Origin: Mucilaginibacter glaciei
GTDB taxonomy: Bacteria > Bacteroidota > Bacteroidia > Sphingobacteriales > Sphingobacteriaceae
Direction: 5' to 3'
Assembly (NCBI RefSeq): GCF_014773245.1
Contig: NZ_JACWMX010000003.1
Location: 372,001 to 436,000 of the forward strand
DNA length: 64,000 bases
In this document: positions 1 to 64,000 of the stretch, piece by piece
How the letters are laid out: every line of letters starts with the position of its first letter
Numbering within the stretch: the stretch's first letter is position 1
The notes under the pieces: model-generated
The model's database searches: none
The model's input: only the letters and a program-made list of their open reading frames with translations
Told to the model about the DNA's origin: nothing
Program-made: the position numbers and the translations under genes

Positions 1-2
1 CC

Positions 3-410
3 ATCGGCCGCTACGATGCCCTGAATGGCCTAATGTTAAAAGGCGATGGAAAGGGGGGCTTTAAACCTTTAAGTATTTTACAAAGCGGCATCTATATACC
101 GGGCGATGGCAAGGCTTTAGTAAAGTTACGTGATAGTAAGGGGCAGGTGCTGTTGGCCGCCAGCCAGAATAAGGACTTTATGAAGCTATTTAAGTGGAAA
201 GCAAAAGCTAATACCATACCCGTGCAACCTAATGATGCCTATGCTTTGGTGAAATACAAAAACGGGCAAACAGAGAAACAGGAATTTTACTTTGGTGCAT
301 CATTTTTGTCCCAGTCGGCCAGGTTTATCAACATCACAGATAAAATGGAAAACATCATCGTGGTAGACAATAAAGGCAATAAGCGGGGACTTACCAACAT
401 TAAAAAGTAA
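3..410 (+). CDS. 3' end of VCBS/FG-GAP repeat protein (ASPIC/UnbV type), partial
   Basis: The reading frame is open from base 3, so this is the C-terminal 135 residues of a longer gene cut by the window edge; the ATG at 33 is internal. The residues before it (IGRYDALNGL) and after it (GDGKGGF, then SGIYIPGDGKALVKL) resemble the end of the large secreted VCBS/FG-GAP repeat proteins of Bacteroidetes, which usually carry a C-terminal ASPIC/UnbV region. Such proteins are exported and often sit near SusC/SusD systems; their role is not well known. The gene ends 41 bases before the DUF1080 gene and may belong to the same transcription unit. The family call rests on recalled similarity of a short fragment; the missing N-terminal part would settle it. 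Confidence 0.7.
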   Translation: MGRYDALNGLMLKGDGKGGFKPLSILQSGIYIPGDGKALVKLRDSKGQVLLAASQNKDFMKLFKWKAKANTIPVQPNDAYALVKYKNGQTEKQEFYFGASFLSQSARFINITDKMENIIVVDNKGNKRGLTNIKK

Positions 411-414
411 GCAC

Positions 415-448
415 TTAAAAATCTTAAATTATAGTTAAAAATCTTAAA
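415..448 (+). repeat. Two direct copies of a 14-bp sequence before the DUF1080 gene
   Basis: TTAAAAATCTTAAA occurs at 415-428 and again at 435-448, with start points 20 bp apart, which is about two helical turns. The second copy ends three bases before the ATG at 452. The sequence is AT-rich, so chance is possible, but the exact identity and spacing fit a possible site for a dimeric regulator or a leader element. Confidence 0.4.
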
Positions 449-451
449 AAA

Positions 452-2281
452 ATGATCTACAAAAATTATAAAGCGATTTATCTTGCTTTTTGGCTTTTAG
501 CTTTTGCCGGCGCAGGTAGTAGCTATGCGCAATCGCTTAATAATCCGGTCGCGCTAAATGATCTGAGCGCATTTGCCGCCCCTCCCAAAAACTGGGAAAT
601 AGCGGGTGGCGTTCACGCCGATCTGGATAAGGATAACCAAATGCAGGTAATCAAAGGCAGTGGTATTTTAGTGAATCGTTTTGATGAAAAAAACATTGGC
701 AGGGATCTTTATTTTAACTTGCAGCACGGAGATATCGACCTGGAGATGGATTACGCTATGGCCCGTGGTTCCAATTCCGGTATTTATTTACAAGGCCGTT
801 ATGAAATCCAGTTACTGGATAGTTGGGGTGCCATTAACCCTAAAGCAGGCGATAACGGCGGTATTTATGAGCGTTGGGACGATGCGAAGGCCGAAGGGAT
901 GAAGGGCTACGAAGGCCATGCGCCACGGCAAAATGCCAGCAGGGCGCCTGGCTTATGGCAGCACGTCCGTATTTCATTCCAGGCACCAAAGTTTGATGGA
1001 AATGGCGTGAAGATAGCTAATGCAAAAATGCTTTACTTATGGCTAAATGGCGTAATGATACAGGAAAATGTAGAGCTATCCGGCCCTACCCGGGGTGCGT
1101 TTGATAACAAAGAAAGCGCCTTGGGCCCGCTGCGTTTACAGGGCGATCATGGTGCCATAGCGTTTAAAAACATCAGTTATACCAATTTTAATAAACCGCA
1201 CCCTACGGTAGCTAATCTTAAATACGCTGTTTACAAAGGTGATTTTACGGTAGAGCCTAATTATAAAACTATTAAGGCTGAAGCGCAGGGTGTTACTCCA
1301 ATGCTTACATCTAACGAAGTTAAACTGGCCAACGAGTTTTTATTAAAGTACACAGGAATCTTGCACGTTAACGAGGCAGGCGAATATACGTTTAAACTAA
1401 GCGTGCCAGGGGGCAAAGGTGGTTTGAAAATTAATAGTGCAACCGTTGTTACCGCTAATGGTTTTAGAGGTACAGGAACAATGGCCTTACCCGCCGGTGA
1501 TCTGCCATTTGAGATCGTTTATATAAAGAATGTTGATTGGGCAAAGGCCGCTTTGGGTCTTACGGTATCGGGGCCGGGTGTGCGTGAGTACCTGCTGAGC
1601 GATGCCAATGTAAGTTCTAATGATGCTGTTGACCCAATATTGATCAACGCGACAGAGAATACCATTTTGCGCAGTTTTACGGATGTGCCCGGCGGCATCA
1701 GGGTTACCCACGGGGTAGGTGTGGGTAGTGTTGAGCAGTTACATTACACGTATGATATGGACAAAGGCATGATCGTGCAGATATGGCGGGGCGGATTTTT
1801 GGACGCCACCCCAATGTGGCACGAGCGTGGCGACGGTTCATCAAAGCCTGCAGGGTCTGTTCAGTACCTGGGTAAACCATCACCGGGCATAACAAAGCTT
1901 GCAGATGCGAATGCTGCATGGCCCGCAGATACTAATAGTACTGGCTACAAGCCCAAGGGTTATACGTTGGATGCTGATAGCCGGCCCACTTTTAAATATA
2001 TTATTTACGGAGCAACCGTTAGTGATGCAAGTATAGTAATGCCAGCGGGTCAGGGCCTTCATCGTGAAGTAAGCGTATCTGTGCCGATAGCCAACTTATA
2101 TATGCGCCTTGCATCAGGTTCAAAAATAGAGATGCTTAAGCCGGGCTTATACTCCATAGATGACCGATACTACATCCGGGTGGATGAGGGCAATGAGAAG
2201 CCTGTAACCCGTATTGTCGGTGGAATGCAAGAGCTAATTATACCGGTACTGAAAAAGGTAACTTATTCAATCATTTTTTAA
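452..2281 (+). CDS. Secreted DUF1080 protein with PA14-like middle domain (3-keto-disaccharide hydrolase family)
   Basis: 609 residues. A signal peptide spans about 1-27 (hydrophobic core then SYAQ). A DUF1080 domain covers roughly 45-245, with the family landmark GSNSGIYLQGRYEIQLLDSW at 106-125 and the closing stretch on LQGDHGAIAFKNI. A PA14-like segment with glycine-rich turns follows at about 255-385, then a beta-rich C-terminal part without a clear name. DUF1080 proteins adopt a concanavalin-like fold, and several are known to act on 3-keto-glycosides, cleaving the bond after C3 oxidation. This copy probably works in the periplasm or at the cell surface. It lies eight bases before the propeller-cytochrome gene and is most likely co-transcribed with it. 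Substrate is unknown. The fused middle domain may bind carbohydrate; that is inference. Confidence 0.85.
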   Translation: MIYKNYKAIYLAFWLLAFAGAGSSYAQSLNNPVALNDLSAFAAPPKNWEIAGGVHADLDKDNQMQVIKGSGILVNRFDEKNIGRDLYFNLQHGDIDLEMDYAMARGSNSGIYLQGRYEIQLLDSWGAINPKAGDNGGIYERWDDAKAEGMKGYEGHAPRQNASRAPGLWQHVRISFQAPKFDGNGVKIANAKMLYLWLNGVMIQENVELSGPTRGAFDNKESALGPLRLQGDHGAIAFKNISYTNFNKPHPTVANLKYAVYKGDFTVEPNYKTIKAEAQGVTPMLTSNEVKLANEFLLKYTGILHVNEAGEYTFKLSVPGGKGGLKINSATVVTANGFRGTGTMALPAGDLPFEIVYIKNVDWAKAALGLTVSGPGVREYLLSDANVSSNDAVDPILINATENTILRSFTDVPGGIRVTHGVGVGSVEQLHYTYDMDKGMIVQIWRGGFLDATPMWHERGDGSSKPAGSVQYLGKPSPGITKLADANAAWPADTNSTGYKPKGYTLDADSRPTFKYIIYGATVSDASIVMPAGQGLHREVSVSVPIANLYMRLASGSKIEMLKPGLYSIDDRYYIRVDEGNEKPVTRIVGGMQELIIPVLKKVTYSIIF

Positions 2282-2289
2282 AAATAGCC

Positions 2290-4227
2290 ATGAGGAATTT
2301 ATTAAAGCGAATGATGAACAAGGTTTTATTTTTTGCCACTGTTGTTATACCATTTTTTTGCATCAGTCAGCGTGCACTGGCACAAGCTGAATCACCTAAA
2401 GAGGATGATTTTTTTAAGATCATGAAAGTGCCCGCTCCGGAGGGCACCATATTAGAAGTAGGCGGCCTTTGCACTTTGCCAAATGGCAGTTTGGCTGTCA
2501 CCACCCGCAGGGGTGATATCTTTATAGTTGAGAATCCTACCAGCCAGCGGCCATTTTTCCGCAAGTTTGCGTCGGGTTTGCACGAGGTTTTAGGTGCAGC
2601 TTACAAAGACGGGGCTTTATATGTGGTGCAGCGTGGCGAGCTGACTAAACTGGTAGATACAAATATGGACGGTAAAGCCGATGTGTTTGAAACGGTTTAT
2701 GCCTGGCCTTTATCCGGTAATTACCATGAGTACAGTTTCGGGCCTAAGATCGCGCCGGACGGGTCTTTTTTTGTAACCCTTAACCTGGGTTTCCCGCCAG
2801 ACTGGTGGCACCCAAAAAGCTTTGTTCCTTACCGTGGTTGGGCGCTTAATATTACCGAAAGTGGTGTGGTTACCCCTTGGGCGGCAGGTTTCCGTTCGCC
2901 ATGTGGTATTAGCATGATAGATGGTGAACTGTGGTATAGTGATAATCAAGGCGACTGGGTAGGCTCGGGCAGTATTATGCCCGTTAAAAAAGGAGCCTTT
3001 ATGGGCCACCCGGCCAGTTTGGTATGGACTAGTTTGCCAAATTCTCCTTTAAAGCTAACCCCGGAAGAATTCTTTGCGAAGAACAACCCGAGGATAGAGT
3101 TTGATAAAAGTGGCCAGCCATTTAAACCGCAAAACATCGTTAACGAAAAATACCGTACAGAAGTTGATGCCAAACGAGATATACCGGCATTACAACTACC
3201 TGCGGTTTGGTTGCCACACGGCATCCTCGGGATATCTAATTCTGAGATCGTTAAAATTCCGGAAGGGACATTCGGGCCTTTTGCGGGGCAGTTGTTGGTT
3301 TGTGATCAGGGCCAGAGTATGATCGACCGTATCTTTATGGAAAAAGTGAATGGCGAATACCAAGGTGCAGCCTGGGCTTTCCGAAGCGGATTTCAGTCCG
3401 GAATAGTGCGCTTGGCCTGGTTGCCGGATGGGTCATTAGCCGCGGGCGAAACTAACAGGGGCTGGGGTTCGGCAGGTGAGGCCACCATGGGTTTGCAGCG
3501 ATTAATATGGAACAACCATATCCCTTTTGAAATGCGTGCCATCCGCGCAATGCCCGATGGTTTTGAAATTGAATTTACCAAGCCGGTTGAAAGGAAGGTT
3601 GCTGAAGATATCGCCTCATATTCTGTAGAAAGCTTTACTTACAAATACCACGGCGTATACGGTAGCCCGCCGGTAGGTAACCAAAAATGTGCGGTGACCG
3701 GCGTTAAAGTATCTGACGATGGCTTGCGTGCGCGAATTGTGGTGAGCAACCTGCGCAGCCGCTTTATACATACCATTACCCTTGATGGTGTACGCGATAA
3801 AGAGAAATACTTTAACCTGGTTCATCCAACAGCTTACTATACGTTAAATAATATCCCTGAAGGAAAAAAACTAAGTTTAACGGAAGTAAGTGTCAAGAAT
3901 TCAAAGGCTGCCGTAAAATCTGCAAAGTCAGCTCCGGTAATGAAGGGAGCAATAGTGGCGGCAAATAAAGTGCCGTCATATGATGAAATTAAACCGTTGC
4001 TGGTAAAAAACACATGTTCTGCATGCCACAATCCAGATAATAAACAGGTTGGCCCTGCTTTTAAAGATATCGCTAAACGCAGGTATAGTGTAGAACAGAT
4101 TATAGCGTTGATCAAAAACCCTAAGCCCGAACACTGGCCCGATTACTCGACCCCGATGCCGCCTATGCCGCAGGTTGCTGCAGCGGATGCCCGTAAGATA
4201 GCCACATGGATAAGGTCGCTTAAATAA
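2290..4227 (+). CDS. Secreted beta-propeller protein with C-terminal cytochrome c domain
   Basis: 645 residues. The N-terminus carries a signal peptide (cleavage near ALAQ, about 32); ATG codons at 2311 and 2314 are possible alternative starts. Residues about 40-420 form a propeller of the glucose/sorbosone dehydrogenase-like type, with repeats such as LPNGSLAVTTRRGDIF and LPDGSLAAGETN. After a linker the last 80 residues are a class I cytochrome c domain: heme motif CSACH at 576-580 and a methionine-rich MPPMP stretch that can give the distal ligand. Similar fusions are common in Bacteroidetes and Planctomycetes and are usually unassigned. The heme domain argues for extracytoplasmic electron transfer. 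Sitting between two DUF1080 genes, it could oxidise a sugar and pass electrons to the respiratory chain; this role is inferred from context. Confidence 0.85.
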   Translation: MRNLLKRMMNKVLFFATVVIPFFCISQRALAQAESPKEDDFFKIMKVPAPEGTILEVGGLCTLPNGSLAVTTRRGDIFIVENPTSQRPFFRKFASGLHEVLGAAYKDGALYVVQRGELTKLVDTNMDGKADVFETVYAWPLSGNYHEYSFGPKIAPDGSFFVTLNLGFPPDWWHPKSFVPYRGWALNITESGVVTPWAAGFRSPCGISMIDGELWYSDNQGDWVGSGSIMPVKKGAFMGHPASLVWTSLPNSPLKLTPEEFFAKNNPRIEFDKSGQPFKPQNIVNEKYRTEVDAKRDIPALQLPAVWLPHGILGISNSEIVKIPEGTFGPFAGQLLVCDQGQSMIDRIFMEKVNGEYQGAAWAFRSGFQSGIVRLAWLPDGSLAAGETNRGWGSAGEATMGLQRLIWNNHIPFEMRAIRAMPDGFEIEFTKPVERKVAEDIASYSVESFTYKYHGVYGSPPVGNQKCAVTGVKVSDDGLRARIVVSNLRSRFIHTITLDGVRDKEKYFNLVHPTAYYTLNNIPEGKKLSLTEVSVKNSKAAVKSAKSAPVMKGAIVAANKVPSYDEIKPLLVKNTCSACHNPDNKQVGPAFKDIAKRRYSVEQIIALIKNPKPEHWPDYSTPMPPMPQVAAADARKIATWIRSLK

Positions 4228-4238
4228 AAACATACAAA

Positions 4239-5006
4239 ATGAAGAATAAATTGATCATAATAATTTTGTTTACAGCGGCATCTTTATCGGCGACTGCACA
4301 AACCGGTAAACCCGAAGCAACCGAAGTTTGGGCTCCCATTCCGAGAGTGGTTACAGCTGCCGAAAAAACCGGAGCTGCCCCCTCAGATGCTTTAATACTA
4401 TTTGACGGTAATACTCTTGATGAGTGGGTGCTGACGAATGACAGCACTTTAACCCGCAAATGGAATGTTGCGGGCGGTATCATAACAGTAGATAAAAAGG
4501 CCGGTGACCTGCAAACCAAGCGAAAATTTACAGATTTTCAACTGCATATCGAGTATCGGATCCCTGCGGATATTACAGGCAGCGGGCAGGCGCGTGGCAA
4601 TAGTGGTATATTTTTAGCCGCGCTACCTTGGGGTGCAGGCGGTTACGAATTGCAGGTGCTGGATAACTACAACAACAAAACCTATGTGAACGGGCAGGCG
4701 GGTAGCATATATAAGCAATCGCCGCCATTAGTAAATGCATGCCGTAAGCCCGGTGAGTGGAACGCCTACGATGTAGTATGGACCGCTCCACGTTTTAACG
4801 ACGCCGGTACTTTAAAATCACCCGCGCGTGTAACAGTATTACACAACGGTATTTTGGTGCAAAATAATACCGTTTTATCGGGCGACACGCCTTACATCGG
4901 ACAGCCGCAATACCGTAAACATGGTCCTGAGCCTATAAAACTACAAGCTCATGGCGATGATAGTAAACCAATAAGTTACCGCAATATTTGGGTGCGAAAT
5001 CTTTAA
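4239..5006 (+). CDS. Secreted single-domain DUF1080 protein (3-keto-disaccharide hydrolase family)
   Basis: 255 residues. A signal peptide at 1-20 ends in SATA before QTG. The rest is one DUF1080 domain: LFDGNTLDEW at 54-63, ARGNSGIFLAAL at 118-129, GGYELQVLDNYNN at 134-146 and a C-terminal IKLQAHGDDSKPISYRNIW. This is the typical short form of the family, whose characterised members act on 3-keto-glycosides. It starts 11 bases after the propeller-cytochrome gene, so the three genes from 452 to 5006 look like one operon. It differs from the longer copy at 452 by lacking the PA14-like part, so the two may act on different substrates or in sequence. Confidence 0.87.
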   Translation: MKNKLIIIILFTAASLSATAQTGKPEATEVWAPIPRVVTAAEKTGAAPSDALILFDGNTLDEWVLTNDSTLTRKWNVAGGIITVDKKAGDLQTKRKFTDFQLHIEYRIPADITGSGQARGNSGIFLAALPWGAGGYELQVLDNYNNKTYVNGQAGSIYKQSPPLVNACRKPGEWNAYDVVWTAPRFNDAGTLKSPARVTVLHNGILVQNNTVLSGDTPYIGQPQYRKHGPEPIKLQAHGDDSKPISYRNIWVRNL

Positions 5007-5040
5007 GTTAAACTAAGATATAAATTTACAAACTACCATT

Positions 5041-5238
5041 ATGAGCGTAATCATAGGCGAGAAAGAATTTATCAAGAACATAGGACAAGTTCAATACGAG
5101 GGCCAGGGATCAGAAAATCCATTGGCATTTCGCTGGTACGACGAAAACCTACTCAACTACGCCGCTGCCAACCGCGAACCGGTCACTACCAGCGGCAATT
5201 AGTTATACCTTGAGAATTTGATTAACAGATATCTATAA
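5041..5238 (+). pseudogene. xylA: Xylose isomerase remnant: both ends of xylA joined after loss of the middle
   Basis: An ATG at 5041 opens a 53-codon frame. Its first 36 residues (MSVIIGEKEF..., then NPLAFRWYDEN) match the start of Bacteroidetes-type xylose isomerase as I recall it. The frame then passes directly into LLNYAAANREPVTTSG, which resembles the extreme C-terminus. A TAG at 5200-5202 interrupts it, and the same frame continues as LYLENLINRYL and a final TAA at 5236-5238, where the intact enzyme would end. About 370-380 of roughly 440 residues are missing, including all metal and substrate ligands, so no isomerase activity is possible. The join lies near 5148. The final TAA overlaps the ATG of the next gene by one base. 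A residual 53-residue peptide could still be translated. The identification is from memory of the family and has not been checked by alignment. Confidence 0.82.
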
Positions 5239-6860
5239 TGATGATGAAACGGCAGTTTAAATATTTTTTGTTACTGATTTTTTTGGCGTTTGGTATTGCA
5301 TCAACAGCGCAAACTCCTGATGTTAAAATGCCCAGGCTTGTAACAACCAACGGGCGGCACGCGTTACTGGTTGATGGGAAGCCTTTTTTAATACTGGGCG
5401 GGCAGGCGCACAATTCAAGTGCCTGGCCGGGTATGCTGCCGCAGGTTTGGAAAGCGATAGATAAGTTGCACGCCAACACATTGGAGGTGCCCATTTACTG
5501 GGAAAATATAGAACCTGAACAAAATAGGTTCAATTTTGCTGTTATCGATACGCTGTTAGCGCAAGCAAGGCAACACAATAAAAAGCTGGTTTTACTATGG
5601 TTTGCAACCTGGAAAAACGGTAGCAATCATTATATGCCCGCCTGGATGAAAAAAAATGCATCCAAATATCCTAACACCACCGGGTTAAAAGGGAAGCTGA
5701 TTGATTCACCGTCGCCCAATGTAAATGCAACGCTCGATGCCGATATTGCTGCCTTTAAAGCAGTGATGGGACACCTTAAAGCTGCCGACTCACAACACAC
5801 AGTTATAATGATGCAGGTAGAAAATGAACCTGGATCATGGGATACGATAAGAGACTATTCGCCGGTTGCCCAAAAAGTGTTCGAACAACAAGTGCCCGCA
5901 GCATTATTAACCCCTGCGGTTCTTAAAGAGTTGAAACATACTAATACAGCAAAAGGCACTTGGCAACAGGTTTTTGCAGATAATGCCGACGAGTATTTCC
6001 AGGCATGGTCAATAGCTACTTTTATAGGTAAAGTTGCTGCGGCCGGTAAAGCAATTTATCCGTTGCCTATGTACGTAAATGCCGCCCTGCGCGATCCGCT
6101 TACTGATCCAAAACCACCCTCTTATGAAAGCGGCGGCCCTACTGATAATGTATTGGCGTTGTGGAAAGCTGCCGCCCCTGCGATCGACCTTTTAGCACCA
6201 GATATTTATTTATCAGGCAGCGAGAAGATCTTAAAGGTCATTGAATTGTACGACCGGCCGGATAATGCACTTTTTGTGCCTGAAGCTGGCCTGGAACCGG
6301 AAAAAGCCAAGTATCTTTATTCGGTACTTGCACACGGCGGCATCGGCTTTTCACCATTTGGAATTGACGCCAATAATGCAGATGTGACAGACGAAGAACT
6401 GTCTGCGTCGCTACGTCCTTTTAGTCAGGATTACGCGGCACTCTCGGGAATGGCTGATCTGATGGCTGGCTGGGTTTATGAGGGTAAGGTAAGTGCCCTT
6501 GTTGAGCATGATGACCATTCCGAACAAACCCTTGACCTGGGCATGTGGCAGGCTAAAGTAGCTTTCGGTTCTATCGATCGTAATATAGTAAAGCCCAATG
6601 TAATCTCTACAGGCAGGGTAATTATTATAAAGCTGGCGCCAGATAGTTTTATTTTATTAGGCTCATTAGCCAATATCACCTTTAAGCCGTTAAAAGAAAA
6701 TTCAGGCAAAGCCTGGCAATATTTAAAAGTTGAAGAAGGTATTTACCAAAACGGGACATTTAAATCGCTACGGGTACTCAACGGCGACGAAACGGATTGG
6801 GGAGGCCCGCGTTTTGATAGACGTACAACGGTTTTAAAGGTTGATCTGGTAGCCAGGTAG
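5238..6860 (+). CDS. Secreted GH35-like beta-galactosidase with DUF5597-type C-terminus
   Basis: 540 residues. ATG codons at 5238, 5241 and 5244 are all usable; the first overlaps the xylA remnant stop. A signal peptide covers about 1-25 (IASTAQ). A GH35/GH42-type barrel follows. Its start is marked by HALLVDGKPFLILGGQ (41-56), the proposed acid/base glutamate is E197 in QVENEPGSW, and the proposed nucleophile is E349 in FVPEAG. A beta-rich region after about 400 corresponds to the DUF5597 domain often found on these proteins. It should remove terminal beta-galactosyl or related residues outside the cytoplasm. It follows the DUF1080/cytochrome operon by about 230 bases that contain only the xylA remnant. 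It could be read from the same transcript. Exact sugar specificity cannot be read from sequence. Confidence 0.83.
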   Translation: MMMKRQFKYFLLLIFLAFGIASTAQTPDVKMPRLVTTNGRHALLVDGKPFLILGGQAHNSSAWPGMLPQVWKAIDKLHANTLEVPIYWENIEPEQNRFNFAVIDTLLAQARQHNKKLVLLWFATWKNGSNHYMPAWMKKNASKYPNTTGLKGKLIDSPSPNVNATLDADIAAFKAVMGHLKAADSQHTVIMMQVENEPGSWDTIRDYSPVAQKVFEQQVPAALLTPAVLKELKHTNTAKGTWQQVFADNADEYFQAWSIATFIGKVAAAGKAIYPLPMYVNAALRDPLTDPKPPSYESGGPTDNVLALWKAAAPAIDLLAPDIYLSGSEKILKVIELYDRPDNALFVPEAGLEPEKAKYLYSVLAHGGIGFSPFGIDANNADVTDEELSASLRPFSQDYAALSGMADLMAGWVYEGKVSALVEHDDHSEQTLDLGMWQAKVAFGSIDRNIVKPNVISTGRVIIIKLAPDSFILLGSLANITFKPLKENSGKAWQYLKVEEGIYQNGTFKSLRVLNGDETDWGGPRFDRRTTVLKVDLVAR

Positions 6861-7012
6861 CATAAAGGTTGGTAGCAGAAATTTAAGTTTCAAAAGTATT
6901 CTGGCTATATTGCGGCTGCTAAGGTATACATCTATTGTAAAAAAGGTGTTGTATTTAAACATATGACCCACAACGCTGTACATTACTTGATAAATCACTC
7001 AAAATCACTATT

Positions 7013-8215
7013 ATGTTTTCAAAAGTTTATAAACCTTTAATATTAGGCATCGCGCTAATATCATTAACTACCGCCGGCAGGGCACAAACCGGTGAGCCGG
7101 TAGAAAAAAATAAAGCAAATACTACTTACAAACCTGCTTTTGCCGGGCAAACCCGCATTGGTAGCGTTAAAACAAAAACGCTATATACCGTTACGGTTAT
7201 CAATTCAGAACTGAAGGGCCCTTGGGGTATACATGCTTTGCCTGATGGCCGTTTACTAATAAGCGGGAAGCCTGGTACGATGCAAATATTAACTACTGCC
7301 GGCAAAGTTGTTAAAACTATTACGGGTTTCCCTGAGGTGCAGTTTCTAAGCCAGGGTGGTTTGCTCGACGTCAACATTGATCCAGATTTTACAAAGAACC
7401 GCATGATTTATTGGACTTATGCCCAGCCGGGTGCTGCAGGTGCAACCCTTGCAGTAGCTAAAGGGAAGCTATCAGCAGATGAAACAAAGCTGGAGAACGT
7501 TAAAGTTATATGGGAGGCTTATCCGCGTTACAAAGGCGCAGGGCAATTCGGCTCGCGTTTGGTGTTTGATAAACAAGGGAACATTTTTGTAAGCTCCGGC
7601 GACCGCCAGGCAAATGATATAAGGGTAAAAGCGCAGGACCTGAGTGCTACTACCGGTAAAATGATCCATATCACTAAAGATGGTAAACCGGTTTACAACA
7701 ATCCGTTCATTGGTAAAGATGATGCCAAGCCAGAGATTTATGCCTTCGGTTTTCGCAACCCCGACGGACTTGCTGTTAACCCGGTAACCGGAGGCCTGTG
7801 GGAAGCTGAATTTGGCCCTCGTGGCGGTGATGAGATCAATTTGGTAAAGGCTGGCGGTAACTACGGCTGGCCATTTGTTACCTATGGTATTGAATATAGC
7901 GGTGAAAAGGTATATGACGGCATACAACAAAAGCCGGGTACTGTACAGCCGGTTTACTATTGGGATCCAGTTATTTCGCCGGGATGTATGATGTTCTATA
8001 CAGGCAATATTGCCGAATGGAAGAATAACCTGTTTGTAGGCGGGTTAAGTGGACAACACATTATTCGCCTGATCATTAAAAATAACAAAGTTGTTGGTGA
8101 AGAACGCCTGCTTGCTGATAAAAATGAGCGGTGGCGTTGTATAACTACCGGAACAGACGGCGCAATTTATGCCGGGACCGATAATGGTAAATTATATCGG
8201 ATCGCAAAGCAATAG
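7013..8215 (+). CDS. Secreted PQQ-type sugar dehydrogenase (glucose/sorbosone dehydrogenase family), possible active-site change
   Basis: 400 residues with a signal peptide at about 1-24 (TAGRAQ). The six-bladed propeller shows the usual landmarks: PWGIHALPDGRLLIS at 70-84, QGGLLDVNIDPDF at 115-127, GSRLVFDKQGNIFVSSGDR at 180-198, FGFRNPDGLAVNP at 245-257, EFGPRGGDEINLV at 266-278 and GGNYGWP at 281-287. Family members oxidise sugars in the periplasm with PQQ as cofactor. In relatives I remember, the segment is H-F-G-S-R and the His is the catalytic base; here it is Q178-F-G-S-R (codon CAA), so dehydrogenase activity is in doubt. A terminator-like hairpin follows the stop. Its place beside the heme-propeller and DUF1080 genes suggests a link to oxidative sugar metabolism. 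Confidence 0.82.
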   Translation: MFSKVYKPLILGIALISLTTAGRAQTGEPVEKNKANTTYKPAFAGQTRIGSVKTKTLYTVTVINSELKGPWGIHALPDGRLLISGKPGTMQILTTAGKVVKTITGFPEVQFLSQGGLLDVNIDPDFTKNRMIYWTYAQPGAAGATLAVAKGKLSADETKLENVKVIWEAYPRYKGAGQFGSRLVFDKQGNIFVSSGDRQANDIRVKAQDLSATTGKMIHITKDGKPVYNNPFIGKDDAKPEIYAFGFRNPDGLAVNPVTGGLWEAEFGPRGGDEINLVKAGGNYGWPFVTYGIEYSGEKVYDGIQQKPGTVQPVYYWDPVISPGCMMFYTGNIAEWKNNLFVGGLSGQHIIRLIIKNNKVVGEERLLADKNERWRCITTGTDGAIYAGTDNGKLYRIAKQ

Positions 8216-8228
8216 TTTTATATTAATT

Positions 8229-8263
8229 GCGAGCTGGCTTGTTAAGCTGGCTCGCTTTGTTTT
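8229..8263 (+). terminator. Rho-independent terminator after the PQQ-type dehydrogenase
   Basis: Arms GCGAGCTGGCTT (8229-8240) and AAGCTGGCTCGC (8244-8255) pair over 12 positions with two central mismatches and a GTT loop. The T-rich run TTTGTTTT follows. The hairpin begins 13 bases after the stop codon. Confidence 0.7.
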
Positions 8264-8351
8264 AAATTCCGCCCATTCTGCTTTCATTAAGTTGCTCAGC
8301 AAGGTTAACCTTTATCTGTCAGGTTCAATTGCACTTACTCCCATTATAAAT

Positions 8352-8397
8352 GACCTTTGCAAGCTAAAGCCGTGCAAAAGTCGGGTTGTTTTTTTAT
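8352..8397 (+). terminator. Second terminator-like hairpin upstream of the TPR gene (terminator or attenuator)
   Basis: Arms GACCTTTGCAAGC (8352-8364) and GCCGTGCAAAAGTC (8369-8382) enclose a TAAA loop. One mismatch and a small bulge are tolerated, with GAC/GTC, TTTGCA/TGCAAA and GC/GC paired. GGGTTG and a run of seven T follow. It lies about 100 bases beyond the first terminator and 50 bases before the TPR start, so it either ends a short RNA begun between the two hairpins or attenuates the TPR gene. No gene is seen in 8216-8446. Confidence 0.5.
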
Positions 8398-8446
8398 TAT
8401 ATTTATAGCCTGATAATTATCATCCATAGATAGTGACACCCTGTTA

Positions 8447-9199
8447 ATGAAGAGGTTCTTAATAATTGCCGTTTTTTTTTCATGTACAACAAAGGTTTTT
8501 GCCGATTCGCATAACCTTGATAGCCTTAAAACATTGCTACAGCTTACCACCAACGATTCTTTAAAGGCGGGGCTATACAAACAAATTGCCGCCGAATACC
8601 TGCAATATGATACTATAAAAAGCGCAGGGGTAAAGCGCTTTTACCAAAACGAAGCCCTAAACTATACCATGCTCGCTTTGCATAATTATACTTTTTATGC
8701 TGATACCCTCGGCGTGCGCACTTGTTTTGACTACTTGTCAAAGGTTTATCTGTCGCAAGCTAAGTACAGCCAGGCTAAGTGGTTTTTGCTCCAATCGAAT
8801 AAAATATCTCGTGACCGAAATGATATTCCCGCCGTGATCTCCTCCCTTATCAAGCTGGCAACCGTTAAAATGAGCAACGAAGAATATAAACTTGCCCGGA
8901 GCGACCTGGATGAGGCTTTGCTTTTATCCACCAAAAATAAATTGCCGCAGTTTGAAGTTTTGGTTCACCAAAATTATGCCTATTTGTATAACCGCATGGG
9001 CGAAGAAGATAAAGGCGACCTTGCAACAGAACGTGCCTTGAAACTTACTGGGCTGTTAAAAACAGATGAGGCAGCTATGACCCTGGCATTGCAAAAAGCC
9101 CCAGATTATGTAATGCCTGGCAAACCGACCAGGAAAAGGCCAAAAGTATTGAAGACCAGCCCCATTAAAAACCTAAAATTAAAAGCTGTAAAAAATTAG
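8447..9199 (+). CDS. Exported TPR-like protein of unknown function
   Basis: 250 residues. The N-terminus is a signal peptide (MKRFLIIAVFFSC, then KVFADS, cleavage near 20). C13 in FFSCTT could also be a lipidation site. The body is helical, with tetratricopeptide-like helix pairs between about 24 and 215. Examples are TLGVRTCFDYLSKVYLSQAK, AVISSLIKLATVKMSNEEY and EVLVHQNYAYLYNRMGEEDK. The last 35 residues are rich in Lys, Arg and Pro and carry no TPR pattern. In Bacteroidetes such repeats often form the sensor part of histidine kinases or LuxR-type regulators, but here no transmembrane or output domain follows. It is therefore a stand-alone periplasmic TPR protein or a truncated sensor. I do not recognise a specific family. 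The gene is preceded by a terminator-like hairpin at 8352-8382. Confidence 0.7.
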   Translation: MKRFLIIAVFFSCTTKVFADSHNLDSLKTLLQLTTNDSLKAGLYKQIAAEYLQYDTIKSAGVKRFYQNEALNYTMLALHNYTFYADTLGVRTCFDYLSKVYLSQAKYSQAKWFLLQSNKISRDRNDIPAVISSLIKLATVKMSNEEYKLARSDLDEALLLSTKNKLPQFEVLVHQNYAYLYNRMGEEDKGDLATERALKLTGLLKTDEAAMTLALQKAPDYVMPGKPTRKRPKVLKTSPIKNLKLKAVKN

Positions 9200-9265
9200 G
9201 GTATAGTAACTAATGCCGATAAAACTATATGCTACATTTTATGTTAGCGATATAAATACACTAAA

Positions 9266-9445
9266 ATGAATAATTTTTTCAGAGGGATTATTGCGGCTTG
9301 GGGCGCAAAAAAATTGGGTGGCGGTTGTTTTTCAACCATTGTTATATTTATAATTATCTACGTTCTTTTAGGCAAGTGTAACCAAAAGTCGAATGCGGCA
9401 GTTGTTTTACTCCCGGCGAAAGTGGTGACGGTTGTAAAAAGTTAA
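9266..9445 (+). CDS. Small single-pass membrane protein, 59 residues
   Basis: ATG at 9266, TAA at 9443-9445. The product begins MNNFFRGIIAAWGAKKLGGG, then has a clear transmembrane segment at about 21-36 (CFSTIVIFIIIYVLLG) followed by KCNQKS and a mildly hydrophobic tail. The amphipathic lead with GAKKLGGG before the membrane segment recalls small uncharacterised proteins I have seen in Sphingobacteriaceae. Codon choice is regular and the frame is free of stops. It follows the TPR gene on the same strand and ends ten bases before the convergent GNAT gene. Function unknown. It was identified by reading the gap directly. Confidence 0.6.
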   Translation: MNNFFRGIIAAWGAKKLGGGCFSTIVIFIIIYVLLGKCNQKSNAAVVLLPAKVVTVVKS

Positions 9446-9455
9446 TATCCTAAAT

Positions 9456-9920
9456 TTAAGATTTAGTTAGCGGCTGCCTGATCATGTCGATATGCGGGAT
9501 GCCGTCCTCGTCATAACCATCACCAACCGGCACAAATCCGAAAGAGGAGTAGAAGTTTACGAGATAGGCCTGTGCGCCTATTTTGATATCTCCATTACCA
9601 AACACTCTAGTGCATTCTTCAATTGCCCTATTCATCAGCAAGCGGCCAGAACCTGTGCCCCGGTTTTTGGAATTTGATACCACGCGCCCAATAGACATTT
9701 CTTCAAATGACAAACCCGGCGGTACCAGTCGGGCATAAGCCATTAGCTCACCATCGCCATCTAATATCATTAAATGGTGGCATTTTAAGTCTTTGTTATC
9801 AATATCCAGGTAAACGCAATTCTGCTCGACCACAAAAACCTCACTTCTTAAACGTAGAATGTTATAAAGCTGGTTAGTGGATAATTCGGAAAAGGGTTTT
9901 ATAATGATGTTTAATTGCAT
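9456..9920 (-). CDS. GNAT acetyltransferase, ElaA-like
   Basis: 154 residues on the minus strand. The ElaA-type lead LRLRSEVFVVEQNCVYLDID (22-41) and the acetyl-CoA loop N86-R-G-T-G-S-G92 inside SIGRVVSNSKNRGTGSGRLL are clear. The C-terminal part YLVNFYSSFGFVPVGDGYDEDGIPHIDM is the usual GNAT end. Length matches the family (about 150). It would transfer an acetyl group from acetyl-CoA to an unknown amine in the cytoplasm. The gene stands alone, convergent with the small membrane protein and divergent from susC across 440 bases. A weak six-bp AT-only inverted repeat at 9450-9466 overlaps its stop. Confidence 0.9.
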   Translation of the reverse strand: MQLNIIIKPFSELSTNQLYNILRLRSEVFVVEQNCVYLDIDNKDLKCHHLMILDGDGELMAYARLVPPGLSFEEMSIGRVVSNSKNRGTGSGRLLMNRAIEECTRVFGNGDIKIGAQAYLVNFYSSFGFVPVGDGYDEDGIPHIDMIRQPLTKS

Positions 9921-10360
9921 TACAGATAATAAACGTTAAATATAGGTGCCTTTATTGAAAAAATATTCTGTTTTTTTTGGTTTTACTTAAAATGATTATG
10001 ATATTACGCCCAATTCGAAAGCCCTCTCGAATTTTACAACAAAATTTTCTTTTTTTTTAACTAAACGATGTTATGTTGCTGCGTTTTTAAATAAAATCGG
10101 CTAAAACGATTTTTTACGCTTTTATTTTAGTGCTATTTCGCAAATATCTTTTTTTGACTCGCTCATTGGCGTTAATGAGATTGCTATATTAACAAAAAAT
10201 TAAAAATTATTTATAATTTGGTCTTTATTATTAAAAATAATCACCGTTTTTGCTGTTATTATTGACGATTTGTTAATTTTTACCACTTTTTTTTGATAAA
10301 TGTTTTTGTATTGTAAAAATATAGTTCTAATTTGACCCCATTAATTTTAACTTTTAACGC
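9921..10360. promoter_or_regulatory. 440-base AT-rich control region between the GNAT gene and susC
   Basis: No credible gene is seen on either strand. The stretch is very AT-rich with long T runs. Two short inverted repeats stand out: AATTCGA/TCGAATT (10012-10018 and 10027-10033, 8-base spacer) and AAAATCG/CGATTTT (10093-10099 and 10107-10113, 7-base spacer). Both could be operator sites or RNA hairpins for the susC transcript. The susC promoter candidate lies at its right end. Confidence 0.5.
10306..10334 (+). promoter_or_regulatory. Candidate Bacteroidetes promoter for susC/susD
   Basis: TTG at 10306-10308 lies 19 bases before TAATTTG at 10328-10334. This resembles the Bacteroidetes sigma-ABfr pattern (TTG-N19-TAnnTTTG), except that the -7 element is one base short. 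The start codon is 27 bases further on, giving a leader of about 20 bases. Confidence 0.4.
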
Positions 10361-13300
10361 ATGAAAAAAAAATTACTCAATTTTTTATTGGTTTTGCTAT
10401 TATTAGGCACTCAAGCCTTTGCACAAACCAGAACGGTTACCGGTACAGTTACCGGAAAGGATGACGGAAAGCCGCTTCCCGGAGTTTCCGTAGTTGTTCA
10501 GGGTACCAGGGTGGGTACCCAAACCGGGCCCGATGGAACTTTTTCTATTAAGGTGTCCCCCGGTCAGGTAGTTGTATTTAGCTTTTTAGGTTTTACTACC
10601 TATTCAGTAACCCCGGGTGACGGCCGGTTAAATGTGTCGCTTGCCGGCTCCGCAAGTGCCTTGAATGAGGTTATAGTTACTGGTTACGGCGGCCCGACTA
10701 CTAAACGGGATAACGTAGGTAGTTTATCATCAGTAAAAGGTAAAGATCTATCCCAACAACCGGTACAAAATTTTCAACAATCGTTAGGTGGCCGTGCTGC
10801 AGGTGTGCAGGTAACTATACCAAGTGGTGTTGTTAACGCTCCTCCGGTATTTCGTATCCGTGGTACAAACTCGATCAACCTAAGCTCACAGCCATTGATC
10901 ATTGTTGATGGTGTTAGCTCAATTAGCGGTGATGTTAGCCCAACTAACTCAACCGGTAACGCATTGGGTAACATCAACTCTGAAGATATAGAGAGCGTCG
11001 AGATTTTAAAAGATGCCGCTGCAACTGCCATTTATGGTAGCCGTGCGGCAAACGGTGTAATTGTGGTAACTACTAAAAAGGGTAAAAAAGGTAAAACACT
11101 GGTGAGTTTTGACAGCTGGATCGGATCGGCCAAGGCAATCAGATTACCTAAAGTACTGGATGCATTCCAATACACAGATATTAAGAACGAAGCGTTAAGG
11201 AACGCCGGTTTATATAATACCGGTGCTGCTACGTCAACAGCACCAACCCGTTTTTACAGCCTGTTCAATGATGCTAACGGTAGCCCAATCAATACTAATT
11301 GGAATGATTATGTATACCGTACCGGTGTAACTACTAACAACACAGTCAGCATGAGCGGGGCCAACGATAATACCAGTTATTACATGTCGGCTAACTATAG
11401 CAAGCAAAAAGGTATTTTGCAGGGTAACGAATATGGCAGAAGAAGCTTACTTGCAAATGTTGATCACCGGGCAAGCAAATATGTAACTTTAGGTGGTAAG
11501 ATCAACTACTCTAATGAGCGTAACTATGCATCGGCAAGTACGGGTTCAGTTTCAGGTGGTGCATATGGTACTGAAGGCTTGGGCCGTATCGTATTGGTAT
11601 TGCCGCCAAATATTTCGCCGTACAATAACGATGGCAGCTATAACTTAAACGGTAGCGCCATCGGTACACAAGGCAATACCAACATTGGCGTTACCTACCC
11701 TAACATTTTGCCTATTTTGGATCTTAACCGTTCAAACAACGAAGTTCAACATATCGCGTCAAACGTTTATTTCCAGGTTAAGCCATTATCGTGGATCACT
11801 TTAAAGACTTTATACGGTATTGATTATATCTTTTCTGATGGTGATATTTTTAATAACCCTATACAAGGTAATGGTAATCCAACAGGTAGTGCTACGGGTA
11901 TTTATACTAAATATAAAAACTACACCTGGACCAACACAGCTCAATTTGCACACACGTTTGGTATTAAGAACAACGTATCATTATTAGTAGGTAATGAGCA
12001 AGTACGCAACACAACCGAAGGTTTTGGTTTAGCGCGCTCGGTATTGTCTGATCCTGCATTTAATGTTTTGCAGGCAGGCTTTACAACTAATGCCGCTTCG
12101 AACTTACAAATAACCGAAAACTACCTGGTGTCATTCTTTGGCCAATTAAGTTATGACTTTGATAAAAAGTACTTTCTTTCTGCTACAATCCGTAAAGACG
12201 GTTACTCTGCGTTTGGCCCTTCTAAAAAATACGGCTACTTCCCGGGTGGTGGTTTAAAATGGGATGTTGCACGCGAAGGTTTCTGGAGTGCGATCAAAGC
12301 TGATAAGATTTTCAGCAGCTTCCAGTTAAGGGGTAGCTATGGTAAAGTTGGTAACAACGCAGGGTTAGGCAACTTTGCTCCAATCAGCTTCTACTCATCT
12401 GGGGTATACAACACCAACCCAACCTTAGCACCATCACAAACAGGCAACTCACAGTTAGCCTGGGAAACCAGCAAGAAATTGGATCTGGGCGTTAACTTTG
12501 GCTTATTTAATGATAAGATCACAGCCGAGGTTGCTTATTACAAAAATGATATTACCGGTTTGATATTTAACGTACCACAAGCACCTTCAGCAGGTTTGCC
12601 TTCAAACCCGTTATTAAACGTAGGCTCGATGTATAACAAAGGCTTAGAGGTAACTTTAAACGCCGATGCAGTACGCACACCAGACTTTACCTGGACGCCA
12701 TCGTTCAATATCAGCTTTAACACAAATAAAGTTACCGGTTTGGCACCAGGTTTAACCAGGTTGTTGGGTACCACATCAGATTTGGAAACCACAAACATTA
12801 CAGAGGTTGGTCAATCTTTATCTAATCTGTATATAGTGCGTACCCATGGTGTTGACCCAGCAACAGGCCGCCGTATATTTGTAAACGGCGCAGGGCGTGA
12901 TGTTTACTTTGATTTTTACGGAGCCAACCGTTGGACTTATGCCGACGGTTCAGTAGCCCCTGCAATTTCACAAGCGTCTGATGCGGTTAATTATAAACAA
13001 TCTCAGGTTAAGGGTTTTGGTGGTTTAACCAATACATTCCGTTACAAAGATTTTGACTTGAATTTCTTGTTAACCTTCCAATTCGGTGGCAATTTATATT
13101 ACGGTACGGGTTCAGGTTTATTAGATCAACGTTTCTGGAACAACACGGTTGATGTATTGAACCGCTGGACGGCTCCTGGACAGATCACTAACATCCCTGC
13201 TGTTAAATATAATGATAACATTTCTAACGGTTCGACTATGCCGTTGGATATCCATGTATACAGCTCAAACTTCATCAAACTTAAATCAGCCAATCTGGGT

Positions 13301-13510
13301 TACACCTTACCAAAAAGTTTAACCACTAAAGTTGGTATCAGTAATATCCGTTTTTATGTAAGCGGTTATAACCTGCTATTGTTCACTAAATACCCGGGTC
13401 CGGATCCGGAAGTGTCATCAAACGGCACAGCTAACGCAAGCCAGGGTGTAGATCGCAACACTGCAGGTAACCAAAGAACGCTTACCGCAGGTTTATCGGT
13501 TAAGTTTTAA
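10361..13510 (+). CDS. SusC/RagA-type TonB-dependent outer-membrane receptor
   Basis: 1049 residues. Signal peptide 1-21 (TQAFAQ). A carboxypeptidase-regulatory-like domain lies at about 23-98 (TVTGTVTGKDDGKPLPGVSV). A TonB-box-like EVIVTGYG is at 103-110, and the plug domain at about 112-242 includes RIRGTNSI (165-172) and ILKDAAATAIYGSRAANGVI. The 22-strand barrel fills the rest and ends in the aromatic-terminated GLSVKF expected for outer-membrane insertion. Length and order are standard for SusC proteins that import oligosaccharides or peptides with a SusD lid. The susD gene follows 19 bases later. No adjacent sigma/anti-sigma pair or hybrid two-component regulator is visible, so the imported compound cannot be named. 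The sugar-degradation genes at 452-8215 are the nearest possible partners. Confidence 0.97.
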   Translation: MKKKLLNFLLVLLLLGTQAFAQTRTVTGTVTGKDDGKPLPGVSVVVQGTRVGTQTGPDGTFSIKVSPGQVVVFSFLGFTTYSVTPGDGRLNVSLAGSASALNEVIVTGYGGPTTKRDNVGSLSSVKGKDLSQQPVQNFQQSLGGRAAGVQVTIPSGVVNAPPVFRIRGTNSINLSSQPLIIVDGVSSISGDVSPTNSTGNALGNINSEDIESVEILKDAAATAIYGSRAANGVIVVTTKKGKKGKTLVSFDSWIGSAKAIRLPKVLDAFQYTDIKNEALRNAGLYNTGAATSTAPTRFYSLFNDANGSPINTNWNDYVYRTGVTTNNTVSMSGANDNTSYYMSANYSKQKGILQGNEYGRRSLLANVDHRASKYVTLGGKINYSNERNYASASTGSVSGGAYGTEGLGRIVLVLPPNISPYNNDGSYNLNGSAIGTQGNTNIGVTYPNILPILDLNRSNNEVQHIASNVYFQVKPLSWITLKTLYGIDYIFSDGDIFNNPIQGNGNPTGSATGIYTKYKNYTWTNTAQFAHTFGIKNNVSLLVGNEQVRNTTEGFGLARSVLSDPAFNVLQAGFTTNAASNLQITENYLVSFFGQLSYDFDKKYFLSATIRKDGYSAFGPSKKYGYFPGGGLKWDVAREGFWSAIKADKIFSSFQLRGSYGKVGNNAGLGNFAPISFYSSGVYNTNPTLAPSQTGNSQLAWETSKKLDLGVNFGLFNDKITAEVAYYKNDITGLIFNVPQAPSAGLPSNPLLNVGSMYNKGLEVTLNADAVRTPDFTWTPSFNISFNTNKVTGLAPGLTRLLGTTSDLETTNITEVGQSLSNLYIVRTHGVDPATGRRIFVNGAGRDVYFDFYGANRWTYADGSVAPAISQASDAVNYKQSQVKGFGGLTNTFRYKDFDLNFLLTFQFGGNLYYGTGSGLLDQRFWNNTVDVLNRWTAPGQITNIPAVKYNDNISNGSTMPLDIHVYSSNFIKLKSANLGYTLPKSLTTKVGISNIRFYVSGYNLLLFTKYPGPDPEVSSNGTANASQGVDRNTAGNQRTLTAGLSVKF

Positions 13511-13529
13511 ACAATAATTTTAACATAAA

Positions 13530-15017
13530 ATGAAAAAGAAAATTATATTGATGTTGGCGATGGGAGTAATGTTAAATTATTCTTGTCAAAAAGATAAGTT
13601 GTCGCCCGTTTCAAAAACAGCGGTGCCCAACGATGATAACCTATTGCAATTTAGCACCGCACCGCGCATACAGGCACAAGTTTTAGGTTTATATGCAAAC
13701 TTAAGAAGCGGGGCATTTATGGGCGGCAGATTCCAGGTTTACCAGGAAATTAAAGCCGACAACTGGATCAACCTGAGCAATAACGGTGTTACCAACACTG
13801 CTACATGGAACCAAAGTGTTACAGGCACAACAAGCGAAGTGCAAAACCTTTGGTCGCAGGCATATTTTACCATAAACAATTGTAACCTGTTGATTGATGG
13901 TTTAGCAAAAAGCACGGGTGTTGTAACGCCGGCGGTATCTGCTAACTATGTTGCCGAAGCTAAGTTTATCCGTGCACTTAGTTACTATGATCTGTTGCAG
14001 CTTTACGCGCGCCCCTACTATGATGGTAGCGGTAGCAAACCAGGTGTTCCTTTGCGATTAACTGGTAACTCTGTTGCCGGTACTTATGATTTAGCGAGAA
14101 GTACTGTTGCTGAATGTTATGCGCAGGTGTTAAAAGATCTAAACGATGCAGAGGCTGCTTTACCTATTACTTACGCTGATGCTGCAACATACACCACCCG
14201 CGCACACCGTAACACAGCTATTGCTTTAAAAACAAGGGTTTACTTAACCATGCAGCAATACGCCAACGTAATCACAGAGGCTAATAAGATTGTAGGTACA
14301 ACTGTTTTTAACTCAGATAACGGTACTGCACCTAAAGCGGGAATTAACAATGCTTTACAGGCCGATGTAACCAATGTGTTTAAAGCACCTTACACTACCA
14401 CAGAATCAATTTTCTCGTTGCCGTTCCTTACAACAGAAACACCGGGCACACAAAACCAGTTAGGTTTTTACTTCTATAATAATGGTTCTGCTTTAAATGC
14501 TGAGTATTATTTAAACCCTGCCGGTGTTGTAGCTGATGCCAACTGGAAAACTACCGATAAGAGACGTGCGGGTTTTATCCAGGCGTCAACTAACGCGGCA
14601 CGTTTAGGTTTCAGGTTCCTGGCTAAATATGCACAACCGTCGCCTTATACAGATTGGGCACCGGTTATCCGTTATGCCGAGGTATTGTTAAATTTAGCTG
14701 AAGCACGCGCAAGATTAAACGGTACAGATGCACAGGCTATTGCCCTACTAAACGCTATTCGTGGCCGGTCTGATGCAACTACTGTATTCACCGTAGCTAA
14801 CTTTACAGCGGCTGGCTCTTTAGCAGATGCGATCTTACAGGAACGTAACATCGAGTTATTAGGTGAAGGTTTCAAAAATACTGATCTGGTACGTTTAGGT
14901 TTAACTATCCCTGCAAAAGCAGGTGGTGCACCAGCAGTTGCCCCATCATCAGCTAACTATATTTGGCCGATACCAAATAATGAGTTGTTGTACAATAAAT
15001 TAGCTACGCCTAACTAA
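13530..15017 (+). CDS. SusD/RagB-family outer-membrane lipoprotein
   Basis: 495 residues. The N-terminus MKKKIILMLAMGVMLNYSC places a likely lipidated cysteine at 19, although the residues before it are a loose lipobox. The SusD fold is shown by LYANLRSGAFMGGRF near the start, the TPR-like stretch NYVAEAKFIRALSYYDLLQL, and the C-terminal conserved segment YAEVLLNLAEARARLNG, LNAIRGRSDA and ILQERNIELLGEGFKNTDLVRLG. The very C-terminal YIWPIPNNELLYN is the family signature. It caps the SusC barrel and binds the substrate at the cell surface. It is co-transcribed with susC and followed by a terminator. Substrate not identifiable. Confidence 0.96.
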   Translation: MKKKIILMLAMGVMLNYSCQKDKLSPVSKTAVPNDDNLLQFSTAPRIQAQVLGLYANLRSGAFMGGRFQVYQEIKADNWINLSNNGVTNTATWNQSVTGTTSEVQNLWSQAYFTINNCNLLIDGLAKSTGVVTPAVSANYVAEAKFIRALSYYDLLQLYARPYYDGSGSKPGVPLRLTGNSVAGTYDLARSTVAECYAQVLKDLNDAEAALPITYADAATYTTRAHRNTAIALKTRVYLTMQQYANVITEANKIVGTTVFNSDNGTAPKAGINNALQADVTNVFKAPYTTTESIFSLPFLTTETPGTQNQLGFYFYNNGSALNAEYYLNPAGVVADANWKTTDKRRAGFIQASTNAARLGFRFLAKYAQPSPYTDWAPVIRYAEVLLNLAEARARLNGTDAQAIALLNAIRGRSDATTVFTVANFTAAGSLADAILQERNIELLGEGFKNTDLVRLGLTIPAKAGGAPAVAPSSANYIWPIPNNELLYNKLATPN

Positions 15018-15040
15018 TAAAGTAAATAGTTAATAATAGG

Positions 15041-15074
15041 CCCGGGGCACATCATTGTGCTTCGGGTTTTTTAT
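15041..15074 (+). terminator. Rho-independent terminator after susD
   Basis: CCCGGGGCAC (15041-15050) pairs with GTGCTTCGGG (15056-15065) around an ATCATT loop, using two G-U pairs. TTTTTTATTT follows directly. It starts 24 bases after the susD stop. Confidence 0.8.
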
Positions 15075-15089
15075 TTAAAACAGATTTGT

Positions 15090-15323
15090 TTAAATGAATT
15101 TTTCGAGTTTATCGGCAATCAGGTGTACCAGTTTGTTATTTAAACTGCCGGGGTTTTTGCATACAGTAAGGCTTTCGTATGGGTCGGGATTAAAGCTCAC
15201 CACCATTTTGTCGTCTGTAAAAATCTCAAACATGCAGTGGTCCCCGCCATGGTGCATATACTCCCTTACTTCAAACCCCAATTGCTGGTTGCCTTGCTGT
15301 ATGCTAATGTCAAATCTTTCCAT
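15090..15323 (-). CDS. Small conserved-looking cytoplasmic protein, 77 residues
   Basis: The minus-strand frame gives a compact acidic protein: FDISIQQ, GFEVREYMHHGGDHCMFEIF, FNPDPYESLTVCKNPG and a C-terminal helix LVHLIADKLEKFI. The pattern of alternating strands ending in an amphipathic helix resembles short hypothetical proteins I have seen in Sphingobacteriaceae. The overlapping plus-strand frame at 15094-15357 has no such structure and is judged a shadow. The gene is convergent with susD, separated by the terminator. A near-perfect palindrome lies 25 bases upstream of its ATG. Function unknown. Confidence 0.65.
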   Translation of the reverse strand: MERFDISIQQGNQQLGFEVREYMHHGGDHCMFEIFTDDKMVVSFNPDPYESLTVCKNPGSLNNKLVHLIADKLEKFI

Positions 15324-15347
15324 AGGTAGGGTTTTGTTTTATCTTTA

Positions 15348-15362
15348 TAACCTTTAAGGTTA
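15348..15362. promoter_or_regulatory. Palindrome TAACCTTTAAGGTTA, possible operator
   Basis: Seven-base arms TAACCTT and AAGGTTA meet at a single central base. The site is 25 bases upstream of the small minus-strand gene and about 105 bases before the promoter at 15467, so it could control either. No regulator gene is nearby. Confidence 0.35.
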
Positions 15363-15466
15363 CTTATTGTTGCAGGCTTTTATTAACAGGGGCAACTGTA
15401 GCAAGTTAATGGCAGGTTACGGGTGGAGATAAAATCGAGACAAAAGCACTCCGGCAGATAAATCTG

Positions 15467-15496
15467 TTGCACACCCTATTGTAAAATGTATTTTTG
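15467..15496 (+). promoter_or_regulatory. Bacteroidetes-type promoter for the first polysaccharide gene
   Basis: TTG at 15467-15469, a 19-base spacer, then TATTTTTG at 15489-15496. This is an exact match to the TTG-N19-TAnnTTTG pattern. Transcription would start near 15503, which fits a TTG start codon at 15523 and excludes starts further upstream. Confidence 0.6.
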
Positions 15497-15522
15497 TTAA
15501 GAATATATACACCCACAACTAT

Positions 15523-16530
15523 TTGAACCAACCTGTAACGCTTTCCCCGGTCAGTAAGCCATCAAATCCTGTTCTACCTGTAATTTTTGTACAGATGGGG
15601 CCTGGCAGGAGCTTGTTTTTTGATCATATATTGAAACAAGCGGTTCTTACCAATGGCAGGCAAAATATTTATATCCTAACCGATACCAATTTTGAGCTAT
15701 ACGCTGGGTATAACTGTGTTGACATATCTGCTTATGCAAAAGTTAACCGTCCTTTTGACGCGTTATATAAGCATCATTCTACCAACAGCTTTTTTTTTGA
15801 GAAAACATGTTTCGACAGGTGGTTTATAATTAATGACGTTATCCGCGACCACGGGATAGGCAACTTTGTTTACGCCGACTGCGATGTTTTGATATTGGAG
15901 GATCTTAAGCCGGTATATAACAATTTTATTAAAGATATATACGACGGCACTATGATGTTTTTTGCTGATGGTAAAAGCAGTATAACATCGGCACACACGT
16001 CTTTTTGGAATACCAAACTGCTTGCTGATTTTTGCAGTTTTATCACCGCCACTTATGCTGATAAAAAAGCTTTTGAAGATCTGCTTGAACGCACCCTTGC
16101 CGGTGAGTTTTACAATAACCGAAACGTATCAGATATGATATTGCTTGATGTTTTCCGCACGCACACGCAACCCAACACTCTGAACCTTTTATCGCTTGAA
16201 GACATGGACATTTGTTTCGATTTTAATATCGGCGCGGCTTTTAATGGATGCAACTATGTATTTGAGTTGAGCATTTATACGAACACTAAAAAAATAATAA
16301 GACAATCTAAAGGCCTGTTTGGTAAAGTGATAAATTGCGGTAGTATCGTTCATCCGCGGTTTTATACGCTTCATTTTCAAGGTTACCTGGCCAAAGCCCT
16401 GATACCGGTTAATTGTAACGCAAGGGGTTATTTTGGCGGTTGGCGCAATTACATCTTGGGTAATACCGAATTCTTGAAACGTAGAGCTACCGTCTTAAAA
16501 AACCGTTTAAAAGCATCATTCTTAAAATAA
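15523..16530 (+). CDS. Putative glycosyltransferase (GT-A-like, DxD), TTG start
   Basis: 335 residues, starting with TTG at 15523. The first in-frame ATG (residue 25) would cut into the strand LPVIFVQMG, and the promoter at 15467-15496 leaves only about 20 leader bases. N-terminal strands PVIFVQM and NIYILTDT are followed by YADCDVLI with a DxD motif at D119-D121, which usually binds the metal and nucleotide sugar. Further on, FFADGKSSIT and the aromatic C-terminal region YFGGWRNYILG resemble no family I can name with confidence; a capsular glycosyltransferase-like role is likely. It is separated from the wza-like gene by about 155 bases, so it has its own promoter. No signal peptide. Confidence 0.7.
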   Translation: MNQPVTLSPVSKPSNPVLPVIFVQMGPGRSLFFDHILKQAVLTNGRQNIYILTDTNFELYAGYNCVDISAYAKVNRPFDALYKHHSTNSFFFEKTCFDRWFIINDVIRDHGIGNFVYADCDVLILEDLKPVYNNFIKDIYDGTMMFFADGKSSITSAHTSFWNTKLLADFCSFITATYADKKAFEDLLERTLAGEFYNNRNVSDMILLDVFRTHTQPNTLNLLSLEDMDICFDFNIGAAFNGCNYVFELSIYTNTKKIIRQSKGLFGKVINCGSIVHPRFYTLHFQGYLAKALIPVNCNARGYFGGWRNYILGNTEFLKRRATVLKNRLKASFLK

Positions 16531-16624
16531 CCCTTTTTTGCATCATATGGATTTAGAAATATTTGTTAATTTTATAGTTAAACTGCTTTTTGTTAAAACC
16601 AGAGTTTATTAGGCTAATTATTTT

Positions 16625-16632
16625 TAAGTTTG
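16625..16632 (+). promoter_or_regulatory. Candidate -7 element for the export operon
   Basis: TAAGTTTG matches TAnnTTTG exactly and lies 56 bases before the ATG at 16688. No TTG is found at the expected 19-21 base spacing, so support is partial. Confidence 0.4.
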
Positions 16633-16687
16633 CAATCACCTATACCTTAACTAATACGGGTAAAGTAGCGTGGATTGCCGTGATTAT

Positions 16688-17470
16688 ATGAAAAAAAACT
16701 ACTACTCCCTATTCATTATTCTTTTAGCATTTATATCACTGTCTTCGTTAAATTCATGTGTTACAGCTAAGAAAATCACTTATTTTAATAACATTCTTAC
16801 CGATAGTGTTGCCGATATACCACCTAATAAACTGCAAACAGTAATTAGCCGTAATGACCTTTTAAGCATAAATATATCAACGCCGGATGCTGCAACCAAT
16901 GCTTTACTTAATTCACGACAGGCCGTTAATGAGGCCGCAGGTGCAGGTGGAGTAAGTGGTTATTTAGTTGATGAAAATGGCGAATTGAAAATACCATTAA
17001 TTGGTACTGTGAAAGCCGCCGGGCTAACAAAAATACAGCTGGCTAACACCATTGCAGAGCAATTGGTGAGTAAAAAATTGGCTAAAGATCCAATTGTAAA
17101 TATCCGGGTAGTTAACTTTAAGATAACTGTAATAGGCGAGGTAACCCGCCCTGGTGTGATACAAATTCCTAACGAACGTGTAACCTTACCTGAGGCTATA
17201 GGCTTTGCGGGCGACCTTACCCCATTTGGTAAGCGGGATAACGTTTTGCTGATACGTGAAGTGGGCGGCAAAAGGATCTTTAAACGCTTTAGCCTGAATA
17301 AAGACCAAATGTTTGACCCGTCTATCTATAATCTGCAAAACCAGGATGTTATTTATGTTGAGCCTAATAGTGCACGGGCGGCCAATGCAGATCGTTTTAC
17401 CCAACTGGTACCAATACTGTTTAGCAGTATATCGGTTATAGTACTTCTCTATTCTATTTTCTTTAGGTAA
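16688..17470 (+). CDS. Wza-like polysaccharide export lipoprotein (OPX family)
   Basis: 260 residues from the ATG at 16688. A GTG 18 bases upstream would add six residues before an otherwise perfect lipoprotein signal (MKKNYYSLFIILLAF..., cysteine at 24 in SLNSC), so the ATG is preferred. A polysaccharide export domain runs from about 45 to 135 (DLLSINISTPD, GYLVDENGELKIPLIG), followed by an SLBB-like domain with ITVIGEVTRPGVIQI. A C-terminal hydrophobic segment PILFSSISVIVLLYSIFF may be the membrane-spanning part. OPX proteins carry capsule or exopolysaccharide across the outer membrane with a Wzc partner, whose gene follows 14 bases later. Confidence 0.93.
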   Translation: MKKNYYSLFIILLAFISLSSLNSCVTAKKITYFNNILTDSVADIPPNKLQTVISRNDLLSINISTPDAATNALLNSRQAVNEAAGAGGVSGYLVDENGELKIPLIGTVKAAGLTKIQLANTIAEQLVSKKLAKDPIVNIRVVNFKITVIGEVTRPGVIQIPNERVTLPEAIGFAGDLTPFGKRDNVLLIREVGGKRIFKRFSLNKDQMFDPSIYNLQNQDVIYVEPNSARAANADRFTQLVPILFSSISVIVLLYSIFFR

Positions 17471-17484
17471 ATCATTAGTTTTTA

Positions 17485-19914
17485 ATGAAAAATAATAGCC
17501 AGAATATAAATAATCCTTTCGAAGGGTCAACTACAAAAAATGCACTTGAGGCAATTGCCTTCAGATACTTGCCATTTTGGCCGATTTTTGTGCTTACAAT
17601 AATCACATCATTAGTAGTTAGTCACTTTTATATTCATTATCAAACCCCCATTTACGAATCGACCGCTATGATCTTGCTAAAAGATCAAAACGGTGGCAGT
17701 ACCGATGCAAGTGTATTGGCGGCTTTGGGTGTTGCAAACTCGCAAAAAACTGTCGAGAATGAGTTGGAGGTTTTAAAATCCCGTATTTTATTACAAAGCG
17801 TAGTAAAAAACATGAGCCTCTACACCCAGATATATAATAAAGGCGCATTACGGGATATACTTATTTATCCTGCTCCGGTTACGTTTCAGGCTGTAAATTC
17901 CGATAAAGTTCCTGATGTGGGGAACGTACCTATCTCGTTCACCTTTTTGAAATCGCAAAACGCTATAATTTTAGGTGATAAAAAGTATCCGCTTTCAACG
18001 CCTGTGCATACTCCCTATGGCGATTTTATTATTAACGTAACACGCGAAGCTTCAGAAATGCAGTTCAAAGGCGAATATTATGCTAACATTCGCAGCACAA
18101 AAACCACTGCCAGGCAAATAGCCGGTGCGCTAAAAGTGGCAATAGGAGCCAGAAACTCGTCGTTAATTAGTATTACTCTTGCAGATCAGGTGCCGTTGCG
18201 GGCCGAAGATATTATTAACAACCTTATAAATGTTTATAATAATGCCGGTATTGAGTATAAAAATGCAACTGCGTTAAACACGCTTAATTTTATCAACAAC
18301 AGGTTGTTGGTTGTTACCAAAGAACTTTCAAGCGTTGAAGGTAAGATGGAAGAATTCCGTTCGTCGCAGGGCATTGTTAATTTGTCGGCAGAGGGTGTGT
18401 CTTACATGAGCAACCGCCAGGCTAATGCCGAAAAGCTTGCCCAGATTCAGATCCAGCTAGATGTGCTTGACCAAATACAAAAATTTGTGATCAAGCAAGG
18501 GTCGGGTGGTGCCGCATTGGTACCGTCAACACTTGGCCTTAATGATCCTATACTCACTCAATTATTAGAAAGGCTTTATGCTGCAGAGCTTGAACTTAAA
18601 ACAACCAGCCAAACCGCTGGTGAGAATTCGCCCGTTATCGTTGCCATAAAGCAGCGGATCGCTCAAATGAAGCCGGATGTTTTAGAAAATATCGGTTCGT
18701 TACGTCAAAATTTGGAGGCAACTCTCAACCGGCTCGAAACTGATGGTGGTATCAATACATCTTCATTAAAGGCATTACCGCAAAAGGAGCGTACATTTCT
18801 GGAAATCAGCCGTAACCAAACTATAAAAAATAATATTTATACCTTATTGCTCACTAAGCGCGAGGAGGTACAACTTACCCGTGCGGCATCTGTTGCCGAT
18901 AGCAGAGTTGTCAATTATGCTGAAAGTAAAGGCCCCATAAAGCCTATTCCATTAAATATTTATTTATTGGGCTTATCAGTAGGGGTAATTGCAGGGGTTG
19001 TGTTTGTATTGATAAGGGAACAATATAACCAGGAGGTGCTGTTCCGGTCTGAAATTGAAAAGGCCACAGACACACCAATACTAGCCGAAATACTGCATGA
19101 TGAAAGCGGGAAAAATATTGTAATAAAAGACGGCAGCCGGACTATTATTGCCGAGCAATTCAGGGCACTGCGCACCGCATTAAGTTTTATCGGAATAAAC
19201 AGTGAAAAGAAAACAATCCTCGTAACCTCGTCGCTATCTGGCGAAGGTAAGAGCTTTACAGCTGTTAACCTGGCAGCAAGTTTAGCTATTACAGGCAAAA
19301 AAGTAGCGATACTGGAATTTGACTTGCGTAAGCCTAAGATAAGCAAGATGATGGAAATTAACCAGGAGCCCGGTATTAGTAATTATATGGCAGGTACGGC
19401 AACTTATGGTCAAATAAAGGTTTCAATGGCTGATAGAAAGCTGCCGGGTTTGATTATATTGCCTGCCGGAGCCATTCCGCCTAACCCTACCGAGTTAATG
19501 TTAAACGGCCGCTTAGATGAATTAATGACTGAATTGAAAGCTGAATTTGATTTTATATTAATTGATTCGCCTCCAATAGGCTTAGTAACAGATGCTAAAA
19601 TACTGAATAGATATGTTGATGCTTGCCTGTATATGGTTAGGCATAAATATACACCAAAGTATTATTTGAAGTTAATTGATAGCCTGTATACTAACAAAGA
19701 GTTAACAAATATAAACATTGTGTTTAATGGACTAAAAATGCGCGGTGTATTAGGCGGTTATCGCCAGGGTTCAAGCTATGGTTCGGGCTACGGATATGGT
19801 TCGGGCTACGGTTATGGTGCGGGTTATGGTTACACCGAAGAGGCAGAGAGAAAAGGACTGAAGTCAAGGGTGTCGCGCGTTTTTAAGAAAAAATCCGTTC
19901 GGAGCAGGAATTAA
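17485..19914 (+). CDS. Wzc-like polysaccharide co-polymerase with tyrosine autokinase domain
   Basis: 809 residues. A Wzz-type chain-length domain with a first membrane segment at about 33-52 and a second at about 490-512 surrounds a long periplasmic coiled-coil region. A cytoplasmic BY-kinase domain follows: Walker A SGEGKS at 585-590 (K589), Walker A' with D613 in EFDLRKPK, and Walker B with D694 in LIDSPP. The tail at 758-790 is rich in Gly and Tyr, including GSGYGYGSGYGYGAGYGY at 766-783, and is the expected autophosphorylation cluster. The protein sets polymer length and controls export with the OPX lipoprotein. No Wzb-type phosphatase gene is seen in the window. Confidence 0.95.
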   Translation: MKNNSQNINNPFEGSTTKNALEAIAFRYLPFWPIFVLTIITSLVVSHFYIHYQTPIYESTAMILLKDQNGGSTDASVLAALGVANSQKTVENELEVLKSRILLQSVVKNMSLYTQIYNKGALRDILIYPAPVTFQAVNSDKVPDVGNVPISFTFLKSQNAIILGDKKYPLSTPVHTPYGDFIINVTREASEMQFKGEYYANIRSTKTTARQIAGALKVAIGARNSSLISITLADQVPLRAEDIINNLINVYNNAGIEYKNATALNTLNFINNRLLVVTKELSSVEGKMEEFRSSQGIVNLSAEGVSYMSNRQANAEKLAQIQIQLDVLDQIQKFVIKQGSGGAALVPSTLGLNDPILTQLLERLYAAELELKTTSQTAGENSPVIVAIKQRIAQMKPDVLENIGSLRQNLEATLNRLETDGGINTSSLKALPQKERTFLEISRNQTIKNNIYTLLLTKREEVQLTRAASVADSRVVNYAESKGPIKPIPLNIYLLGLSVGVIAGVVFVLIREQYNQEVLFRSEIEKATDTPILAEILHDESGKNIVIKDGSRTIIAEQFRALRTALSFIGINSEKKTILVTSSLSGEGKSFTAVNLAASLAITGKKVAILEFDLRKPKISKMMEINQEPGISNYMAGTATYGQIKVSMADRKLPGLIILPAGAIPPNPTELMLNGRLDELMTELKAEFDFILIDSPPIGLVTDAKILNRYVDACLYMVRHKYTPKYYLKLIDSLYTNKELTNINIVFNGLKMRGVLGGYRQGSSYGSGYGYGSGYGYGAGYGYTEEAERKGLKSRVSRVFKKKSVRSRN
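19780..19833 (+). repeat. Three 18-bp tandem repeats coding the Tyr/Gly tail of the Wzc-like kinase
   Basis: GGTTCGGGCTACGGATAT at 19780-19797, GGTTCGGGCTACGGTTAT at 19798-19815 and a more diverged GGTGCGGGTTATGGTTAC at 19816-19833. They encode GSGYGY, GSGYGY and GAGYGY. The unit is in frame, so gain or loss of a copy would change the number of tyrosines without breaking the gene. Confidence 0.85.
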
Positions 19915-19952
19915 TACCTGTTAAGGCAGGCGTATATATCTAATAAATATCA

Positions 19953-20828
19953 ATGGATACAAACAGTACAAATCAGGAATGGGATTTAGAAATTAAGCCT
20001 CATGATACTGTTTTCAACTTGCATTTAAAAGACGTTTGGAACTATCGTGACCTGCTATGGTTACTTGTTAGGCGTGATTTTGTTTCATTTTACAAGCAAA
20101 CTATTTTGGGGCCGCTCTGGTTTTTTATACAGCCCATATTCACCACTATTGTATTTACATTTGTGTTTGGTAAGCTGGCTAACATACAAACCGGGAGTGC
20201 ACCGCAGCCCTTATTTTACATGGCCGGAACCATTGCCTGGAATTATTTTGCCGATTGCCTTAACAAAACATCCACTGTTTTTAGGGATAACGCAGGTATA
20301 TTTGGCAAAGTATATTTTCCTCGTTTAATAATGCCCTTAAGCATAGTAGTATCTAACCTGGTTAAGTTTGGTGTTCAGTTTTTGCTATTTTTTATACTTT
20401 TTGGTTATTACCTCATACGCTATCATTTCTTTGGTGCTAAAGAACCGGTTATTCCTAACTGGTATATTTTGTTATTCCCGGTTATCATGTTGGCGATGGC
20501 ATGGCTCGGTTTAGGTATTGGTCTTATTATCACAGCTTTAACTACTAAGTATCGTGATTTGGCATTTGTTGTAACCTTCGGTATGCAGCTTTTTATGTAT
20601 GCTACGCCTGTTATTTATCCACTCAGTTCAGTTTTAAATAAATACCATGGCATAATCGCTTATAATCCAATGAGTGGGCTGATAGAAACCTTCAGATATG
20701 CATTTACGGGTAGCGGAACGTTTTTTGCCGGGCCTTTCCTTTACAGTTTAGCTGCCAGTATTCTTTTCTTTTTAGTCGGTTTGGTTGTTTTTAACCGCGT
20801 CGAGAAAAATTTTGTTGATACCATTTAA
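19953..20828 (+). CDS. ABC-2 polysaccharide exporter permease, Wzm-like
   Basis: 291 residues. A short cytoplasmic N-terminus (HDTVFNLHLKDVWNYRDLLWLLVRRDF) leads into six predicted membrane segments, beginning with LGPLWFFIQPIFTTIVFTFV. The layout KQTILGPLW and YATPVIYPLSSV is typical of O-antigen and teichoic-acid exporter permeases. It pairs with the ATPase gene 21 bases downstream to flip a lipid-linked glycan made in the cytoplasm across the inner membrane. Length is normal for the family. It follows the Wzc-like gene by 38 bases in the same operon. Confidence 0.93.
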   Translation: MDTNSTNQEWDLEIKPHDTVFNLHLKDVWNYRDLLWLLVRRDFVSFYKQTILGPLWFFIQPIFTTIVFTFVFGKLANIQTGSAPQPLFYMAGTIAWNYFADCLNKTSTVFRDNAGIFGKVYFPRLIMPLSIVVSNLVKFGVQFLLFFILFGYYLIRYHFFGAKEPVIPNWYILLFPVIMLAMAWLGLGIGLIITALTTKYRDLAFVVTFGMQLFMYATPVIYPLSSVLNKYHGIIAYNPMSGLIETFRYAFTGSGTFFAGPFLYSLAASILFFLVGLVVFNRVEKNFVDTI

Positions 20829-20849
20829 GCTTCCGCTTAATATTTTACC

Positions 20850-22100
20850 ATGAGTGATATAGCCATTAAAGCCGAAAATTTATCTAAAGCATATCAGTTA
20901 GGTGATTTTGGTACAGGCACGCTTAGTAATGATATAAATCGGTGGTGGTCGTTAGTACGCGGTAAAGAAGACCCGTTCCTTAAAATCGGCGAAGCCAATG
21001 ACAGGGCCATAAAAGGCACCACTGATGTTGTTTGGAGTTTAAAAGATCTTAATTTCGAAATTAAACAGGGCGACGCGGTAGGTATAATCGGGCGTAACGG
21101 GGCTGGTAAAAGTACGCTGCTTAAATTACTTAGCCGCGTTACCGCGCCAACAACAGGTATGATCAAAGCAAAGGGGCGCATTGCCAGTTTGCTTGAAGTT
21201 GGCACGGGTTTCCATCCTGATTTAACCGGTCGCGAAAATATTTTCCTTAACGGTGCAATATTGGGTATGCGCAAGTACGAGATAGCCCGAAAATTTGATG
21301 AGATAGTTGACTTTTCGGGAGTAGAGCGTTATATAGATACACCCGTAAAACGATATAGCAGCGGTATGTATGTAAGGCTCGCCTTTGCCATTGCAGCCTA
21401 CCTTGAGTCGGAAATATTAATAGTTGACGAGGTACTTGCCGTTGGCGATGCCGAGTTTCAGCGGAAGTGTCTTGGTAAAATGAGTGAGGTAAGCAAAGGA
21501 GAGGGGCGCACAGTTTTATTTGTTAGTCATAACCTAAATTCGGTTTTAACATTGTGCGCAAAAGGAATTTACCTTAAAAATGGCGCATTGGAGTTAAGTG
21601 CCAACATTGATGAGGTAGTACGCGCCTATGCAAAGGAGCGCGATACCGAATATTCAAGGGACGTTAAGATAATAAGTGAAGGCAAACAGGCCTGGCTGTC
21701 AAATTTTAAGATAACTGACCATGCAGGCAGCGAGCATTTAGAAATGGAAAGCCCGGTGCTTATCGAAGTGGAGGTAGAATCAACCGCGCAGTTTGATAAT
21801 ATACAAATTGGGATAGGTATCAACGATTACAATGAAGTGAGGCTGCTCACTCTTTTTAGCAAATTTTACAACAAAGCGTTCACATTGCATCAGGGGAGTA
21901 ATAAATTAAGTTGTAAAATGGACAGATTGAATTTGAAGCCCGGCTTGTACAAGGTGGAGATTTTTATAGGTAGCGATCACCTCAACCTCGATTATTACAG
22001 TAGTGGTTTGCAATTCGAAATTTTCCCATCTTTAAACACAAATCACCTGTTGCCCGATTCAAGCCAGGGTAGCATGTTTGTTAATCAAAACTGGTTTTAA
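20850..22100 (+). CDS. ABC polysaccharide exporter ATPase with C-terminal glycan-binding domain, Wzt-like
   Basis: 416 residues. Walker A GRNGAGKST at 81-89, the signature YSSGM at 169-173 and Walker B ILIVDEV at 189-195 are intact. The ATPase has the insertion between the first strand and Walker A (RWWSLVRGKEDPF) seen in Bacteroidetes O-antigen exporters. Residues about 270-416 form a Wzt_C-like beta-sandwich, which in characterised homologues recognises the modified non-reducing end of the glycan. This suggests that at least one product of the locus is capped and exported by the ABC route. A methyltransferase gene, a possible cap-adding enzyme, follows directly. Confidence 0.94.
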   Translation: MSDIAIKAENLSKAYQLGDFGTGTLSNDINRWWSLVRGKEDPFLKIGEANDRAIKGTTDVVWSLKDLNFEIKQGDAVGIIGRNGAGKSTLLKLLSRVTAPTTGMIKAKGRIASLLEVGTGFHPDLTGRENIFLNGAILGMRKYEIARKFDEIVDFSGVERYIDTPVKRYSSGMYVRLAFAIAAYLESEILIVDEVLAVGDAEFQRKCLGKMSEVSKGEGRTVLFVSHNLNSVLTLCAKGIYLKNGALELSANIDEVVRAYAKERDTEYSRDVKIISEGKQAWLSNFKITDHAGSEHLEMESPVLIEVEVESTAQFDNIQIGIGINDYNEVRLLTLFSKFYNKAFTLHQGSNKLSCKMDRLNLKPGLYKVEIFIGSDHLNLDYYSSGLQFEIFPSLNTNHLLPDSSQGSMFVNQNWF

Positions 22101-22101
22101 T

Positions 22102-22935
22102 ATGGGCAGCGTAAGTAATCCCGAAGAAGAGATTTTTTGTTTAAAATACGAATTGGATACACTTGCCAACGTTTTATTGCGCAGTGAATCTGAGCGTTGG
22201 GTGCCGGGATATTTGCAGGAAAAAACAGAGCATTCGCATATCGGGCGGTACAATCTTGCTTGTAATTATACAAACAACAAACAAGTAATTGATATTGCCT
22301 GTGGTGTAGGCAAAGGGAGTTTTACGATGGGTACTAAAGGTAAGGCTACAAGTGTTAAAGGTTTTGATATCCAACCAGAAGCTATCAGATATGCCAAATG
22401 GCGGTATAGTGCACCGAATGTGCAGTTCGACATTAACAACGCCGAAGAACTGTGTATTACTAATGAATTTGATCTGGCGGTTAGTTTTGAGACTGTAGAA
22501 CACTTGCCAAACTATCGCGACTTTTTTGCAAGCATAGCTAATTGCCTGAAACCCGATGGCAGGTTTTTGCTCTCTACTCCAATATCACCCTTATCCCTTG
22601 ATGCCAGCCCGGCTAACCCTTATCACGAGCAGGAGTGGGGCTTCGAAAAATTTCAGCAAGTTTTATCAGAATATTTCGAGATTGAAGAGGTGTTTGTACA
22701 GCTCTACCCTAAATTACCGGATGTGTTGCCGGCACCGTCACGTTCTATATTGGCAAGAATAGGCACAAAGATAAAAAACACTTTTTTTCCCGGGCCGGGG
22801 CCTGTTGTTATCCCAGTCAACCCTGGTAATGGATTCAGCACAATAGAAAAGTATACCGGCCAGTATCCACTAAGCGAGTTGGGTACAACACGCCAGGGTT
22901 ACCAGATAGTATTAGTCAAAAAGAAGGCAGCATGA
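22102..22935 (+). CDS. Class I SAM-dependent methyltransferase
   Basis: 277 residues from the ATG at 22102; a TTG at 22078 would overlap the ATPase gene and is less likely. Motif I is VIDIACGVGKG at 62-72, followed by VKGFDIQPEAIRYAKWRY (acidic residue at the end of strand 2) and FDLAVSFETVEHLPNYRDFF. The C-terminal part contains a basic segment (SRSILARIGTKIKN). It probably methylates a sugar or lipid-linked glycan in the cytoplasm. Its position just after a Wzt with a C-terminal glycan-binding domain fits a chain-end modifying enzyme, as in ABC-dependent O-antigen systems; this is inference. It overlaps the next gene by four bases. Confidence 0.88.
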   Translation: MGSVSNPEEEIFCLKYELDTLANVLLRSESERWVPGYLQEKTEHSHIGRYNLACNYTNNKQVIDIACGVGKGSFTMGTKGKATSVKGFDIQPEAIRYAKWRYSAPNVQFDINNAEELCITNEFDLAVSFETVEHLPNYRDFFASIANCLKPDGRFLLSTPISPLSLDASPANPYHEQEWGFEKFQQVLSEYFEIEEVFVQLYPKLPDVLPAPSRSILARIGTKIKNTFFPGPGPVVIPVNPGNGFSTIEKYTGQYPLSELGTTRQGYQIVLVKKKAA

Positions 22936-23957
22936 TAGATCTTGCCGTTGTGATACCGGCCTACAAGGCGCAATATTTCGAAGACACCTTAAGTTCGCTC
23001 GCCGCCCAAACCAACAAAAACTTTAACGTTTATATAGGTGACGATTATAGCCCCGATAACCTGCGCAGCATAGCCGACAAATTTAGCGGTAGGCTCAATA
23101 TAAACTATACCCGTTTTCCAGAAAATATCGGGCCAAGGAATTTAGTTAAGCAATGGAAACGCTGTATAGACTTGGTAAATAACCACGAAGAATGGTTATG
23201 GCTTTTCTCGGATGATGATATTGCCGATCCTGATTGTGTGGCGCGTTTCTACACAGCACTTGGTCAAAACGGCGACCGTTTTGATATTTACCGTTTTAAT
23301 ACCGTTACCATCGATGGTGTTGGAAACATAGTGCAACCAAATGCCACCGGGCCTAAAGAGGAGAGCGGAGAGCAAATGGCCTATCACTTATTACGGGGCG
23401 AAAGAGGCAACTCCATGCCCGATCATATATTCTCGAGAGCCATTTATGATTATTGCGGTGGTTTTGTTGAAACAGATTTTGCACAAGGTGCCGATTGGGC
23501 AACATCTGTTTTGTTCGCCCAACAAAAAGGGATATGTATCATACCTCAGGCTAAGGTATATTGGCGTAAAAGCGGGGTGAATATATCGTCGGTTGCGGCG
23601 ATAAATGAAGGTGCCATGATCAAAGGGCACCTGCAATTCATTAGCTGGATGCTAAGGCATTTCGGCTACTTAAAAAATACACCTTCGGGCATTACTTATC
23701 ATATGATGGTGGGAGCCGTGATAGTGAATATACGGCAGGTTATGATCCATCATTTTAAAAAGCTCAGTTTTTATAACGCCCGAATATTGCTCAATTTTTA
23801 TAAAAGCGAATTGGGGCTATCTTTTTATGAAAGCATTAAGCAGGTATATTTAATAAAAGAGGGTACAGTGCCATTTATCCGAAAAGTGTCCGATCTTTAT
23901 GTCAGGTTTAGCAGTGGCTTGAAAAGCAGGATTTTTAAGAATAGTTCAGCTCGATAA
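22932..23957 (+). CDS. Glycosyltransferase family 2
   Basis: 341 residues. The GT-A start LAVVIPAYKAQYFEDTLSSL, the strand FNVYIGDDYSPDN and the acidic motif FSDDDIADP (D94-D96) are standard for GT2. The later GADWATSVLF corresponds to the ED/GD motif that positions the acceptor. The product is cytoplasmic, with a basic C-terminal tail (RFSSGLKSRIFKN) that may bind the membrane. It overlaps the methyltransferase gene by four bases and the GT11 gene by one, showing tight coupling. Donor and acceptor are unknown. Confidence 0.9.
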   Translation: MIDLAVVIPAYKAQYFEDTLSSLAAQTNKNFNVYIGDDYSPDNLRSIADKFSGRLNINYTRFPENIGPRNLVKQWKRCIDLVNNHEEWLWLFSDDDIADPDCVARFYTALGQNGDRFDIYRFNTVTIDGVGNIVQPNATGPKEESGEQMAYHLLRGERGNSMPDHIFSRAIYDYCGGFVETDFAQGADWATSVLFAQQKGICIIPQAKVYWRKSGVNISSVAAINEGAMIKGHLQFISWMLRHFGYLKNTPSGITYHMMVGAVIVNIRQVMIHHFKKLSFYNARILLNFYKSELGLSFYESIKQVYLIKEGTVPFIRKVSDLYVRFSSGLKSRIFKNSSAR

Positions 23958-24847
23958 TGATAATCTCAAAAGTTATAAGTGGTTTGGGTAATCAGCTTTT
24001 TCAATATGCGCTGGCAAGGCAAATCGCTATAAAAAACAATGATGATCTTAAGCTGGACATATCCTTTTATGAAAGTCAAAACTTGCGTAATTATACACTT
24101 AATTATTACAACATTAAAGCCGCAATTGCCACCCGCACAGATGTTGAAAAAGTTATAGGTTTATATGAACAAACCAGCCCGTACGCAAGGCTACATTGTA
24201 CGGCTGAACGATACCTACCTAAACAATACAAAAGATTTTACAAAGAAGCCCAATGGTGGGGTTACGAACCCAATGTGTTTAAAATAAAGGGAGATGTTTT
24301 TTTAGAAGGTTACTGGCAACATTATAAGTATTTTCAAAATATACAGCCGCAAATATTTGATGAGTTGAACTTGACAAATGCCGTGGGTATTAATGATTAC
24401 GCCATATACCGGCAGGTAAAGCAGGATGAGCGGTCAGTATCGTTGCACATTCGCCGGGGTGATTACCTTACAGATACCGATGCAAACAAATTAATGGGAA
24501 TTCTTCCACTGCAATATTACAGGGACGCCATCGGATATATCAGTGAGCGGTTGGCCGATCCGCAGTTCTATATTTTTTCAGATGACCTTGATTGGGCCCG
24601 TGATAACCTTACAATTGATGCACCTGTAAACTTTGTTGATATTGATAACGGTAAAAAAGACTATATTGAACTTGCCGTAATGAGCGCTTGCCGGCATAAC
24701 ATATTAGCAAACAGTTCATTTAGTTGGTGGGGGGCGTTTCTTAATCAAAACCGGGATAAAATTGTAATATCGCCCCGTGATTGGATTAAGCAGCCCGAGA
24801 TCAATAACAGGACATACCTGCAATTGCCGGGCTGGGTTAAAATGTAG
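23957..24847 (+). CDS. GT11 alpha-1,2-fucosyltransferase
   Basis: 296 residues. The family landmarks are all present: ISGLGNQLFQYALARQIA at the start, the donor-binding motif H164-I-R-R-G-D169-Y, FYIFSDDLDWA, and NILANSSFSWWGAFLN near the end. GT11 enzymes move L-fucose from GDP-fucose to the 2-position of galactose or a related sugar. The GDP-fucose it needs can be made by gmd and fcl at 49795-51854 in the convergent block, which links the two arms functionally. It overlaps the previous gene by one base and lies six bases before the next. Confidence 0.92.
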   Translation: MIISKVISGLGNQLFQYALARQIAIKNNDDLKLDISFYESQNLRNYTLNYYNIKAAIATRTDVEKVIGLYEQTSPYARLHCTAERYLPKQYKRFYKEAQWWGYEPNVFKIKGDVFLEGYWQHYKYFQNIQPQIFDELNLTNAVGINDYAIYRQVKQDERSVSLHIRRGDYLTDTDANKLMGILPLQYYRDAIGYISERLADPQFYIFSDDLDWARDNLTIDAPVNFVDIDNGKKDYIELAVMSACRHNILANSSFSWWGAFLNQNRDKIVISPRDWIKQPEINNRTYLQLPGWVKM

Positions 24848-24853
24848 TTAATA

Positions 24854-25657
24854 ATGCAGCAACCAACAGTATCTATAATTATACCTTGTTATAACTCGGG
24901 CCAATATTTGACCGATGCTTTAAATAGCGTAAAAACCTATCCGGATCAATCAATACTTGAGGTTATAATCATTGATGATGGATCATCTGAACAAGTGACA
25001 ATAGATTTATTGAACAAGCTAAAAGCCGAATACACAGTTTTACGTCAGGAAAATAAAGGCCCTGCCGCGGCCCGCAATGCCGGTGTTAAGATAGCCAAAA
25101 GTGAATTTTTGCTTTTTTTAGATAGCGATAACAAGATTCGTAAAGAATACATTGAAAAAGGGTTGACAGTTTTAACATCCCGGCTGGATATAAGTATTAT
25201 ACACGGCAAGCCTGTTTTTTTCGGCGACACTGCTGAACCGCGGTTCGATACCGGCCCGTTTGATCTGGATAAGATACTGAAGCAAAATTATATAGATACT
25301 TGCGTAGTTATGCGTAAAAGTACTTGGCAGGCATTGAATGGCCAAGATGAAGACCGCCGCATAATAGGCCACGAAGATTGGGACTTTTGGATCCGCGCGG
25401 CCGAAGCCGGTTACCAGTTTAAGTATTTGGACGAGGTATTATTTGAATATAGAATTTCAGCGTCATCATTAGTAAAGCCATCTATGCAGATAGGAGGGAA
25501 TCAAACCATCATGGCCTACATGTACGGCAAGCACGCATTACTTGTTAACCGGCAATATACAAGGCTATATAACCTTCTTAATATTTACAAGGATGATCAA
25601 CGCCGTCCTTTACGGTCATTCATTAAATTTGCGTACCATAAATATTTTCGTAAATAA
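24854..25657 (+). CDS. Glycosyltransferase family 2
   Basis: 267 residues. TVSIIIPCYNSGQYLTDALN, VIIIDDGSSE and FLLFLDSDNKI (D90-S-D92) give a complete GT2 core, and GHEDWDFWIRAAEAG provides the acceptor-site motif. It is short for the family but complete, with no membrane segment. The gene ends one base into the start of the next GT2 gene (TAATGG junction), so the two are translationally coupled. The sugar transferred is unknown. Confidence 0.9.
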   Translation: MQQPTVSIIIPCYNSGQYLTDALNSVKTYPDQSILEVIIIDDGSSEQVTIDLLNKLKAEYTVLRQENKGPAAARNAGVKIAKSEFLLFLDSDNKIRKEYIEKGLTVLTSRLDISIIHGKPVFFGDTAEPRFDTGPFDLDKILKQNYIDTCVVMRKSTWQALNGQDEDRRIIGHEDWDFWIRAAEAGYQFKYLDEVLFEYRISASSLVKPSMQIGGNQTIMAYMYGKHALLVNRQYTRLYNLLNIYKDDQRRPLRSFIKFAYHKYFRK

Positions 25658-26592
25658 TGGTATCAGTCATCATCCCTAATTATAACCACGCACCCTACTT
25701 AAACGATCGGCTCAACTCTGTATTGGCACAAACTTATCAGGATTTTGAACTAATCATACTCGACGACTGTTCAACAGACGGCAGCTTTGAAATTATCCGG
25801 AGATATGGCAATAATCCAAAAGTTAGCCATATCGTAGTTAATAGCGCAAACAGCGGCGGCCCCTTTCATCAGTGGAAAAAAGGTATCGTATTAGCTAAAG
25901 GCGATTACGTTTGGATAGCTGAAAGTGACGATTGGTGCGAGCCAACTTTGCTGGAAACACTCGTAAATGCATTGGATGCTAATAAAAATTGTGTTTTAGC
26001 TTACGTGCAAACCCATACAATAAATGATGGCAACACTATATTACAAACATCGGCGCATAACAAACTTGCCGAACTGGTGCCCGGGAAAGAATATATCAAA
26101 AGTTATTTAACTGCCTCTTGTTCTATTTGGAATGCCAGTATGCTGGTTTTTAGGAAGCGGTACTTTAGCAATGTGTCAGACCGTTTCACACCCTTTAAAA
26201 TGAGCGGCGACTGGCTGTTTTATATCGAAATGGCCCGCCAGGGCGATGTTTTTATATCAGGTAAGGTGCTTAATTATTTCCGTAATCACGATAAAGATGT
26301 AAGCGGCAAAATGTATAGCACGGGCAAAAACTACCTGGAAGAAATTGAGATATTGAAGATATTAGCAAACGACGGACAGATTTCTCCGGCCGATTATAAA
26401 AGCAATTTGTTAGAAAAATTCGTCCGGTACACTGTTCATAAATACAAGTTTACAGCAGCAGTGAAGGGGCGTATCGAAGAAGCTTTTTATAGTAATGGTA
26501 CAGCATCATATAAAAACTATCTGCGCGTTAATGGCACACTAAAATTATTACAGATTCGCGCGCAACGGCGCCTAAATATGCTGTTTAAATGA
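25657..26592 (+). CDS. Glycosyltransferase family 2
   Basis: 311 residues. MVSVIIPNYNHAPYLNDRLN opens a typical GT2 domain, with LIILDDCSTDGS and the metal-binding segment WIAESDDWCEP (E89-D92). SGDWLFYIEMARQGDVF supplies the second acidic motif. A C-terminal helical region (about 230-311) has basic residues. It overlaps its neighbours on both sides by a few bases. Relatives commonly act on surface polysaccharides; specificity is unknown. Confidence 0.9.
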   Translation: MVSVIIPNYNHAPYLNDRLNSVLAQTYQDFELIILDDCSTDGSFEIIRRYGNNPKVSHIVVNSANSGGPFHQWKKGIVLAKGDYVWIAESDDWCEPTLLETLVNALDANKNCVLAYVQTHTINDGNTILQTSAHNKLAELVPGKEYIKSYLTASCSIWNASMLVFRKRYFSNVSDRFTPFKMSGDWLFYIEMARQGDVFISGKVLNYFRNHDKDVSGKMYSTGKNYLEEIEILKILANDGQISPADYKSNLLEKFVRYTVHKYKFTAAVKGRIEEAFYSNGTASYKNYLRVNGTLKLLQIRAQRRLNMLFK

Positions 26593-27431
26593 ACAGGGAT
26601 TTAAACATTTGTGTAGTTATCCCGGTGCATCAACCAGTGCCCTCGGTACATGAGTTGATCTCGCTAAAAGCAGCCGCATCGAAATTAAATATTTATGATT
26701 GTTATCTCGTACACCCGCAGGGTATGGATATTTCAGCCTACACTGCTGTTTTTGCAAATTTGATATTGCAGCCTGTTGATGCCCTTTGCTTGACATCTGT
26801 AGAGCAATATAACAAATTGAAACTAAACCTTGCTTTTTACAAGCTGTTTGAGGCCTATCAATACATGCTAACGTACGAGTTGGATGCCTACATATTTGAT
26901 GCCGATTTTGAGGCCGTAGGCGCACTGGAGTTTGATTTTATAGGCGCTCCTTTTTTCGAAGGTTATTGGGATGCGGCGCCCGGAGCTCAACTGGTAAAGG
27001 GGTGTAATTCGGGTTTTTCTATTCGTAATAATCATTCTTGTATACAGGTACTTAGCGCAATGGGCCGTTTTAAACCGGGTTGGTTCTTGTATAGGGTTTC
27101 GCTCGCTTATTCATCAAGACTGCGGCAATGGCTCAATAAAATTACAGGGGGTAAGTATGAAATTTATTTGAGTGGTAAATTTGCTTTTTACTTTGCAGAT
27201 TTTCATTTAAACGAGGATGTGGTATGGACGGAAGTAGTGCCACAAATGTTCCCGTGCTTTAAAGTAGCCGACCCAATAAGCGCTTTGAAATTTAGTTTTG
27301 AATATAACCTTGCCGATTCATTGCGTTTAAACGGCGATAAGTTACCTTTGGGCTGCCATGCATGGCAAAAACATATTGACTTTTGGGGGCCGTATATAGA
27401 CGCTAGGAAGCCTACGAACGATTTAGAATAA
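26589..27431 (+). CDS. DUF5672-type putative glycosyltransferase
   Basis: 280 residues. The pattern fits DUF5672: VVIPVHQPVPS at the start, FYKLFEAYQYMLTYELDAYIF, a D104-A-D106 motif, FDFIGAPFFEGYW (116-128), VKGCNSGFSIRN (136-147) and a late NEDVVWTEV. These proteins look like GT-A enzymes and are found in polysaccharide loci, but biochemical data are scarce. In this window it is embedded among glycosyltransferase genes, overlapping the GT2 before it by four bases. I consider a transferase role likely and the substrate unknown. Confidence 0.82.
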   Translation: MNRDLNICVVIPVHQPVPSVHELISLKAAASKLNIYDCYLVHPQGMDISAYTAVFANLILQPVDALCLTSVEQYNKLKLNLAFYKLFEAYQYMLTYELDAYIFDADFEAVGALEFDFIGAPFFEGYWDAAPGAQLVKGCNSGFSIRNNHSCIQVLSAMGRFKPGWFLYRVSLAYSSRLRQWLNKITGGKYEIYLSGKFAFYFADFHLNEDVVWTEVVPQMFPCFKVADPISALKFSFEYNLADSLRLNGDKLPLGCHAWQKHIDFWGPYIDARKPTNDLE

Positions 27432-27440
27432 GGCAATTAA

Positions 27441-28610
27441 ATGAGGTTTGATTTTTATGTTTCGGCAATGTCTGTTTCTGATCTGCACGGCGGGGGGCTA
27501 ACCCTGCAACGTGTATTGGGGGACGACCTCGAGGACATTGCTTACTTTATACATGTTAATCGTTTTGGTAGTGATATCCCAATTTCACCAAAATTTCAAA
27601 GCAGGAGCATTGATATCCCTTCGCTTTGGGATAGCGATATTGCCAGGAAGATATTAGGCCGCACGCTATCGGCCAAGTTGAGCCGCATGCCGGTAATGAT
27701 AAAATTACATTCCAAACATACAGCCAAAGTTATTAAAACCAGGTTTGGCAAAAAACGCGAATTGCACGCGCTGATATGCCCGCAGGGTGCAGACGCTATT
27801 AATGCTATCCACCAGTTAAAAAAGGTAAAGCGGGTAAAATATATTACCTGGGTGATGGACGATCATTTACTGCAATATGTAAATGGAGTGTGGCAATATC
27901 CTGAATTTGTTGAAAATATTTTTGCCGATCATTTGCGCAAAGCGCAACATGTTTTTGTAATAAGCCCTGCCATGCAGCAGTTTTACGAAGAAAGATTTGG
28001 GGTAAGCTCCACAGTATTATTCGGATCTTCGGATAGGCCGGAAGATGCTCCTGAATATTGTGTTAATAAAGAGAGCGCGTTAAGAATCGGTTATTTTGGC
28101 GCTGTTGCATCGTGGCAACACGATGCATTACTTGCCGTAAAAAATGCAATCGAAGATACTTCAACAAAGCTTGATATTTATTCAGGCGTTGAAGAGTTCC
28201 CTGCGGAATTGCAATCGGCCGAAGTGAATTTCAAGGGGAGGGTAGCACCGCACGAAGTACAAACTACGATGCTTGATTATGATGCCATGTTGCTACCCAT
28301 TAGTTTTGAAGATGGGCTGCGTAACATGTCGCAGTTTAATATAGCCACTAAGATGAGCGAATATCTGGCATGCGGGATCCCGATTGTTGTTGTTGGGCCC
28401 CCGTATGCAGCAATGGTTAATTATTTGCAGGAACATAACGCGGCGATAGTAATATCTTCTAATGCCAAAGATGATATCATCAACGGAATGGAGCAACTCA
28501 GAAGCGAGGCGTTGATACAAGAGATATTAAAAAATGCCGAAACCCTCGTAAATACAGAAGTAGGCACTTTGCCCATGCGCAAAAGGTGGTCATCCGTTGT
28601 AAATTCATAA
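27441..28610 (+). CDS. GT-B glycosyltransferase (GT4-like)
   Basis: 389 residues. The N-terminal half begins with FYVSAMSVSDLHGGGLTLQR, a glycine-rich loop typical of GT-B acceptor domains. The C-terminal half has LRIGYFGAVASWQHDALL, LLPISFEDGLRNMSQFNIATKM (in sections) and EYLACGIPIVVVGPP, the usual nucleotide-sugar binding half of GT4-like enzymes. The classical E-x7-E is not clear. Cytoplasmic, no signal. It ends 11 bases before the TTG proposed as the next gene start, and within the same operon. Specificity is unknown. Confidence 0.83.
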   Translation: MRFDFYVSAMSVSDLHGGGLTLQRVLGDDLEDIAYFIHVNRFGSDIPISPKFQSRSIDIPSLWDSDIARKILGRTLSAKLSRMPVMIKLHSKHTAKVIKTRFGKKRELHALICPQGADAINAIHQLKKVKRVKYITWVMDDHLLQYVNGVWQYPEFVENIFADHLRKAQHVFVISPAMQQFYEERFGVSSTVLFGSSDRPEDAPEYCVNKESALRIGYFGAVASWQHDALLAVKNAIEDTSTKLDIYSGVEEFPAELQSAEVNFKGRVAPHEVQTTMLDYDAMLLPISFEDGLRNMSQFNIATKMSEYLACGIPIVVVGPPYAAMVNYLQEHNAAIVISSNAKDDIINGMEQLRSEALIQEILKNAETLVNTEVGTLPMRKRWSSVVNS

Positions 28611-28621
28611 TTCAAATTACT

Positions 28622-29734
28622 TTGAAGATACTTTCCTATCATCCGTTCTCTTTAAATGCCAACGGTGGCGGCAGCCGCATATTACGAAGGTTGTATGAGG
28701 GGCACGAGCATGATGTAGAAACAATTATCGTTTCAGAATCGATAGTCAAATCTGCTCGGGGGAAGGTAAAAGAAACAGTAGTTCATGCAAATCCGGTAAT
28801 TAGGCCCTGGGCCAGGTGGAGAATACGTAACCTGCTGATATGGCTGCGTGTGGGTGCTTTCAAGCCTAACACCATTAAAAAAATTCGCAAGGCTGCGGCA
28901 AAAATTAATTATGACGTTTTGCATGTGGTTAACCACTATATTTTTTCGGCTGCTTTGTGCGATGAAGAATTTACCAGGGGTAAAAAACTATGGGTATCGT
29001 TCCATGATCATTATAACGAAATTAAGAGCCCCGTTGCAGATACCCGTAAACTTTGGGCAGCCGCACATCGGCGCTTAGTCATATCACATGAGTTAGGCCA
29101 AAAATATCAGCTGGAATTTGGGCAAAGGCCATATGAAATTATTACCGATGGTGTTACCAAAACTGAAATAAACCGGGATATCCGCAAACGCTCACCGTTG
29201 ATAACCATTTATTTTGCCGGATTGCTGCACATTACTTATTTGCCTTTGTTTGATGCTTTAGCCAAGGCTTTAGATGTGTTGAATAAACAAGGTTTATCAT
29301 TTAAACTCATATTGCGCGGAACACAACAGCTTAAATTTTTGCAGAACCGTGCTTTTGAAACCATATATCGCCCAATGACCCTTGATCAAAAGGAGTTAAA
29401 AGCAGAATTAGATGAGGCAGATATTTTGTATCTTCCCATCAAGTTCACAAGTCCCGATTTTTACTTATACAGCCTGTCTACTAAAATGGTGGGTTATTTG
29501 GCATCGCCAGGTGCAATACTATATCACGGGCCCGGCGATAGTGCGGCTTGCAGCTTGCTCCAACAACATGATGCGGCGGTTTGTTGTACAGGGTTAACTG
29601 CTGATGATTTAGCCAATGATATCAGGCAATGCTTAACTGCAGCAGAAGAAATATCTGCGGCAGCTAAGGTTTTGGTGGCTAACAGGTTTGACTTGGAGGC
29701 AATAAGAGAGCGCTTTTGGATGGGTGCAGTGTGA
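28622..29734 (+). CDS. GT-B glycosyltransferase, copy 1 of a duplicated pair, TTG start
   Basis: 370 residues from a TTG at 28622, chosen because its paralogue at 30896 begins its matching segment at the same point (KILSYHPFSLNANGGGSR here, KILSIQPVSLYRNGGASR there). A GTG at 28586 would add twelve residues and overlap the previous gene. Shared landmarks include RNLLIWLR, KLWVSFHDH, RRLVISHELG, ITDGV and FYLYSLSTKMVGYL. The fold is GT-B; the late STKMVGYLASPGAILYHGPGD region is the donor site. It lies just before the epimerase gene, with the paralogue just after it, so the two probably act on related intermediates. Donor unknown. Confidence 0.82.
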   Translation: MKILSYHPFSLNANGGGSRILRRLYEGHEHDVETIIVSESIVKSARGKVKETVVHANPVIRPWARWRIRNLLIWLRVGAFKPNTIKKIRKAAAKINYDVLHVVNHYIFSAALCDEEFTRGKKLWVSFHDHYNEIKSPVADTRKLWAAAHRRLVISHELGQKYQLEFGQRPYEIITDGVTKTEINRDIRKRSPLITIYFAGLLHITYLPLFDALAKALDVLNKQGLSFKLILRGTQQLKFLQNRAFETIYRPMTLDQKELKAELDEADILYLPIKFTSPDFYLYSLSTKMVGYLASPGAILYHGPGDSAACSLLQQHDAAVCCTGLTADDLANDIRQCLTAAEEISAAAKVLVANRFDLEAIRERFWMGAV

Positions 29735-29826
29735 TTTTTTTAGTACTTTATTAGCATTATTGTGTTGCCACTAAATAATTAACTTTGTGGGTTGCGGTTG
29801 CGCAACGCTTACTATGCTACCAGTAC

Positions 29827-30894
29827 ATGTTTAATAAGTCAAAAAAAATATTAGTTACCGGGTCGTCAGGCTTAATAGGTTCAGAGGTATGCTTACATTT
29901 TGCTGCCCTGGGCTGGGAGATACACGGGTTGGATAACAACCAACGCGCCGTATTTTTTGGCGAACAGGGCGACACGCGTTGGAACCAGAACAGGATTCAA
30001 AAGCAATTGGGTAAAAGTTTTATTCACCACGAATTGGATATCCGCGACCGGCCTGGTGTATTGGCTTTGTTAAACGAGATAAGGCCGGTAGCTGTTGTTC
30101 ATGCCGCGGCACAACCCTCGCATGACCGTGCCGCCGCTATCCCTTTTGATGACTTTGATACCAATGCCTTAGGTACCTTAAACCTGCTGGAAGCAGTAAG
30201 GCAGTTTTGTCCCGAATCGCCATTTATACACCTTTCAACCAATAAGGTTTACGGCGACAAGCCGAATTTTTTAGAGTTGGTTGAAAAAGAAACCCGTTGG
30301 GATTACGCCGACCCTCTTTATTACAATGGCATTACCGAAGATTTTTCGATAGACCAGAGCAAACATTCAATTTTTGGCGCGTCTAAAGTAGCTGCTGATA
30401 TTATGGTGCAGGAGTATGGCCGGTATTTTGGCATTCCTACCTGCTGCCTGCGTGGTGGTTGCTTAACCGGCCCTAACCACTCGGGTGTGGAATTACATGG
30501 CTTTTTGAGCTATCTGGTTAAATGCAATATTGAAGGCCGGGAGTACAAAGTATTCGGTTATAAAGGCAAGCAGGTACGTGATAATATCCACTCTTTTGAC
30601 GTAGCTAATTTTATTGATGCTTTTATCGATAGCCCCAGAGTTGCCGAAGTTTATAATATTGGCGGCGGCCGCGAAAATTCCTGCTCCATTTGGGAAGCTT
30701 TTAAAATAGCCGAACAGTTTACCGGTAAGGCGCAGGTGCATAGTTATGTAGAAGAGAACCGCATAGGTGACCATATTTGTTATATTTCCAACCTGGCAAA
30801 ACTAAGGGCGCACTATCCAAAGTGGGATATCACTATATCTTTAGAAGAAACCATAGGGCAAATTGTATCGGCATTAACCAGTCGTAAGTTATAA
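29827..30894 (+). CDS. NAD-dependent sugar epimerase, CDP-paratose 2-epimerase-like SDR
   Basis: 355 residues from the ATG at 29827; a GTG 42 bases upstream would add an unlikely leader. The Rossmann motif TGSSGLIG is at 11-18. Other landmarks are [36 protein letters not shown] and [12 protein letters not shown]. The usual SDR Tyr-x3-Lys appears as Phe-Gly-Ala-Ser-Lys, a form I also recall in close relatives. The family is extended SDR, nearest in pattern to CDP-tyvelose/paratose 2-epimerases, though the true substrate may be another nucleotide sugar. It sits between two paralogous glycosyltransferases, suggesting that it makes the donor or isomer one of them uses. The next gene starts two bases after its stop. 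Confidence 0.83.
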
Positions 30895-30895
30895 C

Positions 30896-32020
30896 ATGTC
30901 ACAAACGCCTGTAAAGATCTTATCTATTCAGCCGGTGTCACTTTACCGTAACGGAGGGGCATCGCGTTTGTTACGACGGTTATACAGCGGTTACGAGAGC
31001 AGGATACAGTCTATCGGTGTTTCAGATAACACAGGCGAACTTTTACAGGGCAATATGCCCGAAACCATTATAAAGGCGCGGCCCTTACAACGTACCTGGA
31101 TGCGGTGGAAAGCGCGTAATCTGGTAATCTGGTTAAGGGAAAAAGTCATCTGCAAGTATACAATGCACCGCATTCGGAAAGCAGCATCAAAAGCTGATTG
31201 TCAGGTTATTCATACTATAAGTCATGGTCCGTACACTATGGCCGCTTATCACCCATCAATATTAAAAGGCAAGCAGCTATGGGTATCTTTTCATGATCAT
31301 TTTATACCGGCAGGCACTTCATTTAACAATACGCAATTACTTTGGGCTAATGCAAACCGGCGGTTGGTTATATCGCAGCAAATGGGTGATGAATATAACC
31401 GTTTGTTCGGCACGCAACATTATGAACTGATCACCGATGGTGTGTTAGCCAATGAGCTATCCGCCCCGCGGGCGATGGATAATGTAAAGCTGGTAACTAT
31501 ATATTTTTCTGGCTTGCTGCATAACGAGTATTACCCGCTTTTTGAAATATTGGCTAACGCGCTGGATGTCCTGGCAAATAAAGGTATAGTGTGCGAATTG
31601 CTACTTCGTGGTACGCAAAAGCTCGGGTTTTTAAAAAAGCGAAAATTTACCACGCATTACCTCACCGGTTTCGTAAGCGACGAAATGATTAAGCAGGAGA
31701 TGGATGCCGCCTCAATTCTGTATCTTCCCATTAAATTTAACGATCCGGAGTTTTATCTGTACAGCTTATCAACCAAAATGGTAGGTTACCTGGGTGCGCC
31801 AGGCTGTATATTGTACCATGGTCCCGCAGATAGTGCAGCAGGAACAATGCTTCGCGACGCAAACGCCGCAGTAAGTTGTACCTCATTAAATACCGGCGAC
31901 TTGGTTGGCAAAATTACAGAACTGATAGCTGATAGGGGGGCGGTGTCGGCAAACGCCAAACTGCTTGCCCGCAACAGGTTTGATATGATTACTATTAAAA
32001 AGCAATTTTGGCAGGAATAA
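30896..32020 (+). CDS. GT-B glycosyltransferase, copy 2 of the duplicated pair
   Basis: 374 residues. It matches the protein at 28622 along its length: VKILSIQPVSLYRNGGASRL, RNLVIWLREK, KQLWVSFHDHF, RRLVISQQMG, ITDGVLANE, GTQKLGFLKKRKF and FYLYSLSTKMVGYLGAPG. By eye about half the residues agree in these segments, so the pair arose by duplication and has diverged. GT-B fold, cytoplasmic. Its start is two bases after the epimerase stop. A likely division of labour is transfer of the same or an epimerised sugar to different acceptors; this is inference. Confidence 0.84.
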   Translation: MSQTPVKILSIQPVSLYRNGGASRLLRRLYSGYESRIQSIGVSDNTGELLQGNMPETIIKARPLQRTWMRWKARNLVIWLREKVICKYTMHRIRKAASKADCQVIHTISHGPYTMAAYHPSILKGKQLWVSFHDHFIPAGTSFNNTQLLWANANRRLVISQQMGDEYNRLFGTQHYELITDGVLANELSAPRAMDNVKLVTIYFSGLLHNEYYPLFEILANALDVLANKGIVCELLLRGTQKLGFLKKRKFTTHYLTGFVSDEMIKQEMDAASILYLPIKFNDPEFYLYSLSTKMVGYLGAPGCILYHGPADSAAGTMLRDANAAVSCTSLNTGDLVGKITELIADRGAVSANAKLLARNRFDMITIKKQFWQE

Positions 32021-32043
32021 CCTGAATTTAATATTTTGAAAAA

Positions 32044-32577
32044 ATGAGGCGATTGATTGCAGAATTAAGGATTTACATCTGTAACAGGTGGGTGGCAGCT
32101 ATCCCCAGCCATACGCTCAGGCAGTTTTATTACCGTAACATAATGAAATACGGCATCGGCCACAATACAGCTATATTAATGGATTGTACATTTGATTGTA
32201 CGCAGCATTTCAGTATCGGCAATAATTCGGTAGTCAACACCAAATGCAGGTTAGATAACAAAAGCAGCATCACAATAGGTAATAACGTATCAATATCTCA
32301 AGAGGTAATGATCCTGTCGGCCGATCATGATCCCGACTCGGCAACGTTTACCAGTAGAAATTTACCCGTGGTTATAGAGGACTATGTTTTTATAGGTTCG
32401 CGGGCTATAATTATGCCTGGGGTAACAATAGGGTATGGGGCGGTGATTGCAGCAGGGGCATTAGTAAAAGAAAATGTAGAAGCTTATGCGATAGTAGGAG
32501 GGGTACCCGCAAAATTCATACGCAAAAGGAACACCGAATTGAGTTACCAGCTATCCTACAGGCGATTATTTCAATAA
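32044..32577 (+). CDS. Hexapeptide-repeat acyltransferase (left-handed beta-helix)
   Basis: 177 residues. After an N-terminal helical part, hexapeptide repeats appear from about 60 ([27 protein letters not shown]) to 160, with the catalytic-type histidine in LSADHDPDS and the closing VGGVPAKFI. The pattern is that of maltose/galactoside O-acetyltransferase relatives found in polysaccharide loci. Acetyl-CoA is the probable donor and a sugar hydroxyl the acceptor. It ends the first run of close-packed genes in block A; a minus-strand gene abuts its stop. Confidence 0.87.
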
Positions 32578-32760
32578 TTACACCTGGTATTTTTTCACCT
32601 CTTCGCTCTTCATGATCCTATACCTGTTTGTCATGCATCGGGCACAGAAGAATGTTTTTATGGGTAAAAAGAATAGTAAAGTTTTAAGTAAAAATGGAGT
32701 GGGTTTTTTGTAATGATACGGCTGATTGCATTTGCTGCAATAAAGGAAAGGTTTATTCAT
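32578..32760 (-). CDS. Small putative zinc-ribbon protein, 60 residues
   Basis: Minus-strand frame of 60 residues with two CxxC pairs, C8-S-K-C11 and C39-A-R-C42, separated by a lysine-rich then hydrophobic stretch (TPFLLKTLLFFLPIK). The four cysteines are well placed for zinc, and the rest (YCSKCNQPYHY, FFCARCMTNRYRI) resembles short zinc-ribbon proteins. Its stop directly abuts the acyltransferase stop, with no room for a terminator. It interrupts the otherwise plus-strand block A, so 33036 onward probably has its own promoter. Function unknown; it could still be a chance frame. Confidence 0.55.
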   Translation of the reverse strand: MNKPFLYCSKCNQPYHYKKPTPFLLKTLLFFLPIKTFFCARCMTNRYRIMKSEEVKKYQV

Positions 32761-33035
32761 GTATCGTTATAACTATAAGGTCAGTAAGTTCAAATCAGGG
32801 TATTTGGTTTACTGGAGGGGGCAGTAAGATACAAATATGTTAATAATAAAAGTAAGTTTTTTGCTTTAAAATGTAAAAATTTTATGTCAAACGGAAAAGG
32901 ACCTTACTTTATGATTGCGTTTATGTCTACATAATTTACGAAAGAAAAATGTGATTGGTTGTGATGTTGGTGTATTTTATTTTTATTTACTTTAGTTAAA
33001 TCCATTGCATTTAATATTATTTTCCAACCAACCTA
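32761..33035 (+). promoter_or_regulatory. Gene-free gap before the second part of block A
   Basis: No gene is seen in these 275 bases. A weak promoter candidate is TTG at 32967-32969, an 18-base spacer and TACTTTAG at 32988-32995, with one base off the TAnnTTTG pattern, 40 bases before the ATG at 33036. Eight-base arms AAAGTAAG (32849-32856) and CTTACTTT (32903-32910) form a distant inverted repeat of uncertain meaning. Confidence 0.3.
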
Positions 33036-34163
33036 ATGGGTACTACTTCAACTATTCTACAACTCACTTTCTTATGCAGCGGGCTTGAACCGGGCCGCGA
33101 CGGCGTAGGCGACTATACACGTAGGTTGGCCGCGGCATTAATAAAGCAGGGTCATCATTGTACGGTAATTGCGTTTAATGACCGGTACATATCTGCTGAT
33201 GAGCAAAGCAAACAAATAGTAGACGATACCGAAGTTTCTATATTTCGTATTGCAGCTGCACAACCTGCGCAACAACGCTTTGCTGCGGTTAAGGCACACG
33301 TTCAACAATTTGATCCGCAATGGATCAGTTTGCAATTTGTTCCTTTTGGGTTTCATGCAAAAGGGCTTACATTTGGGTTAAGTAAGTTATTGCTATCGAT
33401 AAGTAAAACAGCCCAATGGCATCTGATGGTGCACGAACTTTGGGTGGGGATGGATAAACAATCGCCTGCAAAACATATCGCCTGGGGTTGGCTGCAAAAG
33501 CAGTTAATACGGTCCCTATTTCGTAAACTTAACCCTGCTGTAATTGCTACCCAATCTTTGCTATATCAAAATCAGCTGGGTAAAATGGGTTTTGACGCTT
33601 CTTATTTACCACTGTTTTCAAATATACCTGTTAGCGGTGTTAAGCGGTCACGTTCAGATCGAACCGTTTACCTCATTATATTTGGTAATATTCATTTTGG
33701 AGCGCCTGTAAAACAATTTGCAGCAGAAGTTGCTGCACACGGCCAATCGGCTAAAATCAAATACATTTTAAAAATTGTGGGCCATTGTGGTGACGAGCAA
33801 GCTGTATGGCTAAAAGAGTGGAAATCGACAGGTATGGATGCGGAATTGGTAGGTCAGCAATCGCCAGATCGGATATCGGCCGAATTGATCAACGCAGATA
33901 TTGCTATAACCACTACACCAGTAACCATTACAGATAAAAGCGGTTCATTCGCAGCAATGCGTGAGCATGATTTACCGGTGATAAGTGTTTCGCGGCCCTG
34001 GCATGCGAACGGATTTGAAAAGATGGCTGTACCCGATGGCGTTTTTTACTACCAAAAGGGTAACTTTAAAGAGTTTTTAAACCGGGCAGCAAACCGGCAA
34101 CATGCTAAAAGCAACGTTGATGTGTTAGCAAAACAACTAAGCAGTTTATTATATCATATTTAA
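33036..34163 (+). CDS. GT-B glycosyltransferase-like protein
   Basis: 375 residues. EPGRDGVGDYTRRLAAAL at 18-35 is the glycine-containing loop at the start of a GT-B fold. HHCTVIAFNDRYI and WISLQFVPFGFHAKG follow. In the C-terminal half, IIFGNIHFGAPVKQF and SPDRISAELINADIAITT match the nucleotide-binding side, but no E-x7-E is visible, and the segment GSFAAMREHDLPVISVSRPWH takes its place. The fold is therefore recognisable and the exact family uncertain. It overlaps the following acyltransferase gene by one base. Cytoplasmic. Confidence 0.78.
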   Translation: MGTTSTILQLTFLCSGLEPGRDGVGDYTRRLAAALIKQGHHCTVIAFNDRYISADEQSKQIVDDTEVSIFRIAAAQPAQQRFAAVKAHVQQFDPQWISLQFVPFGFHAKGLTFGLSKLLLSISKTAQWHLMVHELWVGMDKQSPAKHIAWGWLQKQLIRSLFRKLNPAVIATQSLLYQNQLGKMGFDASYLPLFSNIPVSGVKRSRSDRTVYLIIFGNIHFGAPVKQFAAEVAAHGQSAKIKYILKIVGHCGDEQAVWLKEWKSTGMDAELVGQQSPDRISAELINADIAITTTPVTITDKSGSFAAMREHDLPVISVSRPWHANGFEKMAVPDGVFYYQKGNFKEFLNRAANRQHAKSNVDVLAKQLSSLLYHI

Positions 34164-34756
34164 TGGCCAGCCTAAAATACCTTTGGAGTAACCGTGCAAA
34201 ATTTCCGTTTGCTTCAAACGCGTTTAATCGTGCCTGGGCAAAGCGTTTGCTGTTATTTGGGCGGTTACTTAAAATGAACCGCCGCCGCCGTAAATTGGTC
34301 AATAAAGGTGCTGATATTGATAACCGTGCCGAAATTGGCATCGCTAAGATAGACGGGCATAAACACCGGCTAACAGTTGGTGGGTTTTCATTTATAGGCC
34401 GGGCCGCTATTGTATTACACGCCAACGTAACCATCGGTAGTTATGTTTGTATCAATGATGGGGTTGAATTATTAACGGCATCGCACGATGTTACCGACCC
34501 CGCTTGGGCTCAAGTAGCCAGCGAAATAATTATAGAGGATTATGCCTGGATTGGGCAGGGAGCTATGCTGCTACCCGGCGTTACTATAGGCCGCGGCGCG
34601 GTAGTTGGGGCAAGGGCTGTAGTAACCAAATCTGTTGCGGCCGGTGCTATTGTAGCAGGTAACCCTGCAGTTGTGCTACCAAAAACCCGCAGTGAAGAAT
34701 TAAACTATAACCCGTGTGAATTTTTAGCCACTAACCGGGCATGGCTTGTAGGATGA
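34163..34756 (+). CDS. Hexapeptide-repeat acyltransferase
   Basis: 197 residues. A basic N-terminal helix (LLKMNRRRRKLVNKGADI) is followed by hexapeptide turns such as IGRAAIVLHANVTIGSYVCI, the histidine-containing LLTASHDVTDP, and WIGQGAMLLPGVTIGRGAVVGARAVVT. VAGNPAVVLP closes the helix. It belongs to the acetyltransferase group that includes WcaF/NodL-like enzymes. It overlaps the preceding glycosyltransferase gene by one base, suggesting that both modify the same residue. Confidence 0.87.
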   Translation: MASLKYLWSNRAKFPFASNAFNRAWAKRLLLFGRLLKMNRRRRKLVNKGADIDNRAEIGIAKIDGHKHRLTVGGFSFIGRAAIVLHANVTIGSYVCINDGVELLTASHDVTDPAWAQVASEIIIEDYAWIGQGAMLLPGVTIGRGAVVGARAVVTKSVAAGAIVAGNPAVVLPKTRSEELNYNPCEFLATNRAWLVG

Positions 34757-34769
34757 CATTTATAGATAT

Positions 34770-36002
34770 ATGAAAGTAGTGGTATCTCATCCAACAGGGA
34801 ATGCTAATGTACGGGCAGCACTTGCCGGTATGCACAAAGCGCAGCTTTTGGCAGCATACTATACCTCAATAGCGAGTTTTGAAGGAGGCTTGTTAGATAG
34901 AATAGGCGCTTTTGGCCCATTGTCAGAAATTCGCCGCCGCAGGCTCGATTCGAAGTTAAAGGCTATAACCCATTTGTCGCCCTTTACGGAGGTCGGCAGG
35001 CTGTTTTCAGCGAAGGTGGGTATCGCAAACCTCAACAGGCACGAAACAGGGCTATTTAGTATTGACTCCGTTTACAGAAATATGGACAGGAGGGTTGCGG
35101 CGCAATTGGCCAACTTAAAAAATATCAATGCGGTATATGCCTATGAAGATGCCGCCGAACTTACCTTTAATGCGGCCAAAAGTCATGGACTCGAATGTTT
35201 ATACGACTTGCCCATCGGCTACTGGCGCGCGGCGCGAAGGCTTTTGAAAAATGAGAGCGAACGTCGGCCGGAGTGGGCTGGCACCCTTACCACCTTTAAA
35301 GATTCTGAAGCAAAACTGGCACGTAAGGACCGGGAACTATTACTTGCCGATCGCATTTTTGTGGCCAGTACCTTTACCGCCAAAACTCTGCAGGAATATC
35401 CAGGTATAATTGCCCCCGTTAAGGTTATCCCTTATGGTTTTCCTGATGTAGGTGATATGAAGCAATATCATAGTTTGGGTAAAAGGCCGTTAAAATTATT
35501 ATTTGTTGGGGGGCTATCACAACGAAAGGGTATTGCCGAAATGTTCGCTGCGATCGATAAATTGGGAAACCACATAGAGTTAACTATAGTTGGGAAAAAG
35601 GTAAATGAAAATTGTGCGGCACTTGATAATGCGCTTGCCAAGCATAAATGGATAGCAAGCCTGCCCCATGCCGAGATATTAAAGCTGATGAAGCAGCATG
35701 ACGTACTATTATTCCCTTCGTTATTTGAAGGTTTTGGTTTGGTGATAACAGAGGCGATGGCGCAGGGAACCCCTGTGATCACTACTGACCGCACCGCCGG
35801 GCCGGATATAATTGAACATGGTAATAACGGCTGGCTTATTAATGCCGGCGACGAACTTGAACTTCAAAACGCGATAGAAAATATTTTAACAAACCGCCAA
35901 TTAATAGCTAATACGGGCAAAGCTGCTATGCAAACTGCGCTACTAAGGCCCTGGCAGGTTTACAGCGATGAATTAGCAGCGGCAATTATTTATAATAATT
36001 AG
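34770..36002 (+). CDS. Glycosyltransferase family 4
   Basis: 410 residues. The C-terminal GT4 domain has KLLFVGGLSQRKGIAEMFAA, a histidine/aspartate loop LPHAEILKLMKQHDVLLFPS, and the E-x7-E motif at E320-E328 (EGFGLVITEAMAQG). The N-terminal part contains AYEDAAELTFNAAKSHG and LYDLPIGYW, typical of a subgroup of bacterial GT4 proteins. It retains configuration at the transferred sugar. It lies 13 bases after the acyltransferase gene and 33 before a Wzy-like gene. Confidence 0.91.
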   Translation: MKVVVSHPTGNANVRAALAGMHKAQLLAAYYTSIASFEGGLLDRIGAFGPLSEIRRRRLDSKLKAITHLSPFTEVGRLFSAKVGIANLNRHETGLFSIDSVYRNMDRRVAAQLANLKNINAVYAYEDAAELTFNAAKSHGLECLYDLPIGYWRAARRLLKNESERRPEWAGTLTTFKDSEAKLARKDRELLLADRIFVASTFTAKTLQEYPGIIAPVKVIPYGFPDVGDMKQYHSLGKRPLKLLFVGGLSQRKGIAEMFAAIDKLGNHIELTIVGKKVNENCAALDNALAKHKWIASLPHAEILKLMKQHDVLLFPSLFEGFGLVITEAMAQGTPVITTDRTAGPDIIEHGNNGWLINAGDELELQNAIENILTNRQLIANTGKAAMQTALLRPWQVYSDELAAAIIYNN

Positions 36003-36035
36003 TATTTTCGGTGTTGCATAGTATTAACGTATTTG

Positions 36036-37412
36036 ATGAACGCACAACAACTTATCCCTGATACCGAACTGCCCTTTAACGTTGGCTTAAATGAACGGCG
36101 ATTAAGGGAAGCTTACAAAAAGGCATCGGTTAAACGTTTGCTAAGGATGGGGGTGTGGGTTTATATAATCATGCTGCTTTCAGAAGGTGGGATGAGGAAG
36201 TGGGGACTGCCAGCACTTGCCGCCCCATTATTGATCATCCGCGACCCTGTTGCTGTTTGGATGTTATTTATGGCTTGGCGTAACGATATGTTCCCGTCCA
36301 ATAACTATGTGTGGGCCATGATTTTTACCGCTATATTGGGTTTTTTTATCGCCATCAGTATCGGTCACGGGAGTATGTCGGTAGCTATTTATGGTACCCG
36401 TATTCTGGTGATTCATTTTCCGCTGATGTTCTTAATAGGCAACCTTTTTGATAAAGAGGATGTTATAAAATTTGGAAAGGTGATGCTTTGGATCTCCCTG
36501 CCCATGCTTTTATTGATTGCCGTACAGTTTTATAGCCCGCAAACAGCCTACATCAATCGTGGTGTGGGTGGCGACATTTCCGGCGGTGGTTTCGCCGGTG
36601 CTTTAGGCTTTTTCAGGCCACCGGGTACTTTCTCTTTTACCAGCGGCAACACCCAGTTTTGGTCCGTAGTTGCACTTTTTGTGGTCTATTTTTGGTTAAA
36701 TCATTCGGGCGTATCACGTATTTTGCTCACTGCAGCTTCCATATGTGTAATTGCTTCCATACCGCTATCTATTAGCCGTACACTTATATTTCAAATAGTG
36801 CTTACGGTAGCCTTCGCGTTCGTTTCGGTTTCAAGAAACCCCAAATATATCGGGCAAATGCTCTTAGCCATTACAGGTATAGTTATAGGGGTGATGTTAT
36901 TAAATAACTTCGAATTCTTCCAACAATCAACAGAAGCATTAGTATCCAGATATACCGATGCAAGTGTTGCCGAGGGCGGTTTAGAAGGAACATTTGGAAA
37001 CCGTTTTTTTGGTGGATTACTTAACGCTCTGCAACAAACAGGCCAGCCATTTTTCGGGTATGGCATTGGAATGGGTACTAATGTTGGGGCTAAACTACTT
37101 ACGGGTGATGTCAACAACTTCCTGATAGCCGAAGAGGAATGGGGGCGGCTTGTGGGCGAAATGGGCACTGTAATGGGTATTATCGTAATATTGATCAGGG
37201 TAACGTTTTGCGTCAAGGCGGCTTGGTTGAGTTTCAAAAAGTTAGGCCAAAAGGAAATTCTGCCCTGGATAATTTTGAGTATGGCTTTTGTTTTTATAGC
37301 TCAAAGCCAGTGGGCACAACCCACTACACTCGGCTTTTCAACCCTTATAGGCGGGTTGCTTATCGCATCACTAAAAACTGCTATACCTGCCCATGAGACG
37401 GATCGTTTGTAA
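36036..37412 (+). CDS. Wzy-like polymerase / O-antigen ligase family membrane protein
   Basis: 458 residues from the ATG at 36036; a TTG directly before it is less likely. About ten to twelve hydrophobic segments are visible, beginning with VWVYIIMLLSEGGMRKWGLP. A large loop includes GGGFAGALGFFRPPGTFSFTSGNTQFW. A later loop has FGNRFFGGLLNALQQTGQPFFGYGIGMGTN, with the arginine- and glycine-containing pattern common in O-antigen ligase and polymerase proteins. It could polymerise repeat units or ligate the chain in the periplasm. The family cannot be split by sequence alone. Two further Wzy-like proteins lie at 45386 and 58125. Confidence 0.84.
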   Translation: MNAQQLIPDTELPFNVGLNERRLREAYKKASVKRLLRMGVWVYIIMLLSEGGMRKWGLPALAAPLLIIRDPVAVWMLFMAWRNDMFPSNNYVWAMIFTAILGFFIAISIGHGSMSVAIYGTRILVIHFPLMFLIGNLFDKEDVIKFGKVMLWISLPMLLLIAVQFYSPQTAYINRGVGGDISGGGFAGALGFFRPPGTFSFTSGNTQFWSVVALFVVYFWLNHSGVSRILLTAASICVIASIPLSISRTLIFQIVLTVAFAFVSVSRNPKYIGQMLLAITGIVIGVMLLNNFEFFQQSTEALVSRYTDASVAEGGLEGTFGNRFFGGLLNALQQTGQPFFGYGIGMGTNVGAKLLTGDVNNFLIAEEEWGRLVGEMGTVMGIIVILIRVTFCVKAAWLSFKKLGQKEILPWIILSMAFVFIAQSQWAQPTTLGFSTLIGGLLIASLKTAIPAHETDRL

Positions 37413-37453
37413 TGTTGTGCAGTTAACCTTTAACTTTTAACTGCACTATTAAT

Positions 37454-38554
37454 ATGGATTTACGCCGTAAAAAGATTCTTATTTACCGCATAGGCAGCCT
37501 TGGCGATACCATTATTGCCTTGCCGGTTTTTAATAAAGTGCGCGAGATGTTCCCTGATGCCGACATCACCTTGCTTACCAACAGGCCAATTGTATCAAAA
37601 GCACCGGCGCTTGAAAGTGTATTGGGCGATCATTTTTATTTTAACAGGGTGATCAACTATCCGTCGGGTACACGCAACCCCCGTGTTTTATACGCGGTTT
37701 GGAAAGAGATTAAGGCCCTTAAAATCGATATCATTATCAACCTGGCAACTACCAGGATCTTAAAGGATCTACGCACAACTAAACTTGCCGTATTGCGCGA
37801 CAGGTTGTTTTTCCGCACGGCAGGCATTACTAAAACTATCGGTTTTCCAACATTGCTTGAAGATTATGCACTCGTTATAGATAAGCAAACCGGTGATTTT
37901 GAATGGGAGGCTAAACGGCTAGCCCGCAGGTTACAAAGCCTTGGTCTTATAGCTTTAGATGAGGATTTTTATTGGGATATGCACTTCACCCCGGTGGAGT
38001 TAAGCGCTGCAAAAGACTTATTAACTGATAGCACTCCAGGTAAGCCAATTGTTGTTGCAAGTATTGGCACCAAAAGACAATCAAATGATTGGGAACAACA
38101 CAACTGGACAGCACTATTGCAACGCTTAAAAGTACAGCATCCCGATTGGCAACTGGTGATGGTTGGCTCGGCGGAAGAAGCTGATCGTTCTTCCGAATGT
38201 ATCGATGTGTGGGGAGGCGGTATAAACCTTTGTGGTAAAACATCACCACGGGTATCGGGCGCGGTGTTGCAAAACGCGCGGCTATTCATCGGTCACGATA
38301 GCGGGCCAATGCACCTGGCGGCAGCAGTAGGAGCGCCGTGCGTAGCTATTTACTCGGCAAGAAACTTTCCGAGGCAATGGTTCCCGCGAGGCAACAACAA
38401 CAAGATAATTTATCATAAAACAGATTGCGCCGGTTGTGGGCTGGAGATTTGTATTGCGCAGAAAAAAAAGTGTATCCTTTCTATCACTGTTGATGAAGTC
38501 TACCAGGCTGTTGAAGAAACTTTAGCCAATACACAAGCCAAATACAGCTATTAA
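37454..38554 (+). CDS. GT9 family glycosyltransferase (heptosyltransferase-like)
   Basis: 366 residues. GSLGDTIIALPVFNKVREMF at 14-33 is the GT9 start, and H281-D-SGPMHLAAAVGAPCVAIY is the donor-binding motif. A cysteine cluster near the end, C325-x2-C328-x4-C333-x6-C340 (CAGCGLEICIAQKKKC), is of the kind seen in a subgroup of GT9 proteins and may bind a metal. GT9 enzymes usually transfer heptose or a related sugar to the LPS core, so this gene hints that part of block A builds lipopolysaccharide. Own short gap of 41 bases upstream. Confidence 0.9.
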   Translation: MDLRRKKILIYRIGSLGDTIIALPVFNKVREMFPDADITLLTNRPIVSKAPALESVLGDHFYFNRVINYPSGTRNPRVLYAVWKEIKALKIDIIINLATTRILKDLRTTKLAVLRDRLFFRTAGITKTIGFPTLLEDYALVIDKQTGDFEWEAKRLARRLQSLGLIALDEDFYWDMHFTPVELSAAKDLLTDSTPGKPIVVASIGTKRQSNDWEQHNWTALLQRLKVQHPDWQLVMVGSAEEADRSSECIDVWGGGINLCGKTSPRVSGAVLQNARLFIGHDSGPMHLAAAVGAPCVAIYSARNFPRQWFPRGNNNKIIYHKTDCAGCGLEICIAQKKKCILSITVDEVYQAVEETLANTQAKYSY

Positions 38555-38572
38555 TTTTATATTTACTACCAC

Positions 38573-39235
38573 ATGTTTTTAAAACTGATAGCATTTATAT
38601 TACCCTGGCCGCTAAGGCGCAGGGCCATGCAAAGCTGGTTTGGCTATAGCATACACCCGGCGGCTAAGATTGGTCTTTCATGGGTTTATCCGGGTAAGCT
38701 TATCATGTACGAGGGGGCCAGGATAGGACATCTCAACATTGCTATCCATCTTGATGAAATGCAGTTGGGTGCAAAATCATCCATTGCCCGTGGCAACTGG
38801 ATAACCGGGTTTCCTTCGAACACCGCTTCAAAGCATTTTGGCCATCAGCAGGGCCGGCGCTCGGTATTTATATTGGGCGAGCATGCGGCCATTACCAAAC
38901 ACCATCATTTCGATTGTACAAATGTGATAGAAATTGGGCGCTTTACCACCATTGCGGGCTATCAATCCCAATTTTTAACTCATTCTATAGATGTAATTGA
39001 AGGCAGGCAGGATAGTGCTAAGATCAGCATAGGGGAGTACGCTTTTGTAGGTACCAACGTAGTAATGCTTGGTGGAGCAGGGTTGCCTGCCAGATCTGTG
39101 TTGGGTGCAAAATCGCTATTAAATAAAAGTTACACGGAAGAATGGATGCTGTACGGCGGTGTGCCCGCTAAACCCATTCAACCCATACCTACCGATGCTA
39201 AATATTTTACCCGCGATATTGGCTTTGTTTACTGA
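38573..39235 (+). CDS. Hexapeptide-repeat acyltransferase with atypical N-terminal part
   Basis: 220 residues. After a hydrophobic N-terminal helix (FLKLIAFILPWPLRRRAMQS), beta-helix turns appear as IHPAAKIGLSWVYPGKLI, RIGHLNIAIHLDEMQLGAKS and, near the end, IGEYAFVGTNVVMLGGAGLP and YGGVPAKPI. A His-rich centre (HFGHQQGRR, KHHHFDC) is unusual and may contribute the catalytic histidine. Chain order and length fit the LbetaH acyltransferase family. It follows the GT9 gene by 18 bases. Substrate unknown. Confidence 0.82.
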   Translation: MFLKLIAFILPWPLRRRAMQSWFGYSIHPAAKIGLSWVYPGKLIMYEGARIGHLNIAIHLDEMQLGAKSSIARGNWITGFPSNTASKHFGHQQGRRSVFILGEHAAITKHHHFDCTNVIEIGRFTTIAGYQSQFLTHSIDVIEGRQDSAKISIGEYAFVGTNVVMLGGAGLPARSVLGAKSLLNKSYTEEWMLYGGVPAKPIQPIPTDAKYFTRDIGFVY

Positions 39236-39257
39236 TCAAAATAACAAAGGATAGTTC

Positions 39258-40466
39258 ATGAAACTACTGCACATAATTGCTACAATGAACCCCACCAGCG
39301 GCGGGCCGTGCCAGGGGATACGTAACAGTAACCCCGAGATAGTGCGGTATGGTATAAGCCGCGAAGTAGTGAGCCTTGACGACCCGGATGCGGATTTTTT
39401 GGGTTCGGACGATTTTATTATCCATGCCCTTGGCCCGGCTTACGGCCCCTGGCATTATGCACCCCGCTTAAGGCCATGGTTATTAGAGAATTTAAGCCGC
39501 TTTGACGCCGTTGTGATAAACGGATTGTGGATATACCCCAGCTATGCCGGCTGGAGTGCAATGCAGGAGCTCAAAAGGGCTGCAAAGCGTGACAGCCAAA
39601 TTCATGTACCCAAGATGTTTGTAATGCCTCACGGCATGTTAGACCCCTATTTTCAAAACGCGCCCGACCGGCGCTTAAAGGCTATCCGAAATTGGTTTTA
39701 TTGGAAATTAATTGAAAAAAGTGTGGTAGATGATGCTGATGGCATCCTTTTTACCTGCGAAACGGAAATGTTGCTTGCGCGAAAGTCGTTTAGCCCCTAT
39801 CACCCCAAAAAAGAAATAAATGTAGGGTACGGCATTATACCTCCGCCACAATATTCGGCCGATATGGTCGAAAAATTTAGAGAGAAGTATCCACAGGCAC
39901 CTGAAACGCCTTACCTGCTTTTTTTAAGCCGTATTCACAAAAAGAAAGGTGTTGATTTGCTGATAAAGGCATTTGCAGAGATAGTTGCCAGTGCGGTAGT
40001 AAAAAATATAGATTATCCCAATTTGGTGATAGCCGGCCCTGGCCTAAATACCCGGTATGGAAGTAGGATCATTAAATTACTGGCAAGTTATCCGCAGTTA
40101 AAAGAGTGCGTGTTTTTTACGGGAATGTTAACTGGTGATGCCAAATGGGGAGCGTTATACGGGTGCGAAGCCTTTGTTTTGCCCAGCCACCAAGAGAATT
40201 TTGGGATTGCAGTTGTCGAAGCTATGGCCTGCAAAAAGCCGGTATTGATATCGCAGCAAATAAATATATGGAAAGAGATTGACAGCGGTGGTGGCGGTAT
40301 TATTAATGAAGATACACAAGAAGGCACCCAAAAAACATTAGATGAATGGATAGCACTGCCCTTTCAACAAAAAGAGGCGATGGGCAAAAATGCACTCGAT
40401 ACGTATATTAATAACTTTCATATCGGGCCAACATCAATTGTGTTTATCAACTCAATCAGTATTTAA
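39258..40466 (+). CDS. Glycosyltransferase family 4
   Basis: 402 residues. N-terminal MKLLHIIATMNPTSGGPCQG is the acceptor-domain loop. YLLFLSRIHKKKGVDLLIKA starts the donor domain, and the E-x7-E motif is in SHQENFGIAVVEAMACKKPV. LPHG-type motif MPHGMLDPYFQ and GYGI provide donor contacts. It is a standard GT4. It lies 22 bases after the acyltransferase; the gap that follows, 142 bases, holds no gene and no clear promoter. Confidence 0.92.
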   Translation: MKLLHIIATMNPTSGGPCQGIRNSNPEIVRYGISREVVSLDDPDADFLGSDDFIIHALGPAYGPWHYAPRLRPWLLENLSRFDAVVINGLWIYPSYAGWSAMQELKRAAKRDSQIHVPKMFVMPHGMLDPYFQNAPDRRLKAIRNWFYWKLIEKSVVDDADGILFTCETEMLLARKSFSPYHPKKEINVGYGIIPPPQYSADMVEKFREKYPQAPETPYLLFLSRIHKKKGVDLLIKAFAEIVASAVVKNIDYPNLVIAGPGLNTRYGSRIIKLLASYPQLKECVFFTGMLTGDAKWGALYGCEAFVLPSHQENFGIAVVEAMACKKPVLISQQINIWKEIDSGGGGIINEDTQEGTQKTLDEWIALPFQQKEAMGKNALDTYINNFHIGPTSIVFINSISI

Positions 40467-40608
40467 GTTTTGGGCAAGGCTTTATTTCGCTTATTTTAAA
40501 CCTGACTGCTAATTCGTTTAATTTAAAATGTATAAGTTTACTATAATTGCCCGCTAAATATGTTTAACGGTATATACAACAGCTGCAGTTTAAAAAGCTA
40601 CCAATTTA

Positions 40609-41154
40609 ATGGTTAATCAGGATACGCTTACTGGTCCTTCTTTCTCAGTCAAAAACCGCATGGCCAGGGTTTTGTGGGGTTTTGTTTATTTACTTTTGTT
40701 TAGGTTTTCTCCAAAGCCATTTCATGGCTGGCGGTCATTTTTATTGTCATGCTTTGGTGCAAAAATAGGTAAAGATGTACATGTTTACCCCGCTGTAAAA
40801 ATTTGGGCACCCTGGAATTTAGAGTTAAGCAACGAATGCGGAATTGGTAACGGGGCAATATTGTACTCGCAGGGTAAAATTGTAATTGGCAAAAGGGCGG
40901 TAATATCACAGGGAGTTAATGTTTGTACGGGCACGCATAATTATACAGATAAAGGAATGCCACTGATTACAAAGTCCATAACCATTGGGGATTACGCCTG
41001 GGTGGCGGCCGAGGCGTTTATACACCCCGGGGTAACCATTGCCGAGGGTTGTGTAATAGGTGCACGGTCTGTTGTAACAACAGATATGCCTGCGTGGATG
41101 GTTTGCGCCGGCAATCCGTGCAAACCAATCAAAAAACGCCAAATACTTAATTAA
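40609..41154 (+). CDS. WcaF-like O-acetyltransferase
   Basis: 181 residues. RMARVLWGFVYLLLFRFSPKPFHGWR at the N-terminus, split here by a hydrophobic helix, and FGAKIGKDVHVYPAVKIWAP lead into hexapeptide turns. The histidine motif CTGTHNYTDKGMPLITKSI and the end CAGNPCKPIKKR match the colanic-acid acetyltransferase WcaF group. It probably O-acetylates a sugar of the repeat unit using acetyl-CoA. It ends five bases before the GT2 gene and two genes before the WcaI-like one, an order reminiscent of colanic-acid loci. Confidence 0.88.
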   Translation: MVNQDTLTGPSFSVKNRMARVLWGFVYLLLFRFSPKPFHGWRSFLLSCFGAKIGKDVHVYPAVKIWAPWNLELSNECGIGNGAILYSQGKIVIGKRAVISQGVNVCTGTHNYTDKGMPLITKSITIGDYAWVAAEAFIHPGVTIAEGCVIGARSVVTTDMPAWMVCAGNPCKPIKKRQILN

Positions 41155-41159
41155 ACAAG

Positions 41160-42026
41160 ATGTTGGGTATATCGGTGTTAATACTTACCAAAAACGAGGA
41201 GCAGGATTTGCCGGGTTGCCTTGCATCCGTTCAATGGTGCGATGATGTGCATGTTTTTGATTCGTTGAGCGACGATAAAACATTAGCTATAGCCGCTGTA
41301 GCTGGCGCCACTATAACGAGCCGCAAATTTGAAAATTGGTCGGCACATCAAAACTGGGGGCTTCAAAATATACCCTTTAAACATAGTTGGGTGCTTTATA
41401 TAGATGCAGATGAACGGGTTTCAGAAAGCCTTTATCAGGCATTGCAGGCCTTTGACACTACTACTGCAAACGTTGCTTTTGAGATACAGCGGCGCGATTT
41501 TGCCTGGAACGGTGTCTGGCTAAAGCATTCGCAAATATCCCCGTTTTATATCCGTCTTTTTCGCCCGCAAAAAATGCGGTATGAACGTTTGGTAAACCCA
41601 TTATCGGTTGTAGACGGGCAGGTTGGCAAACTAAAAGGCTATCTTGATCATTACCCTTTTAGCAAGGGATTTAAGTTTTGGTTTAGCCGCCATTTAAGCT
41701 ATGCCGATATGGAAGCCGCCATACGGATCGAAGAAATTGGAGCAGGCAAAAGGTTTTCTTTAAAGAAAGCAATCTTCAGCACTGACTTTACAGAAAAGCG
41801 ATATCACCAAAAAGGCTTGTTTTATAAGCTACCCGGCCGCCCGCTAATAAAATGGAGCTACATGGTATTCATCAGGATGGCTTTTTTAGATGGCGTTGCG
41901 GGGGTAACTTATGCCACACTGCAGTCTATCTACGAGTATTTTATTGTTCTCAAAACAAAAGAGATCTTGGGCAATGGGGTTAAAAACAAACAAACTGATA
42001 TATTTACCAACTCTGGAGTTGATTGA
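41160..42026 (+). CDS. Glycosyltransferase family 2, WaaE/KdtX-like
   Basis: 288 residues. ISVLILTKNEEQDLPGCLAS, a characteristic CDDVHVFDSLSDDKT, and LYIDADERVSESL (D82-A-D84-E85) mark the GT2 subgroup that includes the LPS core transferase WaaE/KdtX. The C-terminal region (FRPQKMRYERLVNPLS, then YMVFIRMAFLDGVAGVTYA) with a late hydrophobic helix is also typical. It acts at the cytoplasmic face of the inner membrane. A gap of 173 bases follows, without a clear promoter. Confidence 0.88.
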   Translation: MLGISVLILTKNEEQDLPGCLASVQWCDDVHVFDSLSDDKTLAIAAVAGATITSRKFENWSAHQNWGLQNIPFKHSWVLYIDADERVSESLYQALQAFDTTTANVAFEIQRRDFAWNGVWLKHSQISPFYIRLFRPQKMRYERLVNPLSVVDGQVGKLKGYLDHYPFSKGFKFWFSRHLSYADMEAAIRIEEIGAGKRFSLKKAIFSTDFTEKRYHQKGLFYKLPGRPLIKWSYMVFIRMAFLDGVAGVTYATLQSIYEYFIVLKTKEILGNGVKNKQTDIFTNSGVD

Positions 42027-42199
42027 CCGTCAAACAATAATTTTTAGCAAGATTTAATTTATTATTTTAGCTGCGCTGTAGCTTTATCGTACTGCATAAT
42101 AAGTTAAAAAATTGGGAAATTTTTTAGTTATCTTTAATGTTTATCCAGTGAATTGCTGTAAAGGATACTGCATTTACCAGCCGAAGGCTTTATTAATCA

Positions 42200-43447
42200 A
42201 TGAACAATAAAAGGATTCTGTTAATCAGTCACAACTTTTCGCCCGAGCCAATTGGTATTGGAAAATATAATGGCGAGATGCTTCTTTGGCTAGCAGATCA
42301 AGGGTACGATTGTACGGTCATAACAACCTTTCCATATTATCCTTACTGGAAGGTGCAGGCCCCTTATAATAACCTTTGGTACAAAAAAGAATTGATACAG
42401 GCGGGGGAGGGCAAACACCCCCTTACCATTTACAGATGCCCGTCCTATATCCCCAAAGATCCCACCGGCAAACAACGGGCTATACAGGATTTTTCTTACT
42501 GGCTGTCAAAATTTTTAATGATATTTAAAATGGTGCTTACACGCAAAAAGTTTGATTTGATCATCACTGTTGCGCCACCTTTTCACCTGGCTTACCTTGG
42601 GCTGATATTCAGGAAGCTTAACGGGGGTAAACTATTATATCATATACAGGATATGCAAATTGAAGCCGCGCGTGATCTTAAATTATTTTCGCGTAAAAGG
42701 ATTCTCGACGGGTTATTCAAGGTGGAGCATAATATATTGCGCAGAGCAGATTATGTGAGCAGCATCTCAAAGGGCATGATTAAGAAGATCAAGCAAAAGC
42801 ACATCCGGGATGTTGTATTTTTCCCTAACTGGGTTGATACGGATTATTTTTTCCCGATGCCCGACAGGCTTTCGTTAAAGCCCAAATGGGGCTTTGATAA
42901 AGACGACTTGGTATTGTTATACTCGGGTGCGGTAGGTGTAAAACAGGGGCTTGAGGGTATTTTAGTAACCGCTAAGAATTTATTAGAGCATACGCATATT
43001 AAGTTTATCATCTGTGCTTCGGGCCCATATAATAATCAGCTGATCGAACATGCTAAAGAAGCAGGATTAACCAATATTACCTTTTTAGACGTGCAAGCTA
43101 AAGAAGTTTTTAATGAGTTTTTGAACATGGCTGATCTGCACCTTGTATTACAAAAGGCAAACGCCGGCGACTTGGTGATGCCGTCAAAACTAACCACCAT
43201 TTTGGCTGTTGGTGGCGCAAGTATCGTTACAGCATCAAAGGATACCTCGCTTTATGAAATGGTACTTGAGCATGATTTTGGATTTATTGTTGAACCTGGT
43301 AACCCCATTTTGTTAACCGACCTTATACTTAGCATCAAACAAGATGAAGGCTTAGAAATCAAACGTAAAAATGCGCGTGCTTATGCGCAAAAAAATCTAA
43401 ATATGGATGAGGTTATGAACGGGTTTGTGCAAAACTTTTTAAGTTAA
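42200..43447 (+). CDS. WcaI-family glycosyltransferase
   Basis: 415 residues. ILLISHNFSPEPIGIGKYNG at the start, YDCTVITTFPYYPYWK, and KLLYHIQDMQIEAARDL match colanic-acid WcaI-type GT4 proteins. The donor domain has LVLLYSGAVGVKQGLEGI and VMPSKLTTILAVGGASIV. Length is close to that of WcaI (about 405). In colanic acid synthesis WcaI is thought to transfer fucose, which would fit the gmd/fcl pair at 49795-51854; the transfer here is inference. The gene closes block A and is followed by a terminator hairpin. Confidence 0.85.
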   Translation: MNNKRILLISHNFSPEPIGIGKYNGEMLLWLADQGYDCTVITTFPYYPYWKVQAPYNNLWYKKELIQAGEGKHPLTIYRCPSYIPKDPTGKQRAIQDFSYWLSKFLMIFKMVLTRKKFDLIITVAPPFHLAYLGLIFRKLNGGKLLYHIQDMQIEAARDLKLFSRKRILDGLFKVEHNILRRADYVSSISKGMIKKIKQKHIRDVVFFPNWVDTDYFFPMPDRLSLKPKWGFDKDDLVLLYSGAVGVKQGLEGILVTAKNLLEHTHIKFIICASGPYNNQLIEHAKEAGLTNITFLDVQAKEVFNEFLNMADLHLVLQKANAGDLVMPSKLTTILAVGGASIVTASKDTSLYEMVLEHDFGFIVEPGNPILLTDLILSIKQDEGLEIKRKNARAYAQKNLNMDEVMNGFVQNFLS

Positions 43448-43509
43448 ATAAAACTATTTAAAGGTGGCTTAGGCTATTTTGTTTAACAAGCACAGAAACA
43501 AAAGTTATT

Positions 43510-43539
43510 AGGCAATTTGTTGGTATTGCCTTCATTTTT
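43510..43539 (+). terminator. Terminator at the end of block A
   Basis: AGGCAAT (43510-43516) and ATTGCCT (43525-43531) form a seven-bp stem with an eight-base loop, followed by TCATTTTT. It lies 63 bases after the stop of the WcaI-like gene and before the end of the convergent GH16 gene. Confidence 0.55.
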
Positions 43540-43611
43540 AGCTGATTGGTCTGGGTAAATTAAAAAATGAGTTTGCAGTATTAGTATTAAACGTCTCATA
43601 TTACGAACGGA

Positions 43612-44550
43612 TTAAATTGAAGTCTTCCGCCATTTTTTAACAATAATTTCTTTTGCAAAATATTCACTTTGCATAGGGCCCGGCGAACCGCTTATTCCCT
43701 CCATTTGTAAATTAATTATCAACCACATGGGTTTATTAAGATAATTGACACCCTTATGAATTGCGGTGAGTCGATTGTCTAAAAAATATTCTATAGAAAT
43801 ATTAATAACATCCAATTTTTTTAAAATTACCTTATACTGATGCCACCCTTGGGCCGGGCGTAACATTTTAATTTTCTTTGATAAAATATTTTTGGGATAG
43901 CTAAATGTGTTTTGCCAATTAAGATCGCTACCCTTAAACTCCAAAATGTCAATTTCTGGCGGCCAGCCTTTAGTAGCCGTGAGCCAAAATGCAGGCCATG
44001 TACCTTTTTCTGATGGTGCTTTAAAATACCCGCTTACTTCAATTTGAGGGATACTATCAGAAATAGTAATTGTCGGTATGGCGGATATAGCCCCCGAGTG
44101 ATACGCTATTTTTAAATGTGGCTTGGCCAAGCTAAAGCCTTCGTCAGCAGTAATGCGATTTGCCGATAGCTTTAAAACACCATCTTCAAGTTTAATGTTA
44201 TCCTCGTTCATACGGGCTGTGCCGTTGTGATCAGGCCCCCATGGATAAAAATTCCTCCAATATTTATTAAAATTTGCGCTGCTCGAAAAAGAATTTGGTG
44301 CAATTACATATTCGGCTTTTAAATTTTTATAAAGTACGGGCGTTATAACCTCTTCTGCGGTATCCTGGCTCTGGTTTGTGTTTTGTCCGGAGCACGAAGC
44401 GGTTATTATAACAAAACTGAATATAGTATATGATGAAACAAAAAAAGTAGCCTTTCTGAATAACTTTAAAATAGTAGTGGCAGAAAAACTTTCAAGCCAA
44501 GAAGTCAAGTTCCTTAAAGTGTTAAAAACGTATTTTTTTAAATTTTTCAT
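43612..44550 (-). CDS. GH16 glycoside hydrolase, probable lipoprotein
   Basis: 312 residues on the minus strand. The catalytic motif E199-I-D-I-L-E204 (nucleophile E199, acid/base E204) sits in PPEIDILEFKG. TWPAFWLTATKG before it and a late GWHQYKVILKK complete the GH16 pattern. The N-terminus is unusual: 35 charged residues precede a hydrophobic segment (ATFFVSSYTIFSFVIITASC) with a cysteine at 53, which could be a lipidation site, so the true start may be later than 44550 or the protein may be membrane-anchored. GH16 enzymes cut beta-1,3/1,4-glucans or galactans. Located between blocks A and B on the opposite strand, it may trim or release the polymer made here. Confidence 0.86.
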   Translation of the reverse strand: MKNLKKYVFNTLRNLTSWLESFSATTILKLFRKATFFVSSYTIFSFVIITASCSGQNTNQSQDTAEEVITPVLYKNLKAEYVIAPNSFSSSANFNKYWRNFYPWGPDHNGTARMNEDNIKLEDGVLKLSANRITADEGFSLAKPHLKIAYHSGAISAIPTITISDSIPQIEVSGYFKAPSEKGTWPAFWLTATKGWPPEIDILEFKGSDLNWQNTFSYPKNILSKKIKMLRPAQGWHQYKVILKKLDVINISIEYFLDNRLTAIHKGVNYLNKPMWLIINLQMEGISGSPGPMQSEYFAKEIIVKKWRKTSI

Positions 44551-44649
44551 AATTCAGCCTGTACTTAAAGTAAAAATACAATTACCCTACAAATAAACCT
44601 TATTTTGATGTTCAAATATAGTTATCTCATTATAAATTTTGTTTTAGTT

Positions 44650-44657
44650 TAGTTTTG
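44650..44657 (+). promoter_or_regulatory. Candidate -7 element for block B
   Basis: TAGTTTTG matches TAnnTTTG exactly and lies 38 bases before the ATG at 44696. A TTG at the right distance was not found. The surrounding 145-base divergent gap must also hold the GH16 promoter. Confidence 0.35.
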
Positions 44658-44695
44658 CTATAGTTATTTATCTTTATAGCTTGTTAGTTCAATGA

Positions 44696-45373
44696 ATGGA
44701 AAACTGGCTAAAAAAATATTATTACCAATTGGTCTACCGGCATAAAAGCATAATTTTTAGTTCGGGTGTAATGTTGGATAGGTATAATGGTTTTGAGGGG
44801 CACAACACTATAGGTTCGCACACCGAGATCGCGTCTTCAGATATAGGCTTGGGTACTTATGTTGCCGATGGTTCCGTTATCAGGAAGGCTAAAATAGGCC
44901 GGTTTTGTTCTATAGGCAGCGGCGTACAAACCGGCTTAGGTGTGCACCCTTCTTCAGGTTTTGTATCTACGCATCCCGCTTTTTATTCTATAGAGAAGCA
45001 GGCCGGTTTTACATTCACAGCACAAAACTTATTTAACGATCATGTTTTTGTAGATGATCAAAAAAAACACGTAGTACAAATAGGTAACGATGTTTGGATA
45101 GGCAATAACGTGATGATAATGGATGGCGTCACAATTGGCGACGGTTCAATAATAGCTTCGGGTGCCATTGTTAATAAAGATGTGGCGCCCTTTACAATTG
45201 TTGGTGGTGTGCCTGCAAAGTTTATTAAATTACGTTTTTCAGAACAACAGATCAAACAGCTGCTGCATATTAAATGGTGGGCTTGGAGTTTTGATAAAAT
45301 AAAAGCTAATAGTATGCTTTTTGATGATATTGAAAGATTTTTAGAGAATTCAAACTTGCAGCAAATTAAATAA
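44696..45373 (+). CDS. CatB-type hexapeptide O-acetyltransferase
   Basis: 225 residues. LDRYNGFEGHNTIGSHTEI opens the beta-helix, followed by IGRFCSIGSGVQTGLGVHPS with the family histidine and STHPAFYSIEKQAGFTF, as in CatB/VatD-related acetyltransferases. IGNDVWIGNNVMIMDGVTIG and [13 protein letters not shown] complete it. The C-terminal WWAWSFDKI is also typical. It transfers acetyl groups to a sugar; the acceptor is unknown. First gene of block B; the next gene begins 12 bases after its stop. Confidence 0.88.
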   Translation: MENWLKKYYYQLVYRHKSIIFSSGVMLDRYNGFEGHNTIGSHTEIASSDIGLGTYVADGSVIRKAKIGRFCSIGSGVQTGLGVHPSSGFVSTHPAFYSIEKQAGFTFTAQNLFNDHVFVDDQKKHVVQIGNDVWIGNNVMIMDGVTIGDGSIIASGAIVNKDVAPFTIVGGVPAKFIKLRFSEQQIKQLLHIKWWAWSFDKIKANSMLFDDIERFLENSNLQQIK

Positions 45374-45385
45374 TATACATAGTTA

Positions 45386-46648
45386 ATGAAGGTTTCAAAG
45401 TACGTCAATTACCTTATTACATTTTTCTTTTTAATGCTTACGGCAAATGCAAATTTTTTGTCGTCGAGCACGCCCGGCTGGTTTGCAATTATGTTTTTAA
45501 TGATTTTGGCGGGTATTATAAACGGTCAGTTTGAAAAGGCCGATTTAATGAAGCTGGTATGGTTTTCTGTTGGATACCTCATTTTTGTGTGCTTTAGGTT
45601 TTATTTAATTAATGAGCTGGAAACCGACTATTTGTTTAGCGACTTTGTTTTCTTAATAAAGTATGTGTTTTTGAGCTTTTTGCTTTGCGCTATTTTAAAA
45701 GAAGAAACAATCGCGTATATCGTAAAGGTAATGACGCATTTAACGGTTATTTCGTTTGTGTTTTTTGGGTTGCAATTATTAGCACCAGAGGCCATGTTCA
45801 GAATATTTTCGGCCTTAAATGTCGATACAGGTAATAGTATACCAGGTTATACCAATTTCCTGTTGTTTACTTATACAAGAGGCTTTCATGATTACAGCAA
45901 TTCGGGTTTCGTGTGGGAACCGGGCGCATTCGGCTGCTTTTTAGTACTTACCCTAATGTTCCATTTCTTTTTAAACCGATTTAAATTTGATGGCACAACC
46001 TGGATCTTAATAGTGGCAAACATATCAACTTTTTCTACCACCAATTACCTGGGCTTGGTTGTGCTGCTTATTTTAGCATATCGTTACCGTGTCCCTAAAA
46101 TTAACATCTGGGTTTTGCTTATCATTCCCTTAATAGGCGCTATGGTGTTTTTTATCCCTTTTTTGGGTGATAAAATAGTTGATACATATAAAGAAGACAT
46201 GCGGGATCTTAACCACTTGCGTGTGTTAGAAAAATATTACCATCATAATCGTATGCAGATCCCGTTAAACAGGTTTTCGAGTATGTGGCATATCATTAAC
46301 TCTTTTGGGGATAAGCTGATTTTAGGCGTAAGTAATAAGTATAACGATATTTTGAACAAATCTTATACTGTCAATATCTCTAACGGAATTTTTGATTTTT
46401 TTGCCAAGTTTGGAGTTGTGGGCTTTATATACCTGATGTTCCGATATATAAGGGTTTGTTATCCATATGTACGTAAATTAGAAAGCCTGATCTATTGTAC
46501 TTTAATTATACTGGCGCTCAGTTTTGGCGAGCCTATACTTATTTTGCCATTTATCCTGCTTTTCTTGTTTTTAAAGCGCGCGCAAACAAGCATTGGCTAT
46601 AAGGAGAAGGAAAAGCAGAAAGATTCGGAAAACCTTACTACAGCCTAA
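45386..46648 (+). CDS. Wzy-like O-antigen/exopolysaccharide polymerase
   Basis: 420 residues with about ten membrane segments, for example YLITFFFLMLTANANFL and WILIVANISTFSTTNYLGLV. A large loop has FLLFTYTRGFHDYSNSGFVWEPGAFG, with the WEPG segment frequent in Bacteroidetes Wzy proteins. A second loop with RFSSMWHIINSFGDKLILGVSNKYND precedes FAKFGVVGFIYL. It would join repeat units at the periplasmic face. The acyltransferase before it and two glycosyltransferases after it are transcribed together; its stop is followed directly by the next ATG. Confidence 0.85.
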   Translation: MKVSKYVNYLITFFFLMLTANANFLSSSTPGWFAIMFLMILAGIINGQFEKADLMKLVWFSVGYLIFVCFRFYLINELETDYLFSDFVFLIKYVFLSFLLCAILKEETIAYIVKVMTHLTVISFVFFGLQLLAPEAMFRIFSALNVDTGNSIPGYTNFLLFTYTRGFHDYSNSGFVWEPGAFGCFLVLTLMFHFFLNRFKFDGTTWILIVANISTFSTTNYLGLVVLLILAYRYRVPKINIWVLLIIPLIGAMVFFIPFLGDKIVDTYKEDMRDLNHLRVLEKYYHHNRMQIPLNRFSSMWHIINSFGDKLILGVSNKYNDILNKSYTVNISNGIFDFFAKFGVVGFIYLMFRYIRVCYPYVRKLESLIYCTLIILALSFGEPILILPFILLFLFLKRAQTSIGYKEKEKQKDSENLTTA

Positions 46649-47539
46649 ATGCACACAGGCATGAATACATTAGGCCAAAAAAATATAGCGGTACTGTTAA
46701 CTTGCCATAACAGGAAGCAAAAAACACTGGCCTTTTTAAAAAGCTTAACGCAGCAAGCCGCTTTCAAAAATTTACAAGTAGATATTTATTTACTTGACGA
46801 CGCATCTGCCGATGGCACTGCACAGGCTGTTACCGAGTTATACCCATCGATAAATATACTATATGGCAGCGGCAATTTGTTTTGGGCAGGCGGTATGCGC
46901 ACGGTTTGGACACACGCCGCTGCGCAAAAAACTTATGATATATTCTTGTTATTTAATGACGACGTTTTATTGCTCCCAGATTGTATCGAACGGCTATTTG
47001 ATACCTACACTTCCTTTAAGGGCGAGGGAACGATTCTGATAGGTTCAACCTTAAGCCCCACGTCTAATAAAATATCATACGGGGGGCATGTGCTTTACAA
47101 ACCCAATAGAGCGGCGTACAGCGCCGTAAAACCTGATGATGTTAAGATTTTGCCCTGCCAGTTAGCCAATGCCAACATTTTTTTGGTTGATAAGAAAGCC
47201 GTTGATAAAATTGGTTTATTTTGTGAACGTTACACGCATTACCTTGCCGATTTTGATTACACGATCACAGCCGCGCGTAATGGTGTGGGTGTCTATGTGG
47301 CCCCGGGTTACTACGGTTACTGCGAAGATGACCACGGAGTTAACTGGTTATCCGGGGTACACTCTTTAAAAACGAGGATAAACTATCTCTATAGTGTTAA
47401 AGGACTTGCCTACAAGGAGTATTTGTATTACATTAAAAAACATTTCCCTGCAGATTATAAAGCCGCAGTGGTTAAATTGTGGTTGAAAACATTATTCCCG
47501 TTAATTTGGGATAAATTTAAAAGTAGGGAAGGTAAATAA
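46649..47539 (+). CDS. Glycosyltransferase family 2 (rhamnosyltransferase-like)
   Basis: 296 residues, with ATG at 46649 directly after the previous stop (a second ATG at 46661 is possible). IAVLLTCHNRKQKTLAFLKS and LLDDASADGT open the GT2 core. YGSGNLFWAGGMRTVW and LFNDDVLLLPDC (N103-D104-D105) match the subgroup that contains many rhamnosyl- and galactofuranosyltransferases. FDYTITAARNG provides the later acidic motif. Donor sugar not certain. It is followed directly by a TTG-started GT4 gene. Confidence 0.89.
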   Translation: MHTGMNTLGQKNIAVLLTCHNRKQKTLAFLKSLTQQAAFKNLQVDIYLLDDASADGTAQAVTELYPSINILYGSGNLFWAGGMRTVWTHAAAQKTYDIFLLFNDDVLLLPDCIERLFDTYTSFKGEGTILIGSTLSPTSNKISYGGHVLYKPNRAAYSAVKPDDVKILPCQLANANIFLVDKKAVDKIGLFCERYTHYLADFDYTITAARNGVGVYVAPGYYGYCEDDHGVNWLSGVHSLKTRINYLYSVKGLAYKEYLYYIKKHFPADYKAAVVKLWLKTLFPLIWDKFKSREGK

Positions 47540-48736
47540 TTGAAAGTAGTAATACTGAATAATGACTTTAGGGTTTATTGGAAAGCTCGTTTATCGTTCC
47601 TGCATGAGTATTTTTCTGTACGTAACATAGAGTTTTTTGCTATTGAGCTGTTCGGTAAAGGATCACCTTATACATTTGATTCCTTAAGTGGCGGTCAACA
47701 TTGGTGGACATGCCTTTTCCCGGATAATAGTGCGGCCGACTTATCAAAAAAAGCTATCAAAGACTCAATTTATTCAGCCTTAGACAATTTACAACCCGAT
47801 ATTATTATTGGTCCGTCTATAGTTTTCTTTCCCGGTGCTTTGGGTATTTCCTGGGCCAAACGCAATAAAAAAAAATTCGTGATGTTTGACGATGCAAAAC
47901 CATCGCAGGTAAAGCGAAATTTTGTAGTGCAAACCATAAAAAACCTGATAACCGCGCAAGCCGACGCGTTATGGCTTCCGTCAAAAACCTATGACCACGA
48001 ATACCGTTACTTTTTGGATAGGCGTATTCCCTTTTTTTACGGTTTTAGTTGTACCGATAACGATTTTTTTAAAGCAGAATCGCACTACGATCCCACCAGC
48101 AAAAACCTGGTTTGTGTAGCGCGGCTGGTACCCATAAAAAACATTGATTTGATGCTGAGGGCCTGGCAATTGGTTACCCGGCAGTACCCTTTATATAATC
48201 TGACAATTATAGGCAACGGCCCGCAAGAAACCTCGTTAAAGCAAATTGCTGCAGCGCTTGGGCTAACCAGTGTTAAGTTTGTAGATGCTGTTGATAACGA
48301 GGCTTTACCAGCTTATTATAACAGTTCAGTCGCATTTATATTGCCAAGCCTTAGTGAAACCTGGGGATTGGTTGTAAATGAAGCTATGGCCGCCGGTTTG
48401 CCTGTTTTGTTAAGCAATACTATAAACGCGGCGAATGACCTGTTGCAGGAGGGAGTAAATGGCTTCGGTTTTGCCCCCGGCAATGTTGATCAGATGTACG
48501 GTGCAATTGTTAAATTTATTAATACCGGTGCCAGAGATAGGGAACTAATGAGCCGAGCATCGCAAAAAATTATAGAAACATTTAGTTTTGATAAAATGGG
48601 CGGGCAATTATTTACTATGCTAAATAAATTAAACAATCAGCCATATGAAGCTCCCGGAGTATTAGCGAAGGTAGTGATAAATGCGTGGCATGGGCGATAT
48701 AACACAGCCGGGTGGGATAATTTGGATAGAAAGTAG
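47540..48736 (+). CDS. Glycosyltransferase family 4, TTG start
   Basis: 398 residues. The TTG at 47540 is directly after the stop of the GT2 gene and gives KVVILNNDFRVYWKARLSFL, the expected first strand, so it is accepted. NLVCVARLVPIKNIDLMLRA begins the donor domain, and the E-x7-E motif is in SLSETWGLVVNEAMAAGLPV. Standard GT4 with a slightly long C-terminal tail. Its coupling with the GT2 before it suggests that they add neighbouring sugars. Confidence 0.9.
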   Translation: MKVVILNNDFRVYWKARLSFLHEYFSVRNIEFFAIELFGKGSPYTFDSLSGGQHWWTCLFPDNSAADLSKKAIKDSIYSALDNLQPDIIIGPSIVFFPGALGISWAKRNKKKFVMFDDAKPSQVKRNFVVQTIKNLITAQADALWLPSKTYDHEYRYFLDRRIPFFYGFSCTDNDFFKAESHYDPTSKNLVCVARLVPIKNIDLMLRAWQLVTRQYPLYNLTIIGNGPQETSLKQIAAALGLTSVKFVDAVDNEALPAYYNSSVAFILPSLSETWGLVVNEAMAAGLPVLLSNTINAANDLLQEGVNGFGFAPGNVDQMYGAIVKFINTGARDRELMSRASQKIIETFSFDKMGGQLFTMLNKLNNQPYEAPGVLAKVVINAWHGRYNTAGWDNLDRK

Positions 48737-48742
48737 GCTTTG

Positions 48743-49771
48743 ATGGAGTTGACAAAGGATTTTAAGGTTAATAATTTTGATCTGTTGCGTTTTTTAGCCG
48801 CAACTCAAGTGATATTTGACCATTATTATCAGCATCTTAATATACCCCTTAGCCAATTTGGGCTGGATGTTTTATATCTATTCCCGGGTGTCCCGGTATT
48901 TTTTGTCATCAGTGGTTTCCTTATATCGGCATCTTACGAGCGTAATAACAGCATAAAGACATATATCAAAAATAGGTTATTACGTATATATCCCGCTTTG
49001 TGGGCTTGTATAATTATAAGTATAATTGTTATAACGATAACCGGTGTGAGTTTTATTTACTGGGAAACGCTACTTTGGCTGCCTGTACAGTTTGTGGGGC
49101 TTATTTACACGCCTCAATTTTTAAAGGGATATGGGTTCGGCTCTTATAATGGTAGTTTATGGACCATCCCGCTCGAACTTCAATTTTATGTTTGCTTACC
49201 GCTATGTTATATCCTGGCACCTAAAAAAGGTACCACTTATTGGTTCATAGCATTATTTGTCTTGTTTGCAATGGCAAGTGCCCTAGTTAAGATGCCGGGC
49301 TTTACCGCGCATATAGAAAAGCTAATCACTTACTCTTTTGTGCCACATTTTTATCTTTTTTTAGCGGGGGTAATTTTGCAACGGATTCAACTTTATAAAC
49401 AAAAGCTAATACGCGGTAAGGCCCTATATTGGATAATTATTTACGCTGTTTACAGTCTTACCCTTTCTACAACTATCGAGATCACAGCATTTACCTTAAT
49501 AAAAAACATAATTCTCGCTTTCTCAGTAATATCTTTGGCTTATTCCAAGCCCTTGCTAGCTAAAAAGTTGTTGGGTGGCAACGATATATCTTACGGTATT
49601 TATATATACCACGGGCTTATACTAACGGTAATGATACAGGAGAAAATAACTATAAATCTGCCGGTATTGATATTAACAACATATGCAGCGGCTTGTTTAT
49701 CGTGGGTGTTGGTAGAACGGCCATTTTTAAAACGTAAGGAGCGAACAATCAGGTCACAGCCCGGAGGATAA
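48743..49771 (+). CDS. Membrane acyltransferase family 3 (OafA-like)
   Basis: 342 residues from the ATG at 48743; a TTG directly before it is possible. The AT3 signature is NFDLLRFLAATQVIFDHYYQ, with R16 and H27 in the usual arginine-histidine arrangement. Some ten membrane segments follow, with FPGVPVFFVISGFLIS and LWTIPLELQFYVCLPL between them. AT3 proteins O-acetylate polysaccharides at the inner membrane. It is the last gene of block B, and its stop lies four bases before the strong inverted repeat at 49775-49817. Confidence 0.9.
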   Translation: MELTKDFKVNNFDLLRFLAATQVIFDHYYQHLNIPLSQFGLDVLYLFPGVPVFFVISGFLISASYERNNSIKTYIKNRLLRIYPALWACIIISIIVITITGVSFIYWETLLWLPVQFVGLIYTPQFLKGYGFGSYNGSLWTIPLELQFYVCLPLCYILAPKKGTTYWFIALFVLFAMASALVKMPGFTAHIEKLITYSFVPHFYLFLAGVILQRIQLYKQKLIRGKALYWIIIYAVYSLTLSTTIEITAFTLIKNIILAFSVISLAYSKPLLAKKLLGGNDISYGIYIYHGLILTVMIQEKITINLPVLILTTYAAACLSWVLVERPFLKRKERTIRSQPGG

Positions 49772-49774
49772 ATG

Positions 49775-49817
49775 CCAAACAAAAAAGCTTAATATTAAAC
49801 TAAGCTTTTTTGTTTGG
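49775..49817. terminator. Bidirectional terminator between blocks B and C
   Basis: Left arm CCAAACAAAAAAGCTTA (49775-49791) and right arm TAAGCTTTTTTGTTTGG (49801-49817) are perfectly complementary over 17 bases, with a nine-base loop. A-runs and T-runs within the arms give a U-tract in each direction. The right arm is also coding sequence for the end of fcl (residues SKQKSL). It separates two converging transcription units. Confidence 0.8.
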
Positions 49818-50733
49818 ATAGGAAATCACTATAAGCAAGTTGTATACCTTCTTCCAATTCAACTTTATGTTTCCAGCCTTTACTGTGAAGTTTTGATACA
49901 TCCATCAGCTTGCGTGGGGTGCCATCTGGTTTGGTGGTGTCAAATAATATATCCCCTTCAAAGCCGGTTGTTTTTTTAACAAGCAGCGCCAGGTCTTTTA
50001 TCGCAATATCTTCGCCGGTGCCAATATTCACTAAACCTTCTTCATCATAATTTTGCATCAGGTAAAAGCAAGCTTCGGCAAGGTCGTCAGCAAATAAAAA
50101 TTCACGCTTTGGCGTGCCTGTACCCCATATTGTTACCGATGGTAAACCGTTGGCCTGTGCTTCATGAAACCTGCGGATCAATGCCGGTAGCACATGCGAG
50201 TTTTGAGGATGATAATTATCGTTTAAGCCATATAAGTTGGTGGGCATTACAGAAATATAATTACAGCCGTATTGCGCCCGGTAAGCATCGCACATTTTAA
50301 TACCGGCAATTTTTGCAATGGCGTAAGGCTCGTTGGTTTCTTCAAGTAAACCGGTTAGCAGGTAATCTTCTTTCAAAGGCTGTGGGGCCAATTTAGGATA
50401 TATACAACTCGAGCCCAGGAACATTAGCTTTTTAACACCATTTATATAGGATGAATGGATAATATTGTTTTGTATCTGCAGGTTGTCATATAAAAATTCA
50501 GCCCGGTAAGTATTATTGGCCACTATACCACCAACTTTTGCCGCCGCCAAAAAAACATAATCAGGTTTTTGAGTTGCGAAAAAATTAGCTGTTTGCTGTT
50601 GGTCTCGTAAATCAAGCTCAGCCGAAGTGCTAGTAATTATATTATTATAACCTTCTTTTGTAAGCTTCCGGTAGATGGCGGATCCCACCATACCACGATG
50701 CCCTGCGATATATATCTTAGCGCTTTTTTCCAT
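49795..50733 (-). CDS. fcl: GDP-L-fucose synthase
   Basis: 312 residues. The NADP-binding G11-HRGMVG17, SSCIYPK at 108-114, and the catalytic Y137-AIA-K141 are present, with the usual [22 protein letters not shown] between. [20 protein letters not shown] and a C-terminal [15 protein letters not shown] match Fcl/WcaG. It epimerises and reduces GDP-4-keto-6-deoxymannose to GDP-L-fucose in the cytoplasm. It sits two bases after gmd. The product is the donor for the GT11 fucosyltransferase at 23957. Its last codons form one arm of the terminator shared with block B. Confidence 0.97.
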
Positions 50734-50735
50734 CC

Positions 50736-51854
50736 TTATTCAAACTGGTTTTTGATCTGGTATCCAGAATCCTTTAATAGTTTTTCACGGCGGAATAGCT
50801 CGACATCTGTCGCAACCATCTCCTTCACCAAGCCCTGTAAATCATATTTGGGCTCCCAACCTAATTTGGTTTTTGATTTAGTTGGATCGCCTATAAGCAG
50901 ATCAACTTCTGTCGGCCTAAAGTATTTAGGGTCAACAGCAACCACTTCTTTACCAATTTCAACTTGGTAATTGGGGTTTGAGCATGATACTACGTAACCC
51001 TTTTCGTCAACGCCTTCACCTTTAAATTCAACAGCAATACCTAACTCAGCAAACGCCAAACGCACAAACTCGCGTACACGGGTAGTAACACCGGTGGCTA
51101 TAACAAAATCTTCGGCAACTTCCTGCTGTAAAATCAAGTACATAGCCTCTACGTAATCCTTGGCATGTCCCCAGTCACGTTGTGCATCAAGGTTACCTAA
51201 AAATAACATACTTTGCAGGCCTAAAGCTATCTTTGATGCCGCGCGGGTAATTTTACGGGTAACAAATGTTTCGCCGCGTAATGGGCTTTCATGGTTAAAT
51301 AATATACCGTTGCAGGCAAACATGCCGTAAGCTTCGCGGTAATTCACAGTTATCCAGTATGCATACATTTTTGCGACAGCATACGGCGAACGCGGGTAAA
51401 AAGGCGTAGTTTCTGATTGTGGTACAGCCTGCACCAAGCCATACAACTCAGAGGTAGATGCCTGATATATCTTGGTTTTTTTGGTTAACCCTAAAATACG
51501 AATGGCTTCTAAGAGGCGGAGTGTACCAATACCATCGGCATTAGCGGTATACTCAGGCGTATCAAAGCTTACTTTAACGTGCGACATGGCACCGAGATTG
51601 TAAATTTCGTCAGGCTGAACCTGCTGTATGATCCGGATTAGGTTGGTAGAATCAGACAAGTCGCCGTAATGCAAAATGAATTTTTGATTTTCATCGTGCG
51701 GGTCTTGATACAGGTGGTCAATCCTTTCGGTGTTAAATAATGAACTTCGTCGTTTTATGCCGTGAATCTCATATCCTTTAGATAGTAATAAATCTGCAAG
51801 ATAAGCTCCGTCTTGCCCTGTTATACCTGTAATTAGTGCTACTTTTTTGGCCAT
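50736..51854 (-). CDS. gmd: GDP-mannose 4,6-dehydratase
   Basis: 372 residues. G10-ITGQDG16 binds NADP, followed by [27 protein letters not shown] at 133-139 and Y158-AVA-K162 form the active site, and [21 protein letters not shown] is the family-specific stretch. Length and order match Gmd closely. It converts GDP-mannose to GDP-4-keto-6-deoxy-D-mannose, the substrate of the next enzyme. No mannose-1-phosphate guanylyltransferase is in the window, so GDP-mannose is made elsewhere. It lies downstream of the polyprenyl-phosphate transferase with a 99-base gap. Confidence 0.98.
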
Positions 51855-51953
51855 TTATATTTGCTATATCGTGTTATAATTTTTTTTGCTAAAATACAAA
51901 AAAAAGAAAGTTAACGCATCTTAAAAAGATTGATTTTAAATTAAATAGGCATT

Positions 51954-53360
51954 TTAAAATGCGTTTTTGTCGCCTACGATTGTTTTCCAAAAGGTGAGAA
52001 AAATTATCTTAAGATCCAAAAACAACGTCCAGTTTTCGATGTACCAAATATCGTAATTAACCCTGCTTTTCATTAACGAAGGGTTATCTGTAGCCCCTCT
52101 GAAACCATTAACCTGCGCCCAGCCGGTTATGCCTGGTTTTACCAGGTGGCGCACCAGGTAGTTGTCTATCACTTCTTTCGACTCGATGTTTAACGGTGTG
52201 GGATGGGGGCGTGGCCCAACTACCGACATGGAACCTATTAAGACGTTAAAAAATTGAGGGAACTCGTCCAGACTTGTTTTGCGTAAAAATGCTCCGATTT
52301 TTGTAATTCTCTTATCTGATTTTTTTGCCTGCTGATATTTTCCGTCGGTTCCGCTTACGTCTTTTGATTGCATATACATTGATCGGAATTTAAAACACTT
52401 CATTTTTTGATTTTTGCGCCCCCATCGTTCCTGCACAAATATTACAGGCCCTTTTGAGCTTAATTTTATTGCAATAGCTATAATTGGAAACAACCATGAA
52501 CATATAAATACCAATACAAATATGCTAAAAACGATATCGAACAGGCGTTTGATCGTTCTTAAGTGAATATCATCTAAGGGTTCGTTACGGATGGTAAGCA
52601 TCGGGAACCCGTTATATATGCCGAAAGTATATTGAGAGTTAATAAGATCATGATAAGCGGGGATGATACGCAGTTTAACAGCGTGGTTGCTCACCACATT
52701 GGCAATATGTTTTATTTTATGATGAGCGGTATTGGGCAGGGCAATAATAACCTCATCAATATTAGACATATCTGTTGAGACGTACTTATCTATATCATCA
52801 ATCATTCCTAGATATTGTCCGTTTAAACCACTTTTATGTTCATCATCCAAAAAGCCAACTACTTCATAACCCAAATGTGTATTTTTTTTTAATACACCGG
52901 CAAAATCGAGACCTACTTTGCCAGCCCCAACTACAAGTATTTTTTTCTTATTAACACCTGTTTTATGCAGAAACACCATAAGTTTCCTATAGATGATCTT
53001 TTCAAACGGAATAAAAACACAAAGTAAGCCAATATAGATAACTAAAAAACGCCTCGTGTTGTAAGTTTGGTGGGCCGAGAAGAAGAAAAGTACAACAAGG
53101 CAAAACTGAATAAATATCCCGTTGGCGGTTTTATATAAACTCGCTAACAAATTTTTTGTGCCCAGGTTATCTATTTGTTGGCTGCTGGATGAGAAATACC
53201 ATCCTATTATTAAAATAGGAAGCATCCAGAGGTTAAAAAGGGCAAGATGGGATTTGTAGATGTATTGGAGTATTACGCAGGCTGACCCAAAACTAAATGT
53301 TAGAACAAATGCCTCGTTAAAAAATCTAAAAAAGTTAAATTGTTTTTTATTTACATTCAT
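51954..53360 (-). CDS. Polyprenyl-phosphate hexose-1-phosphate transferase (WcaJ/WbaP-type)
   Basis: 468 residues. Four N-terminal membrane segments (to about 110) lead to a Rossmann-like domain with KKILVVGAGKVGLDFAGVL. A fifth segment, FDIVFSIFVLVFICSWLFPI, precedes the bacterial sugar transferase domain. This shows KGPVIFVQERWGRKNQKMKC, FKFRSMY, DEFPQFFNVLIGSMSVVGPR and KPGITGWAQVNGFRG. It puts the first sugar-phosphate (glucose or galactose likely) on undecaprenyl phosphate and so starts repeat-unit synthesis. It shares this role with no other gene in the window. A perfect palindrome GCATTTTAAAATGC (51949-51962) overlaps its stop. Confidence 0.95.
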   Translation of the reverse strand: MNVNKKQFNFFRFFNEAFVLTFSFGSACVILQYIYKSHLALFNLWMLPILIIGWYFSSSSQQIDNLGTKNLLASLYKTANGIFIQFCLVVLFFFSAHQTYNTRRFLVIYIGLLCVFIPFEKIIYRKLMVFLHKTGVNKKKILVVGAGKVGLDFAGVLKKNTHLGYEVVGFLDDEHKSGLNGQYLGMIDDIDKYVSTDMSNIDEVIIALPNTAHHKIKHIANVVSNHAVKLRIIPAYHDLINSQYTFGIYNGFPMLTIRNEPLDDIHLRTIKRLFDIVFSIFVLVFICSWLFPIIAIAIKLSSKGPVIFVQERWGRKNQKMKCFKFRSMYMQSKDVSGTDGKYQQAKKSDKRITKIGAFLRKTSLDEFPQFFNVLIGSMSVVGPRPHPTPLNIESKEVIDNYLVRHLVKPGITGWAQVNGFRGATDNPSLMKSRVNYDIWYIENWTLFLDLKIIFLTFWKTIVGDKNAF

Positions 53361-53587
53361 ATAGGGATAAGTATATGTTGGGGTAAAGATTTATGAACCT
53401 CAAAAGATTGGTTCACGTTACTTCGTACATTTATACTTATTTGATTTAAAGTTAACTAAACTTTTAAAAAAATCAATAATATGTTTTAAATATCGTTATT
53501 TTGTACCCGATGTTAATGACTATTTGAATAATAAGTTTCAAGTTAGACACTATTTTATAAGTTTATTTCTCTTTAGTTAATAAAATA
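53361..53587 (-). promoter_or_regulatory. Gap upstream of the polyprenyl-phosphate transferase gene
   Basis: 227 bases without a gene. It should hold the promoter for the transferase gene (minus strand), but no clear TAnnTTTG was found. No terminator is seen after the GT26 gene either. Confidence 0.3.
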
Positions 53588-54349
53588 TCAATTTCGTTTG
53601 AATTTTTGAGCTAAAACTGCCGGGAAAATTGCCGGGGCTTCAATAAAATATCTCCTGAAGAGTCTTTTTGGTTCATTCGCAAAGCGAAACAACCATTCTA
53701 AACCTGCCTTTTGCATCCAAACAGGGGCACGTTTTATTAAACCCGCCGCAACTTCAAATGCGCCACCTACACCAATGGCAACGTTGATATTTAATTTATG
53801 AAGGTGCTCATAGATCCAAAAATCTTGCTTTGGTGCAGTTAAGCTTACCCATAATACGTTGGGTTTAGCACCGTTTATCAATTCAACCATTTTTTGATTC
53901 TCTTGGTCCGAAAACCGCTCGGCGAATGGCGGCGAATAAACTCCCACTATCTTTATCCCCGGATGTTTTTTTTCAAATTCGTTTTTAAGTGTTTCTGCAA
54001 CGCCATCCTTAGCACCAAGCAAAAACATGCTGTATCCCTTTGCCGCACATTCTTCAACATATTGCGGTAAAAGGTCTAACCCGGTTACACGTGCTTTGAG
54101 CGGTGTTTTTAAAAACTTAGACATCCATAGCAACGGTACACCATCACAAAAAACAAGATCGGCGGTGTTATATAGGTGTTTGAGCTCCTCGTCGTTCTGC
54201 GCCCAAACAAGGCAATTTACAGGAGTTACACAAGCGCGAACTTTGTCGCCTCTGTCTATTACGCCGTCAAGAATTTCTATAGATTCTTTTAGTGTAAGAT
54301 TACTTATCCCTACTCCTGCAATATCAATTTTAGATGCTAATAAGGCCAT
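53588..54349 (-). CDS. GT26 family glycosyltransferase (WecG/TagA/CpsF)
   Basis: 253 residues. The family landmarks are T42-PVN45 in CVTPVNCLVWAQND, DLVFCDGVPLLWMSKF (D69), ARVTGLDL at 86-93, and VGGAFEVAAGLIKRAPVWMQ with the late GLEWLFRF. GT26 enzymes transfer a sugar such as N-acetylmannosamine(uronic acid) or glucose to a lipid-linked first sugar. Here it should add the second residue after the polyprenyl-phosphate transferase. It has its own promoter candidate at 54395-54423. Confidence 0.95.
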   Translation of the reverse strand: MALLASKIDIAGVGISNLTLKESIEILDGVIDRGDKVRACVTPVNCLVWAQNDEELKHLYNTADLVFCDGVPLLWMSKFLKTPLKARVTGLDLLPQYVEECAAKGYSMFLLGAKDGVAETLKNEFEKKHPGIKIVGVYSPPFAERFSDQENQKMVELINGAKPNVLWVSLTAPKQDFWIYEHLHKLNINVAIGVGGAFEVAAGLIKRAPVWMQKAGLEWLFRFANEPKRLFRRYFIEAPAIFPAVLAQKFKRN

Positions 54350-54394
54350 TTATGTACTTAGATTATGTAGGTTTAGGTATAGGGTTAGTGTGCG

Positions 54395-54423
54395 CAAAAA
54401 TATAATTTAAGGTTTTAGCGCAA
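54395..54423 (-). promoter_or_regulatory. Promoter for the GT26 gene
   Basis: Read on the minus strand: TTG (54423-54421), an 18-base spacer, then TATTTTTG (54402-54395), an exact -7 match. The ATG at 54349 is 46 bases downstream. It would make the genes from the GT26 to fcl partly independent of the upstream part of block C. Confidence 0.5.
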
Positions 54424-54450
54424 TAGCACTACCATGTTGGTGGTCACGGA

Positions 54451-55437
54451 CTATATGTTTTTGTCTTTCCAGAATTTTAGCAGCCACTCCGTTGTGATAT
54501 CAACCCCCTGTTGTAAAGTGTAGTGCGACTCGCCCAGTACCTTCATCGTTTTTTCCATCGGGGCGGGGTTGTCAGAGGTCATGCTTTTGTATCGTGATAT
54601 GGTAATTGGGAACTTGATCTTGAATTTTTGTAGTAAAGTCCCAAAAACAGCTACCGAGTAAAGTAAAAATAATGGAATGAGTGTTACTTTCCGTTTTTTT
54701 ATAGAAAGCGAGAACGCGTTAGCCCAGTCGTAAAGGTTAATTGGCCGGTCGCCAACGTAAAACACTTGCCTGGAAATGGCCGGCTCGTGCTGGCGTTTAA
54801 TAATCTCAACTATTTGCAAACAAACATTGCCTACGTAGGCGTAAGAACGTACAACGCTTTTATTGTTTGGGTGAAAATATTTGCCATCCCTTACAACTTT
54901 CCAAAATTCATAAGGGTAGCGCAGGTGCCATTTACCCCAAACGTTGGTTGGCCTGATAATACTCCAGTTAAAGGTGTATTTGCTGCCCCGTAAAGTGTTT
55001 TCAGATATCACCTTAGATTGGCCGTATACCGTATGCGGTGCGTAATCGGTATCAGAAACTGGTTGTGTATCTGTTTGGTGAACAAATTGGGTTGAGGTAT
55101 GTACAACAAATTCAACTCCGTTAGCCTGGCAGGCATCAAATATTATTTCGGCACCTTTAGTATTTACTATATAATCTTGTAATACTAAATGCGGGAATGT
55201 ATTGGTTTGGGCTGCTAAGTGTACTACTACCGTTGGTTTGAATTTATCAAAGCATGCCATAACCGCTGCTTGGTCCATAATATCCACATTAGCCCATTCT
55301 TCGTTACTTTGCAATGGTATCTTTGGTTCAGCTACATCAACAAGGCAGGCGCTGTAATCCCAATTTTGATCTCTGAGTATCTCAACTAAGTTTGTGCCTA
55401 TAAAGCCATTGCTTCCTGTAATTAATATTTTTTTCAT
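54451..55437 (-). CDS. NAD-dependent sugar epimerase/dehydratase (extended SDR)
   Basis: 328 residues. G8-SNGFIG14 binds NAD; HLAAQTNTFPHLVLQDYIVN and HTSTQFVH follow, and Y138-GQS-K142 is the catalytic pair. RPTNVWGKW and the late YVGDRPINLYDWANAF are typical. A hydrophobic stretch near 255-273 (LIPLFLLYSVAVFGTLL) is unusual for a soluble SDR and resembles membrane-associated members. The nucleotide-sugar substrate is unknown. It overlaps the GT4 gene upstream by four bases, so the two probably act on the same sugar. Confidence 0.88.
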   Translation of the reverse strand: MKKILITGSNGFIGTNLVEILRDQNWDYSACLVDVAEPKIPLQSNEEWANVDIMDQAAVMACFDKFKPTVVVHLAAQTNTFPHLVLQDYIVNTKGAEIIFDACQANGVEFVVHTSTQFVHQTDTQPVSDTDYAPHTVYGQSKVISENTLRGSKYTFNWSIIRPTNVWGKWHLRYPYEFWKVVRDGKYFHPNNKSVVRSYAYVGNVCLQIVEIIKRQHEPAISRQVFYVGDRPINLYDWANAFSLSIKKRKVTLIPLFLLYSVAVFGTLLQKFKIKFPITISRYKSMTSDNPAPMEKTMKVLGESHYTLQQGVDITTEWLLKFWKDKNI

Positions 55438-56516
55438 TTAAATTGATTAAAGAGATCTAAAATTCGTTGGTCAAACAGTGCAGCTGTATAATTTTCCTGG
55501 TAGCATCGGCGGGCATTTTCTGTAAGTTGGGTGTACAGCTCTCTGTCCGTTGCTAATTTTAAAACCGATCCGGCCATTCCGTCAATATCATGCACCTGGT
55601 GTATAAATCCGTTAACTGCGTTTTGAACCTGATCATTAACCCCCCGCCATGTTGTTGAAACTACCGGGAGCCCGAATGAAAAGGCTTCCAGATTCACAGT
55701 GGGGAAGTTTTCTGCTTCGAAAAAAGTAGGGAATAAAAACGCATCGGCCTGCCTGAATACTTCATATTTTGCCTGCCCAACCCTAACACCTTTGTAAGTT
55801 ATCAGGCCTTCTGCCACAGCCTGGTTTATAAGGTCCAATTCTTTCCCGGGGCCTGTTTCGCCCATTACAGTACCGGTAATTTTTGGCAACCGGGCTTTTG
55901 CGCTCCTTATGATCTTTATAAAATCAAGTATGCCCTTGCTTTCGCGGCAAACGGCTACAAAAAGCACATTGAAAACTTCCTTAGCATTACCCTGAAGATT
56001 CACACTGTTATCAGGTACGCCATACGGAATGATACTTATCGCTTTGGATTGCAGAAACTGCGGATCGCGCTTGCCATAATTACTCATGCAAATGGAGTGA
56101 TAAGGAGCGAAGTAGGCTATTTTATACAACTTTTTTAAGAGTGAACCCAATTTTGGATAAATTTCTGAGAGGCCGCCGGCATGAAAATGGAAAATAAGCT
56201 TTTTTTGAAAAAGCCTCACCGGCAATAGCAATATAATATCTCTAATAACGGGTACCTTGTTTGGGCCTGCAACCGGGTAGTAGACGTATTTAGGACGGTA
56301 AACTATTAAATAATAGCATATCGAGCAAAATATCCTGAGTAGCCGCCAAATTTTTATGAATGAAAGCTTGCCTGTTTCGCTTAGTTCGGCGCTAAAATCA
56401 AGCCTTACAAACCTAAAATCAAAATCGTGTTTCTTTAACAAGATCACAATCTTTTCAATGTTGATGGTTTGGCCGCCGTAAGGGGGAGGGGTTTGCCCGA
56501 TGATTAGAAATCGCAT
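55434..56516 (-). CDS. Glycosyltransferase family 4
   Basis: 360 residues. MRFLIIGQTPPPYGGQTINI is the acceptor-domain start, FNVLFVAVCRESKGILDFIK begins the donor half, and the E-x7-E motif lies in FEAENFPTVNLEAFSFGLPV. The rest is ordinary GT4. It precedes the SDR with a four-base overlap and follows an acetyltransferase gene by 57 bases. Donor unknown. Confidence 0.9.
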   Translation of the reverse strand: MRFLIIGQTPPPYGGQTINIEKIVILLKKHDFDFRFVRLDFSAELSETGKLSFIKIWRLLRIFCSICYYLIVYRPKYVYYPVAGPNKVPVIRDIILLLPVRLFQKKLIFHFHAGGLSEIYPKLGSLLKKLYKIAYFAPYHSICMSNYGKRDPQFLQSKAISIIPYGVPDNSVNLQGNAKEVFNVLFVAVCRESKGILDFIKIIRSAKARLPKITGTVMGETGPGKELDLINQAVAEGLITYKGVRVGQAKYEVFRQADAFLFPTFFEAENFPTVNLEAFSFGLPVVSTTWRGVNDQVQNAVNGFIHQVHDIDGMAGSVLKLATDRELYTQLTENARRCYQENYTAALFDQRILDLFNQFK

Positions 56517-56573
56517 TATTAATAAGTAGGGATGATGTGCTAATTTACAACTTTTAAGGGTTTAAGCACGGTT

Positions 56574-57107
56574 TTATTGATATTCGGTTGATATAGGTCT
56601 GATCAATTTTGCCGGGTTTCCTGCGATAATAACATTTGCAGGAACACTTTTTACCACTACCGATCCTGCACCTATCTTAACATTATCGCCAATTTCTATG
56701 TTACCTAAAATACAAGCGTTGGAACCTATGTCAACATGGTTTCCAATTTTAGGGCAAGCTGAAAAAGACCCATCGGCGTTTTCCTTATTTCCTATTGTTG
56801 TAGTTTGCCTGATAGTGCAATTTTCACCAATTATAACGTCTTTATTGATAACGAGTGCATGGGCATGAAAGAGCCTTAATCCTTTGCCAATTTTAACCTT
56901 GTACGGTAGTTCGACACCTAAAAACCATTCTACCATGATCCGATAAAAAATAAGATATGGAAGCATTACAATGAATAGCAGTTTGTGAATTGTTGCTAAA
57001 TGTGCTGCTCTGAATAAAAATAGTATTACAATACCCTTGGCGTTTCCTTTATTAGCTTTCCAGTCCTGCGTAAGAGAGAATGATTTTTTATACATACCGG
57101 TTGGCAT
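56574..57107 (-). CDS. Serine-acetyltransferase-like hexapeptide acyltransferase, copy 1
   Basis: 177 residues. A helical N-terminus (KANKGNAKGIVILFLFRAAHL) leads to GVELPYKVKIGKGLRLFHAH, a histidine in the CysE-like position, then TTIGNKENADGSFSACPKIG and the turns GDNVKIGAGSVVVKSVPANV. It resembles CysE-related acetyltransferases often found in capsule loci, which modify sugars and not serine. It has a paralogue at 60358; together with the GT2 genes at 57128 and 59367 and the Wzy gene between them they form a mirrored set. Acetyl-CoA is the likely donor. Confidence 0.87.
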   Translation of the reverse strand: MPTGMYKKSFSLTQDWKANKGNAKGIVILFLFRAAHLATIHKLLFIVMLPYLIFYRIMVEWFLGVELPYKVKIGKGLRLFHAHALVINKDVIIGENCTIRQTTTIGNKENADGSFSACPKIGNHVDIGSNACILGNIEIGDNVKIGAGSVVVKSVPANVIIAGNPAKLIRPISTEYQ

Positions 57108-57127
57108 AGTTTGATAAATATATAGAA

Positions 57128-58132
57128 TTAATATCGGCGGCCTGTAAGTAGCGACTTTGCGATCAGGTAAGCGTATTGATAAGCATTCAATGAAAATATC
57201 AGTTTTATGATTTCACCCTTACGCTTATTGGTTACCAGGTAAAGTATTGCTCGTTCGATAAGCAGTTGTTTTAAATATTGTAAGTCTAAATCAACGATGC
57301 CACACTTTTTAATTATCGAGCGGATGACTTCCGCCAACTGATTTGTAGTGTACTTATCAAATATTCGGGCCCTGTTAGCTGTTGTGATGGTGCTTAGCAA
57401 GCTAAGTTCATCTTCTGATAGTACGATGTTAAGTTTTTGAGCAAGTGCAGTTAAAAGCTTTATAGATATTTGTTGATCCTTAAGTATGTCAAGTTGATAG
57501 CTACCGGTTACATTGCTGTTGTGGCGGCGATATTTAACCAAAACTACCGGCAAATTTCTTATTTGGCAATCTCCGATCAAGGCAATCCATAGCCCGTAAT
57601 CTTCGTATTTTGGGAAATCATAACTGTATCTTTTCGTTTCAACTAGATTCGCCGAAAGCATCACAGTAGGGTGATAAAGCGCGTTATAGGAGAAAAAAGT
57701 AGATATTATTTTTTTTTGAGATACCGGGGCATATTTTTTTTGCGGAGAGATCCCATCGCCAAAAAACTCCATTGCCCCGCCTAGTAATCCAACATCCGGA
57801 TGGCGATCTAAATAGTTAACTTGCTGTGCTAATCTTTCGGGTAAAGATATATCATCACTATCCATACGAGCTATATACTTGCAATCACTGGCAAGTGCTA
57901 TGTCAATTCCGTAGTTTAATGAATAGATCAAGCCCTTATTGGTGCCGTTTGAGATGTATCTGATGCGATTGTCTGAAAACGATTTGATGATATTTTCGGA
58001 CCCATCGGTAGACCCGTCATTTATTATAATAAAGTCAAAATCAGTAAAACTCTGGTTTATCATGCTTTTGATAGCATCGTAAACAAAATCCTGCTGATTA
58101 AAAACAGACATTATTACGCATACCTTAGCCAT
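57128..58132 (-). CDS. Glycosyltransferase family 2, copy 1 of a pair
   Basis: 334 residues. VCVIMSVFNQQDFVYDAIKS, FIIINDGSTDGS and ARMDSDDISLPERL (D91-SD-D94) form the GT2 core. The segment YEDYGLWIALIGDCQ and YRRHNSNVTGS, also found in the paralogue at 59367, mark a common subgroup. The C-terminal helical domain is about 100 residues. Its end overlaps the next gene upstream (Wzy) by eight bases. The transferred sugar is unknown but probably related to that of its paralogue. Confidence 0.9.
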   Translation of the reverse strand: MAKVCVIMSVFNQQDFVYDAIKSMINQSFTDFDFIIINDGSTDGSENIIKSFSDNRIRYISNGTNKGLIYSLNYGIDIALASDCKYIARMDSDDISLPERLAQQVNYLDRHPDVGLLGGAMEFFGDGISPQKKYAPVSQKKIISTFFSYNALYHPTVMLSANLVETKRYSYDFPKYEDYGLWIALIGDCQIRNLPVVLVKYRRHNSNVTGSYQLDILKDQQISIKLLTALAQKLNIVLSEDELSLLSTITTANRARIFDKYTTNQLAEVIRSIIKKCGIVDLDLQYLKQLLIERAILYLVTNKRKGEIIKLIFSLNAYQYAYLIAKSLLTGRRY

Positions 58133-59336
58133 TGTTTTGGTCTTTAATATTTAATTCAGGATCTTCCTTTTTGTCGGTAGCGAAAATAAAAACCTTGCGC
58201 GTTTGCTTTGGATTAAAATTTAATATCACAACCATCATCATTAATAATGGCAACGCGCCATAGGTGTAGAAACCATTAACCACACCTGCTACAATTACAA
58301 ACCAAACCGCGCTGTAAGTTTTGTTAACTTTTGAAAAGTAAGTAATGCCTAAAACAAATAAAATGATTCCAAAAATTCCGTAACAAAAAAGCATTTGCAT
58401 GTAATCATTATGCATCCAAAACGGTACGTTATATAATCTGAGTGACAGCACCTCAACAGATGCGGGCCCTTGCCCAAATATCCAGTCGAAGTCTAAAAAT
58501 GGCCGTTTAACTATTTCCAATAAACCATTGTGCCAAAACATGCTCCTGCCCGATGTGCTTTTGATATGTTCCGGATCGGCAAGGATATACATCAGTTTAT
58601 TGTAGGAGAGGTATTCGCTGATATAAATGCTGTATAATAGCACTGTAGAAACAATTGCGAATAGCGCGATACTGCCAATTTTGATCATTTTTTTAATGTA
58701 AGCTATTTGCAAACCTTCGGCAAACATCACCAATGCAGCTGCTAATATTAAAAATGACGTACGGTTGCCTACACTTACTGCCATTATACATAATACAATC
58801 CCTTGTGGCCATTTCTTATATTTGAAAAAGATCATCGCAAATAAAATAGCGAAGTAACTGAACTGGTGGGAAATAACAAACCCGTTATAATATGACCTTT
58901 TATCGTACCCTAAATCATTAACAGTTGGGCCTTTGATAGCCGCGGTTATCACGAAAGCAAGCGTAAAAATATAGGCCACCCATGTGAAAAAACTGTTCAT
59001 CAATTTAGTATCGATTTTTTGAACGCTATTCAGAATATATTTTGAAGAAAATAGTGTGGCTAAATACATGGTAAAGCCCGTTATTTCCCTGAAACGGGTG
59101 TTAAGCGGGCCTCCAAATAAAAAGGTATTGAACAGCAAATATGAGATAATGAATAAGGCTAACCAATATTTATTTTTTTCGTTATTAGCAAATAATAGCA
59201 GCAATATAGCTACCCTGATAAAGTTAAGCCCAATATTTACCGAACCGATTAACTCCAAAACATAGCCAAAAAGGTAACCAAATGGCATCAGGAGATAAAG
59301 AACGAGTATGAAGTTTTTTCTGATAGAGTTAATCAT
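58125..59336 (-). CDS. Wzy-like polymerase / O-antigen ligase family membrane protein
   Basis: 403 residues with about ten membrane segments (FILVLYLLMPFGYLFGYVLEL, the longer segment being split; YFAILFAMIFF; GIFGIILFVLGITYF). A periplasmic loop contains STSGRSMFWHNGLLEIVKRP, DWIFGQGPASVEVL and FWMHNDYMQMLFCYG, where the HND and the GR motif are usual in O-antigen ligase/polymerase proteins. It is the third Wzy-like protein in the window and lies centrally in the mirrored cluster. It overlaps the GT2 gene after it by eight bases. It would act with the Wzx flippase at 62155. Confidence 0.86.
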   Translation of the reverse strand: MINSIRKNFILVLYLLMPFGYLFGYVLELIGSVNIGLNFIRVAILLLLFANNEKNKYWLALFIISYLLFNTFLFGGPLNTRFREITGFTMYLATLFSSKYILNSVQKIDTKLMNSFFTWVAYIFTLAFVITAAIKGPTVNDLGYDKRSYYNGFVISHQFSYFAILFAMIFFKYKKWPQGIVLCIMAVSVGNRTSFLILAAALVMFAEGLQIAYIKKMIKIGSIALFAIVSTVLLYSIYISEYLSYNKLMYILADPEHIKSTSGRSMFWHNGLLEIVKRPFLDFDWIFGQGPASVEVLSLRLYNVPFWMHNDYMQMLFCYGIFGIILFVLGITYFSKVNKTYSAVWFVIVAGVVNGFYTYGALPLLMMMVVILNFNPKQTRKVFIFATDKKEDPELNIKDQNNG

Positions 59337-59366
59337 ATTAAGGCCGATAGTTTTGTTCGTAAAAGC

Positions 59367-60365
59367 TTAATACCAATTGTTATAAATGCGCATTATATGA
59401 TTGTAATTGATAGTTGTGCCTAACTTAACTATCAAAGTTAAAAAATCAGTCAGTCTTTTCGTTTTAAGCAGATAAATAAATACCCGCTCCCACAAAAGCT
59501 CCGTCAAATATTTTGAGTCGATATTTTTATAGCTGTGTTTGTCAATAATCGCCCTGATATTTGCAATAATATCACCTAAAGGCAAAGTGGTATCGGCTCT
59601 CCAACGGTAGGTGCTTGCAATAATGGTTATGATATAAATTTCGCGCGGGGTAAACTCAAATTGCAGTGCATTTGCATAGTTTGTCAAAATTTGGTTCATC
59701 ATATCCAAATCGTCTGCAATATTATAGTTGCCCACATTTGTTACGTTATTGCTGTGCCGGCGATACATGAAATGTATTTCGTGTGTGTTATAAAACTCAC
59801 ATTTATTAATGAGGTCAAGCCACAATTTATAGTCTTCGTATTTATAATAATCGCTATCGTACTGCAGGTTGTTATTTAACAACACCTCATTCCTGATCAT
59901 CACCGATGGATGGATGATGGGGTTACGGCACATTAACGCTGGTACAATACGCTCATTTGTTGCGGGTAAAATAACGTCCTTATTTTTTAATCCTTCGCCA
60001 AAATAAGTAACCGAAGTGCCGGCCACACCAATAGCCGGGTGGCTGTCAAGCACATTCACAGTGGCAGCTAATCTTCCCGGCAAACAAATATCGTCGGCAT
60101 CCATCCTGGCCACATATTTATACCCAGCCGATAAATTCAGCCCGCGGTTTAGCGTATTTATCAAGCCAACGTTAGCGTCATTGGGGGTTATTTTTAACCT
60201 TTTGTCATTTATTTGCTGCAACACGTCCAACGTATTGTCGGTAGAGCCGTCGTCAATTACAAAGAGATCAAAGTCACTAAATGATTGTGCCAATACACTG
60301 GTTACGGCTTCATGAATGTAAGCGGCGCCATTATATACCGGTAAAATTACGCTTACTTTAGGCAT
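59367..60365 (-). CDS. Glycosyltransferase family 2, copy 2 of a pair
   Basis: 332 residues. VSVILPVYNGAAYIHEAVTS, LFVIDDGSTDNT and ARMDADDICLPGRL (D89-AD-D92) form the core; YEDYKLWLDLINKCE and YRRHSNNVTNV match the paralogue at 57128. Sequence agreement is clear along the whole length, but less than for a recent copy. It overlaps the acetyltransferase gene upstream by eight bases. Its acceptor is probably one residue away from that of the other copy. Confidence 0.9.
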   Translation of the reverse strand: MPKVSVILPVYNGAAYIHEAVTSVLAQSFSDFDLFVIDDGSTDNTLDVLQQINDKRLKITPNDANVGLINTLNRGLNLSAGYKYVARMDADDICLPGRLAATVNVLDSHPAIGVAGTSVTYFGEGLKNKDVILPATNERIVPALMCRNPIIHPSVMIRNEVLLNNNLQYDSDYYKYEDYKLWLDLINKCEFYNTHEIHFMYRRHSNNVTNVGNYNIADDLDMMNQILTNYANALQFEFTPREIYIITIIASTYRWRADTTLPLGDIIANIRAIIDKHSYKNIDSKYLTELLWERVFIYLLKTKRLTDFLTLIVKLGTTINYNHIMRIYNNWY

Positions 60366-60864
60366 TCGTATTTGCTATTATTTTAACGGGGTTACCGTAA
60401 GCTGTACAATTAGCCGGTATTGATTTTGTAACTATAGTACCCGCCCCTATTATTACGTTATCTCCAATAGTTATATCGCCAATGATAATACTGTGTGCAC
60501 CTATATGCACGTTATTGCCAATTACAGGGCAACCCGAGTGGATGTTTTTGTTGCCTATTGTAGTAGTGTGCCTTAGCAACGCATTATTGCCAATTACGGT
60601 ACCCGCGTTGATAACTAAACCCATTCCATGCCATACCTGTAAACCTGTGCCAATTTTAACCGAGTCTGGTATTTCTACACCCATAAACCACATAAAAACG
60701 GCACGGTAAATTTTAACAATAGGGTAGCCCAGGATCTTGATCAGCAGGTTTTTTTGTTTCCTGGCGTGTATGTAAGACGCTATGCGATAACAAACCACTA
60801 TAGTTTTGCCTTTTGGGTTACCTGCATTAACCTTAATATCTTCTTTTAATTGGGCAATTAGCAT
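60358..60864 (-). CDS. Serine-acetyltransferase-like hexapeptide acyltransferase, copy 2
   Basis: 168 residues. KVNAGNPKGKTIVVCYRIAS, GVEIPDSVKIGTGLQVWHGM, TTIGNKNIHSGCPVIGNNVH and GDNVIIGAGTIVTKSIPANC follow the same order as the copy at 56574. The turns and spacing are those of CysE-like beta-helix proteins. A sugar acetyltransferase role is likely from context. It starts three bases after the unrecognised GT-B-like gene and overlaps the GT2 gene by eight bases. Confidence 0.87.
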   Translation of the reverse strand: MLIAQLKEDIKVNAGNPKGKTIVVCYRIASYIHARKQKNLLIKILGYPIVKIYRAVFMWFMGVEIPDSVKIGTGLQVWHGMGLVINAGTVIGNNALLRHTTTIGNKNIHSGCPVIGNNVHIGAHSIIIGDITIGDNVIIGAGTIVTKSIPANCTAYGNPVKIIANTNA

Positions 60865-60867
60865 TTG

Positions 60868-62151
60868 TTAATAGGGTTGTTTTTTTAGCTTACTTTGCAA
60901 AATCAGCTTTTTCATGCGCACATAAGCCTGTAATTTAACGTTTTTAATTTTAGGGAACGTCCTGGCATCCTCTAACAGCTTGTAAATATAAGTGGATGTT
61001 TTGCCACCGGCGGTATTACCCAAGTGCAGTCCCAAAATTGACTTTTGTTGGTCTACTACGTAACTGTCTGCCAGGAGCTGTTCAAGGATGCTACTTAGCT
61101 CGGCTTTGTTTTCGGCATAGTATAAGCTTTTATTATCTGCTTTAAAATCATACTGCATGGCCTCTTTGTGCGGGTTATAATATATCGCCGGCCGGCCCAG
61201 GCAAATTGCCTCAAGAATTAGCGCGCTGAAGCGGGATATTACGATCCTCGAATTAGTGATTTCCTGATGTACAATATTGGCACCTGATTTTAAAACATTA
61301 AATGCAGACAGGTCTGCGGTGTCGCGCGGGTGCTGCGACAAAGCATACTCGGCCCTGGTTTCGGCACAGCACTCTAATATGTCTGATAGCCAGGCTTCCC
61401 TGGCATCTTCATAAAGCCCGTAAGTAAAATTAACATTTACAAAAACTTTCTTTGTTGCTGGCAGCGGGGTGGCTTGTAGATCTTCAAACCTGGGGTTACC
61501 GATCACCGCGCAAATCATCTTGTTTAAATCGATATCAAGTAATGAGTTGAGCCCCTGAAAAACAGGCATTGAACAATATCTGAGCCTATTTATTTTTCTG
61601 TTAAAATCAAGAATTGACTCCTGCAGGCAAAAAGAATTGATACTGTCCCGGGTGTAGTAAGTTACCAGGGCCTGCTCCTTCAAACCCCAATCATTGCCTA
61701 AAACCAAAGCAGCATATTGTTTTCTGTTACGTTTACAATCCACTTCGTTACCTGCAATGTTTAAATCAAGTTTAGCTGCTGCGCCGGCCGCATTTTCGGT
61801 ATCGCGGCAATACAGATCATATTGGGTGGCGGGATATTTAGCTAATATGTTTTTAAATAAATATACATGGGTATCGTTACTTGCAAAAAAGCAAATTTTG
61901 CCGCTGTTGTTATGGGTTAAGCTATTGCTGCTGAATGTCTGTAATTCAAAAACCGCAGCTAAATTGGGGTACGATATTTTAAATTGGGGCAGGATATCTT
62001 TTTCTACCCAAATGTTATCTATACGAAGAGTGTTTTCAATTCCCGAGTAAGAATCTAAGCCTTCGGCATACCAAAATGCAACCGTGTCTGGATATTTCTT
62101 TAAATGAGATTTAACATAGTCTATGTTATTTTTAAAGAATAATACATTCAT
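60868..62151 (-). CDS. Unrecognised GT-B-like protein, possible polysaccharide transferase
   Basis: 427 residues. I do not recognise a family with confidence. The N-terminal half has no named motif (FFKNNIDYVKSHLKKYPDTV, ICFFASNDTHVYLFKNILAK). The C-terminal half looks like the donor side of a GT-B fold: YALSQHPRDTADLSAF, NIVHQEITNSRIVISRFSAL, and ILEAICLGRPAIYYNPHKEA. These recall the CDP-glycerol glycerophosphotransferase and capsule polysialyl- or lipid-transferase groups, in which an S-x-L-x-E element and a histidine bind the nucleotide. A linked NeuB-like synthase gene upstream raises the idea of a nonulosonic acid transferase; this is speculation. No signal peptide. It ends before the acetyltransferase gene by three bases. 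Confidence 0.62.
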   Translation of the reverse strand: MNVLFFKNNIDYVKSHLKKYPDTVAFWYAEGLDSYSGIENTLRIDNIWVEKDILPQFKISYPNLAAVFELQTFSSNSLTHNNSGKICFFASNDTHVYLFKNILAKYPATQYDLYCRDTENAAGAAAKLDLNIAGNEVDCKRNRKQYAALVLGNDWGLKEQALVTYYTRDSINSFCLQESILDFNRKINRLRYCSMPVFQGLNSLLDIDLNKMICAVIGNPRFEDLQATPLPATKKVFVNVNFTYGLYEDAREAWLSDILECCAETRAEYALSQHPRDTADLSAFNVLKSGANIVHQEITNSRIVISRFSALILEAICLGRPAIYYNPHKEAMQYDFKADNKSLYYAENKAELSSILEQLLADSYVVDQQKSILGLHLGNTAGGKTSTYIYKLLEDARTFPKIKNVKLQAYVRMKKLILQSKLKKQPY

Positions 62152-62154
62152 ATA

Positions 62155-63594
62155 TTAAAAAATTTTAAAGAAAGCCAATGCAGAAAATACTATCAAAATT
62201 GCCACAAAAGGTACACTAACTGTGCGTTCAAATTGCCAAAAGTTAGTATTGTTTAATGATCTGTAAGAGAACTTAGTTGTATACCAGCTGTAAAAGCCCA
62301 GATAGCCAATCAGCATGCCTACAGGTATTGCATAAACGCCAATATATTTGCTTAAAAAGTAAACGGCTACAATGTAAAGAAAACCGGAAACAGTATCAGC
62401 AATATGAGTAATAACATGGTTGGTAGTTAAATAAACTTGCAAATGCATAGCACCAAAACGTTGCGCATAAAAAGCCCAGCCTAACAACCCCCAAATATTC
62501 ATATCCAAAAACGCGGTTTTTGACCCTATTACTCGTAACAGTGGGCCTATCAACAATGAAGTTGCGATAAAGCCAATAATAAATACCGCATGGCTTAATC
62601 GCATGCCTCTTTTGATGGCAGCTTTTAACGATACCATATCGTTATTTACCCGGTATATGGCCAATACCGGTAATTTGCTGTAAAAAGGTGCCATAGATAC
62701 CTCTTTAATTTGGGTGATTATACGAATAGCTAATAAGTAAGAGGCTACTGAGGCTGTATTACCAAACTGCGCGTATACAATTGATGTTAAGTTTGTTACC
62801 CCTGCCGACATTAAGCCACCAATGCCGCTACGCCAGGCCGGGTGCCATATTTTTTTAAAGATAACTTTATTGAACGGTAGTCTTTTTGAAACCTTTTTAT
62901 AAAATCCGTCATTAATTATGGTACATAGGTACCAGTCTCTGATAGATACTATCAAAACCCAAAACTGGCTTACTATGATCAAGTTAAGCAGGGTAGGCGC
63001 GAAATATAAAACAGCCATGCTGCTTAAGATGCTACCTATAGACGTTAAAGTTTCTATCCGGCGCACCAGCGCAATTTGATTTAAACCCTCTAAAAAATTT
63101 AGATAACTTTTTGTGTAAAAATTAAAGCACGATACAATAAGGATAATAACCCAACAGTACCATGCCTGGTTAGCATTACTTGCATCGGCTACTGGTTTTA
63201 TCATTGACAGGGTACCAAAAACGGTCATGGCTACAAACAGTATAGCTGTTAAAACCAAGTAGATATATTTCATTGTCGAAATGATATCGCCCATTAGCGG
63301 AACGTTAGGCTGCGTACCCTGTTCTGAATTTTTATAGGTATTTGTAGTCGAAAAAACGGCAATATCTTTAGCACCGCCAAAAGCGTAAGATATAATGCGG
63401 GTAAAGGTTTGGCGAAAACCAAAGTCGGCCACGGATTGAAGAAAAACAATGGTAGAGAAGAGATAGTACAAAACAATGTCAGCAGCTGAAAATTGCTTTA
63501 GTATCAGCGGTAAAACCCCAAACAATGATAAAGCCTTGGTAGAATAGCTCATCCATGTCATCAGAGTAGGAGAATTCCATGCTTTTTTTAACAT
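62155..63594 (-). CDS. Wzx-type oligosaccharide flippase
   Basis: 479 residues with about twelve membrane segments, starting WMSYSTKALSLFGVLPLILK. The MATE/MOP-like pattern is seen in RRIETLTSIGSILSSMAVLY and IWHPAWRSGIGGLMSAGVTN, with a C-terminal TVSVPFVAILIVFSALAFF. It flips lipid-linked repeat units for a Wzy polymerase, which argues for a Wzx/Wzy route besides the ABC exporter in block A. It starts 64 bases after the NeuB-like gene. Confidence 0.88.
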   Translation of the reverse strand: MLKKAWNSPTLMTWMSYSTKALSLFGVLPLILKQFSAADIVLYYLFSTIVFLQSVADFGFRQTFTRIISYAFGGAKDIAVFSTTNTYKNSEQGTQPNVPLMGDIISTMKYIYLVLTAILFVAMTVFGTLSMIKPVADASNANQAWYCWVIILIVSCFNFYTKSYLNFLEGLNQIALVRRIETLTSIGSILSSMAVLYFAPTLLNLIIVSQFWVLIVSIRDWYLCTIINDGFYKKVSKRLPFNKVIFKKIWHPAWRSGIGGLMSAGVTNLTSIVYAQFGNTASVASYLLAIRIITQIKEVSMAPFYSKLPVLAIYRVNNDMVSLKAAIKRGMRLSHAVFIIGFIATSLLIGPLLRVIGSKTAFLDMNIWGLLGWAFYAQRFGAMHLQVYLTTNHVITHIADTVSGFLYIVAVYFLSKYIGVYAIPVGMLIGYLGFYSWYTTKFSYRSLNNTNFWQFERTVSVPFVAILIVFSALAFFKIF

Positions 63595-63658
63595 TCAGAT
63601 CTTATTAGTTGTGACAATATTATACCCCGTATATATGGCGCAAAAATCAAACAAACAG

Positions 63659-64000
63659 TTAATTGCTTTTTGCGTTAGGCACATATTTATGGTGCTCTTG
63701 CAGGTGTATCACTTTGTTTTCGCTTCCGCACATTAATTCGGCTTTGCGTACGTCATGCACAAAATCTTTAAACCTATTGTTGTACAAATCAATGGCAACG
63801 CCATCAAAATGTATCCAATCCAAATCGCCTAACTTCACGTGTTTTTCTATCATTTTTGCGCCCGAAGCAACCGCGAGCATACAGCCCAGGCTGCCAACAT
63901 CGTGGCTGGAGTAGCCCGGCAGCATGTTAGCATATTGTTTAGCCCGTAATTGCCCGTAATGCCTTACTACAGCTATCTGGCAAGCCTCTGGTGGTGTGGG
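63659..64000 (-). CDS. NeuB-like nonulosonic acid synthase, 3' part, without SAF domain
   Basis: Frame open to the window edge; 113 codons are present and the ATG at 63925 is internal. The first residues read PTPPEACQIAVVRHYGQLRA and then GYSSHDVGSLGCMLAVASG, followed by AKMIEKHVKLGD. These match the second half of the NeuB barrel, where SSHDVG stands for the usual GxSDHT and AKMIEKH carries conserved metal and phosphate ligands. The protein ends about 45 residues later with no SAF (antifreeze-like) domain, which is normally present. Such synthases join phosphoenolpyruvate to a hexosamine to make sialic, legionaminic or pseudaminic acid. The gene begins the visible part of block C and points to further sugar genes outside the window. 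Confidence 0.8.
   Translation of the reverse strand, partial: PTPPEACQIAVVRHYGQLRAKQYANMLPGYSSHDVGSLGCMLAVASGAKMIEKHVKLGDLDWIHFDGVAIDLYNNRFKDFVHDVRKAELMCGSENKVIHLQEHHKYVPNAKSN

Follow-up and report, generated by a model that had tools for sequence, protein, structure and literature searches.

The window analysed here, a stretch of 64,000 nucleotides from Mucilaginibacter glaciei, holds a short reading frame (5041-5238, + strand) between a 3-keto-disaccharide hydrolase gene and a glycosyl hydrolase gene. In a first-pass annotation the frame was read as a xylose isomerase (xylA) fossil, with the two ends of the gene fused after an internal deletion. This raises the question of whether the frame encodes a small protein or is a remnant of xylA and, in the latter case, how xylA came to this site. 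The frame reads as described there, with 53 codons, TAG at 5200-5202, 11 codons and TAA at 5236-5238; it translates as MSVIIGEKEFIKNIGQVQYEGQGSENPLAFRWYDENLLNYAAANREPVTTSGN, a stop, LYLENLINRYL and a second stop. The locus is composed of the following features.

4239..5006, + strand: 3-keto-disaccharide hydrolase gene (PF06439, Pfam E 2e-44; older family name DUF1080), by gene order the last of a cluster conserved in relatives
5014..5040, + strand: copy of the kinase stop codon and of the 24-nt spacer before xylA, identical to the native locus at 24/27 bases (in blastn piece 5014-5141)
5041..5142, + strand: xylA codons 1-34, 93/102 bases identical to the intact xylA of the same genome
5143..5238, + strand: xylA codons 412-442 and stop, 74/96 bases identical; native codons 35-411 are missing at the 5142/5143 junction
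5200..5202, + strand: in-frame TAG in place of Gln431, from comparison with the native gene and 46 relatives
5238..6860, + strand: glycosyl hydrolase gene with a GH35-like stretch and DUF5597 (Pfam), its ATG overlapping the relic TAA as TAATG

Comparison with the genome's own intact xylA locus bore out the fossil as a match in two blocks. In blastn, 5014-5141 was 91.4% identical (E 5.8e-47) and 5143-5239 was 77.3% identical (E 1.8e-15); the remaining two pieces were 20-base matches elsewhere (E 0.81). With the intact protein as tblastn query, both halves aligned significantly, residues 1-34 at E 2e-15 and residues 412-442 at E 5e-7. Both ends of xylA thus lie within 5014-5239, joined in frame and with the middle gone. 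The two-part structure proposed earlier holds, but the lengths given for it, 36 and 16 codons, do not: the relic comprises 34 N-terminal and 31 C-terminal codons, 19 of the 31 preceding the TAG. The join was set there because relic codons 35-36 (GAA AAC) agree with the native 3' part (GAA GAC) but disagree with the 5' part (GCC GGT). An in-frame loss of about 370 codons had been noted; the frame is indeed kept, and the number is corrected to 377 codons (35-411) or 1131 bases. Preservation of the frame, taken earlier as a hint of recent loss, is no sound guide to age, since a third of all deletions would preserve it. Deletion between repeats was set aside, since the native flanks of the join have just one base (G) in common. 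Upstream, the copied DNA starts 27 nt before the relic ATG; downstream of the relic stop, similarity to the native locus extends for one base only.

A full xylA, which the first reading had advised looking for elsewhere, is present in the source genome (G000, contig C1; 442 amino acids, E 7.9e-202), on a different contig from the relic. It is flanked by a sugar kinase gene on one side and a sodium/solute symporter gene (SSF, E 2e-56) on the other. The kinase belongs to the FGGY family; its best NCBIfam model is xylulokinase TIGR01312, at 313 bits below the cut-off of 380. Against the xylose isomerase model TIGR02630, the relic scored 20.1 bits over 26/435 positions with a cut-off of 533.25, and does not qualify as a functional xylose isomerase. 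The catalytic fold should be unable to form from it, because 377/442 residues are absent and a TAG lies within. What it does present are the marks of a xylA pseudogene: both ends match, most of the gene is lost, a TAG disables the frame and constraint is relaxed. The view of the locus as a former home of xylose genes stands for one copy of xylA and not for further genes: searched with the kinase and symporter proteins of the intact locus at E up to 0.1, the window gave no match.

The source of the copy was sought among 59 xylA sequences, of which 48 remained after 11 identical copies were dropped. Of these, the native xylA and L169 (444 codons) were kept separate; the other 46 are the relatives used for comparison, and one (L031 of G037) is from outside the genus. 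In the 5' part, relic and native gene differ at 9/102 bases, and the nearest relative differs from the relic at 24. The tree of this part grouped relic and native gene at 99/89, with a native branch near zero and a bootstrap not fully settled. Among native bases of the 5' part that are rare in the 46 relatives, the relic has 12/15, and any relative at most 6. The 30-nt xylA leaders of relatives, compared by eye, look different from the spacer shared by relic and native locus. Because the copied piece spans this 24-nt spacer up to the stop codon of the upstream kinase, its source is the lineage's own xyl operon. The 5' divergence, the 5' grouping and the shared spacer point to a copy most likely made within the lineage, after its split from the sampled species. 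The divergence of the two parts (9/102 and 22/96 sites) suggests a copy younger than that split, yet not brand new.

The site was then compared in relatives. At 33-5006 the window carries a cluster kept in several of them, consisting of a hypothetical gene (no Pfam family), a 3-keto-disaccharide hydrolase-like gene that has a PA14 stretch below threshold, a cytochrome c gene and the second 3-keto-disaccharide hydrolase gene. Its content is suggestive of 3-keto-glycoside metabolism; a PQQ label for the cytochrome c gene was dropped, as Pfam gave it no backing. This order is common in relatives, the hypothetical gene being undetected in some. In 8 of 12 relatives' stretches, the cytochrome c gene is followed by the 3-keto-disaccharide hydrolase gene, and two of the stretches (L206 and L209) stop at contig ends just beyond. 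In the other 6 of these 8, where sequence past the cluster is readable, neither xylA nor the glycosyl hydrolase was found; in G150 and G130 another gene comes after the 3-keto-disaccharide hydrolase gene. G073 and G127 (L207 and L208) show a different arrangement of the cluster: here the same glycosyl hydrolase comes almost immediately after this gene, with neither xylA nor a cytochrome c gene between, and the first ATG of the glycosyl hydrolase lies 6 nt beyond the last aligned 3-keto-disaccharide hydrolase codon. The first locus surveys reported only matches longer than 100 to 150 nt; a second XylA search, with no length filter and run on 152 loci at E up to 1, matched nothing in the genus but the window's own relic (two loci). 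Other matches were L104 (Luteimonas, at a contig end) and, weakly, L049 (E 0.31) and L070 (E 0.82), with 13 xyl-bearing Gammaproteobacterial loci left unlisted. An intact xylA at the same locus, which the first-pass annotation had advised looking for, was not found in the relatives examined, and a position shared with them was rejected. Since their equivalent sites are without any xylA trace, xylA at the relic site looks like an addition of the source lineage.

The glycosyl hydrolase could have been present before xylA, as in G073 and G127, or could have arrived with it. Among 80 loci with DUF5597/GH35-like hydrolases, 13 had XylA or XylB at E up to 1e-10, and a 14th (L104) had the start of XylA at a contig end (E 7e-6). 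All 14 carry xylA and/or xylB in the downstream flank and belong to Xanthomonas, Lysobacter, Dyella or Luteimonas (L082, L084-L086, L088, L092, L093, L100, L102, L104, L105, L108, L110 and L111). A Xanthomonas xyloglucan locus with GH35, adjoined by xylulokinase and xylose isomerase genes, is described in PMC8245568. Arrival as a xylA-hydrolase pair was set aside, since none of the 14 loci is from Bacteroidota (flanks of at most 8 kb); within the genus, comparison of coordinates by eye revealed no hydrolase and xylA side by side. Downstream of the glycosyl hydrolase, the window carries a glucose/sorbosone dehydrogenase (GSDH) gene (7013-8215, PF07995). Within the genus, its nearest relatives (up to 86%) lie apart from the glycosyl hydrolase in 5/5 loci checked, and this part of the cluster may therefore be newly assembled. 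Arrival together with the GSDH gene was also rejected, the GSDH loci of the five relatives (short flanks) holding neither xylA nor the glycosyl hydrolase.

Second copies of xylA were surveyed in 149 genomes of the genus at E up to 0.001. XylA matches were present in 144, own genome included, and absent in five (G011, G015, G108, G009 and G161). Among the matches listed, a relic made of start and end occurred in the source genome only. Four genomes (G137, G118, G162 and G130) had partial matches, which in G137 and G118 begin in the first bases of a contig. Two full copies each were found in G026, G115 and G029; second xylA copies therefore do arise. A different relic lies in G014 (contig C32, L215 6697-6903), comprising the last 69 residues of xylA (374-442) at 71%, with a symporter gene directly downstream and, by eye, a short kinase-gene-like scrap upstream. 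Because of this additional relic, spare xylA copies have probably been lost at least twice in the genus.

Over the 65 codons of the relic, 13 residues differ from the native protein, counting the TAG that stands for Gln431 (native CAA), which is Gln in 46/46 relatives. With the first two residues omitted, 4/23 residues invariant in 47 intact proteins are altered (Phe11, Gly422, Gln431 and Glu432). In leave-one-out controls, which are biased to low counts where close kin are in the set, 45/47 intact proteins changed no invariant residue, L026 changed one and the out-of-genus L031 three. The TAG and the pattern of changes fit a pseudogene and agree with the earlier proposal of drift since the deletion. 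The two halves have diverged unequally. Relative to the native gene, 22/96 bases differ in the 3' part, against 9/102 in the 5' part (Fisher p = 0.010) or 12/129 once the leader is counted with the latter (p = 0.008); intact genes show no faster change in the 3' part (median differences of native gene to relatives 30/102 for 5' and 26/96 for 3'). Six of the 22 changes are packed into seven bases at the TAG. The codon-position counts on the relic branch (positions 1, 2, 3: 2, 1, 2 in the 5' part and 6, 3, 3 in the 3' part) look flat, which carries no weight because third positions make up 8 of the 10 sites left unpolarised. A single simple copy event is unproven for both halves, because the 3' half is more diverged and, in its tree, joins the native gene with weak support (30/77). 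Any of three events could account for the excess: a mosaic origin, a single change of several bases, or partial conversion of the 5' part with the native gene as donor. In a mosaic variant of the preferred account, with which its odds overlap, the 3' piece would stem from an older xylA copy at the relic site, and conversion or illegitimate recombination with the native gene would have supplied the leader and 5' piece at a later time. The unequal divergence favours it, as does the 3' half having just 4/9 of the bases rare outside the native gene, when the best relatives have 4 or 5. However, 96 bases resolve little, the best tree still places the 3' piece with the native gene, and the contrast weakens when the seven-base block is excluded (16/89 versus 9/102, p = 0.084; versus 12/129, p = 0.067). 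The relic site holds no xylA in any relative examined, and we regard the variant as unlikely.

The frame lies within a same-strand gene run, and a 53-residue peptide could be made from it. Pfam gave no family for this peptide at E up to 0.001, and its NCBIfam matches were xylose isomerase models only (best E 3.4e-7), so no intact small-protein family in either database claims it. A separate small-protein family was thereby ruled out, and together with the DNA-level E values (6e-47 and 2e-15) these matches leave a negligible probability that the peptide represents such a family or a chance resemblance. That residues invariant elsewhere have changed speaks against a protein under selection, and the simplest reading of the sequence is that the relic would have no function. 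It might instead have been kept as an expression element, its leader and short frame loading ribosomes and, via the TAATG overlap, coupling translation to the hydrolase downstream. Its place in the gene run, the overlap of its original stop with the hydrolase start and the better preservation of its 5' half would suit such a role. Translation, however, now stops at the TAG, 35 nt before the hydrolase start. The 5' changes are scattered, and one of them puts Ile in place of Phe11, a Phe in 46/46 relatives; together these points make the role improbable. Still harder to credit is a captured translation-start module, in which the xylA leader and first codons would have been retained, with the deletion in frame, because they aided expression of the glycosyl hydrolase by TAATG coupling, until the later TAG made the module obsolete or shifted the coupling distance. 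A promoter-like match of sigma-70 type at 5210-5239 (11/12; three sites found compared with 1.5 expected) was given no weight, because such promoters are not known to be typical of Bacteroidota.

The relic is a pseudogene of a duplicated xylA, a real and ordinary gene fossil. The full account, a copy of xylA from the own operon, its insertion, the in-frame loss of 1131 bases and pseudogene drift with a TAG, appears to us very probable; its order, copy first and deletion second, and the absence of function are what we infer. The kinase-xylA-symporter operon would have given rise to a second xylA with a short upstream spacer, which would have inserted downstream of the 3-keto-disaccharide hydrolase gene and ahead of that for the DUF5597 glycosyl hydrolase. 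This copy would then have lost codons 35-411, and the remaining ends would have drifted and acquired the TAG. The loss probably cost little, because the intact xylA on the other contig still supplies the enzyme. An intermediate, in the form of an intact xylA at the relic site, was found in no genome, and the literature searched, on xylose isomerase in Mucilaginibacter among other topics, had no mention of this relic. Bacterial pseudogenes are treated, for example, in Kuo and Ochman 2010 (PMC2916853). The relic would thus record the duplication of xylA into a 3-keto-disaccharide cluster in one lineage and its subsequent loss, a tidy case of gene-copy turnover. It leaves knowledge of xylose metabolism unchanged; annotators might call a false 53-residue gene here.

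Compared with XylA as modelled in TIGR02630, the relic keeps the first 34 and last 31 residues, plus the spacer upstream of its own xylA, but lacks 377 of the 442 residues and has a TAG inside. With the 3' relic of G014 it has in common that the end of xylA is left and that a full xylA exists elsewhere in the genome; unlike it, the G014 relic lies directly 5' of a symporter gene, as native xylA does, with the kinase-gene scrap (by eye) before it. Bacterial pseudogenes are characterised by large deletions, nonsense codons, changes at invariant residues and an intact copy elsewhere. The relic resembles them in all of these traits and differs in that its deletion happens to preserve frame, start and stop.
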